From assembly GCA_938010045.1 (NCBI GenBank), contig CALLFZ010000036.1, forward strand, positions 1-38,800: DNA of 38,800 nucleotides, given 5' to 3'. The position numbers and the translations under genes are program-made. Numbering within the stretch: position 1 is the stretch's first letter; every line of letters begins with the position of its first letter. The notes beneath the pieces were generated by a model. The model was not told the DNA's origin, ran no database searches, and was given only the letters and a program-made list of their open reading frames with translations. Shown in pieces: positions 1 through 38,800 of this stretch. This DNA is from an uncultured bacterium. Its GTDB lineage: Bacteria; Verrucomicrobiota; Kiritimatiellia; PWTM01.

Positions 1-1199
1 CCGCGATGATGCAGGGCCGCGATCTCTGGTTGCCGAGAGTCGAGCGCGAGATCGAACGGTGTCGCGAGGAGCTGTTCGTCGCCAACGGCGACCGCTCCGA
101 CTTTGCGCCTCGCTTGCGCGCGCTGACGTGGGCGGAGCAGCGCCGTTGGAATCCCGCCGACGGCGCCGCCGCCGGCATTCATATGAGCGCCGCCCGCGAG
201 ATCGCCGCGCTACGCGACCGGTTTCTTGCAATCGCGCGCGCGGAAGGATTGCCCGTGCCTCCTACCGCTCCCGACGAGGCGGCGGTCCGCCGCTGTGTCC
301 TGGCGGGGTTGGCCGACCAAGTCGCCGTGCGCCTCGATGCCGGGACCTTGCGATGCCGCCTCGTCCATGGCCGCCGCGGTGAGCTGTCCCGCGCGAGCAT
401 CGTGCGAGATGCGCGGTGGCTAGTCGCGGCCGAGGCGCGCGAAACGCAGGGGGCCGAGATTGACGTCATTCTCTCGCTTGCCACTGCCATCGAGGAGGAC
501 TGGTTGGTGGAAGTCGCGCCTGGCGCCCTCGTCGAGCGGACGATTGTCGAGTGGGATGCCGCCAGCCGGCGGGTCATCGGCTGGCGCGAGCGTGCCTACC
601 GCGATCTGCCGCTCGAGCGGGCGCCCACTGAACCCGATTCGGATCGAGCCGCAGAGCTGTTAGCCGATGCCGTGCTGCGCGGTGATGCCGCCCCGCCGGG
701 GTGGGATGAGCCAATCCGGCAATGGCGGCGCCGAGTGGAACTCGTCGCGCGGTATGTTCCCGAGATCGGCGTTCACGAACTCACAGATGCCGACCTGCGC
801 GCCGCGGTCGCCGACGCCTGTCGGGGCGCCCTCTCCGCTCGCGAGCTGCGAGACCGCCCCTGGCTGGCCGCGCTGAAGCGCCGGATGCCGCCCGATCGCG
901 TCGCCGCGGTGGAGCGCCTTGCGCCGGAACGCGTCGAATTGAAGCCCGGACTGCGGCCAGTCCGCGTGAACTATGATGCCACCGGTGAGCCGTGGATTGC
1001 CGCGACGATCCAGCAGCTCTACGGGGTGAGCCGCCTGCCGGCGATCCTGGGCGGCCGGCTCACGCCCGTGCTGCGCGTGCTGGCGCCGAACCAGCGGCCC
1101 GTTCAGATCACTCGGGATTTGGCCGCATTCTGGGCCAACGAATACCCGAACATCCGCCCCACCCTCGCCCGCCGCTATCCGAAACACGAGTGGCGCTAG
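1..1199 (+). CDS. hrpB: ATP-dependent helicase HrpB, C-terminal part (5' end outside window)
   Basis: The reading frame is open to the left edge, with the first complete codon at base 3, and stops at TAG 1197-1199. About 398 residues are visible, and HrpB proteins are usually around 800-850, so the two N-terminal RecA-like helicase domains lie outside the window. The visible end is the characteristic HrpB C-terminal domain: VNYDATGEPWIAATIQQLYG, then LRVLAPNQRPVQITRDLAAF, then the terminal RRYPKHEWR. HrpB is a DEAH/DExH-box family protein presumed to remodel RNA or RNP; its exact role is poorly defined. The ATG at base 6 is internal, not the true start. The gene converges on the next one with a 17-bp gap and no obvious terminator hairpin. 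Confidence 0.93.
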   Translation, partial: AMMQGRDLWLPRVEREIERCREELFVANGDRSDFAPRLRALTWAEQRRWNPADGAAAGIHMSAAREIAALRDRFLAIARAEGLPVPPTAPDEAAVRRCVLAGLADQVAVRLDAGTLRCRLVHGRRGELSRASIVRDARWLVAAEARETQGAEIDVILSLATAIEEDWLVEVAPGALVERTIVEWDAASRRVIGWRERAYRDLPLERAPTEPDSDRAAELLADAVLRGDAAPPGWDEPIRQWRRRVELVARYVPEIGVHELTDADLRAAVADACRGALSARELRDRPWLAALKRRMPPDRVAAVERLAPERVELKPGLRPVRVNYDATGEPWIAATIQQLYGVSRLPAILGGRLTPVLRVLAPNQRPVQITRDLAAFWANEYPNIRPTLARRYPKHEWR

Positions 1200-1216
1200 C
1201 GCACTCGGCGGCGACA

Positions 1217-3784
1217 TCAGCGCACGCGTTTCAGAAAAAGCCCGTCGAGCGGTCCGAGGGTGATCGCACGGCCCACCAGCTCTCCATTGTTCGTGGCCGG
1301 GTCCTGCTCGGGAGATCCCCGCAGTCGCCGATACGCACGGCCGGGACGAATCGCCTCCAGATCCAACGTCACCGGGTGCGGGGCTGGGTTCGCGAGCACG
1401 AGTCCGCGCTCGAACACGCGCACCCATGTATCCGGCGCCGGATGTGCGCTCATCGAGTGCACGGTGAGCGGCGCGTCGCCCTCGATCTCCATTCGTAGCG
1501 ACAACGTCGGGCCGCCGATGTGCCGCACATAGAGCGTAGAGGTGAAGGGCCGGGCAGCGACCCAGAGCGACCACCGCTGCGGCGGCGTGCGCGCCTCCTG
1601 CTCGTCGAGGATGCGCACGTCGCCCCAATACAATTGGTCTGCGACCGAGTGATCGCGCGGGCCGCAGTCTGCGACAAACCGCAGACGAACCTCCCGGCCT
1701 CGCCATTCGCCGAGCGGAACGCTCCGCGCTGCCCAGCCGTGATGGCGCACCGTCTCCTCATGCAGAATCTGCGGCTCGCGCCGGGCGCCGTCGCGCGATT
1801 CAACCAGTTCAACGCGCGCCACGACGCCGTCGGACTTGGCCACGCCGGCCGTGCTGAGCATCGTCTGCCAGCGCAGAACCGGAGCGGGCGTGTCGGGCAC
1901 CTCCACATCGCGATACCAGATCACCGCGCCCTTCGCCGTGTGGAACGGCGGATGCGACAGGATCGCGGGCCATTCGTTCGTGCCGTCGGACACCTTGGGA
2001 AGGCGCCGCGCGAACGCCCCGGTTGTCGTCTCCGCGGGATGTTCCTGCGCATCGCCCCGGGTACGGATCAGAACGCCGTCCGGCGCGCGATCGCACAGCT
2101 CCGTTTCCGCATGGCCGATGCGGACCCACGCGAGTCTCGGCATGTCCTCGGGATAGCCGGGCCGCGGCGCGCTGCTGAGGGTGAGAACGATCACGAGATT
2201 GCTCCCGCGCGTCGGCAGCCCCGTCCAGGTCCAAGCGAGATCTCTGGCGCCCGAGCCGGCTGAGGGCCGCACGGTCCATCCGGACGGCAGCTCCGCGATT
2301 GCGAGACCACCGGCCGCGGCGGGCCGCGGAACGGAGAGCGGCCAGATGTTGGGTTCATGGGTCGCCAACGCGATGGCGGGGCCTTCGGCGCGGCCGAGCC
2401 AGCCGAGCTGTTTCTCCTCGCCCGCGATGAACTCGTCCCAGATCGGGAACGGCTGGCCGCGGCGACCGCCTCGATCCCGGGCGGCGGGCGGCGGAAACGC
2501 GTAGCAGAGCGCCGCGTCCACCATCTGAGCGGCCGCGAACACCAGCCGGTGACGGCCAAACGGAACCTCGGGATGGCGCGTTTCACCCGGCCGACCCGGC
2601 ACCGGCTCGGTCCACTTATGGTTGATGTAACTGAAGGGGGGCGGGTGCGCATGCGCTTGCCAGAACCGATGGCGGTGAAGCCCGCCGGACCAGTCGTCGA
2701 AGTCCCAGTCGCCGAGGTTCGGCCAACCCTCGCTCTCAATCCCGTTGAACGCCGTGATCGCGCGCTGGGACCGCGACCCGCCGGGGCCGAGCGCGCCGTC
2801 AGCCATCAACAAAAATCCGGGCCCCATGCGTTCGCGCAGCCGCCGCGCAAACTCCCAGACGCCGATCCCGTAGCGGTTCACACCCCCGATCACGCCGTTA
2901 TCGATGGAGCCGTCGCCATCGGTGTCGCCGTGGGTCTCGTGAACGAGGACGTCGAACTCAAGGCCGTCGAGCCCGGCGAGCGGTCCGCCCGGCGAACACC
3001 AACGCGCGATGTCATCGATGAAGCGATCGGCGGCGGTCTTCCCCTCCGGATCGCGCGGGCAGTGGGTGGAGTAGTTGTAGACCCAGAGCAGGTGATGGGG
3101 CCGGCCCCACGGGCCTTCGACCTCGTGCGCGGCGGCACGCGCCTGCCCGGCCTTGAACGCGAGCGGCCGCGTGCCATAGGCGCCCCGGCGCACCCGAATC
3201 GTACCGGCCTTCACATCCACGGCCACCAGTTGCGTCTGTTCGGAGGTCAACCAGTCATGCCGGCCGTCGGGCCCGATCGCAAACAGCGCGACGTCGTCAT
3301 TCGAAGCACGGTATCGACCGGTGTTGACGCGGAACCGCGATGGGTTCGACACGCGGATCACCGTCTCTCCGGATTCGGCGGGCACATCGGAGAGGATCTC
3401 GGCGGCCTCGCGGTAGATCCAGTGGCCGGCGAACCAGCCCTCGGTTTCGAACCGGGGGTCGCGCGCGTTGCCGTTCAGATGCAGCATCACAAGCTGCCGT
3501 GGGTGGTCGGTTTTGAACCGCCGGAAGAACTCCGGATTGCGAGCCATGTGGCCAACGATCTCCTCGTCGAGACACTTGCCCATGATCCCCATCAGACGGG
3601 AGAACTCGGCCGACCAGCTTTCGTAGTCGGCCGCCCGACGCGCCGCGCCCTCGGCGGCGCGGAAAAAGAACACGCGGGGATATTCATCGCCCCTCAACGG
3701 CGGCGGAGCGGCGGGAGCGCCGGCTCCGGCGCAACTCGCGACACAGGCAGCGATCATCTGATACCCGAAACGACCGCGGGGCAT
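1217..3784 (-). CDS. Secreted glycosidase-like protein, probably a lipoprotein
   Basis: An 855-residue exported protein that I cannot assign to a named family. An upstream in-frame TTG exists, but the ATG at 3784 has AAGGAG (3792-3797) seven bases away and is preferred. The N-terminus has basic residues, a short hydrophobic stretch and VASC, which fits a lipobox (Cys18). The middle resembles putative TIM-barrel glycoside hydrolases common in PVC bacteria: LDGLEFDVLVHETHG, then NRYGIGVWEFARRLRERMG, then FNGIESEGWPN. Residues 287-295 (DTDGDGSID) match an EF-hand/dockerin-like calcium loop. The C-terminal third looks like beta-sandwich modules and ends in LDGLFLKRV. A GH-like carbohydrate role is inference. 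It lies 82 bp downstream of the pseudokinase gene, which is also on the minus strand, with a possible promoter between. Confidence 0.7.
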   Translation of the reverse strand: MPRGRFGYQMIAACVASCAGAGAPAAPPPLRGDEYPRVFFFRAAEGAARRAADYESWSAEFSRLMGIMGKCLDEEIVGHMARNPEFFRRFKTDHPRQLVMLHLNGNARDPRFETEGWFAGHWIYREAAEILSDVPAESGETVIRVSNPSRFRVNTGRYRASNDDVALFAIGPDGRHDWLTSEQTQLVAVDVKAGTIRVRRGAYGTRPLAFKAGQARAAAHEVEGPWGRPHHLLWVYNYSTHCPRDPEGKTAADRFIDDIARWCSPGGPLAGLDGLEFDVLVHETHGDTDGDGSIDNGVIGGVNRYGIGVWEFARRLRERMGPGFLLMADGALGPGGSRSQRAITAFNGIESEGWPNLGDWDFDDWSGGLHRHRFWQAHAHPPPFSYINHKWTEPVPGRPGETRHPEVPFGRHRLVFAAAQMVDAALCYAFPPPAARDRGGRRGQPFPIWDEFIAGEEKQLGWLGRAEGPAIALATHEPNIWPLSVPRPAAAGGLAIAELPSGWTVRPSAGSGARDLAWTWTGLPTRGSNLVIVLTLSSAPRPGYPEDMPRLAWVRIGHAETELCDRAPDGVLIRTRGDAQEHPAETTTGAFARRLPKVSDGTNEWPAILSHPPFHTAKGAVIWYRDVEVPDTPAPVLRWQTMLSTAGVAKSDGVVARVELVESRDGARREPQILHEETVRHHGWAARSVPLGEWRGREVRLRFVADCGPRDHSVADQLYWGDVRILDEQEARTPPQRWSLWVAARPFTSTLYVRHIGGPTLSLRMEIEGDAPLTVHSMSAHPAPDTWVRVFERGLVLANPAPHPVTLDLEAIRPGRAYRRLRGSPEQDPATNNGELVGRAITLGPLDGLFLKRVR

Positions 3785-3811
3785 GGCCAAACTCCTTGGC
3801 GACGGGCCCAG

Positions 3812-3840
3812 ATTATCACCAGGTTCGAAGGCCTGGCGAA
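3812..3840 (-). promoter_or_regulatory. Possible promoter and inverted repeat upstream of the glycosidase-like gene
   Basis: On the minus strand GATAAT (3812-3817) resembles a -10 box, and 17 bases upstream TTCGCC (3835-3840) is a weak -35. The inverted repeat CCAGG-N8-CCTGG (3819-3836) sits in the spacer, where an operator could lie. It could equally be a short hairpin after the upstream pseudokinase gene. The -35 match is poor, so this is tentative. Confidence 0.35.
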
Positions 3841-3866
3841 TCGCCGCGGCGGCGATTCCGGACGCC

Positions 3867-6260
3867 TCACGGAGTCGCGGCGGGCCGCTCGAGAATCAAG
3901 CGAGCCACGGGTTCGGCCAAGTCGAGCCGATAGCGCGCCAGCGAACGGATCTCCGGCGGCGCGGCAGGATCCACGATCTCCGTTTCCATCGTAACCACAC
4001 CGTCCCTGACTTGTCCGCGGTGGCCGATGCGATAGGAGGACTTTTCGCGGATGCGCCCCGCGATGGGGTCGGCCACGCTCCACGTCGGCGCGAAGCGGTC
4101 CTCGGGCAGCATCGGGGCGGCGGGGCGGTCGTCCAACCATTGGATCCCGACGGTCTGGCCGAGCCGGTCGACGATCAGTCGTCCCTTCGGGAACGGCCCA
4201 TCAGTCGAGGGCGCGGTGAACTCGAAGTAGCGGAGTGTGCGCGCGGGGAAGCCGGGGAAGGTGATGTCGGTCCCGCCGCCGGACGGCGGGCGAATGCCGA
4301 GGCGCGCGGCGGCGCGATCCAGCGGCTCCAAATACGGGATGTCACCGGGCAGACTGGGTGCGCCCGCGGACGCCGCGGACAAGGGGCCAGCGATCCGGAA
4401 AATCTGGGTGAGCTCCTGCGCGAGGCCGGCTCCGATTCGAAGCGGAGCATTCCAGTCGGGCGCCAGGGCCAGCTCGCGCGGCCGCGGCGGTGCGGGGGGC
4501 GCGGGTGCGGGTGCGGGCGTCGCGGCGCCGTCGGGGCGCGGTGGCGGTGCGACGGACGAGGGCGGCGCCGGCAATGCCGGCCGCGGCGACGGTCGAGCAG
4601 ACCGCGACGGGTCGCCGCCGTTCAGATGGCCATCCGAGAGCCGCCTCTGCCGCGCGTACCTCACCATGCCATAGGATTGCTCGGCGAATTTCCGCAGGCG
4701 GCGGTCCTGCGGAAAGCTCCGTTGCAGTTCCTCGAACATGTGCGCCGCCTCTTCCGCGAGGACTTCGACACGGTCGAGCAGGGCAGGCCGCGAGGTCTGT
4801 TGGTACTCGCGGAACAGTTGCAGGGACTCGTTGAACATCCCGGCCGCCTTCTGAAAGAGCGGATGCGAGGCGACCGCATCCGTTCCGTGATTCTCCACAC
4901 CGTTGGTCTCAGCCACAGGCGCGACGCCGGCCGCCGGGTCGGTGGGCTGCGGCGCTGTGGAGCGCAACGGCTGCGTGACCACCGGTCGCATGCCGAGGAT
5001 CTCCTCGAGCGTGATCGAGGGGGGGGCGACTGGCGCGGACGACGGAGGGGGTGGAACGTGGGCGGGGCGGCCTGGTGACGCCGGCGGCGGAGCCGGCCGA
5101 AGTGACGGCGGAGAGGAGAATAAGTGCCGCAAATGATCGCGCGCCAGCCAGGCACCGCCGGCGATCAGCAACACAGCAATGGAAAGGATGCGCGCCAGAG
5201 CGTTGTCGTTCGATACGGGTCGCGCAACCGGCACCGGTCCCGACGACGGCGCCGCCGCCGGCAGCGTAACCTTCGGCGTGCCGCCCCCCGGGCGCAGCGG
5301 CCGCCGCGACCACCGCGCAAATGTCGCGGGACGCTTGAGCTTCTGCGCCAGCGCAGGATCGCGCCGGGCACCCCGGCGGATCACGCTAGCGCCCGCGGGC
5401 AGCCGTTCGCCACCCGGTGGACGGCCTTGCGCGACCGCATCGAGATCCGCCAGCGCCTCGGACCAGCCGGCCGGTCGTCGTTCCGGCGCGCGGCTCATCC
5501 ATCGTTCCAACATCCAGCCGGCTTCGGGCGGCAGCTCGGAATCGAGTTCGCACGGATCGTCGAGAAACCCCATCAAGTGTTTGTCCAACACCTCCGCGGA
5601 GGGCGAGTTGCCGAACGGGAGCCGGCCGGTCCATGCGTGGTAGAGAATCGCTCCTAGCGAGTAGATGTCGGTGCGGGCATCCACAGCGGCGCTGCCGCGC
5701 GCCAGCTCGGGCGCAACGTAGTGCGGGGCCGCGCGCAAGAGCCGCAGCAGCAGATCGGACTGCTCCGCGCGCGCGAGCACTTCGACGGCAGTGACGCCCA
5801 GGTCCAGCACTCCCACGCGCCCCTCCGGCCACAGGTGAATCCGGTCGGCGGTCAGATGCGCGTGGGCGAGGCGCTCGCTGCACCACGCGGCGTCGAGCGC
5901 AACGGCCACTTCGCGAGCGATACGTAGCCCCTCGGCGAACGACATTCGGCCATCCCGCCGCAGGCGCGCGCCGAGCGGGTCGCCATCCGGCCAAGTGGTC
6001 GCCAACCAGACGGCGCCGGACTCCGCATCGAGGCCGGCCGCCACCGGATCCGGAAGGCCGGGATGGTGGATGCTCGTGGCGCGCCGCGCCAGCTCGAGCA
6101 GTGCGCCGCACAGATGCGGATCGCACAGTCCGGGAGCGGACAGCACGCGCAAGCGCACCGGTCCCGGCGGATCAAGGGCGATCGCCTGCCAAACATCGCC
6201 CAAAGCGTCTGTCTGGACTCGGGTACGCAATTCAAATTGCTCTCGCAGCGCTGGACTCAT
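3867..6260 (-). CDS. Transmembrane Ser/Thr kinase-like protein, predicted pseudokinase
   Basis: A 797-residue protein. Residues 1-270 have the Hanks-kinase layout but lack catalytic residues. The beta-3 lysine is replaced by Arg38 (VRLRVL). The HRDLKPEN loop reads HAHLTADR (133-140), so the catalytic Asp, Lys and Asn are gone. DFG is DLG (153-155), and no Gly-rich loop is visible. The APE motif (183-185) and the DARTDIYSLG helix (194-203) are kept. A transmembrane helix lies at about 355-374, followed by a Pro-rich linker, a helical segment around 470-540 and a C-terminal domain probably outside the cytoplasm. PASTA repeats are absent. The family organisation suggests a receptor or scaffold that binds nucleotide or partners without phosphotransfer; that is inference. 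Start ATG 6260 lacks a clear Shine-Dalgarno sequence. Confidence 0.85.
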   Translation of the reverse strand: MSPALREQFELRTRVQTDALGDVWQAIALDPPGPVRLRVLSAPGLCDPHLCGALLELARRATSIHHPGLPDPVAAGLDAESGAVWLATTWPDGDPLGARLRRDGRMSFAEGLRIAREVAVALDAAWCSERLAHAHLTADRIHLWPEGRVGVLDLGVTAVEVLARAEQSDLLLRLLRAAPHYVAPELARGSAAVDARTDIYSLGAILYHAWTGRLPFGNSPSAEVLDKHLMGFLDDPCELDSELPPEAGWMLERWMSRAPERRPAGWSEALADLDAVAQGRPPGGERLPAGASVIRRGARRDPALAQKLKRPATFARWSRRPLRPGGGTPKVTLPAAAPSSGPVPVARPVSNDNALARILSIAVLLIAGGAWLARDHLRHLFSSPPSLRPAPPPASPGRPAHVPPPPSSAPVAPPSITLEEILGMRPVVTQPLRSTAPQPTDPAAGVAPVAETNGVENHGTDAVASHPLFQKAAGMFNESLQLFREYQQTSRPALLDRVEVLAEEAAHMFEELQRSFPQDRRLRKFAEQSYGMVRYARQRRLSDGHLNGGDPSRSARPSPRPALPAPPSSVAPPPRPDGAATPAPAPAPPAPPRPRELALAPDWNAPLRIGAGLAQELTQIFRIAGPLSAASAGAPSLPGDIPYLEPLDRAAARLGIRPPSGGGTDITFPGFPARTLRYFEFTAPSTDGPFPKGRLIVDRLGQTVGIQWLDDRPAAPMLPEDRFAPTWSVADPIAGRIREKSSYRIGHRGQVRDGVVTMETEIVDPAAPPEIRSLARYRLDLAEPVARLILERPAATP

Positions 6261-7753
6261 TCAGTGTTCGTGGTCCACGGCCGGACCCGATGCGTCAGGG
6301 TATCCTCGAACGGTTGGGCTGTCGAGAACCCCGGCGCGGTCAGAATCGTTGGACTGGGCGAAACATGGGCGTTGATCGCCACGTTCGAATGTGGGGTCGG
6401 ACAACCGGGACCGCTGTTCCTCCCTTTCGCGGGGCTCGCCGTATCCCGCGAACACATGCACGCACTCCACCCGTCGCCGTTTCAAGCAGTGTTCGAACCT
6501 CGGACATTCGTCGAGCGCGAGCACCACATCCAGCGGGCGGCCAGCCACCCACGGCGAAACAGGATTCCCCCAAGGGCCGCGTAGAGACGCGCGTCAGCGA
6601 GGCGGATGATGTGGATCGCAGTGATGGCCCGGCGGCCAGGTTCAATTCCCAACTTGCTCGCTCAACCGCCCTGCCCGCCCAACGGCGGCATCTACGGCCG
6701 GTTCCGCACAAAGCAGGCGCCGGTCGGGGCCTATGGCAACACGAGCAAACTAGCCGTTCATCTGAGGACGCGGAAACGGCTCTTCAGCATGATCCGAACC
6801 TTCTGGTGTTGAGGAGACGCTTCGCGAGACCTTGCGCCTGTGCGCAACAGTCGGCCTCGATGGTTGAGCCAGCGCGCGGCTCGACAGGGATCCGGCAGGG
6901 CGCACCCGGGGAGGTTCAGCGACTCCTCACGATCGGTCAGGCGGGTTCGCCGACCGCCTGGGCCGGCTCATCATCAACGAGGTCTGCGGTTCCATCGCCG
7001 GCCCCTCGGGGTGCTGAGCTGGTTCGTGCATCACGTGCGCGTCGCCACCGCACTGCCCGTGGCGATCATCGAGCCATGGCCCATCGGGACCGGCGAGGAC
7101 GGACCGAATCTGGCGGCTGTCGTGGAGGGGCGGCTGATGTACTTGCCACTCGTTACGGGGAGGGCGTGCCGGCATCCCAGGCGGTCGCATATCTCACCCA
7201 TCTCTGGAGCGATGTGGTCCGCCGACATGTGCACACATCGGTCCGGATGGGCGAGACGGGCCGGCCGACCGCCGGACCCGCCCACCCCGCCGCAGTGCCG
7301 GGTCTGGCCGAGCCACAGTTCTTTCTACATCCCTTCGCCGCCCTCCTACGCGAGCGGGCATCCGATGGTTCGCGTTCAAGGGGTCCGACGAACCATAGAA
7401 CACGGAAGGCGGCGACGGACCGCGCGAGGGGCTGATGAGGACCGACCTCGCTGTCCAACCCTCGCCTGCGGAATGGTTGTCAGAGGCCACGCCGATCATG
7501 GCCCTGCCGGAGCAGCCGCGCGTTGCACCTCGTAAGGGGTATCCGCAACCGACTGACCGCTCCCGCACAGAGGTTGAACGATGGGAACGGAGGTGGAAAC
7601 CGAAGCCTCGCGGACCGTCCGAGCTGAGAGCGGCCGCGGCTGTTGCCGTACGGTGGCGCGAAGCCGGCCTTCTGCATGCCGTTGCAATAAAACACCGCGA
7701 TCGTCCGTTGGCGTAAATGACGGCCAAGAGATGGTCCGCGCGGAGGAACGGCA
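6261..7753. other. Long gene-poor stretch; possible gene remnants
   Basis: About 1.5 kb without a convincing gene. The longest open frame (plus strand, to 7435) is Arg/Pro/Ala/Ser-rich, as expected of an out-of-frame GC-rich reading. Protein-like fragments appear in changing frames between about 6936 and 7400, for example FADRLGRLIINEVCGSIAG, then VATALPVAIIEPWPIGTG, then AVAYLTHLWSDVVRRHVHT. That is how a decayed gene looks, but I could not identify a family. The promoter of the pseudokinase gene should lie near 6261-6330, though no good -35/-10 pair is visible. No RNA gene was recognised. Confidence 0.4.
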
Positions 7754-8986
7754 GTGAAGATGATCCCGTTGTTGCTGGTGTGTGCGCAGGGCGCGGGCGG
7801 CGTCACCGCTGACGGGCTCGTCACGAACGCGCTCCCGCCCGGGCCAGCGTCCAACGCGCTCGCTCGCGCCGCCGAATATTCCGCCGCTCACGGCGGCCGG
7901 GCATTCCTGGTGCAGGTCGGCGGCCGCGTGATCTACGAACGATACGACGGAGGCTGGAGCGCCGCCCGTCCCCATCCGCTCGCCTCCGGCACAAAATCAT
8001 TCGCCGGGGTATTGGCGATGCTGGCGGTGCAGGACGGCCTCGTGAAGCTCGACGAGCCGGCCGCGAATGTGCTGACCGAATGGCGCGAAGATCCTCAGAA
8101 ATCAAAGATCACGCTGCGCCATTTGCTGCAATTGAATTCGGGGCTGCCCGGCGGGGACCGCGAACTGAGCGGGCCCCGGACCGGCTCCCGCCTGCTCGGC
8201 TGGGCCGCGAGCAACCGGGCCTCGCGGCTCGGTCTGACGACCAACACGGTCGAGCCCGCGAACAAGGGGCTCGCCGCGCTGAGTCTTCCGCTCGCGCACG
8301 AACCGGGCACAGCCTTTGAATACGGCCCGAGCCACTTTTATGTGGTTGCCCTCTTACTGCAACGGCGTCTCGAGGCGTCAGAGCGCCCCGAACGGAACGT
8401 CCTCCAGTATTTGCACCGCCGCCTGCTTGAACCGATCGGGATTCCGAATGCACGGATCGCGCGCGATCGTGCCGGGAATCCGGACTTCGCGGGTGGCATG
8501 ATGCTGACCGCGCGCGAGTGGGCGAAGTTCGGGCAGTTCGTCGCGGACCGCGGCGCGATCCGGCGCGAGGACGGCAGTCTCGAGCCGTGGCTGAACCCGG
8601 AGTTGCTGGAAGAGTGCTTTAAACCCAGCGCCCCGAATCCGCTCTACGGGCTCACGTGGTGGCTTCCGACCGCTGGCGAACCCGACGTGGCGGCCGACAC
8701 GGGCGTGGGCCGGGTCCGACGGCGTCTGGTCGAGGCGGCCGTCTCTCCGATCACCGACGCGGTCGGGCGGCCGGTCACCGTATGGATGGCCGCCGGTCTT
8801 GGAAAGCAGCGCTTGTACGTGTTGCCCGACCGCGGCTGGGTAATTGTCCGTTTTGGTGACGGGTCGCGCGAGAGCGTCGCCTACTCCGATGCCGAGATGC
8901 TGCGCATGCTGCTGGAGTCGGACCGCCCTCCCTCCGCTCCGCCGGCCACCAACACAGCGGCACCCCGCGCCGCTCCTCCGCTGTGA
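7754..8986 (+). CDS. Beta-lactamase-fold serine hydrolase
   Basis: A 410-residue protein of the class C beta-lactamase/esterase/DD-peptidase-like family. The nucleophile motif SxxK is SGTK (78-81). The second motif, usually YxN, is Tyr190-Gly-Pro-Ser (FEYGPSHFY), and a late AAGLGKQRLYVLP stretch fits the third active-site strand region. The start is GTG 7754, with GGAGGA (7742-7747) about six bases upstream; an ATG two codons later is the alternative. The first 20 residues form a weak export signal. These enzymes act on ester or amide bonds and the sequence does not reveal the substrate. The C-terminus ends in a Pro/Ala-rich tail. It appears monocistronic, with gene-poor DNA on both sides. 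Confidence 0.88.
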   Translation: MKMIPLLLVCAQGAGGVTADGLVTNALPPGPASNALARAAEYSAAHGGRAFLVQVGGRVIYERYDGGWSAARPHPLASGTKSFAGVLAMLAVQDGLVKLDEPAANVLTEWREDPQKSKITLRHLLQLNSGLPGGDRELSGPRTGSRLLGWAASNRASRLGLTTNTVEPANKGLAALSLPLAHEPGTAFEYGPSHFYVVALLLQRRLEASERPERNVLQYLHRRLLEPIGIPNARIARDRAGNPDFAGGMMLTAREWAKFGQFVADRGAIRREDGSLEPWLNPELLEECFKPSAPNPLYGLTWWLPTAGEPDVAADTGVGRVRRRLVEAAVSPITDAVGRPVTVWMAAGLGKQRLYVLPDRGWVIVRFGDGSRESVAYSDAEMLRMLLESDRPPSAPPATNTAAPRAAPPL

Positions 8987-9258
8987 CACATTGACCGGGA
9001 AGCCGGAAGCGGCACTTTGGCGAGGGGCCGAGTTGGACGCTGGGCATAGCTACGCCTGCCCGCGGTGCGCACCACCTCGACTGCCGCTGCTGCCCGCCAG
9101 AACACGCGGCCGAGGCAGACACAAGCACACACAGGAGCACATTCGTCGGCCGACTGGTCGTCCTTCAGGCTGGGGCCGTGTGGGCTGTGCGTGCGGTTCT
9201 GTGTGCGTTGTGTTTCCCGAGTTCGCCATGGTTCCCGCGGAAGCATCGAACAGCGGCG
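8987..9258. other. Intergenic stretch between serine hydrolase and tRNA terminator
   Basis: About 270 bp. Frames on both strands are short and low in complexity. I see no gene, no repeat and no recognisable terminator for the serine hydrolase. Confidence 0.5.
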
Positions 9259-9302
9259 AAAAAAGAGAAAACCCCCGACTTTTCTGAACATCGAGGGTGT
9301 TT
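9259..9302 (-). terminator. Intrinsic terminator after tRNA-fMet
   Basis: On the minus strand, directly after the tRNA, AAACACCCTCGA pairs with TCGGGGGTTTT with a wobble or mismatch near the base of the stem. The loop is 12 bases, and a run of six T follows (9264-9259). The position, 12 bases beyond the CCA end, fits termination of the tRNA transcript. Confidence 0.75.
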
Positions 9303-9313
9303 CACCTACAAAC

Positions 9314-9390
<77 letters not shown>

Positions 9391-9413
9391 GTCTGTTCCG
9401 TCAACGTTACAAC

Positions 9414-9441
9414 ATCATAAGCAAAGTCGGCCGGCTGTCAA
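9414..9441 (-). promoter_or_regulatory. Promoter of tRNA-fMet
   Basis: TTGACA (9436-9441), a 16-base spacer and TATGAT (9414-9419), reading on the minus strand. This is a near-consensus sigma70 promoter ending 23 bases before the tRNA 5' end. It sits between the stop of the DUF1080 gene and the tRNA. Confidence 0.85.
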
Positions 9442-9447
9442 CCCCTT

Positions 9448-10599
9448 TTACTTCTTTTTCAACCAGCCCAGCTCGTCGGCCTTACGGCGAATCTCGTCGT
9501 GCGGCGCCTTCATCGCGGGTGCGATCTCAAAGCGCACCAGGTACTCGAGGTCACCCATCACGCCGAGAATCTGGCCCTTCCGCTTCTCGGCCTCGGATGC
9601 AGGAAGCGCGGCCACCTCGCGCGCGTAGGATGTCGCCATGTCCACGCATCGCTGAAGCGTCGACGTCTGGACCTCGTAGATCAACGATTCCCACAGACGC
9701 CGCATGCCCTCCACCGTGTTGCCGGCCGTCAGCATCTTGTCCGCGTCCGCCCGAATCTGGGCCGCAATCTCGGCTCGCTTCGCGCGGATCGCCTCGGGCC
9801 GCCGGTAGGGACCGGTCGTGTAGTCGCCCTCGTAGTCCGGAATCTCGCGAATCCAGATGTTGCGGAACTGCACCGGATTGCCGTGGTCCTGCAGCTTCAA
9901 CGGCAGTTTCGGCTCGTGCTGTTTCGGCTGCGTTCGGCGACGGTGCGTCGACGTGCCCTCAAACAGCCAGTGGTCCTGCACGAGCACGCCGTTGTGAAAG
10001 ACCGTGATTGAGCCAGGCCGCACCAGCCGGTCGCCCTCCCATTTGGGTTGGTGAAACACGATGTCGTACGACTGCCACTCGCCGGGTTTGCGGCTGGCAT
10101 TGACCAGCGGTGGGTTCTCCGCATAGATCGAGCCGGCCTGGCCGTCGGCGTAGGTGTCATTCTCATAACTGTCCAGCACCTGCAGCTCGTAGGTGCCCAT
10201 CAGGAACACGCCGCTGTTGCCGCGGCCCTGACCCGTGCCCTCGATGACCGTGGGCGTGCGCCACTCGATGTGCAACTGACAATCGCCGAACGCACGTTTC
10301 GTGCGGATGTAGCCCTTGCCCTTGACCACTTCCATCGCGCCATCCACGATCCGCCAAGGGCAGGGCGAGCCGTCCTTATCGGACACCCACTCGTCGAGGC
10401 TGGAGCCGTCGAACAGGATGATGGCATCGGACGGCGGCTGCCCGGGCGCCGCGCCGGGCGTGACGACGGGCGGCCGGGGCCGGTTCATGTCGTGCACCGC
10501 CCACGCATGCCGATCATCCGGCGGATCGCCATACAGGGCCGCGAATGATGACAGGGCCGCCGCGCCCGCCGCCACGATCGAGAGTGCAAAGTGTTTCAT
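9448..10599 (-). CDS. Secreted DUF1080 (3-keto-disaccharide hydrolase-type) protein
   Basis: A 383-residue protein with a signal peptide of about 22 residues (MKHFALSIVAAGAAALSSFA). A DUF1080 concanavalin-like domain covers about residues 55-260, shown by IILFDGSSLDEWVS, the aromatic/Gly-rich core ending in GNSGVFLMGTYELQVLDS, and the closing PVQFRNIWIREIP. Characterised members hydrolyse 3-keto-glycosides made by an oxidoreductase; many others in PVC bacteria are simply carbohydrate-binding or untested. Residues 270-383 form an additional charged helical region that is not part of the core domain. GGGAGG lies seven bases before ATG 10599. No 3-keto-forming oxidoreductase is nearby. Confidence 0.9.
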   Translation of the reverse strand: MKHFALSIVAAGAAALSSFAALYGDPPDDRHAWAVHDMNRPRPPVVTPGAAPGQPPSDAIILFDGSSLDEWVSDKDGSPCPWRIVDGAMEVVKGKGYIRTKRAFGDCQLHIEWRTPTVIEGTGQGRGNSGVFLMGTYELQVLDSYENDTYADGQAGSIYAENPPLVNASRKPGEWQSYDIVFHQPKWEGDRLVRPGSITVFHNGVLVQDHWLFEGTSTHRRRTQPKQHEPKLPLKLQDHGNPVQFRNIWIREIPDYEGDYTTGPYRRPEAIRAKRAEIAAQIRADADKMLTAGNTVEGMRRLWESLIYEVQTSTLQRCVDMATSYAREVAALPASEAEKRKGQILGVMGDLEYLVRFEIAPAMKAPHDEIRRKADELGWLKKK

Positions 10600-10649
10600 G
10601 CGACAACCTCCCCTGCCGCGCCCGATGGAAGCGGGCGCGAATCACATAC

Positions 10650-10677
10650 ATCATACGGCCCCGGCCGTGCTCCGCAA
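10650..10677 (-). promoter_or_regulatory. Promoter of the DUF1080 gene
   Basis: On the minus strand TTGCGG (10672-10677), a 16-base spacer and TATGAT (10650-10655). The -10 box matches five of six positions and lies about 50 bases upstream of the start codon. The architecture is the same as the tRNA and arsR promoters. Confidence 0.65.
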
Positions 10678-11371
10678 GCCGCGGCGCCAGCAGCTGAGCC
10701 GATCGAGCCCTTCGGGCAAAACGTCGAATCACGGCCTTTGCGGGAAGGGGGAGTAGGGACGGCTGTCGTTCCGGTCGTTCTTGGTTGCCAAGTCAGGTCG
10801 AGTTGCCAGCGTTCAGCGCGGTCCCGGATCGCGCAGTGCCGGAGCGAGGGCGGGCCCCCGCCGCGGCCGGCGCCGGCGCGATTCAGACCTGCCGCGCCGC
10901 AGCCGGGAGCCGACCGTCCGCAGACGGAGCGCACAACCATGACATCGCGCGCGGAGGGTGGTAGGGCACGGACCATAGGTCGGGAGACTTGTTCTTGCGG
11001 TTGAGGGTGGCGCGCTCGCCGGGCGAGGTCGCGCAGGTGGCGGTCGTGCATTACGGCTTCATCCGCCTCAACGTCTTTGGCCGAAAGAAACGGCTCCCCT
11101 CGCATGGATTCGAGACCGTTGCGGCCGGAAGGGAAGAGCGGATCGCATGCGATTCAGTGGGGAACCCTCGATGCGACAGTGGTCGTCGGCGCTCCACGGC
11201 ACAGAGTGCCAGAACTAGAGCGGCGGGATGTTCCATGGCCGCCCTTCGCGCGTGTCTGTGCACAGGACACTCGGCGGTTGAATCGGGATCGTTCCTTGAC
11301 AGACTCCGGCGCGATGGCGAGCATCAGCGTGCGGATGTCCGCCGCGCGGGCACACGCAGGAGACCACCGCC
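10678..11371. other. Gene-poor stretch upstream of the uronate operon
   Basis: About 690 bp with no recognisable gene. Open frames on both strands are Arg/Gly/Pro-rich and match nothing I know. TTGACA occurs at 11298-11303, upstream of uxaC, but no good -10 follows at the right distance. It should hold the uronate-operon promoter and perhaps an operator, which I cannot place. Confidence 0.4.
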
Positions 11372-12823
11372 ATGGCTGAAATTTCCGCAAGCTGGACGCT
11401 GTCCCCCGACCGGCTGTTCGATCCCGATCCCGCGCAGCGCGCCCTGGCGCGGGCGTTCTATGAGCGTGTGGCGCGGCTGCCGATCGTTAGTCCTCACGGG
11501 CATGTGGATCCCCGTCTCTTCGCGGATCCGAACGCTCGGTTCGGGTCTCCAGCGGATCTGTTGATTATTCCGGACCATTACGTGTTCCGGATGTTGTATT
11601 CGCAAGGGGTGCCGCTGGAGGACCTGGGCGTGCCGCGCCGCGATGGCGGCCCGGTGGAGACCGATCATCGGCGCATTTGGCAGCGGTTTGCGGACTCTTT
11701 TCACCTGTTCCGAGGTACGCCGTCAGGGCTCTGGCTTCAGCATGAGCTCATCGAGGTTTTTGGCGTGCGACAGCCGCTGAACAGCCGCACTGCGCAGGCG
11801 ATCTACGACCAGATTGACGATGCGTTGCACCGGCCGGAGTTTCGCCCCCGCGCGCTGTTCGAGCGGTTCAATATCGAGGTGCTCTGCACGACCGACGCCG
11901 CCAGCGACCCGCTCGCCGCGCACCAGGCGATCCGGGCCTCGGGCTGGGGCGGCCAGGTTCGGCCGACGTTCCGCCCCGACGCGGTCACGAACCTACTCAC
12001 GGCCGACTGGCTCTCTCAGATTCAGGCTCTCGCGGCAGCCGTCGGCCGCGATATTTCAACCTACCGCGAGTTTTTGGATGCGCTGCGCGATCGCCGCGCG
12101 TTCTTCCGGCGAATGGGCGCCACGGCGACCGACCACGGCGTCACCGAGTCGTACACCGAGCGGCTGACGCCGGAGGAGGCCGCGTCGATCTTCGATCGCG
12201 CCCTGCGCGGCCGTGTCGAGAACGATGACGCGCGCCGGTTCACTGGGCACATGCTCATCGAGATGGCCCGGATGAGCCTCGAGGACGGCCTCGTGATGCA
12301 GATCCACGCCGGCGTGTTCCGAAACCACAACCCTGCGCTGTTCGCGGAGTTCGGCCCGGACAAGGGGGCCGACATCCCGCTGCCCTGCGATTTCGTCCGG
12401 GGCCTCAAACCGTTGCTCGACGAGGTCGGCCGCGAGCCCCGCCTCACGATCATCCTGTTCACGATGGACGAGACGACCTACGCGCGCGAGCTCGCGCCGC
12501 TGGCCGGCCACTACCCGGCGCTGCGGCTCGGTCCGCCCTGGTGGTTCCACGACAGCTACAACGGCATGCGACGGTATTTCGACCAGGTGCTCGAGACGGC
12601 CGGCCTGTACAACACCGCGGGCTTCAACGACGACACACGCGCGTTTCCCTCGATTCCCGCGCGCCACGATGTCTGGCGCCGGGCTTCGTGTAACTGGCTC
12701 GCCGACCGCGTGGTGCGTGGGCTCATCGCCGAGGAGGACGCCGCGGAGATGGCCGTCGAGATGGCCGTGGGCCTTGCGCGCCGCGCCTACCGGCTGCCCG
12801 ATCCGGCCGCCGCGAACGGTTGA
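11372..12823 (+). CDS. uxaC: Glucuronate isomerase
   Basis: A 483-residue uronate isomerase of the amidohydrolase superfamily, close to the usual 470. It converts D-glucuronate to D-fructuronate, and D-galacturonate to D-tagaturonate, in the cytoplasm. The N-terminal metal site is present: PIVSPHGHVDPRLFADP with His42 and His44. Further family blocks are DLLIIPDHYVFRMLYSQGV, the MQIHAGVFRNHNP strand, and GPPWWFHDSYNGMRRYF followed by GFNDDTRAFPSIPARHDVWRR. AGGAG lies nine bases before ATG 11372. It is first in a three-gene plus-strand set, 45 bp before the SDR gene, which fits fructuronate passing to the next enzyme. Confidence 0.96.
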   Translation: MAEISASWTLSPDRLFDPDPAQRALARAFYERVARLPIVSPHGHVDPRLFADPNARFGSPADLLIIPDHYVFRMLYSQGVPLEDLGVPRRDGGPVETDHRRIWQRFADSFHLFRGTPSGLWLQHELIEVFGVRQPLNSRTAQAIYDQIDDALHRPEFRPRALFERFNIEVLCTTDAASDPLAAHQAIRASGWGGQVRPTFRPDAVTNLLTADWLSQIQALAAAVGRDISTYREFLDALRDRRAFFRRMGATATDHGVTESYTERLTPEEAASIFDRALRGRVENDDARRFTGHMLIEMARMSLEDGLVMQIHAGVFRNHNPALFAEFGPDKGADIPLPCDFVRGLKPLLDEVGREPRLTIILFTMDETTYARELAPLAGHYPALRLGPPWWFHDSYNGMRRYFDQVLETAGLYNTAGFNDDTRAFPSIPARHDVWRRASCNWLADRVVRGLIAEEDAAEMAVEMAVGLARRAYRLPDPAAANG

Positions 12824-12868
12824 CTGGCTCCTCACACTCGTCGTTCAATAACGGCTTTGGAGGTCGCC

Positions 12869-13693
12869 ATGAGTTCGGATCCGCTGTTTTCCGTTGAGGG
12901 CAAGGTGGCGGTGCTGACCGGCGCCGGCGGCGTATTGATTGGCCGCATGGCTATAGAGCTGGCACGCCGCGGCGCGACCGTGGTGGTGATGGACCGCGTG
13001 GTCGACGCGGCCCAAGCCATCGTCGAAAGCATCCGGGGCAGCGGAGGCCGAGCCGAACCGATCATTGCGGACGTGCTCGATCGCGCGAGCTTGCTCGACG
13101 CGCTCGGCTGCGTTGAGGAGTCGTATGGCCGGTGCGACATCCTCGTGAACGGCGCGGGCGGAAATCGGAAGGAAGCCAGCACCTCCCCCGAGCTCGAGTT
13201 TTTCGACCTGCCGCTCGACGCGCTGCGGTTTGTGATCGACCTGAACCTGATGGGCACGATTCTGCCCTCGCAGGTGTTTGGTCGGCTGATGGCGCGGAAG
13301 AAGTCGGGCGTGATCCTGAACATCTCCTCGATGAACTCGTTTCGGCCGCTGACGCGGATCGTCGGTTACTCGGCGGCGAAGGCTGCGATCAACAACTTCA
13401 CGCAGTGGCTGGCCGTCCACATGGCGAAAAACTACTCGCCCGCGATCCGCGTGAATGCGATCGCGCCGGGTTTTTTCGAGACGAAGCAGAATCGGTTCCT
13501 GTTGCGCGACGAGGCGACCGGCGAGCTGACCGCACGCGGCCGCACGATCGTGGACCACACCCCGATGGGTCGGTTCGGCGTACCGGAGGATCTGCTCGGG
13601 ACGTTGCTATGGCTGGTCTCGCCCGCTTCGGAGTTTGTCACGGGCGTCGTCGTGCCGGTGGACGGGGGATTCTCGGCGTATAGTGGAGTATGA
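12869..13693 (+). CDS. SDR-family D-mannonate oxidoreductase (fructuronate reductase)
   Basis: A 274-residue short-chain dehydrogenase. The start is ATG 12869, because GGAGG lies five bases before it; an upstream TTG would overlap that site. The nucleotide-binding turn is TGAGGVLIG (17-25), one residue longer than the classical TGxxxGIG and typical of the SDR-type mannonate oxidoreductases. The catalytic set includes Ser153/154, Tyr167 and Lys171 (YSAAK). The segment IRVNAIAPGFFETKQNRFLL is diagnostic of this subgroup. The expected reaction is NAD(P)H-dependent reduction of D-fructuronate to D-mannonate, directly downstream of UxaC chemistry. Its stop overlaps the start of the next gene as ATGA, indicating translational coupling. 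Confidence 0.9.
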   Translation: MSSDPLFSVEGKVAVLTGAGGVLIGRMAIELARRGATVVVMDRVVDAAQAIVESIRGSGGRAEPIIADVLDRASLLDALGCVEESYGRCDILVNGAGGNRKEASTSPELEFFDLPLDALRFVIDLNLMGTILPSQVFGRLMARKKSGVILNISSMNSFRPLTRIVGYSAAKAAINNFTQWLAVHMAKNYSPAIRVNAIAPGFFETKQNRFLLRDEATGELTARGRTIVDHTPMGRFGVPEDLLGTLLWLVSPASEFVTGVVVPVDGGFSAYSGV

Positions 13694-14988
13694 GCGAGGC
13701 GTGTTCATCCCTGGTTGGCGTGGGCCGCACGGACCGGCTGTTGACCGAGGCGGAGATTGCGGCGGTGCTCGACCGCGGTCTGGCGTCGCTGCCGCTCAAC
13801 GGCGCACGTGTGACGGTGCTGATTCCCGACGGCACGCGCACGGCGCCGATGCCGATGATGTTCCGCCTGCTGAACGAGCGGATCGCGCCGCGCGCGCGCC
13901 AAGTGCGCTATCTGATCGCGCTGGGCACCCACGGACCCATGCCCGAGCCGGCAATCGAGCGGCTCGTGGGCGTCACGGCCGACGAGCGCGCGCATCGCTG
14001 GCCGAACGTCGAGATTCACAACCACATGTGGGAGAACCCGGCGACGTTCGCCGAGGTCGGGCGGCTTGAGGCAGACGAGATCCAACGCATCAGCGAGGGA
14101 CGGCTGCGGCTCGAGGTGCCGGTGCGCGTGAATCGGATGGCGGTCGAATGCGACCACGTCCTCATCTGCGGGCCGGTGTTTCCTCATGAGGTCGTGGGGT
14201 TTTCGGGCGGCAGCAAATACTTTTTCCCCGGCATCGGTGGGCCGGAGGTCATCAACTTCACACACTGGCTCGGCGCGCTGATCACGTGCCGGCGCATCAT
14301 CGGCACCAAGGCGACGCCCGTGCGCGAGGCGATCGAGCGCGCCGCCGCGCTGATTCCGACGCCCCGCATCGCGATGTGCATGGTCGTACAGGGCGACGGT
14401 CTGGCGGGTGTGTGGGTTGGCGAGAGCCGCGCGGCGTGGTCGGCGGCGGCCGATCTCTCCGCGCAGCTGCACATCCGGTGGATGCCGCACCCGTTCCACA
14501 CGGTGCTCTCGGTGATGCCCGAGATGTATGACGACCTCTGGACCGGCGCAAAAGGCATGTACAAACTCGAGCCGGTGGTCGCGGACGGTGGCGAATTGAT
14601 CATTTACGCGCCGCACATCACCGAGGTCTCCTACACGCACGGCCGCATTCTCGACGAGATCGGCTATCACGTGCGCGACTACTTCTTGAAGCAGTGGGAT
14701 CGCTTTTCACATTACCCCTGGGGTGTGCTCGCCCACTCGACGCACCTGCGCGGTGAGGGGACGTTCGAGGGCGGCGTCGAGCGGCCACGCATCCGCGTTA
14801 CGCTCGCGACGGGCATTCCCGAGGCACGCTGCCGGCGGGTGGGGCTGGGGTGGCGCGATCCGGCCTCGATTCGTCCCGAGGACTTCGCGGGCCGCGAGGA
14901 CGAAGGCGTGCTGCTGGTGCCCCACGCCGGCGAGCATCTCTACCGGCTCGAATCCGAACGACGTCCTCCGGCCACGGCCGCCCCATGA
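13690..14988 (+). CDS. LarA-family nickel-dependent racemase/epimerase homologue
   Basis: A 432-residue DUF2088/LarA protein. Lactate racemase uses a nickel-pincer nucleotide held by Lys184, with His108, His174 and His200. Here GPVFPHEVVGFSGGSKYFFP supplies His166 and Lys176, and NFTHWL supplies His192. The spacings of 10 and 16 residues equal those of LarA. Asp47 and Arg50 (PDGTR) correspond to the Asp72/Arg75 pair, and His81 (GTHGPM) to His108. It is coupled by an ATGA overlap to the mannonate-forming SDR, so a sugar acid is a likelier substrate than lactate. The LarA superfamily includes a D-gluconate 2-epimerase, and mannonate is the C2 epimer of gluconate, so mannonate-to-gluconate epimerisation is my preferred inference. 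The cofactor-making larB, larC and larE are not in the window. Confidence 0.85.
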   Translation: MSEACSSLVGVGRTDRLLTEAEIAAVLDRGLASLPLNGARVTVLIPDGTRTAPMPMMFRLLNERIAPRARQVRYLIALGTHGPMPEPAIERLVGVTADERAHRWPNVEIHNHMWENPATFAEVGRLEADEIQRISEGRLRLEVPVRVNRMAVECDHVLICGPVFPHEVVGFSGGSKYFFPGIGGPEVINFTHWLGALITCRRIIGTKATPVREAIERAAALIPTPRIAMCMVVQGDGLAGVWVGESRAAWSAAADLSAQLHIRWMPHPFHTVLSVMPEMYDDLWTGAKGMYKLEPVVADGGELIIYAPHITEVSYTHGRILDEIGYHVRDYFLKQWDRFSHYPWGVLAHSTHLRGEGTFEGGVERPRIRVTLATGIPEARCRRVGLGWRDPASIRPEDFAGREDEGVLLVPHAGEHLYRLESERRPPATAAP

Positions 14989-15240
14989 TCGCTCTATCCA
15001 TTTCCCGCTCACGAACTCCTCCGTAACTCGGCCGAGGTCGCAGGTCGCATCGAAACATTTGCTCTTGGAGTGGGTCATAGATCATCGAAGACGGCGCAGT
15101 CGGATGGACGTTGTTCTCCCGAGGCCGATGCGAGCCCGCCCATGGGCACGCGGCGCGTCGGACCTCGTGTGAGACCGGCGGGTGCGCCCGATCGTCAACT
15201 TCGGTTGGCCGCCTGGATCAGAGGCGGTGAGGGAGGCTCG

Positions 15241-17660
15241 ATGAAGATTGTTCGCCCGCTATGGTGTGCAGCGGTGGCCTTGGGGGTCGTCTATGGGACC
15301 GGAAAGGCTGAGCCGGCAGGATTCCAGCGGGCCGATCCGGTGTGGCCGGTCAATCTCGAACGCGACATGAACGTGCTGGTCGGGTTCCGCGCTCGGATCA
15401 CTCCGCCACCGGCCGGAAACGGGCGTCTGCGCGCCACCGGCTCCCCCCTTTACCGCGTGGTCGTGAACGGGGAATTCGCCGGCCACGGCCCCACGCGCGC
15501 GGCCCACGGCTGGTTCCGAGTGGATGAGTGGCCGATCGGCGCCCTGCTGCACCCGGCATCAATGTCGTGGCCATCGAGGTCGCCGGCTACAACGTGAACA
15601 GTTTCGCCGATCTCGACCAGCCGCCGTTTCTGCAGGCGGAGAGTATCGTGGGCGACGGGGCGATCGCCGCGACGCGCACCGACGGGGACGCGGACACCTT
15701 CGAGGCCATGCGCCTCGGCGCGCGCTTGCAGCGGGTGCCACGCTATAGCTACCAGCGCGCGTTCATGGAGGTCTGGCGGCTTACGACGGGCGGAGACTGA
15801 TGGCGCCGCGATCCGACCGCCCCATGGACTCCGGCACAGCTCGCCCGGCAAGCTGGGGGCCGGCGGCGGCCGCGCGGCGTGCCGCTGCCCGAGTGCGACA
15901 TCGCCCGTCCGGTTCGCCTCGTCAGCACGGGAACGCTCGAGTCGCACCCGGTCGCCGATCCGTGGAAAGATCGCTCGCTCACGATCATCGGGCCGCAGTT
16001 CCGGGGGTTCCTCGAGGCCGAACTCGAGACCTGTCCACCGGTCGAGTACCAGAACTACGCGGACGCGGACGGGTCGCCCGGCGCCGGCCCGGCGGTGCCC
16101 GCGTCGCGTTCGCATCTGGCCGACCGTGTCGTCGACTTCGGCACCAACCGCACGGGCTTCATCGCTGCGCGCGTCCAGTGTGCCGCGCCGGCGCGGCGCA
16201 TGCTTTCGTTCGATGAACTCGTGCCCGCGCGTGGGTCCGTGGCTTGAAAACGACTCCACTGCGCGAGCCTGGTGGACCTGCGGCTCGACCCCAGCGAACA
16301 CGAATTCGAAACCATCGAGCCCGACACGCTGCGCGCGCTGCAGGCGGCGGCGCTCGAGAGCGACATCGAGCTGCTCGATGTCCGCCGGCGTGAACTGGCG
16401 ACCTCCGGCATCGGCCGCGCACGCCTGCGCGCCTCCGATCCCGTGATCGAACGGGTGTTCGAGGCCGGCCGGCAGACCTTTCGACAGCACGCGGTGGCTA
16501 TCTTCATGGATTGCCCGTCGCGGGAGCGCGCGGGATGGCTGTGCGATCGCTTCTTCACCTCGCGCTCGGTCATCGATCTGCGGGGCCACGCGCGGATCGA
16601 GCGCGCGGTCCTCGAGGACGTCGCGCTGCCCGAGGCGTTCCCGCACCTGCCGGAGGCAATGCTGCCCAAGTGGGATCCCTCCGACCACGACAACGGCCAG
16701 TTCATCCCGAACTGGGCAATGTGGTTCGTGCTTGAGCTTCGCGAGTATCAGGACCGCAGCGGCGACCGTGAGCGGGTGGAACAGCTCCACCCGCGCGTGC
16801 TCCAGCTGGTCGAGTTCGTCCACCGGCTTCGCAATTCCGACGGTCTGCGGGAGAAACTGCCGAGTTGGGCGTTCGTGGAATGGTCTGCCGCGAATACGTT
16901 TGTGCAGGACGTCCACCACCCTTCGAACATGCTGTACGCGGAAATGCTCGACGCTGTCGCGCAGCTCTACGGCCGGGCTGACCTCGCGCGCGAGGCGGCC
17001 GCGGTGCGCGCAACGCTCCGGTGGCTGGCGTGGGATGGCGAATTCTTTCTGGACAATGCGGTCCGTCGGCCGGACGGTACGCTCGCGGTCACCCGCCACC
17101 GCACGGAGACGTGCCAGTACGACGCATTTCTCTTCGGCGTCGCCCCGCCCGCCACGCACGGCGATCTGTGGACGCGACTGGTGCGGGATTTCGGACCGAA
17201 GCGCAACGGCACCGACCGGTGGGCAGAGATTCCACCCCTCGAACCAGCTCATCGGCCACGTGATGAGGTTCGAGCTTCTCTCCCGCGAAGGGATGGCGCG
17301 GCAGGTGTACGAGGAATCTGTGCCGTATCACCTGCGCAGGGCCGAACTCAGCGGCACGCTCGGGGAGCATGACGGCCCACAGGCCAGTTGCCACCACGGC
17401 TTCGCGTCGCACGGCGGCGTCCGGCTGCTCTATCGCGACGTGCTCGGTCTGCGCGAGGCCCGCCACCCGCGGCGCGAGATCGTGATTCGAATTCCCGACG
17501 TGCCGCTTGAGTGGTGCGAGGGCACGATGCCGACGCCCGACGGCGACATCGAGCTGCGCTGGAGGCGTGACGGCGACGGTGCGGTCATCGCGCGGCTCAC
17601 GTTGCCGCCGGATGGCGTCATCACATCGAGGCACCCGCCCCCGGCGCCCTGCGCCCCCTC
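15241..17660 (+). pseudogene. Broken secreted alpha-L-rhamnosidase-like (GH78) gene
   Basis: ATG 15241 opens a signal peptide (MKIVRPLWCAAVALGVVYG) and an N-terminal rhamnosidase beta-domain, then the frame breaks. Near 15550 one base seems lost, and the sequence continues as GINVVAIEVAGYNVNSFADL. In that frame a TGA at 15798-15800 interrupts EVWRLTTGGD*WRRDP, and a second TGA at 16245-16247 interrupts PARGSVA*KRLHC. The six-hairpin catalytic region follows, including WAFVEWSAANTFVQDVHHPS. Near 17235 an extra base shifts the frame again to SNQLIGHVMRFELLSREGMA, ASCHHGFASHGGVRLLYRDV and VPLEWCEG. The 3' limit is uncertain. Four lesions argue for a pseudogene, although homology stays strong throughout, so decay is recent or the assembly has errors. 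Confidence 0.85.
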
Positions 17661-17787
17661 CATCGTCCCTAGCTGCGGCCGCCCGATGCAGATGGGTACG
17701 TCCGCTCGATGGATCGGCTCGGGTTCTCAACTAGATCGTGGTTCGCACAGGCGATTCGCGGTGACTCCGTGCGCCGGCGAACGCAGA

Positions 17788-17816
17788 TTGCAGAAACATA
17801 AACTGTTCCGTATCAT
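17788..17816 (+). promoter_or_regulatory. Promoter of rpmE-prfA-prmC
   Basis: TTGCAG (17788-17793), a 17-base spacer and TATCAT (17811-17816). It lies about 45 bases before the rpmE start, in a local AT-rich patch after the rhamnosidase remnant. Confidence 0.7.
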
Positions 17817-17862
17817 TTCGCGTTTGGTCGGCGGTGAAAGGCCGGCTGTGTGACACGACACC

Positions 17863-18072
17863 ATGAAAAAAGATATCCATCCGGACTACGGGCCCGCGAC
17901 GATCACCTGCGCGTGCGGCAACCGGGTCGAGACGCGGTCCACCGTTCGCGAGATGCACGTCAACACGTGCTCGCGCTGCCACCCGTTCTTCTCGGGGCAG
18001 GCAAAGCTCATTGACACCGAGGGCCGCGTGGACCGATTCCGCAAGCGTTACGGCGCAGCGAAGACCACGTAG
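17863..18072 (+). CDS. rpmE: 50S ribosomal protein L31, zinc-binding type
   Basis: A 69-residue L31 with the zinc ligands of the type A form: Cys16 and Cys18 (TCACG), and Cys36 and Cys39 (TCSRC). The start MKKDIHPDYG and the HPFFSGQAKLIDTEGRVDRF segment are typical. It sits 69 bp upstream of prfA, and an L31-RF1-PrmC order is common in bacteria. No strong Shine-Dalgarno sequence is close to ATG 17863. Bacteria that carry only zinc-type L31 use it as a structural protein of the central protuberance. Confidence 0.97.
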   Translation: MKKDIHPDYGPATITCACGNRVETRSTVREMHVNTCSRCHPFFSGQAKLIDTEGRVDRFRKRYGAAKTT

Positions 18073-18141
18073 CGACGGGGAGTGATCCGGGGCCGGACGG
18101 AGGGCGCCAACCGCTCCGCCGGCCCCGGCGCGTTTTCCGCG

Positions 18142-19239
18142 ATGATTCCCGAACGCCATCTCGAGACGCTGCGCCGCCAGCGCGACGAACTGGCTGCCGA
18201 ACTTGCGAAACCCGGCGTGGTCGCGCAGGGTGCCCTCTACCGCCGGCTTGTGGCCGATCATGGCCGCCTACAGCGCATCGTAGAGCTGGCCGACCGGCGG
18301 GCGGCACTCCGGCGCGAACAGGAAGAGGCGCGGGGGCTGGCCGACGACCCCTCGGGCGACCCCGAGCTGCGCGAGCTGGCAGCCGCTGACCTTGACCGTA
18401 TTGCCGCGGCGCTCGCCGACCTCGACCGCGAAATCGTGGAGGCCATGGCACCTCCACCTGAGTCCGACGCGCGCAACGTGATCATGGAAATCCGCGCCGG
18501 GACCGGCGGCGAGGAGGCCGCCCTCTTCGCGGCCGATCTCTTCCGCATGTACTCCCGCTACGCGGACCGCCGGGGCTGGCGCGTCGGTGTGATTGATGCA
18601 AGCGTATCGGACATTGGGGGCTACAAGGAAATCATCGTTTCGATCGAAGGCGCCGATGTCCACGGCTACCTCCGCTTCGAAAGCGGCACCCATCGCGTGC
18701 AACGTGTGCCGGTCACCGAACAGCAGGGCCGCATCCACACCTCCACGGCCACCGTCGCCGTGTTGCCGGAGGCCGAGGAGATCGACGAGATCGAGATTCC
18801 GGCCGACGAGATCCGGATGGATCTCTTCCGGGCCTCGGGCGCGGGCGGCCAGAAGGTCAACAAGACCGAATCCGCGGTGCGCCTCACCCACTTGCCCACC
18901 GGCATCGTCGTGCAGTGTCAGGACGAGCGATCGCAGGCCCGGAACAAGGAGAAGGCCTTGCGCGTGCTGCGGGCCCGCTTGCTGGATCTACGCATCCGGG
19001 AGGACGCCGCCCGCCGCTCGGACCAGCGCCGCTCACAGATCGGTACTGGTGATCGCAGCGAGCGCATTCGCACCTACAACTTTCCGCAGAGCCGCGTGAC
19101 TGACCACCGCATCAACTACACGAGCCATCGGCTGCCGGAGATTCTCGACGGCGACCTCGACGAGCTGATCGGCGAACTGCGGCGGCGCGATCACGATGCG
19201 CGCGTGCAGCAGGCGCTGGCCAATCTCGTGGAGTCATGA
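18142..19239 (+). CDS. prfA: Peptide chain release factor 1
   Basis: RF1 of 365 residues, which reads UAA and UAG and triggers peptidyl-tRNA hydrolysis. The GGQ motif is at 235-237 (ASGAGGQKVNKTES). The codon-reading tripeptide is Pro190-Val-Thr192, the PxT form of RF1 rather than the SPF form of RF2. An in-frame GTG at 18082 would add 20 residues, but the homologous N-terminus begins at ATG 18142 (MIPERHLETL). The last codons overlap the prmC start as ATGA, so the factor and its methyltransferase are translationally coupled. Confidence 0.97.
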   Translation: MIPERHLETLRRQRDELAAELAKPGVVAQGALYRRLVADHGRLQRIVELADRRAALRREQEEARGLADDPSGDPELRELAAADLDRIAAALADLDREIVEAMAPPPESDARNVIMEIRAGTGGEEAALFAADLFRMYSRYADRRGWRVGVIDASVSDIGGYKEIIVSIEGADVHGYLRFESGTHRVQRVPVTEQQGRIHTSTATVAVLPEAEEIDEIEIPADEIRMDLFRASGAGGQKVNKTESAVRLTHLPTGIVVQCQDERSQARNKEKALRVLRARLLDLRIREDAARRSDQRRSQIGTGDRSERIRTYNFPQSRVTDHRINYTSHRLPEILDGDLDELIGELRRRDHDARVQQALANLVES

Positions 19240-20099
19240 CGACGACGGCGACACCGGATGCGCGCGCGCTCGCGCGCGATCTCGCCCGGCGCTTGCGGGC
19301 GGCTGGACGCACCGAGGCCCAGGCTCTCGCCGAATGGACCGTGGCCACGGTGCTCGGGATTGGCCGCGCCGCGCTCTGCGCCGGGCTCGCGCCCTCGCCC
19401 TCGGCGGCCCACCTCGCCGAACTGGAACGCATCGCCGGCCGGCTGCGGGCGGGGGAACCGCTGGCCTACGCCATCGGTTGGACTGAATTCCTCGGGCGGC
19501 GATTTACCGTTGACCGCCGCGTGCTGATTCCACGGCCGGAAACCGAGGAGCTCGCCGATCTCGTGCTTCGCACCGTGCTGCCCAGGCCGGCTGACCTCGA
19601 CGTGTGGGATGTCGGTACCGGCAGCGGCGTGTTGGCGATTACGATCGCGGTCGAACGGCCCAGGGTCCGCGTGACCGCCACGGACCTCACCGCGGCCGCG
19701 ATCGAGGTCGCCCGTTCGAACGCGGAGCATCACGGCGTCGCCGAACGCATTCGATGGCGGGTGGCCGATCTGATGGGACCGGCCGACGCTGGGGTGGCCG
19801 ATGTGATCGTGTCCAATCCGCCGTACGTCGCCGCGGGCGAAATGACGACACTCGAGCGGACGGTGCGCGAATTCGAGCCGCGGATTGCGCTCGACGGCGG
19901 GCCGGACGGCCTGGCGGTGATCCGGCGGCTGATCCCGGCGGCCGCGCGTGCGCTGCGGCCGAACGGCTGGCTCTGCCTAGAGATCGGCGAAACGCAGGCA
20001 CCCTATGTGCGGACTCTGCTCAACGAAGCCGATTTCCACGAGATCCGGATCCTGCGGGACCTGGCTGGCCGCGACCGGTTCGCCCTCGCGCATCGCTGA
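19236..20099 (+). CDS. prmC: Release factor glutamine methyltransferase
   Basis: A 287-residue PrmC/HemK protein that methylates the glutamine of the GGQ motif of release factors with S-adenosylmethionine. The N-terminal helical domain (1-80) binds the release factor. The SAM-binding motif is WDVGTGSGVLAITIA (124-138), and the catalytic NPPY motif is at 194-197, followed by FEPRIALDGGPDG. The preceding FLGRRFTVDRRVLIPRPETE is a family signature. The start ATG 19236 overlaps the prfA stop, placing substrate and modifier in one operon. Confidence 0.96.
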   Translation: MTTTATPDARALARDLARRLRAAGRTEAQALAEWTVATVLGIGRAALCAGLAPSPSAAHLAELERIAGRLRAGEPLAYAIGWTEFLGRRFTVDRRVLIPRPETEELADLVLRTVLPRPADLDVWDVGTGSGVLAITIAVERPRVRVTATDLTAAAIEVARSNAEHHGVAERIRWRVADLMGPADAGVADVIVSNPPYVAAGEMTTLERTVREFEPRIALDGGPDGLAVIRRLIPAAARALRPNGWLCLEIGETQAPYVRTLLNEADFHEIRILRDLAGRDRFALAHR

Positions 20100-20505
20100 T
20101 GCGGCTGCATATCTTGCCTCGTCGAACCAGTGACTGCGGCCGTGACCTTGCATCGGTCCGGACGTTCGCTCGCCGTAAGTAAAGCTCGGGAGGTGCCGCG
20201 CTCCGTTGGGCGCCGCCCTCCCAAAGCTGCGATCCAACGGTGCGGCGGCAGAGCCGACCCCGTCGTGGGCGGCGTGGTGCCGGCCGTCGCGCGCGCGCGA
20301 GACGACGAAGGATGACCGCGGCCGAACACGGAATCGCACGCATCGCCGGGCTTGCGATGCCCGGGCATCGGCCGGCATCCGTGCTGTCCAAGCGTTGGAC
20401 GCACCCACCGCACGGCCGTCCCAGCCATGGACACACCGCCGCAAACGGTAATGGATCGCGCGGCCCCACCCCGGCCGTTCAGCGCCAGACATCGAACGTG
20501 TGGGC
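20100..20505. other. Gene-free gap between convergent prmC and fmdB-type genes
   Basis: About 400 bp between the ends of two convergent operons. It holds no convincing gene. It contains the paired TCCAANNNTTGGA palindrome element at 20387-20431. No clear intrinsic terminator is visible for either operon. Confidence 0.5.
20387..20431. repeat. Paired palindrome element, copy 1
   Basis: The first palindrome TCCAA-gcg-TTGGA (20387-20399) is perfect and extends by one G-C pair on each side. A spacer of exactly 19 bases ends in ACGGCCG. The second, TCCCA-gcc-ATGGA (20419-20431), has one mismatched pair. The centres are 32 bp apart, about three helical turns. A second element with the same spacing occurs at 36089-36133. 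Confidence 0.7.
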
Positions 20506-20751
20506 CTAGCCGAGCGGACAGGCGCCGCTCGCGCAGCCGCCCGTCGAACAGGACGAGCCGGCGAGCGAGCAGGCGCCGCTGGCGCAGGCTGACGAGGTCG
20601 TCGCGCTTCGGACACGCGACGAAAACGTCGAGAACTTCCGCTTCAGCGCCAACGAGCCGCAAGTCGGGCAACGCGGCCGCGCGTCGGACTCACGAACCAG
20701 CAGTTCGACCTCCGCGCCACATGTGCGGCAGGTGTACTCGTAGAGCGGCAT
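20506..20751 (-). CDS. FmdB-type zinc-ribbon protein with Cys-rich tail
   Basis: An 81-residue protein. Residues 1-35 are the FmdB/CxxC_CxxC_SSSS regulatory-type zinc ribbon: MPLYEYTCRTCG with Cys8 and Cys11, and CPTCG with Cys28 and Cys31. The tail from about residue 50 is unusual: SACASGACSLAGSSCSTGG and on, holding further Cys spaced in Gly/Ser/Ala. Function is unknown; a metal- or thiol-binding role is inference. It is last in the ten-gene arsR operon. The GAGG of its ribosome binding site overlaps the thioredoxin stop codon, seven bases upstream. Confidence 0.85.
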   Translation of the reverse strand: MPLYEYTCRTCGAEVELLVRESDARPRCPTCGSLALKRKFSTFSSRVRSATTSSACASGACSLAGSSCSTGGCASGACPLG

Positions 20752-20758
20752 CGGCGCC

Positions 20759-21079
20759 TCAGGCGTTTTGCAGCACCTGCTGCAGCTTCGCCTCGCTCTG
20801 GACCCCGATCATCTGCTGCACCACCCGACCGTCCTTGAAGAGGATCAGTGTGGGGATACTGCGCACGTTGAATCGGACCGCGAGGTCCGGCTCCTCATCC
20901 ACATTGACCTTCGCGATCTTGGCCGGCGCGACGGCCGGCGCCAGGCGCTCGAGGATCGGCGTCTGCATGCGGCAGGGGCCGCACCAGGGCGCCCAGAAGT
21001 CCACCAGCGTCACGCCGGTGCCGACGGTCTCGTCGAAGTTCTGAGATGTGAGTTCCAGCAATCCAGCGCTCATCGTCAT
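20759..21079 (-). CDS. trxA: Thioredoxin
   Basis: A 106-residue thioredoxin with the active site WCGPC (32-36), the preceding VTLVDFWAP, and the cis-proline segment IPTLILFKDG. ATG 21079 overlaps the DUF2892 stop as ATGA; a second ATG two codons later and a longer in-frame start at 21124 are alternatives. It reduces disulfides in the cytoplasm. Its place in an ArsR-controlled efflux operon, rather than a housekeeping locus, suggests a dedicated reductant, either for the sensor or for cargo bound to the small Cys proteins. Confidence 0.95.
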   Translation of the reverse strand: MTMSAGLLELTSQNFDETVGTGVTLVDFWAPWCGPCRMQTPILERLAPAVAPAKIAKVNVDEEPDLAVRFNVRSIPTLILFKDGRVVQQMIGVQSEAKLQQVLQNA

Positions 21080-21333
21080 TCTTCCTTTCCGTTTGATGTT
21101 CCAACAGATTGTTGAATGGGCCAAGCCGTTTCGCGCGGCGGCGTTTCCGCGAACCGGCCTGTCCGGCGCAGCAGCGTTTCGGCGGGGCAGAACCCCGTAA
21201 CCGCCGACTGAATCAGGTTCGCACCAACGAACACGGCCAGCAGCAGCCAGGCTTCACCCGCCCAACGGCTCAACACGATGCTTAACAGCACCAGGGTGCC
21301 GGCGAGCACTCGGATGGCACGTTCCACGGTCAT
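21076..21333 (-). CDS. DUF2892 inner-membrane protein
   Basis: An 85-residue protein with two hydrophobic helices (about 7-22 and 28-45) and the DUF2892/YgaP-type ending NLIQSAVTGFCPAETLLRR, which contains Cys49. DUF2892 segments are often fused or linked to rhodanese domains, which handle sulfane sulfur; no rhodanese is present here. The start overlaps the DUF302 stop and the end overlaps the thioredoxin start, both as ATGA. Its biochemical role is not established. Confidence 0.85.
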   Translation of the reverse strand: MTVERAIRVLAGTLVLLSIVLSRWAGEAWLLLAVFVGANLIQSAVTGFCPAETLLRRTGRFAETPPRETAWPIQQSVGTSNGKEE

Positions 21334-21821
21334 GGTCGAACCTCCTTCGTCGCCGGTGGTCGGAGCGCGGCGCCGACGATCCGGGCCTGGTCCCGGGACA
21401 CCGGCCCGCTCATCACACGCGCGATGGTGCCGCCGAAGAGCCGGCCGATCAGTCCGGCGTTCATCGAGCCGATCCGGACGCCATCGGCGGTTTCATAGAC
21501 GGCGATCGAGCAGGGCATGAGGGTGGCGGCGACGCGCGCGCGGTCGTCGCGCAGCACCGCGCCGGCATGGTCGGCGCGGCAGAGCTTGATCACGCGCACG
21601 GGGCGGCCGGCGTCGCCGCCGTGGCGCCGCACGGTTGCATCGAGCGGCAGGACGGACGAGACCACCCAGCCGGCGCGCGTGGCCTCGTTCGTGATTGCGG
21701 AGACCGCCGCCTCGAGCGCGAGCGGGCTTCGGTCTTCGCGCAGCATGGCGCGTGGCATGAGCACCCCCACGACCGCCAGCGCGGTGAGTGCGCCGGCGAT
21801 GAACGCGATCCACCATCTCAT
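21330..21821 (-). CDS. Membrane-anchored DUF302 protein
   Basis: A 163-residue protein with an N-terminal membrane helix (about 4-24) and a DUF302 domain. The domain shows VIKLCRADHAGAVLRDD with Cys81 and LMPCSIAVYETADG with Cys104. In the family the Cys of the LPC motif is commonly conserved. The following GSMNAGLIGRLFGGTIA is also typical. The function of DUF302 is unknown, although it is often found in thiosulfate, sulfur and metal-resistance neighbourhoods. ATG 21821 has GGAGG eight bases upstream. It lies 22 bp after the DUF6132 stop. Confidence 0.85.
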   Translation of the reverse strand: MRWWIAFIAGALTALAVVGVLMPRAMLREDRSPLALEAAVSAITNEATRAGWVVSSVLPLDATVRRHGGDAGRPVRVIKLCRADHAGAVLRDDRARVAATLMPCSIAVYETADGVRIGSMNAGLIGRLFGGTIARVMSGPVSRDQARIVGAALRPPATKEVRP

Positions 21822-21843
21822 GTGATGATCCTCCGGGGCGGCG

Positions 21844-22017
21844 TCAACGGGGCGGCGCGGCCATCAGGGCGCCGAGCAACGCCCACATGATCATGGCCGT
21901 CCATGGGTTCGAGGTCAGCGGACAGGTGCCGGTGCGGCAGCCGATGAAGCGGTAGATGCCCCAGCCGAGCGCCGCCCCCACCGCCGCGCCGATCGCCACT
22001 CGCATCGCCGTGTTCAT
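21844..22017 (-). CDS. DUF6132-like small membrane protein
   Basis: A 57-residue protein. It starts at ATG 22017, overlapping the preceding stop as TGATG. It has an N-terminal glycine-zipper-like helix (VAIGAAVGAALGWGIYRFIG), then GCRTGTCPLTSNPW with Cys27 and Cys32, then a second helix (AMIMWALLGALMAA). The GCxxGxCPxTSNPxxS pattern is the signature of DUF6132-type proteins seen beside thioredoxins, rhodaneses and efflux pumps. Function is unknown. The two cysteines could form a membrane-surface thiol pair. Confidence 0.8.
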   Translation of the reverse strand: MNTAMRVAIGAAVGAALGWGIYRFIGCRTGTCPLTSNPWTAMIMWALLGALMAAPPR

Positions 22018-22307
22018 CAGAGCATCTCCTCGATCGGCAGCACGAAGGCGCGTACGCCCTCGCCGGGATAGAGTCTCGCGCGGAAGGCCTCGACCGCCGC
22101 CCGCAGTTCAGAGAGCTTCGGGTCCTCGACGACCGTGAAGATCATCACGGATTTGCCGGGGAAGATCGGCGTGCCCAGCCGGCGGCCGGTGGCGCCCTCC
22201 CCGATCACGCCGCGGAACTCCGAATAGGCGTGAATTTCGTGGCTCGCGATGAGGCGGCGCAGATCTTCCTCGCGGCCTTCCGGTCCAATCAGGACGAGCA
22301 TTTTCAT
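22017..22307 (-). CDS. Small PII-like protein
   Basis: A 96-residue protein that looks like a ferredoxin-fold PII/CutA-type trimeric regulator: MKMLVLIGPEGREEDLRRLI, a middle T-loop-like segment (EFRGVIGEGATGRRLGTP), then the strand SVMIFTVVEDPKLSEL. It lacks a clear nucleotide-binding signature of GlnB/GlnK, so I call it only PII-like. Small proteins of this kind (for example DUF3240) often follow heavy-metal RND pump genes. AGGAG lies eight bases before ATG 22307. The start overlaps the RND stop as ATGA, and the end overlaps DUF6132. Confidence 0.7.
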   Translation of the reverse strand: MKMLVLIGPEGREEDLRRLIASHEIHAYSEFRGVIGEGATGRRLGTPIFPGKSVMIFTVVEDPKLSELRAAVEAFRARLYPGEGVRAFVLPIEEML

Positions 22308-25300
22308 CGCTGTGTCTCCTGTTCGGGTGAATTCTCATGGCCGCGGACCAGCGCGTACGCGACTGGGATCACGACCAACGTGAAGAGCGTGGACACCAGC
22401 AGGCCGAACAGAAGCGCCCACGCCAACCCACTGAAAATGGGATCGAATGTAATCGGCCAGGCGCCGAGCAGCGTCGTGCCGGCCGTGAGGCCGATCGGTC
22501 GCATGCGCACCGCACCGGAGTCGAGAATCGCCTCGCGCAGCGGTGAGCCGCGCGCGACCGCGCTGCGGATGAAATCGATCAGCAGCACGCCATTGCGGAT
22601 CACGATGCCGCCGAGTGCGATCATGCCGATCATCGCAGTGGCCGTGAAGAAGACGGGGTTGTCGAACCCGCCGACCGGCCGCGCGACGAGGGCGTTGAGC
22701 AGCGTGAAGCCGGGCATGATGCCGATCAGCGTCATCGGAATCGCGAGCATTACGACGAGCGGCATCGAGTAGGAGCGGGTCTCGTAGACCAACAGCACAT
22801 AGATGGCCACCAGCGCGGCCGCGAACGCAATGCCGAGGTCGCGAAACACGTCGAGCGTGATCTTCCACTCGCCCTCGCCGCGCCAGACGACGTTGATGCC
22901 GTCGGGCAAGGGGTTGAGCCGCATATGCCGCTGGAGCGCGAGCACTGCGTAGGCGGGGCCGCGGCCGGCGACCTCGGCGGTGACGTAGACGACGCGCTCC
23001 TGGTTCTTGTGGTAGATCGCGGGCGGTGCGAGCGTCTCACGGAAGTGGCCGAGCTCACCGATGTGGACGAGTTGCCCCAGGCCGCCCTTCACCGGCACCG
23101 AGGCGAGCCGCGCGGGATCGGTGCGCAGTTCGCGGGGCAGCCGGAGCACAACCGGCCATTCGTTCTGCTCAGTCGGCTCGTGCAGCACGCCGACCGGCGC
23201 GCCGGACAGCGCCATTGCGAGCGTCTGCGCGATGGCCTCGGTGGAGACGCCGTTCAGCGCGGCCTTGTCGCGGTCCACCTCGAACACGAGCTGCGGGCGC
23301 GCGGCCTCGGTGGTGTCGTCCACATCCACGACGCCCGGCTCCTGTTCCATGCGCGCCCGCACGGTGCGCGCGGCGGCGATGAGGTCCTCGTAGCGGTGCT
23401 CGGGTCGGCCGTACACCTCGGCGACGAGCGTCGCGAGCACGGGGGGGCCGGGCGGAACTTCAACGAGCTGCAGCGTCGCGCCGGTGCGCCGCGCGATCTC
23501 GGCGAGCGCGGGCCGTAAACGGAGCGCGATCGAGTGGCTGTCGGCCGCGCGCTTCGTCCGGTGGAGCAGGTTGATGCGCACGTCAGCGAAGTGCGGCGCG
23601 CGGCGCAGGTAGTAGTGGCGCACGAGTCCGTTGAAATCCATCGGGGAGGCGTCGCCGACGATCGTCGTGAAGTCTCGCACCTCGGGCACTGTACGCAGGA
23701 GCTGTTCCACCTCGCGTGCGACGGCGTCGGTCGCCTCGAGCGTGGAGCCCTCGGGCAGGTCCACGACGACCTGCAGCTCGTTCTTGTTGTCGAACGGCAG
23801 CATTTTGAGCGGCACGATGCCCAGCGCCAGCGCCACGGAGCCGGCGAAGAGCACCGCCACGACGCCCAACAGCGCCCAGGCGCGCGGCCGCGAGTCGACG
23901 AAGGGGGCGACGATCCGACGATAGACTCGCCAGGTCGCGCCGGAGCGGTCCACGGCCGCCTCGTCTGGCCGCACGGGCGTGTGGCCGGCGAGCATCACCT
24001 TGGAGATCCATGGCGTGACGGTGGCAGCGACCAACAGCGAGGCGAGCATGGTCAGCGGCACGTTGAGCGCCATCGGGCGCATGTAGGGCCCCATCATGCC
24101 CGTGATAAAGAACATCGGTAGGAACGCGACGATGACCGAGAGCGTCGCGAGGGTCACCGGGGGCAGCACCTCGACCACGGCGGTCTGGATCGCGTCGTCG
24201 GGCGGCAAGCGACGCCGCTGGAGGTGGCGGTAGATGTTGTCGACCACCACGATCGGGTTGTCCACGAGCAAGCCGAGCGCGAGGATCAGCGCGAAGAGCG
24301 TCACACGATTGATCGTGTAGCCGGCCAGCAAGTTGACCAGCAGCGTCAGTGAATACGTGATCGGCACCGCGAGCGCGACGATCGCGCCGACGCGCCAGTT
24401 CATGCCCAGCGCGATCAGGCCGACCACGGCGATGATCGCTTGGCCCAGCGAGCGGACGAGGTCATTGACTTTATCGTTCGCGGTGGCGCCGTAGTCACGG
24501 GTGACGCGCACGCCGACGTCCTCGGGAATCAGTGAGCCGCGCAGCGACTCGACCGTGCGCTGGATGTCGCGCGAGACCCACACCGCGTTGCTGCCTTTGC
24601 GCTTCGCCACTGCGATGGTGACGGCGGGGTACTCGCGCCCGACGGGATGCGCGCCGTCGGCCGGACCGAATCCGATTCGCGAGTAGGCACGGGGCTCGTC
24701 CGGCCCGTCCACGACGTCCGCGACGTCGCGCAGGTACACCGGTCGGCCCGCGTGCACGCCGACCATGAGGTTGCGCACCTCCTCGGGCGAGCGCAGAAAC
24801 GGACCGACCTCGACCGGGATCTCGCGGTTCGCGCGCTGGATCGATCCGGCTTGCAGGTGGTGGTTCGAGACCTTCAGCGCGCCGGCGACCTCCAGCGGCG
24901 AGAGCTGGTGCGCGGCGAGCCGCTCCGGATCGAGCAGCACACGCACGACGCGCGGCTCCCCGCCGTGCAGCGTGATCCGCGCGCTGTTGTGCACGTGCTG
25001 CAGGTTCGCCGCGACTTCCTCCGCAAGCCGATAGAGGTCGTGGGTGTCGTAGCGCTCCGAATACAGCGCGATCGAGACGATGGGGACGTCGTCAATCTCA
25101 ATGGGCTTCACGACCCAGCCTGCGATACCGGGTGTCGTGCGGTCGATGTTCTGGAAGATTTTGTTGTAGAGCTTGATCAGGCTGTCCTCGCGGTCCTCGC
25201 CGACGTGAAACCGGACGGTCACCACTGCCTGGCCCGGCATGGACACCGAGTAGACATACTCGACCCCGTCGATCTGATAGAGCAGCCGCTCGAGACGCGA

Positions 25301-25513
25301 GGCCACGCGCCGTTCGATCTCCTCCGCGCTGCCGCCGGGATAGGAGATCAGCACGTCGGCGAGGGGCACGACGATCTGCGGCTCCTCCTCGCGCGGGGTG
25401 GCCAGCAGCGCGACGATGCCCGCGGCGAGGCTGATCACGATCAGCAACGCCGAGAGGTGGCCCTGCAGAAAGCTGCGGACCAGGCCGGATCCGCGTTCGC
25501 CGTTCGACGCCAT
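22304..25513 (-). CDS. RND efflux transporter permease
   Basis: A 1069-residue AcrB/CusA-superfamily pump with the usual 12 membrane helices and two large periplasmic loops. The first helix is near residue 20, and TM2 begins around 355. Proton-relay helix TM4 reads LALGLLVDNPIVVVDN: Asp418 is kept, but the second Asp of the usual VDD is Asn419. On TM10 the usual Lys is Arg973 (GGIVIRNGVLLIDF). It lacks the Met cluster that would mark a Cu/Ag pump, so cargo is open. With the adaptor and TolC genes just upstream it would form a tripartite envelope pump. GGGAGGG precedes ATG 25513, which lies 3 bp after the adaptor stop. Confidence 0.95.
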   Translation of the reverse strand: MASNGERGSGLVRSFLQGHLSALLIVISLAAGIVALLATPREEEPQIVVPLADVLISYPGGSAEEIERRVASRLERLLYQIDGVEYVYSVSMPGQAVVTVRFHVGEDREDSLIKLYNKIFQNIDRTTPGIAGWVVKPIEIDDVPIVSIALYSERYDTHDLYRLAEEVAANLQHVHNSARITLHGGEPRVVRVLLDPERLAAHQLSPLEVAGALKVSNHHLQAGSIQRANREIPVEVGPFLRSPEEVRNLMVGVHAGRPVYLRDVADVVDGPDEPRAYSRIGFGPADGAHPVGREYPAVTIAVAKRKGSNAVWVSRDIQRTVESLRGSLIPEDVGVRVTRDYGATANDKVNDLVRSLGQAIIAVVGLIALGMNWRVGAIVALAVPITYSLTLLVNLLAGYTINRVTLFALILALGLLVDNPIVVVDNIYRHLQRRRLPPDDAIQTAVVEVLPPVTLATLSVIVAFLPMFFITGMMGPYMRPMALNVPLTMLASLLVAATVTPWISKVMLAGHTPVRPDEAAVDRSGATWRVYRRIVAPFVDSRPRAWALLGVVAVLFAGSVALALGIVPLKMLPFDNKNELQVVVDLPEGSTLEATDAVAREVEQLLRTVPEVRDFTTIVGDASPMDFNGLVRHYYLRRAPHFADVRINLLHRTKRAADSHSIALRLRPALAEIARRTGATLQLVEVPPGPPVLATLVAEVYGRPEHRYEDLIAAARTVRARMEQEPGVVDVDDTTEAARPQLVFEVDRDKAALNGVSTEAIAQTLAMALSGAPVGVLHEPTEQNEWPVVLRLPRELRTDPARLASVPVKGGLGQLVHIGELGHFRETLAPPAIYHKNQERVVYVTAEVAGRGPAYAVLALQRHMRLNPLPDGINVVWRGEGEWKITLDVFRDLGIAFAAALVAIYVLLVYETRSYSMPLVVMLAIPMTLIGIMPGFTLLNALVARPVGGFDNPVFFTATAMIGMIALGGIVIRNGVLLIDFIRSAVARGSPLREAILDSGAVRMRPIGLTAGTTLLGAWPITFDPIFSGLAWALLFGLLVSTLFTLVVIPVAYALVRGHENSPEQETQR

Positions 25514-25516
25514 CGC

Positions 25517-26560
25517 TCAGCCCTCCCTGCGCGGGACAACGATCACATCGCCATGGTCGAGACCCGAGAGCACCTCGACCTGACCGTCGCGCCGGATGCC
25601 CGTGCGCACGAGCCGCCGCACGACGCGGCCTTCCCGTACCACCCGCACGTATTCGAGCTGGCCGACCTGCTCCACCGCCGCCGCGGGCACGCGGATGCGC
25701 TCGGCGGGTTCCGTCGGCACGATCAGCCGCGCGAACGCACCGGGCTTGAGCCCCTCCGGCTCGGCCAGCCGCACCTTCACGCGCTGCGTGCGCGAGGCGG
25801 GGTCAATTTCCGAGACGATCTCCGAAATTCGGCCGCGCCGGCACACGGCCGGCTGCGCGAACTCCACATCGAGCTCGTCGCCGACGGTGAGGCGCTCGGC
25901 CAGCCGCATCGGTACCGCAGCCTCGACGCGCATGCGGGTGGGGTCGTACACCGCCAGCAGCGGCATGCCAGGCGAGGCGAGATCGCCCGGTTCGACACGG
26001 CGGTCCGTCACCACGCCGTCCATCGGCGCGACGATCCGCGTGTACGAAAGCATCACGCGGGCGCGCTCGAGCTGCGCGCGTGCTCCTTCGCGCGCCGTCT
26101 CCGCAGCCAGCATCTGCTGCTCCGTCGCGGCCTTCGAGTCGAAGAGTGCCTTCGTGCGGCGCGCCTCCGCTTCGGCCTGCCGCAGCTGCGCTTCGGCCGC
26201 CGCGACCTGCTCGGCGATCTCGCGATCGTCGAGCCGGATCAGATCCTGGCCCTGCGTCACGACCGCGCCGGCGCCGACCAGCACTTCGCGTACGTGCGCG
26301 GGGATCTTCGCGCTGAGCGTGGCCTTCGTTTCCGATTCTACCGTCGCGGGCACCTCGACCCAGCCCGGCGCACGCACGCGCTCGACGCGCAGCGTCACCG
26401 CGCCGGTGGGCAGCGGTTCACCCGGCGCGACGGGCACGGTGCCCGGCGTGACCTTCTCACCGCAACCGCCCGCCGACCAGACCATCAGCGCGACAAGCCC
26501 GACGACGCCCAGCAGCGGTTTCCGCGCCGCTGTCAGTTTCGAGACGATGTTCGTAGTCAT
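25517..26560 (-). CDS. RND periplasmic adaptor (membrane fusion protein)
   Basis: A 347-residue HlyD/AcrA-type adaptor. ATG 26560 has GGGAGG eight bases upstream; the in-frame GTG at 26569 would overlap that site. The N-terminus has a hydrophobic segment, GVVGLVALMVWSAGGC, with a Cys that could be a weak lipid-attachment site. The lipoyl/barrel-sandwich halves flank a coiled-coil hairpin rich in Ala, Glu and Arg (about 110-165). The second half reads LSYTRIVAPMDGVVTDRRVE, and the beta-barrel and membrane-proximal domains follow (VEVLSGLDHGDVIVV). It joins the RND permease to the TolC-like channel. Confidence 0.94.
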   Translation of the reverse strand: MTTNIVSKLTAARKPLLGVVGLVALMVWSAGGCGEKVTPGTVPVAPGEPLPTGAVTLRVERVRAPGWVEVPATVESETKATLSAKIPAHVREVLVGAGAVVTQGQDLIRLDDREIAEQVAAAEAQLRQAEAEARRTKALFDSKAATEQQMLAAETAREGARAQLERARVMLSYTRIVAPMDGVVTDRRVEPGDLASPGMPLLAVYDPTRMRVEAAVPMRLAERLTVGDELDVEFAQPAVCRRGRISEIVSEIDPASRTQRVKVRLAEPEGLKPGAFARLIVPTEPAERIRVPAAAVEQVGQLEYVRVVREGRVVRRLVRTGIRRDGQVEVLSGLDHGDVIVVPRREG

Positions 26561-26598
26561 GTGATCCACCTCCCGATGGTTCCGGGTCCGACGACCCT

Positions 26599-27939
26599 TT
26601 ATCGTGGCGACGTGGCCCCGTCATACGCGATGGCGAGCCGGCCACGCGCACGCTCGACGTTCGCGAGCGCAGTGTGATGGTCGTACAGCGCCGCGACCCG
26701 CCGGCTCCGAATCGAGGCCTGCGCGACCTCTGCGTTCAGCAGCTCGGAGAGATCCGCCGCGCCCTGCTCGTACCGCGCGCGCGTGATGCGCAGCGCCTCG
26801 TCCGCGGCGGCCTCCGCCTGCGCGATGACGTGCCGCCGCTCGGCCGCCTCGCGCGCGCGGATCACGGCCTGCCGCAAGTCGAGCCGGAGCTGATCGAGCG
26901 TGCGGCGCGCCTCCGCTTCGGCCGCGCGGACCTCCGCGGCCGCCTCCTCCACGGCGCCGCGCCGCCGGAATCCGTCGAACAGATCCAGCTCCGCGACCAC
27001 ACCCGCCAGGTAGCTTTGCTCGAACCCCGAAATGTCCTCGCTATCCCAGTCGCTCGAAGCGAACGCGCTGATCACGGGGCGGTACTCGGCGCGGGCGCGA
27101 CGGGCGGCGGACCGGCGCGCCTCGACCGCGGCGGCGGCTGCGCGCGCAGCCGGGTGGTCGTCGAGCGGCCAATCGTCGCGCAGGTCCACGACCGGTGCGG
27201 GTGGCGTCGCTGCGCCCGGCGGGGGCAGCGCGTCCGGGGTGGCCAGGTCGCGGCCGATCGCGGTGTTCAGGGCCGCGACGGCCAACTGTACGGCGTTTTG
27301 CGCGCGCACGAGGTCCTCGCGCGCCTCGCTCAGGCGCACTTCGATCGAGAGCACATCCCCACGGATCGCGGCGCCGCGCGCCTCGCGCTCGCGGGCGATG
27401 CGCAGGCTCTCCTCCAGCGAGGCGACTTGCGCCGCCTGCACATGTTCGAACTCGCGCGCCTGCAGGGCGCCATACCAGGCGCGCGTGACTTCGTAGGCGA
27501 GCTGGTTTCGAACAGCCTCGGCCATCGCTTCACGAGCCTGGGCCATCGCGGCCGCAGCCTCGACGCCCGCTTCGCGTCGGCCGAAGTCGAGCAGCCGCCA
27601 CTTGAGCCCCACCGAGAGGCGCGTGTTCGCGGTGTCGTCGGGGTTGTTGGGATCGAACGAGGGGCTGCGCATATCGAGCGCGCGCTGGTTCAGGCTCATC
27701 ATGAACGCCTGCGGAGGGTTATCGGTGCGCGCATATTGCGCGGACACGCCGATCATCGGCCACGCGGCCGAGCGCGCCTGCCGCAGTGCGGCGCGCGCGG
27801 CCGCGATTCGCTCCTCCGCGGCCGCCGCATCGGGATTCCGCTCGAGCGCCGCGCGCACGACCGCCTCAAGCGTCAGCGGTTCCGACCTCGCGCTCGAGGT
27901 CGCCAGCAGCGCAACCATCCACCAGGCTCGTGTGGTCAT
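26599..27939 (-). CDS. TolC-family outer-membrane efflux protein
   Basis: A 446-residue TolC/OEP protein with a signal peptide (MTTRAWWMVALLATSSARS) and two long helical repeats. The N-terminal repeat starts LTLEAVVRAALERNPDAAAA, and the second reads WPLDDHPAARAAAAAVEARR. It includes the beta-barrel strand pair (VGLKWRLLDFGRREAG, LAGVVAELDLFDGFRRRG). ATG 27939 has GGGAGG six bases upstream and overlaps the arsR stop as ATGA. A longer in-frame reading to 28257 would overlap nearly all of arsR and is rejected. Confidence 0.94.
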   Translation of the reverse strand: MTTRAWWMVALLATSSARSEPLTLEAVVRAALERNPDAAAAEERIAAARAALRQARSAAWPMIGVSAQYARTDNPPQAFMMSLNQRALDMRSPSFDPNNPDDTANTRLSVGLKWRLLDFGRREAGVEAAAAMAQAREAMAEAVRNQLAYEVTRAWYGALQAREFEHVQAAQVASLEESLRIAREREARGAAIRGDVLSIEVRLSEAREDLVRAQNAVQLAVAALNTAIGRDLATPDALPPPGAATPPAPVVDLRDDWPLDDHPAARAAAAAVEARRSAARRARAEYRPVISAFASSDWDSEDISGFEQSYLAGVVAELDLFDGFRRRGAVEEAAAEVRAAEAEARRTLDQLRLDLRQAVIRAREAAERRHVIAQAEAAADEALRITRARYEQGAADLSELLNAEVAQASIRSRRVAALYDHHTALANVERARGRLAIAYDGATSPR

Positions 27940-28274
27940 CGTGGACCTCCCTTCGCAAGTTCGTTCCCCGCACAACAAACACAGCGCACGAGTTTCCGAA
28001 TCCGGGCGTCGCCGAGCCGATAGCGGACCGAGCGCCCCCTCCGCGCCGCCACCACCGCGCCGGCCCGGCGAAGATGATTCAGGTGCTGCGAGGTCGCCGA
28101 CGGCGCCTCGCCGACCGCCTGCGCGAGCTCGCCCACCGAAACACCGCCGCGCTCGGATAAGAGCTCGAGCAGCTTCAGTCGAACCGGGTGCGCGACCACC
28201 CGGAGCAAATCCGCGACCCGCTCGAGCGTCTCCGCCGGCAGGCCGCCGCAGGACCATGTCCGATTGCGAATCAT
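27936..28274 (-). CDS. ArsR-family repressor with C-terminal Cys cluster
   Basis: A 112-residue winged-helix repressor. The DNA-binding core is VSVGELAQAVGEAPSATSQH and on (45-74), preceded by VVAHPVRLKLLELLSERGG and followed by the wing RGRSVRYRLGD. Candidate inducer-binding residues are Cys98, Cys100 and Cys101 (RCVCC), together with Cys9 near the N-terminus. The classical alpha-3 CVC of ArsR and the alpha-5 sites of SmtB are not obvious. ArsR proteins release DNA on metal or thiol-oxidant binding. It is first in the operon and probably represses it through the inverted repeat in its own promoter. The start codon lies where transcription should begin. Confidence 0.92.
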   Translation of the reverse strand: MIRNRTWSCGGLPAETLERVADLLRVVAHPVRLKLLELLSERGGVSVGELAQAVGEAPSATSQHLNHLRRAGAVVAARRGRSVRYRLGDARIRKLVRCVCCAGNELAKGGPR

Positions 28275-28280
28275 AGTCTC

Positions 28281-28308
28281 ATGATATCACGACATCATGA
28301 TATGTCAA
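28281..28308 (-). promoter_or_regulatory. arsR operon promoter, probably leaderless
   Basis: On the minus strand TTGACA (28303-28308), 16 bases, then TATCAT (28281-28286). Only six bases (28275-28280) separate the -10 from ATG 28274, so the expected transcription start is the A of the start codon or very close to it. No Shine-Dalgarno can be transcribed, so arsR should be read as a leaderless message. Confidence 0.8.
28284..28303. promoter_or_regulatory. Probable ArsR operator
   Basis: ATATCA-N8-TGATAT, a perfect inverted repeat of six-base arms, lies between the -35 and -10 boxes and touches both. On a wider view TATCATGA is also repeated directly 16 bases apart. AT-rich sequence of this kind is rare in the surrounding DNA. 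Binding here would block RNA polymerase, which fits autorepression. Confidence 0.65.
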
Positions 28309-29128
28309 GTGATCGCGGTGCGGTGCCTCGGACGTGGCGGGGTGCCTGGAGGTCCGCGCGACGATGAGGTCGCTCACGACCGGAACGACGCTGCGCCGCG
28401 GTGGATGGAGTCCCGTCCGAACCGAGATGCCGGCTCGCACGTGGTCATCCTCGCGCCACAGGCGGGCTCGTTAGCCGTGATCGCGGACCGCGGCGGGGCC
28501 GTACGGTGCCTCGCGCCGCTGGCCGATGAGCCTGCGGGACGTGGGTCGCCCCCACCGAGCCTTTCACGAGGTCACGAGGGCGAGGGCGCCGCCTTTCCCT
28601 GTGCGACATCCCACCGACCCAAGGTCCCACGATCGCCGCGGCCACCGAACCCAGCGGCGCAACCTGCGTGGGTGCCACGCTTCGTGAAGGTGACCGCATC
28701 GCGGCGCGATGAGCGTGGCTTCGGCAGAATGCAACGATCGCCGCCTGAGTACACGATTCGGCCCCATGGAATCATGCCGTGTTGAAACGTTCAGAGGCGT
28801 TGATCACGACGGATCCCCAAACGCTCCACGACAAGCGGGTGTTGCATCTTCTCGCCAGCATCGTGGCTGCCTGATCCGATGGCGGCCACGCGGCGGTTGC
28901 CAGGGCGGGCTTGAAGATGGGCGAGTCCGCAAGGGCCGACCGTGAGGCGCGCGTGATCCATTCGCGGCACGGAGACGCGGCTGATCGGCGCGCTCGATAG
29001 CCAGCGACGGCGTGGTTCAAGGGTTCACAGAGAGTTCGCCGGTCGCAGAAAAAGCCAACGACGCGATGTCGGCGCTCGTGGAACGCACGACGAACATCGC
29101 GCGCCACCACGGGCGCGTGAAGCTGGAA
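28309..29128. other. Gene-free stretch upstream of arsR
   Basis: About 820 bp. An ATG at 28297 opens a 162-codon plus-strand frame, but it starts inside the arsR -35 region and its composition is not protein-like. I see no RNA gene and no repeat here. Confidence 0.4.
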
Positions 29129-29980
29129 CTAGAACTCGTAGCGGGCCGGCGGGCGATTGGCGGGAAGCCGGAATCCGTAGGTGTCGAACCACCGTTGGAT
29201 CAGTCCATCGGGCCGCCCGCAGATGGGGTCGAAGAGGACGACCGTTGTGGACGCCCCCGGCGCAGGTCGTCGGCACGGTCGGCGGGCCACGCCGCGGTGG
29301 AGCGAGACGACCGCGACGGGGTTGGTGCGGCGAGCCGCCATGGGATCGGTCGCCTCGACCCGCCCCGAAAAGGACCAGTGGCCGCACCGATTGAGTCCTT
29401 CGACGATGCGGTTGAGGTGGTCGGCGAGCCATTCGCACACATACCCGTGGTAGCCGATCTACATCGGCGCGCGATCGTTCCAGCTCGCCTCGCCGCACAT
29501 CCGCGCGGGTTTGTCCGCCGCCACCCCGGCGGAGGATCGTCGCGTGAACACGCAGGCGGTCCTCGGGCGATTCGAGGCTGGCGGCGTCATCGTCGAAGAT
29601 GACGAGTGGCGAGCGGCGGATCTGCCGAGGTTAAGGTCGACGCGGTGCTCGAGCACCTCGCAAGGGAATGTGCGCCCACGGATACCCCTCGCCCGAGTCG
29701 CCCAAACTGCCGATGTCGACGTCGCGCACACGGCCGGCCGTCGGAGCGCGCCGCGAACGTGGCGAGAACCGCACCGAGTTTGTCGGGAAACACGGAATTG
29801 ACGTCGTCAGGTCCCATGGGCGGTCGTCGGCCGTCGGTGGCCGGTTGGACCACTGGCCGCCCTTCGCGCCCACGTCGTGGACCCAACGGGGCGGCGCGAA
29901 CACTTGTTCGGGCATATCGAGATTGGACCTCGACGTTCAGGAGATGCGGAACGTCACCCCGAGCCGCTTCGATGTCCAAC
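29129..29980 (-). pseudogene. Decayed gene of unknown family
   Basis: Minus-strand protein-like segments follow one another in collinear order but in changing frames: FAPPRWVHDVGAKGGQWSNR, then VRDVDIGSLGDSGEGYPWAH, then CEVLEHRVDLNLG, then PLVIFDDDAASLESPEDRLR, then KPARMCGEASWNDRAPM, a stop, GYVCEWLADHLNRIVEGLNR, DPMAARRTNPVAVVSLHRG, and finally GRPDGLIQRWFDTYGFRLPA with a normal stop at 29129. At least four frame changes and one stop would be needed to join them. The segments have balanced amino-acid composition, unlike shadow frames. I do not recognise the family. Confidence 0.55.
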
Positions 29981-30144
29981 GCGCGATCGGTTCGCCGAGG
30001 ACCCCACCACGGAAGTGGCCGTTTCTCGCGTCACGGCGCGACGAGGGGGGATGGGCGCGCCGAGGCCATGCCGGCGGCATCGGCCGGTCGCCGGACAGGC
30101 CGGGCCGTCGTGGTTGTCACCCCTGCCGATGCGTCCGTTTCGGC

Positions 30145-33100
30145 TCACCATCCCCAGGCCGTATCGGCGTCGTCGTCGCCAGCGGCGGGGCCGAGCGCGG
30201 GGCGGACCGCCCACCGGCGGCCATCGGACTCTGCGACGACCGCGCCGGACTCGGTGGAGAACCACGCGTCGAGCCCCAATCGGTCCGCGATGATCTGGCG
30301 CGAGAGTTCGGCCAGCATTTCGCGCTGACGGGGCGAGGCGCCGGGCACGCCGGTCGAGCGGCCAAACTCGGCGACAACCGTGCGCGCACCCGTTCGTTCG
30401 AGCACGCTGAGCAGGCTTGCGGTCAATTCTTGTTCCGCGGCGGCGCGGTCGGAGGCGGCCAACGGCGGCGCGGCGTGATGCGGCGCGGTGATGAGGTCCG
30501 CGCGCGCGCGATCGGCGGCGGCGGCCAGCGCACCCAGCAGATCGCCGGGGAGCAGGTCGGAGGTCAGCAGCGCTGCCGCATCGCCGTGGACGATGCGCAG
30601 CACCACCGCAGCGGACTCCGGCGGCGCGTTGCGGGGCGGGCCGGCATGGACGATTTCGATTCGGAATTCGCCCTGGGGAGTCGGTTCGCGGAGGATCACA
30701 TCGCGCGGCTGCGCCGTCCGTGTTCGGACGGTCCAGCCGGCCCAACGGTTGAGCCATCCGCCCGCGCGCGGTTCGAGGGCGCGGGCGAGGGAGGGGCGCG
30801 GGTAACGGCCGGCGGTGCCGATGAGCGCGGCATGCATCTGCGCGGCGAGGGGTGAGTCAAGCGGCAGCGCGAACTGGGCGGCGAGCACATCGGGCGATGT
30901 GCGGGCGGGTTCGAGATTCGCGAGCGCGGGCGGCCGCCAGACTTCGCCGACCCACAGGTGGTCGAGCAGCCAGCCCGCGCCGCCGGCGCGCTCGGGCCGG
31001 GGTGAGGTGAGCACGAGCGCGTCGATCCGGCGAATACCGCGTGCGGAGAGGAAGGGCAAAACGGTGCGGACGGCCTCGTTGCGCCAGGGGCGGTCGGGAT
31101 CGGCCGGCGCGGCGTCGACGAGGACGCGGCGGCCGCCGGGCGTTTCGATGAGGGTCGCCCCTCCGTAGCCGACGGAGAGGAACGTCAGCCGCGGCGCGGC
31201 GGGCGGTCGGGGACGGAGGTCGGCCGCCGCCAGCAGCGCGAGCGCGAGCGCGGCGCCGGCCAGAAGCGGACCGATCGCCCGCGGGCGCGCGCGCAGCGCA
31301 GGAATATGGCGCTCGCACCAAGCGCGGATCGGCCGCCGCCCTGCGGCGAGCGCGCACAGTCCGTACCAGGCTGCAAGCGTCAGAGCGCCCGGCCGACGCA
31401 CGAACGGATACGGGCACGTCGCGGCCGCGATGTGGCCGAGCACCAGAAACAGGGTCGACGCCAGCCAGTTCGCTGCGCCGAGCACGAGCGAGATCCACGG
31501 GCCGATCACAGGCGCGAGCCCCACCAGGCCGCCGATCGCCCCCAGCTGCACGATCACGCCGATCAGCGGGATCGCGATCAGGTTGGCCCACGCACCCGCG
31601 AGCGGCCAGCGCGCGAAGTAATAGGCCGATAACGGAATCATCATGCCGAGCTGGATCGCGCCCTGCGCGGCGATGAACGTCAGCAGCGGCGCGGGCAGCC
31701 GCGTGAGCGCGAACCCGGCGGGGCCGCGCACGCCGCGCCGCTCCAGGACCACGCCGGCGCGCCACACGGCCGCGCCGAACGCGAGGGCGGGCAGCCAGAA
31801 CTGCGGCGTCGTCACCAGCGGCCAGCGCACGATTGCCGCAACTGTCGCTGGCACGATCCAAGCGAGCACCGCCGCCAATCGAGGTCCGCGCAGTGTTTCG
31901 AGCCATTCGAGCACCGGCGGCGTGAGCCATCCGAGGGACAGGATCGCACCGAAGGAAAGCGTGAACGAGGGATCCGTGAGCACGAGTGGGTTGTGCGCGA
32001 GGATCAGCGCGGCGGCCACTGGCGCGCCGAGCAGCACCGAGGCGCGCAGACCCGCCTGGAGGTAGGCCCAGCTCAGCAGCATGAGTCCATTCATGATCAC
32101 CGCGCGCAATGTCGAGGGCCGGGCACCGGTCACGATCGCGAACACGACGAGCGCGGCGAGGATCAGCGGCGTGTACACCTGCCGCGGCAGCCGGATCGCG
32201 GCGAAGAGGCCGATGAACATGACTGTGAGGATCGTCACGTGCAGACCCGAGACCGCGAGCACGTGGCTGATGCCCGCCGCGCGGAATTCGTCCGAGACAA
32301 ACTCCGGACAGCCGCCGAACGGGCCGGGCGCCTGCAACAGGCAGGGGACGTTCTGTAGGCCGTAGCGCAAGCCGAGCGTGACCGCGCCGACGAAGGCGGA
32401 GGCTGGAAACGGCACGGTCTCCTTGATGACGCGGGTGAGGCGGTCGCGCAGATCGAGCGAGAACGCCACCCACGCGGAGCGATACGGTGCACGGTCCTCG
32501 CCGCCGGCCGGCAGCAGCCGCACCGGCACGGCACCCGCGCGCGCCTCAGGAAACATCAGCGCGTGCACGCCCCCCGCGCGCAAGTGCCGCCGCGGATCGA
32601 ACCCGCCCGGGTTCGCTGCGCCGCTGGGCAACTGAAGCACGCCGGTGACCTCGACCAGCCGGCCGTAGGCGGCGCTCGAGGCCAACCAGCTGTAGTCGGG
32701 CATCTCCGGGCGCACGGTGACGTGGACGAGACCGCCCTCGACGCGCATCCACGTGCCGCCGGCTGGCCACTCGATGAACTGCGGCGAGATCGGCAGCACC
32801 GTCTTGAAGTCGTAGACAATCGGATCCCCGCTGATGCGGCCGATGAGCCGCAACGGCGCCTGCCGTGGTCCGGGTCGGGCAAACGAGGCCACATGGTTGG
32901 GCGGGCGGAGCACCGTGAAGCGGGCTGGCCCGACGCCGCGCACGACTTCGACCGCCGTCACGCGCGAAAACGGTGTGGCGAGCGACCATGTCGCGCCCGG
33001 GCGTTCGCCGGGGCCCACCACGACGGCGTCGCTCGTGACCGCCACCGTGCCGCGCAGCGTCCACCAGCGGCCGCGCCGGTCGGCCAACGGGCGTCCCTCT

Positions 33101-33534
33101 GGATTCCGCTCGGGCACGCGCAGATTCAATTCGCCGATCAGGCGCAGTTCGAGGTGGTCCGGCGGGGACGATTCCAGCCGCAGCCGCGGCCGGCCGGCAT
33201 CCTCATCGGGCTTGATCTCGAGCGCGGTCCGCCCATCCGCCGTGATCTCGATCCGGCCCCATGGCCGGTCCGGGGCGGCGATGGCGATCCGGTGCCGGGT
33301 CCAACCCGTCGCCAGTCCGAACAGCGCGGCGGCCAGGACGATCCGGTTGCGCTGCGTGTCGCCACCCGCGCGGTGGGCCGCCGCCGCGGCGATCAAGGCC
33401 GCAAGGCCGAGAACCGCCGCCGGAAGGATGGATGCCCATCCGGACCCGGCGGGCACAGCGGAGGACACCGCGATGCCCGCGACCACCGCGGTGCAGCCCG
33501 CGATGGTGGCCGCTCTAACGACCATCGGTCGCAT
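30145..33534 (-). CDS. comEC: ComEC/Rec2-type DNA channel protein with degenerate beta-lactamase-like domain
   Basis: A 1129-residue protein, longer than the usual 700-850. An N-terminal membrane helix pair and an extended DUF4131-like region end in NPGGFDPRRHLRAGG (308-322). The competence domain carries the hallmark HVLAVSGLHV (424-433) and about ten membrane helices. The C-terminal metallo-beta-lactamase-like domain begins at 783. Where active homologues read LDVGQGDA and SHPHADHIGG, this one reads LSVGYGGA and TSPRPERAGG (843-852), so the metal ligands are lost; only the late PHH (1018-1020) remains. ComEC imports single-stranded DNA in transformation. Here the channel may be kept while the nuclease is dead. 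ATG 33534 overlaps the preceding small gene by 20 bases. Confidence 0.9.
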   Translation of the reverse strand: MRPMVVRAATIAGCTAVVAGIAVSSAVPAGSGWASILPAAVLGLAALIAAAAAHRAGGDTQRNRIVLAAALFGLATGWTRHRIAIAAPDRPWGRIEITADGRTALEIKPDEDAGRPRLRLESSPPDHLELRLIGELNLRVPERNPEGRPLADRRGRWWTLRGTVAVTSDAVVVGPGERPGATWSLATPFSRVTAVEVVRGVGPARFTVLRPPNHVASFARPGPRQAPLRLIGRISGDPIVYDFKTVLPISPQFIEWPAGGTWMRVEGGLVHVTVRPEMPDYSWLASSAAYGRLVEVTGVLQLPSGAANPGGFDPRRHLRAGGVHALMFPEARAGAVPVRLLPAGGEDRAPYRSAWVAFSLDLRDRLTRVIKETVPFPASAFVGAVTLGLRYGLQNVPCLLQAPGPFGGCPEFVSDEFRAAGISHVLAVSGLHVTILTVMFIGLFAAIRLPRQVYTPLILAALVVFAIVTGARPSTLRAVIMNGLMLLSWAYLQAGLRASVLLGAPVAAALILAHNPLVLTDPSFTLSFGAILSLGWLTPPVLEWLETLRGPRLAAVLAWIVPATVAAIVRWPLVTTPQFWLPALAFGAAVWRAGVVLERRGVRGPAGFALTRLPAPLLTFIAAQGAIQLGMMIPLSAYYFARWPLAGAWANLIAIPLIGVIVQLGAIGGLVGLAPVIGPWISLVLGAANWLASTLFLVLGHIAAATCPYPFVRRPGALTLAAWYGLCALAAGRRPIRAWCERHIPALRARPRAIGPLLAGAALALALLAAADLRPRPPAAPRLTFLSVGYGGATLIETPGGRRVLVDAAPADPDRPWRNEAVRTVLPFLSARGIRRIDALVLTSPRPERAGGAGWLLDHLWVGEVWRPPALANLEPARTSPDVLAAQFALPLDSPLAAQMHAALIGTAGRYPRPSLARALEPRAGGWLNRWAGWTVRTRTAQPRDVILREPTPQGEFRIEIVHAGPPRNAPPESAAVVLRIVHGDAAALLTSDLLPGDLLGALAAAADRARADLITAPHHAAPPLAASDRAAAEQELTASLLSVLERTGARTVVAEFGRSTGVPGASPRQREMLAELSRQIIADRLGLDAWFSTESGAVVAESDGRRWAVRPALGPAAGDDDADTAWGW

Positions 33535-33715
33535 CCGCCGTGCCGATGCCCGGGTAATAGCGCGAATTCGAGCGCCAGATCGGGGACTCGTCCGGCCGTC
33601 CGCGCCAGCGCGCTACGACCGCGCCGCGGTACTCCGGCCGGATCACGAGCACCGCCAGCCCGACGGCCAGCGCCCCCAGCAAAATGACCACAAACCGCAC
33701 CGCGCCCGAGTCCAT
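33515..33715 (-). CDS. Small single-pass membrane protein
   Basis: A 66-residue protein with one membrane helix (about 6-25, VRFVVILLGALAVGLAVLVI) and a short polar tail containing PIWRSNSRYYPGIG. GGGAGG lies seven bases before ATG 33715. Its end overlaps the comEC start by 20 bases, so it may be coupled to comEC translation. No family is recognised. Confidence 0.65.
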   Translation of the reverse strand: MDSGAVRFVVILLGALAVGLAVLVIRPEYRGAVVARWRGRPDESPIWRSNSRYYPGIGTADATDGR

Positions 33716-33718
33716 ACC

Positions 33719-33928
33719 TCAGCCTCCCGGACCCGCCGCGCCGCCACTGCCGCCGCTCGCGGTCAAACCCGCATACACGAATAGGAAGGCAAGGCACGGC
33801 AGCAGTTCAATGGCGCCCTCGGGATCAAAAAAAATGCGCCGGCTGCGGCCCGCAAGCCAAACGACGTAGAGCGCGAAGCCGGCGGTATTGATCGCGAACA
33901 CCCATCGCCTCGCGGCCGCCGTGCGCAT
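33719..33928 (-). CDS. Small two-helix membrane protein
   Basis: A 69-residue protein with helices at about 8-26 (RWVFAINTAGFALYVVWLAG) and 40-56 (IELLPCLAFLFVYAGL) and a Gly/Ala-rich tail. ATG 33928 has GGAGG seven bases upstream and overlaps the NERD gene stop as TGATG; a longer in-frame start at 34015 would lie inside that gene. No family is recognised. Confidence 0.65.
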   Translation of the reverse strand: MRTAAARRWVFAINTAGFALYVVWLAGRSRRIFFDPEGAIELLPCLAFLFVYAGLTASGGSGGAAGPGG

Positions 33929-34686
33929 CACATCGCCTCCCGGATTCTCTCGATTACGCGCTCTACTTCCTCGGGACCGAGCACGGGCGGCTCGGCGAGG
34001 CGGGCGGCCCACCATTGAGGCAGATCATCGGCCCGGACCAACGGCAGCGGCGCGTCCGACTCGATGAAGAGGCGGACATCCGACGGCGAGAACACCACGA
34101 GCGAGTCCACCGGCACGTGGCCAAGACCGCCGCGCACGAGCCACTCGCGCACCACCGCGATGTGCCGTTCATTTTGCCGGAGCGGACTGTCGAGCCGGCG
34201 GGGCGGGCGGCCCGGGCGCGTCTGCTTCCAGATTGGATCGCCGGCGCCACCGCTCAGCGTCCCGCCCCAGTTCTTCGTCTCGATCACCACGACGCCGTGG
34301 GGGCCGACGACGAGGTGGTCGAGCTGGGCGCGGCGCAGGCCGCTTCGAACGGTCAGATCGTTGAACACGGCATGCCGATCATCGAGCTCGGCGAGCCGGT
34401 CGGCGACGCGCCGCTCGCCGCCGCGTCCGGCGAAGAGCATCCGGCCTTCTGCGGCGTCCTGCCGGCTCTTCCAGTGGTGGCCGACGGCGAGCACCGCAGC
34501 CACGGCCGACGCCGCGAGCCACGGCGCGGCGCGGCCGCTCTGCGCGGCGACGATGGCCGCACCGGCCAGGCCGCCGACGGCCACGGCCGCCTCCAGCGGC
34601 ACTAGCCGCTTCAGCCAGTGCGCCTCGCGGCGCACGAGGTCGCGGCGGTCCGTGAGCGAACGCTCGGTGGAGAGGACACGCGCCAT
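33928..34686 (-). CDS. NERD (nuclease-related domain) membrane protein
   Basis: A 252-residue protein. Two membrane helices lie at about 30-72. The NERD domain follows: GGERRVADRLAELDDRHAVF, then LRRAQLDHLVVGPHGVVVIE with ETKNWGG, then a conserved RQNERHIAVVREWL. The Glu (GGE), Asp (QLDH), Glu-x-Lys (ETK) and Gln (RQN) residues match the proposed restriction-endonuclease-like catalytic core. NERD proteins are thought to act in DNA processing; biochemical data are few. It lies 3 bp after the TRAM gene and is upstream of comEC in the same operon, which suggests a DNA-related role at the membrane. Confidence 0.88.
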   Translation of the reverse strand: MARVLSTERSLTDRRDLVRREAHWLKRLVPLEAAVAVGGLAGAAIVAAQSGRAAPWLAASAVAAVLAVGHHWKSRQDAAEGRMLFAGRGGERRVADRLAELDDRHAVFNDLTVRSGLRRAQLDHLVVGPHGVVVIETKNWGGTLSGGAGDPIWKQTRPGRPPRRLDSPLRQNERHIAVVREWLVRGGLGHVPVDSLVVFSPSDVRLFIESDAPLPLVRADDLPQWWAARLAEPPVLGPEEVERVIERIREAM

Positions 34687-34689
34687 GGA

Positions 34690-35598
34690 TCAGGGCGCGT
34701 CGGCGACGCGTTCGCCCCGCGCGTGCCGCTCGCGCACTTCGACGATCCGGACGCGGAGCGTCTCGCCCGTCGGTGCGCCCGGCACGATCACCGGAAACCC
34801 ACGGATGCGCGCGACGCCCTCACGATCTGGCGCCCGGTATGCGCGTTCCGTGATTGTGACCTCATGCACATCCCCGACGCGCAGCGGCCGGTCCGTCGCG
34901 ACCGGAGCGGATCCCGAATGTGCCGCCGAAGCATCCTCAGGCGAGCCATCCGCCGCCGGCAGTTTTTCCACGAGGCGCCCGGTGGCAAACCGTTCCCTGC
35001 GGCGCACGACCTCGAACACAATCCGTTCGCCCGCCGTCGCGCCGGGGATGTACACCGGAATGCCGTCGAGCGTCACGCGGCCATCGCCGTGGCTGCCCAC
35101 CCCCTCCACCACTGCGGTGTGTAGAACAGTGACCGGCGGTTGAGGCGTGGAAGCCTGCGCCAGCCGGATGTCCGAGGCGGATGAGGACGGTTCCGGCGGT
35201 CCGAGCGGTACTGCTTCGACGACGGTGCCGCGCATCGCGGTCACCTCCACCGTGCGGATCTCGCCCGGGCGCGCTCCGGCGACGAACGTCACGAGTCCTC
35301 CGATCCGCGCCACTCCGTCCGCCTGCTTCCGCGCCGGCTCCTCGATATGTACGCGGTAACGTCCGCCGACCCGGGCGGGCGCCGTCGGATGCGCCATCGC
35401 ATCGAGCGTTGTGCCGAAGTTGGGGTTCAGCGCGGCAATCTCCTCCGGGGCAAGTGTACGCCGGACAACCTCCGGCACCTCCGGCCGCGCGCCCCAGGCC
35501 AGGCGGATCGCCGCGGCCGCGGCCGCGATCGAAACGGTGAACAGCAGCCAAATTGGAGGGGTGGTTCGTCTGCCGGTCGAGGACAGGCCGTTCTTCAT
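34690..35598 (-). CDS. Membrane-anchored protein with three tandem TRAM domains
   Basis: A 302-residue protein. One membrane helix (15-35) is followed by three TRAM-like beta-barrels at about 77-132, 156-213 and 240-300. Each carries the family pattern of GxGxAxI-G-hxVhVxGAxxGE: DGVARIGGLVTFVAGARPGE, DGRVTLDGIPVYIPGATAGE and EGVARIRGFPVIVPGAPTGE. TRAM binds RNA or nucleic acid and is normally a single domain on tRNA-modifying enzymes such as MiaB and RumA. No catalytic domain is present here. ATG 35598 has AGGAG eight bases upstream; the longer in-frame reading to 35868 has no support. It is first in the TRAM-NERD-ComEC operon. Confidence 0.85.
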   Translation of the reverse strand: MKNGLSSTGRRTTPPIWLLFTVSIAAAAAAIRLAWGARPEVPEVVRRTLAPEEIAALNPNFGTTLDAMAHPTAPARVGGRYRVHIEEPARKQADGVARIGGLVTFVAGARPGEIRTVEVTAMRGTVVEAVPLGPPEPSSSASDIRLAQASTPQPPVTVLHTAVVEGVGSHGDGRVTLDGIPVYIPGATAGERIVFEVVRRRERFATGRLVEKLPAADGSPEDASAAHSGSAPVATDRPLRVGDVHEVTITERAYRAPDREGVARIRGFPVIVPGAPTGETLRVRIVEVRERHARGERVADAP

Positions 35599-35640
35599 CG
35601 CGCACGCTCCTGCATGCGGCGCGGGGGCGCATGCCACATC

Positions 35641-35669
35641 AATAAACCAGCGTTCGGCGGGCGTGGCAA
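35641..35669 (-). promoter_or_regulatory. Promoter of the TRAM-NERD-ComEC operon
   Basis: On the minus strand TTGCCA (35664-35669), a 17-base spacer and TTTATT (35641-35646), about 40 bases before the start codon. The -35 matches five of six consensus positions and the -10 four. Confidence 0.55.
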
Positions 35670-36178
35670 CCGCGGAACCGCGAGGTTCGAGAGTGTCATC
35701 GCCGTTCACCGGACGGCCCGCTCTGCGGATGTGATGTCGGCGCTCGCCTGTTGGAGCGCCGAGGCGGTCGCCTTGGATTTCGTTGACCTCCGCTGTATCG
35801 CACGTGTGGGCCCATCTTGTCGGATCGCCCACTGCCGGAACTGCAGTGGAGCGACTCCCGAGCGCCATGTGCAGGGCGTTCGAAAGGGCCGGCGGCCTTG
35901 TTGGGCGTGATCAGGTGCTGGGGAGGTCGCCCCTGCCCGCGGGATGACTGTCCGATGAGCTTACGCTCGTTGGGGGGCGTTCAGGGTTTTCGTCCCGCAT
36001 GCGCCGGACGCCGGAGAGCCGGGCGCCCGCCTCTACAGCACACCGTGACCTGGCCTGCGGGCCGAGCGCGCCGAGGTGGCCCCGTGGCTCCAAAGATTGG
36101 ACGTGGCGCGCCGACGGCCGTCCAAGGGTTGGACCGCCCGCGGCCTCACGAACCGCTTTTGCTCGCGGGGGAACACAG
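35670..36178. other. Gene-free gap between gltD and the TRAM operon
   Basis: About 500 bp without a convincing gene. It contains the paired palindrome element at 36089-36133, about 45 bp after the gltD stop. A short CCGC/GCGG hairpin without a T-run lies just after gltD and is not a good terminator. Confidence 0.5.
36089..36133. repeat. Paired palindrome element, copy 2
   Basis: Two perfect palindromes, TCCAA-aga-TTGGA (36089-36101) and TCCAA-ggg-TTGGA (36121-36133), separated by 19 bases that end in ACGGCCG. The 32-bp centre spacing and the ACGGCCG preceding the second palindrome are the same as in copy 1 at 20387-20431, while the rest of the spacer differs. Confidence 0.75.
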
Positions 36179-37645
36179 CTAGACGCGTGGCAGGTCGCCG
36201 TTGCCCTTGGTCGGGAGGCGCGTCGAGCCGGTGAGATGCAGATCCACCGCCCGGGCGCACTCGCGGCCGTCCGAGATTGCCCAGACGATCAGCGATTGAC
36301 CGCGACGCCCGTCGCCCGCGGCATACACGCCGGGAACGCTCGTGGCGTAGTGCTCATTCGTCCGGATGCAGCCACGGCGGTCGAGTTCGAGCCCGAGCTG
36401 ACCGACAATCCCATCGGTCTCGGGTCCGAGAAACCCCAGGGCGAGAATCACGAGGTCGGCGGGCCACACGCGCTCGGTGCCGGGCACCGGTTCCAGCGCG
36501 GGCGCACCCGAGCCATCGGCCGGCGGTGCCAGACGCACATCCACTGTGCGGACCGCGTTCAGATGCCCGTTCGCGCCGAGAAACTCGACGGCGGAAATCG
36601 CGAAGTGTCGTTCGCCGCCCTCCTCGTGCGAGGTGCTCGTGCGAAGGCGCATGGGATAGAAGGGCCATGGCGGATGTGCCGGGCGGGACGAGGGCGGCCG
36701 CGGCAGCAGCTCAAAATTGATGACCGAGATCGCGCCCTGCCGGATCGCGGTGCCGATGCAGTCGCTGCCGGTGTCGCCCCCACCGATCACGATGACGCGC
36801 CGTCCGTGCGCATGGGGCCCCTCCGGCACTCGGTCGCCGGCGATTTCACGGTTTTGGCGGGGCAGGTACTCCATCGCGAAATGGATGCCCGCCAGGTCGC
36901 GGCCGGGGATCGCTAGGTCGCGCGGTCGCGTCGCGCCGATGGCCAGCACGATCGCATCGAACGAACGCCGCAGCTCGTCGCCGCCGAGGTCGCGGCCGAC
37001 GTCGACCGTGGTCTGAAACCGGACGCCCTCCGCGTGGAGCTGGGCGAGCCGCCGGTCAAGCACCCACTTTTCGAGCTTGAAGTCCGGAATGCCATACCGC
37101 AGCAGGCCACCGATGCGGTCGGCGCGCTCGAACACCGTCACCTCGTGACCGGCGCGGTTGAGCTGCTGCGCGCAGGCGAGGCCGGCCGGGCCGGAACCGA
37201 CGATTGCGACGCGCCGGCCGGTGCGGCGGGCGGGCGGTTCCGGTCGCACCCAGCCCTCCGAAAACGCGCGTTCGGCGATGTCGTGCTCGAGCTGCTCGAT
37301 CGTGACGGGCGGCTCGTTGATGCCGAGCACGCAGGCCTCTTCGCACGGCGCTGGGCAGAGGCGGCCGGTGAATTCTGGGAAGTTGTTCGTCGCGTGGAGG
37401 CGGCGCGCGGCCTCGCGCCATTCGCCGCGCCACACGAGGTCGTTCCACTCCGGGATGACGTTGCCGAGCGGGCATCCCGCGTGGCAGAACGGCACGCCGC
37501 AATCCATACAGCGCGCAGCCTGCCGGCGCGATTGCGCTTCGGTCCACGGCACGGGGATTTCGCGAAAGTCGCGGACGCGCGCGTCGGGGGGCCGCTTCGG
37601 GGGCAGCTCCCTCGGATACTCCATGAATCCGGTTGGTTTGCCCAT
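36179..37645 (-). CDS. gltD: Glutamate synthase small subunit
   Basis: A 488-residue GltD. The N-terminal iron-sulfur region has Cys46, Cys49, Cys54 and Cys58 (CMDCGVPFCHAGC) and Cys97, Cys101 and Cys105. The FAD-binding motif is VGSGPAGLACAQ (149-160), and the NADPH-binding one is VIGGGDTGSDCIGTA. GVYAAGDGRRGQSLIVWAI closes the FAD site. It passes electrons from NADPH to the large subunit for reductive conversion of 2-oxoglutarate and glutamine to two glutamates. GGAGG precedes ATG 37645 by seven bases. It follows gltB by 14 bp. Confidence 0.97.
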   Translation of the reverse strand: MGKPTGFMEYPRELPPKRPPDARVRDFREIPVPWTEAQSRRQAARCMDCGVPFCHAGCPLGNVIPEWNDLVWRGEWREAARRLHATNNFPEFTGRLCPAPCEEACVLGINEPPVTIEQLEHDIAERAFSEGWVRPEPPARRTGRRVAIVGSGPAGLACAQQLNRAGHEVTVFERADRIGGLLRYGIPDFKLEKWVLDRRLAQLHAEGVRFQTTVDVGRDLGGDELRRSFDAIVLAIGATRPRDLAIPGRDLAGIHFAMEYLPRQNREIAGDRVPEGPHAHGRRVIVIGGGDTGSDCIGTAIRQGAISVINFELLPRPPSSRPAHPPWPFYPMRLRTSTSHEEGGERHFAISAVEFLGANGHLNAVRTVDVRLAPPADGSGAPALEPVPGTERVWPADLVILALGFLGPETDGIVGQLGLELDRRGCIRTNEHYATSVPGVYAAGDGRRGQSLIVWAISDGRECARAVDLHLTGSTRLPTKGNGDLPRV

Positions 37646-37659
37646 CTCGCCGCCTCCAC

Positions 37660-38800
37660 TCAGCCCGCCGCCGGTGCGGGTTCGGTCTTGGGCACGGCCT
37701 CGTTCGCCATGCGTTCGAGCGCGCGGCGGTAATCGTCGGGGAACACCTTCACCCAGTGACGCTGTTCGGCCGCCCAGTTGCGCAGGCGACGCTCGGCGAT
37801 GGGACTGTCGGTGTAGAGCAGGTGCCGCCGCAGCAGCCGCTGGACGAGCCGGACGTCCTCTTCATCCTCGAGTGGTTCGAGCGTAACCATGTTCGTGTTG
37901 CAGTGCCGTGCGAACGTGCTGGTGGGGTCGTAGACGAACGCGAATCCGCCCGACATGCCCGCGGCGAAGTTACGGCCGGTCTCGCCGATTACGACGACGA
38001 TCCCGCCGGTCATGTATTCGCAGCCGTGGTCGCCGACGCCCTCGACCACCGCGTGCGCGCCAGAGTTGCGGACCGCGAACCGTTCGCCGGCCCGCCCGCG
38101 CACGTAGCACTCGCCCGAGGTGGCGCCGTAGAGTGCGACGTTGCCGACGGCGATGTTGCACTCGGCCGGGTAGGGCGCCTCCCGGGGCGGACGCACCGTA
38201 AGCTTTGCGCCGGATAGCCCTTTGCCGAAGTAGTCGTTGGCAACGCCCTCGAGGTGGATCGTGAGACCGGGCGCCCCGAACGCGCCGAACGACTGGCCCG
38301 CGATGCCGCTGGCGCGGATCACGATCGTGTCCTCGGGTAGCCCCGCGCCGCCCCAGCGTCGAGCAATCTCTCCGCTCAGCAGTGTGCCGACCGTACGCTG
38401 CACGTTGCGCACGGGCACGCGCAGCTCCACCGGCGAGCGCCGTCCGAACTGCAGTGCGGGCGCGGCGCGCCGGATCAGTTCGTGATCGAGCGCGTCATCG
38501 AGCGTGTAGGCGCGGCGGCGGACCGCGTGCCGCTCGCCGCCGAATGGCGCGGGCGGAAACTCGAGCACGCGGCTCAGGTCCAGCCCGCGCGCGGTCCAGT
38601 GATGGAGCGCCGCGGAGGCCTCGAGCCGGTGGCTCTGGCCGACCATGTCGTCCACCGACCGGTAGCCGAGGCGCGCCATCCAGCGGCGAAGGTCTTCCGC
38701 AATGAACCGGAAGAAGTTCACGACGTGCTCGGGCCGGCCCGCGAATTTCCGGCGCAGCTGGGGGTCCTGCGTTGCGATGCCCACGGGGCACGTGTTTCGG
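37660..38800 (-). CDS. gltB: Glutamate synthase large subunit, C-terminal part (5' end outside window)
   Basis: The frame is open through the right edge. The edge reads CRNTCPVGIATQDPQLRRKF, the part of GOGAT that provides the 3Fe-4S ligands. The rest is the GXGXG beta-helix domain, with repeated units such as GECYVRGRAGERFAVRNSGA, VEGVGDHGCEYMTGG and GRNFAAGMSGGFAFVYD. About 380 of roughly 1500 residues are visible; the amidotransferase and FMN domains lie outside. It is transcribed with gltD, which starts 14 bp downstream. Confidence 0.97.
   Translation of the reverse strand, partial: RNTCPVGIATQDPQLRRKFAGRPEHVVNFFRFIAEDLRRWMARLGYRSVDDMVGQSHRLEASAALHHWTARGLDLSRVLEFPPAPFGGERHAVRRRAYTLDDALDHELIRRAAPALQFGRRSPVELRVPVRNVQRTVGTLLSGEIARRWGGAGLPEDTIVIRASGIAGQSFGAFGAPGLTIHLEGVANDYFGKGLSGAKLTVRPPREAPYPAECNIAVGNVALYGATSGECYVRGRAGERFAVRNSGAHAVVEGVGDHGCEYMTGGIVVVIGETGRNFAAGMSGGFAFVYDPTSTFARHCNTNMVTLEPLEDEEDVRLVQRLLRRHLLYTDSPIAERRLRNWAAEQRHWVKVFPDDYRRALERMANEAVPKTEPAPAAG

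Follow-up and report, generated by a model that had tools for sequence, protein, structure and literature searches.

A conserved operon of Kiritimatiellia that joins a second ComEC without nuclease motif to membrane-anchored TRAM and NERD proteins: a possible DNA-import module

Introduction

Why should a ComEC-family protein be encoded together with repeated TRAM domains, a NERD nuclease domain and two tiny membrane proteins? This question is raised by an operon at positions 30145-35598 on the minus strand of a 38,800-nt stretch of contig CALLFZ010000036.1 (assembly GCA_938010045.1) from a member of the Kiritimatiellia, and this whole stretch is in the following called the window. The initial annotation had inferred a role in DNA uptake or in the handling of incoming nucleic acid, and it had overlooked that the ComEC of the window is a divergent second ComEC, here termed ComEC2, with a dead nuclease site. 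In the literature outside most subscription journals and preprints, we found nothing relevant on ComEC in Kiritimatiellia or on NERD or TRAM proteins in combination with ComEC.

Results

The genes are arranged on the minus strand in the order TRAM-NERD-smA-smB-ComEC2, and the intergenic gaps in this direction are +3, -1, +3 and -20 bp, in full agreement with the initial description of five genes on one strand that are at most 3 bp apart or overlap. Shine-Dalgarno-like sites are present 5' of TRAM, smA and smB; NERD and ComEC2 have none, and their translation would rely on coupling. The assignment of all five products to the membrane also stands, as hydropathy supports membrane segments in TRAM, NERD, smA and smB, and ComEC2 is modeled as a multi-helix protein, and Pfam confirms the three proteins with nucleic-acid-linked domains (TRAM, NERD, and Competence/DUF4131). 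The promoter that had been proposed at 35641-35669 had to be given up: a consensus scan detected no sigma-70 promoter at this position or elsewhere in the region, and another type of promoter is possible. In the window, the operon is surrounded by genes of metabolism and efflux. Past the downstream region, at 22304-28257, follows a tripartite efflux operon that encodes an outer membrane factor, an HlyD-type fusion protein and an AcrB-type pump.

The five genes belong together as a conserved unit, and their order is kept far beyond chance. The initial annotation had staked its reading on the presence of the TRAM gene and the small genes near comEC in relatives, and indeed 17 fetched genomes from six families of the class have TRAM, NERD, smA and smB next to ComEC2 in the order seen in the window, at alignment identities of about 30-50%, and further named Kiritimatiellia loci keep the five-gene order. 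No conservation of the flanking genes was detected among the fetched regions, and they were therefore ruled out as members of the unit. A contig scan with the single TRAM protein recovered no relatives, but a whole-genome search and the ComEC2 alignment did, and when 77 relatives were searched for TRAM, nearly all strong matches shared their contig with a ComEC gene. Among 116 genomes of the class, ComEC2 (counted as strong full-length or long matches) was present in 29, TRAM in 27 and this type of NERD in 26; all three occurred together in 26 genomes, so that 26 of the 29 genomes with ComEC2 have a TRAM orthologue, while ComEC2 was found without the other two in three genomes, TRAM in one, and this NERD in none. 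The Fisher p for co-occurrence is about 2e-21 or less, a value that ignores kinship, and as the genomes are related, the independent events are fewer than counted. A stronger argument for a functional unit is the co-retention of unlinked genes: in family f26, smB-ComEC2 is found on one contig and TRAM and NERD on another, where a second NERD often accompanies them; in one genome (G007), TRAM-smA-smB-ComEC2 are kept together, and NERD lies by itself on another contig.

ComEC2 (30145-33534, minus strand, 1129 aa) consists of N-terminal helices, a beta-rich region with a DUF4131/OB fold, the Competence channel domain and a C-terminal beta-lactamase-like domain without the catalytic motif. The Competence domain (PF03772; E 1.1e-34, 120.5 bits versus a cut-off of 23) and DUF4131 (E 2.6e-11, 43.9 bits versus 31.6) are clearly recognized by Pfam, whereas Lactamase_B remains sub-threshold (E 0.005). 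The same domains in the same order, including the beta-lactamase-like fold, are found in the ComEC/Rec2 proteins of Bacillus subtilis and Moorella glycerini (9ic4, 30bt), but ComEC2 has a longer N-terminus, stays below the cut-off of the ComEC/Rec2 equivalog TIGR00361 in NCBIfam (89.3 versus 190 bits), has all four HxDxDH residues replaced, and is a second copy in its genome, encoded in an own operon with smA, smB, NERD and TRAM. In the AlphaFold2 model of ComEC2 (pLDDT 89.4, pTM 0.89), the C-terminal domain superimposes on Moorella ComEC 9ic4 with a Z-score of 27.6 and an rmsd of 2.7 A over 261 residues, and the beta-lactamase fold is thus intact. Alignment to 9ic4 and 30bt places S844-P-R846-P-E848-R849 (30988-31005, minus strand) at the position of the ComEC ligands H598, D600, D602 and H603; T-S-P-x-P-E-R or a close variant is the usual reading at this site in Kiritimatiellia ComEC2, and the HxHxDH nuclease motif is present in 0 of the 63 examined members of the clade. 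As the ligands are replaced while the fold is retained, ComEC2 is predicted to have lost its nuclease chemistry. For most of these metal ligands, mutation in ComEC from M. glycerini impairs or abolishes the activity (PMC12455585), and the same loss of chemistry with a retained fold has been proposed for ComEC of Streptococcus pneumoniae (PMC8579336).

A ComEC match was obtained in all 25 genomes searched, and nearly all of these have a shorter canonical-type ComEC of about 800-900 aa in addition to the long TRAM-adjacent one; some families have a third ComEC of about 940 aa. One bacterial class thus carries two or three ComEC paralogues, as compared to a single ComEC-type protein in 96% of surveyed bacterial genomes (PMC6299819). 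The third paralogue of families f7 and f8 (L090-L095, e.g. L093:3110-5908) has hardly recognizable C-terminal beta-lactamase motifs. The genome of the window also has another ComEC elsewhere (L096:1338-3848, contig C6 of G000), and the nuclease motif of this protein is partly degraded (VLDANH), whereas genome G029 is an example in which a motif is kept. In a maximum-likelihood tree, the canonical-type paralogue (C1) of the same genomes is split from all others with full support; because of long branches, the tree was relied on only for this separation of C1 from the rest. ComEC2 (C2) appears to belong to a divergent clade that extends across several phyla, and in the tree C3 may fall inside C2. 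Three records labeled Chlamydiae or unnamed (L120, L121, L123) contribute a ComEC2 group, and smA and smB are present in L120 and L121, which are short contigs.

RNA binding is the main known role of TRAM domains. The TRAM protein of the operon (34690-35598, minus strand, 302 aa) has an N-terminal membrane anchor (residues 16-36), followed by three TRAM beta-barrels at residues about 80-131, 159-213 and 244-297 that are predicted to be periplasmic. Pfam recognizes three stretches of PF01938 (E 1.1e-21, 76.8 bits versus a cut-off of 21), AlphaFold2 models the three barrels confidently (pLDDT about 95), Foldseek matches the model to the archaeal TRAM proteins 1yvc and 1yez, and the best NCBIfam match is the archaeal PyTRAM chaperone (NF053605; 88.6 versus a cut-off of 85). 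The number of recognized TRAM stretches per protein differs between species and ranges from two to four, and in one relative (L065:7601-8677) tandem, nearly identical copies of one repeat within the gene reveal a recent internal duplication. TRAM domains without an enzyme had initially been regarded as unusual, which cannot be maintained as such, since archaea have stand-alone TRAM proteins (PMC6705878); what is unusual here is the membrane anchoring and the repetition. The archaeal PyTRAM and TRAM0076 likewise have TRAM domains without an enzyme, but these are small soluble single-domain RNA chaperones, whereas the TRAM protein of the operon carries two to four or more repeats on a membrane anchor. 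In its membrane anchor, its small repeated nucleic-acid-binding modules and its location in the same operon as ComEC, the protein resembles ComEA, and it may work like ComEA. It is nevertheless not a member of the ComEA family: Pfam detects TRAM matches only and no helix-hairpin-helix (PF12836), and DNA binding by the TRAM beta-barrels is putative.

The NERD protein (33928-34686, minus strand, 252 aa) begins with a two-helix membrane hairpin (residues about 30-48 and 54-70), which is followed by the NERD nuclease domain (PF08378; E 8.3e-27, 94.3 bits versus a cut-off of 22.1). In Pfam, NERD is the match of the operon nuclease, with none to EndA-type or other nuclease families; solved structures gave no match to the NERD profile. 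Conserved alignment columns together with a by-eye check of the sequence identify D123, E136 and K138 (motif D-x12-E-x-K; codons within 34273-34320, minus strand) as the predicted catalytic residues. E90, D123, E136 and K138 are kept across the relatives, the only exceptions being additional NERD copies in L084 and L086, and the NERD of the Kiritimatiellia operon is apparently active. In these two loci (L084:6894-8443, L086:4991-6573), NERD is duplicated in tandem downstream of TRAM, with one copy lacking the ExK (DTL or HTL instead) and the other one keeping it, which suggests that the ExK-less copy might be an inactive partner subunit. The mean hydropathy of the NERD family peaks twice, around residues 31-45 and 56-66, and positive charge precedes the first of these peaks and follows the second one. 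Such positive charge on both outer sides of the hairpin points to an N-in/C-in topology, in which the NERD domain probably faces the cytosol.

The two remaining genes encode tiny membrane proteins outside any known family, without meaningful match in Pfam or NCBIfam. SmA (33719-33928, minus strand, 69 aa) is a two-helix protein in which the loop and the second helix are conserved (EGVLYLLPCLPFFFVY-like), and homologues were found in the same position in 18 fetched operons and in 34 loci of named genomes. SmB (33515-33715, minus strand, 66 aa) has a single helix and the motif P-D-Y-R ... S-N-x-x-Y-Y-P, with G19 and N50 being invariant. Besides Kiritimatiellia, smB is common to several phyla, as it is also encoded directly upstream of ComEC in records of Riflebacteria, CSSED10-310, Methylomirabilota and Mcinerneyibacteriota. 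In loci of the f26 type (L125:5695-6573, L124:5872-6750, L134:2531-3433), a gene for a cation-efflux (CDF) transporter is located between smA and smB.

In Riflebacteria/Ozemobacteria, CSSED10-310 and a Methylomirabilis record, smB directly precedes a motif-dead ComEC of the same clade, and where examined, this pair is followed by ComEA (HHH_3, E 2e-31 to 5e-44) and then by a separate membrane-anchored metallo-beta-lactamase-type protein (MBL) with an intact HxHxDH motif; ComEA also follows ComEC in the Hydrogenedentota locus L152. No smA was detected in the smB-ComEC-ComEA-MBL loci. The dead-motif ComEC and the upstream smB are thus shared with the operon of the window, but the neighbors differ: the KIRITIMATIELLIA partners of ComEC2 are TRAM and NERD, and not ComEA and a stand-alone MBL with intact motif. 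In the Riflebacteria MBL, positive charge precedes the single helix and little or none follows it, which predicts a periplasmic location of the MBL. Downstream of such ComEC-ComEA-MBL loci, a PD-(D/E)xK nuclease (L154) and DHH-family proteins (L154, L157) are encoded (L154:7635-10427, L157:11182-12603), and these are possible further DNA-processing partners.

A search of 16 Kiritimatiellia genomes for relatives of the Riflebacteria MBL gave matches inside ComEC frames only, and none of them was a stand-alone protein. Pfam matches gave no convincing ComEA-type HhH protein in the genome of the window, only one weak partial match, and the HHH_3 matches in Kiritimatiellia that were read are no ComEA candidates, being nucleases with HhH (L191, L192) or long HhH-containing proteins (L189, L193). 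In the former (L191:1492-2391, L192:724-1695), a thermonuclease-like region is joined to a helix-hairpin-helix domain, and these proteins are possibly secreted or periplasmic nucleases. DprA and several PilB/PilT-like ATPases are encoded in the genome of the window.

Discussion

As the same ComEC clade together with smB adjoins ComEA and an intact MBL in other phyla, a DNA-uptake context is supported. These outgroup loci are the best evidence that the ComEC2 clade may serve DNA uptake, and that its nuclease would be able to work in trans. The initial inference of DNA uptake is thereby upheld in part, namely with regard to the uptake context, for which DprA and the PilB/PilT-like ATPases also speak. 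We give an even chance to the reading of the operon as a module dedicated to DNA import, with a divergent second ComEC at its core. In such a module, type IV pili would bring DNA into the periplasm, where the membrane-anchored TRAM repeats would bind it and thereby do the job of ComEA. The OB domain of ComEC2 and its dead beta-lactamase cap could then take over the DNA and direct it to the channel, with smA and smB as small structural subunits of this channel, and the NERD nuclease, probably positioned at the cytosolic mouth, would trim or cut the incoming DNA. Strand separation on the outside is not accounted for by the operon and may be achieved by displacement or by another nuclease. We infer the substrate, the sidedness, the formation of a complex and the order of events in this model. 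The more detailed proposal, a ComEC-type importer in which receptor and nuclease are both exchanged, with TRAM for ComEA, the dead cap as a guide, NERD at the cytosolic face and two tiny subunits, is put forward tentatively and would have about one chance in three. Arguments against this model are that TRAM domains are chiefly known for binding RNA, and that nearly every genome checked has another ComEC, which may be the main transformation channel.

How else could the operon be understood? The most direct idea would be that NERD replaces the lost extracellular nuclease and degrades the non-transforming strand in the periplasm, like EndA of S. pneumoniae. There, this membrane nuclease acts beside an apparently inactive beta-lactamase domain of ComEC (PMC8579336, PMC12455585), and a comparable exchange would fit the facts that the ComEC2 clade is always motif-dead, that the intact MBL next door in Riflebacteria has its counterpart in NERD in Kiritimatiellia, and that the search of the 16 genomes returned no stand-alone MBL of the Riflebacteria type. 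EndA, however, is of a different nuclease family and acts outside, whereas NERD is PD-(D/E)xK-like and predicted inside, and for the S. pneumoniae system neither TRAM nor small subunits are recorded. The charge around the two hydrophobic peaks predicts a cytosolic NERD, but the Riflebacteria MBL is predicted to be periplasmic, and a cytosolic NERD cannot simply stand in for an extracellular beta-lactamase nuclease. It is therefore improbable that NERD is an equivalent substitute for this MBL, and we have demoted the idea to an unlikely one because of the predicted topology. The predicted cytosolic side would equally suit a gatekeeper or defense module, in which a channel-associated NERD destroys incoming or phage DNA instead of aiding transformation, and NERD domains do occur in defense proteins. 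The matches to the defense models PglW and MAD6 are weak and confined to the NERD region, for which reason a classification as defense system was not adopted; the operon proteins as a whole are matched by no defense system model, the flanks are not conserved and in the window are metabolic and efflux genes, the genes are stably co-inherited across families and not patchily spread, and the outgroup context is ComEA and MBL, all of which makes defense very unlikely.

Import or handling of a nucleic acid other than DNA, for instance extracellular RNA, or the scavenging of DNA for nutrition would agree with the RNA binding of TRAM domains (PyTRAM match; PMC6705878) and with the second ComEC elsewhere that could serve transformation. 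Both the domain content of ComEC2 (DUF4131, Competence) and the outgroup loci with ComEA speak for DNA instead, and we regard this possibility as quite unlikely. Mere operon packing without any shared function is hardly credible: in a compact genome, genes may come to lie within a few bases of each other, but the order is kept over deep divergence between unconserved flanks, genes are retained together even when unlinked, and the co-occurrence counts contradict such an explanation.

Conclusions

The operon bears on the question how import channels without a working nuclease process incoming DNA. A large ComEC clade keeps a dead beta-lactamase domain, often together with smB, and is accompanied by two alternative partner sets, either ComEA and an intact MBL or TRAM and NERD, and these sets provide named genes and residues for testing. 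If the tentatively proposed importer with exchanged receptor and nuclease is real, it would add to the known routes by which imported DNA is processed, namely the built-in beta-lactamase domain and EndA.
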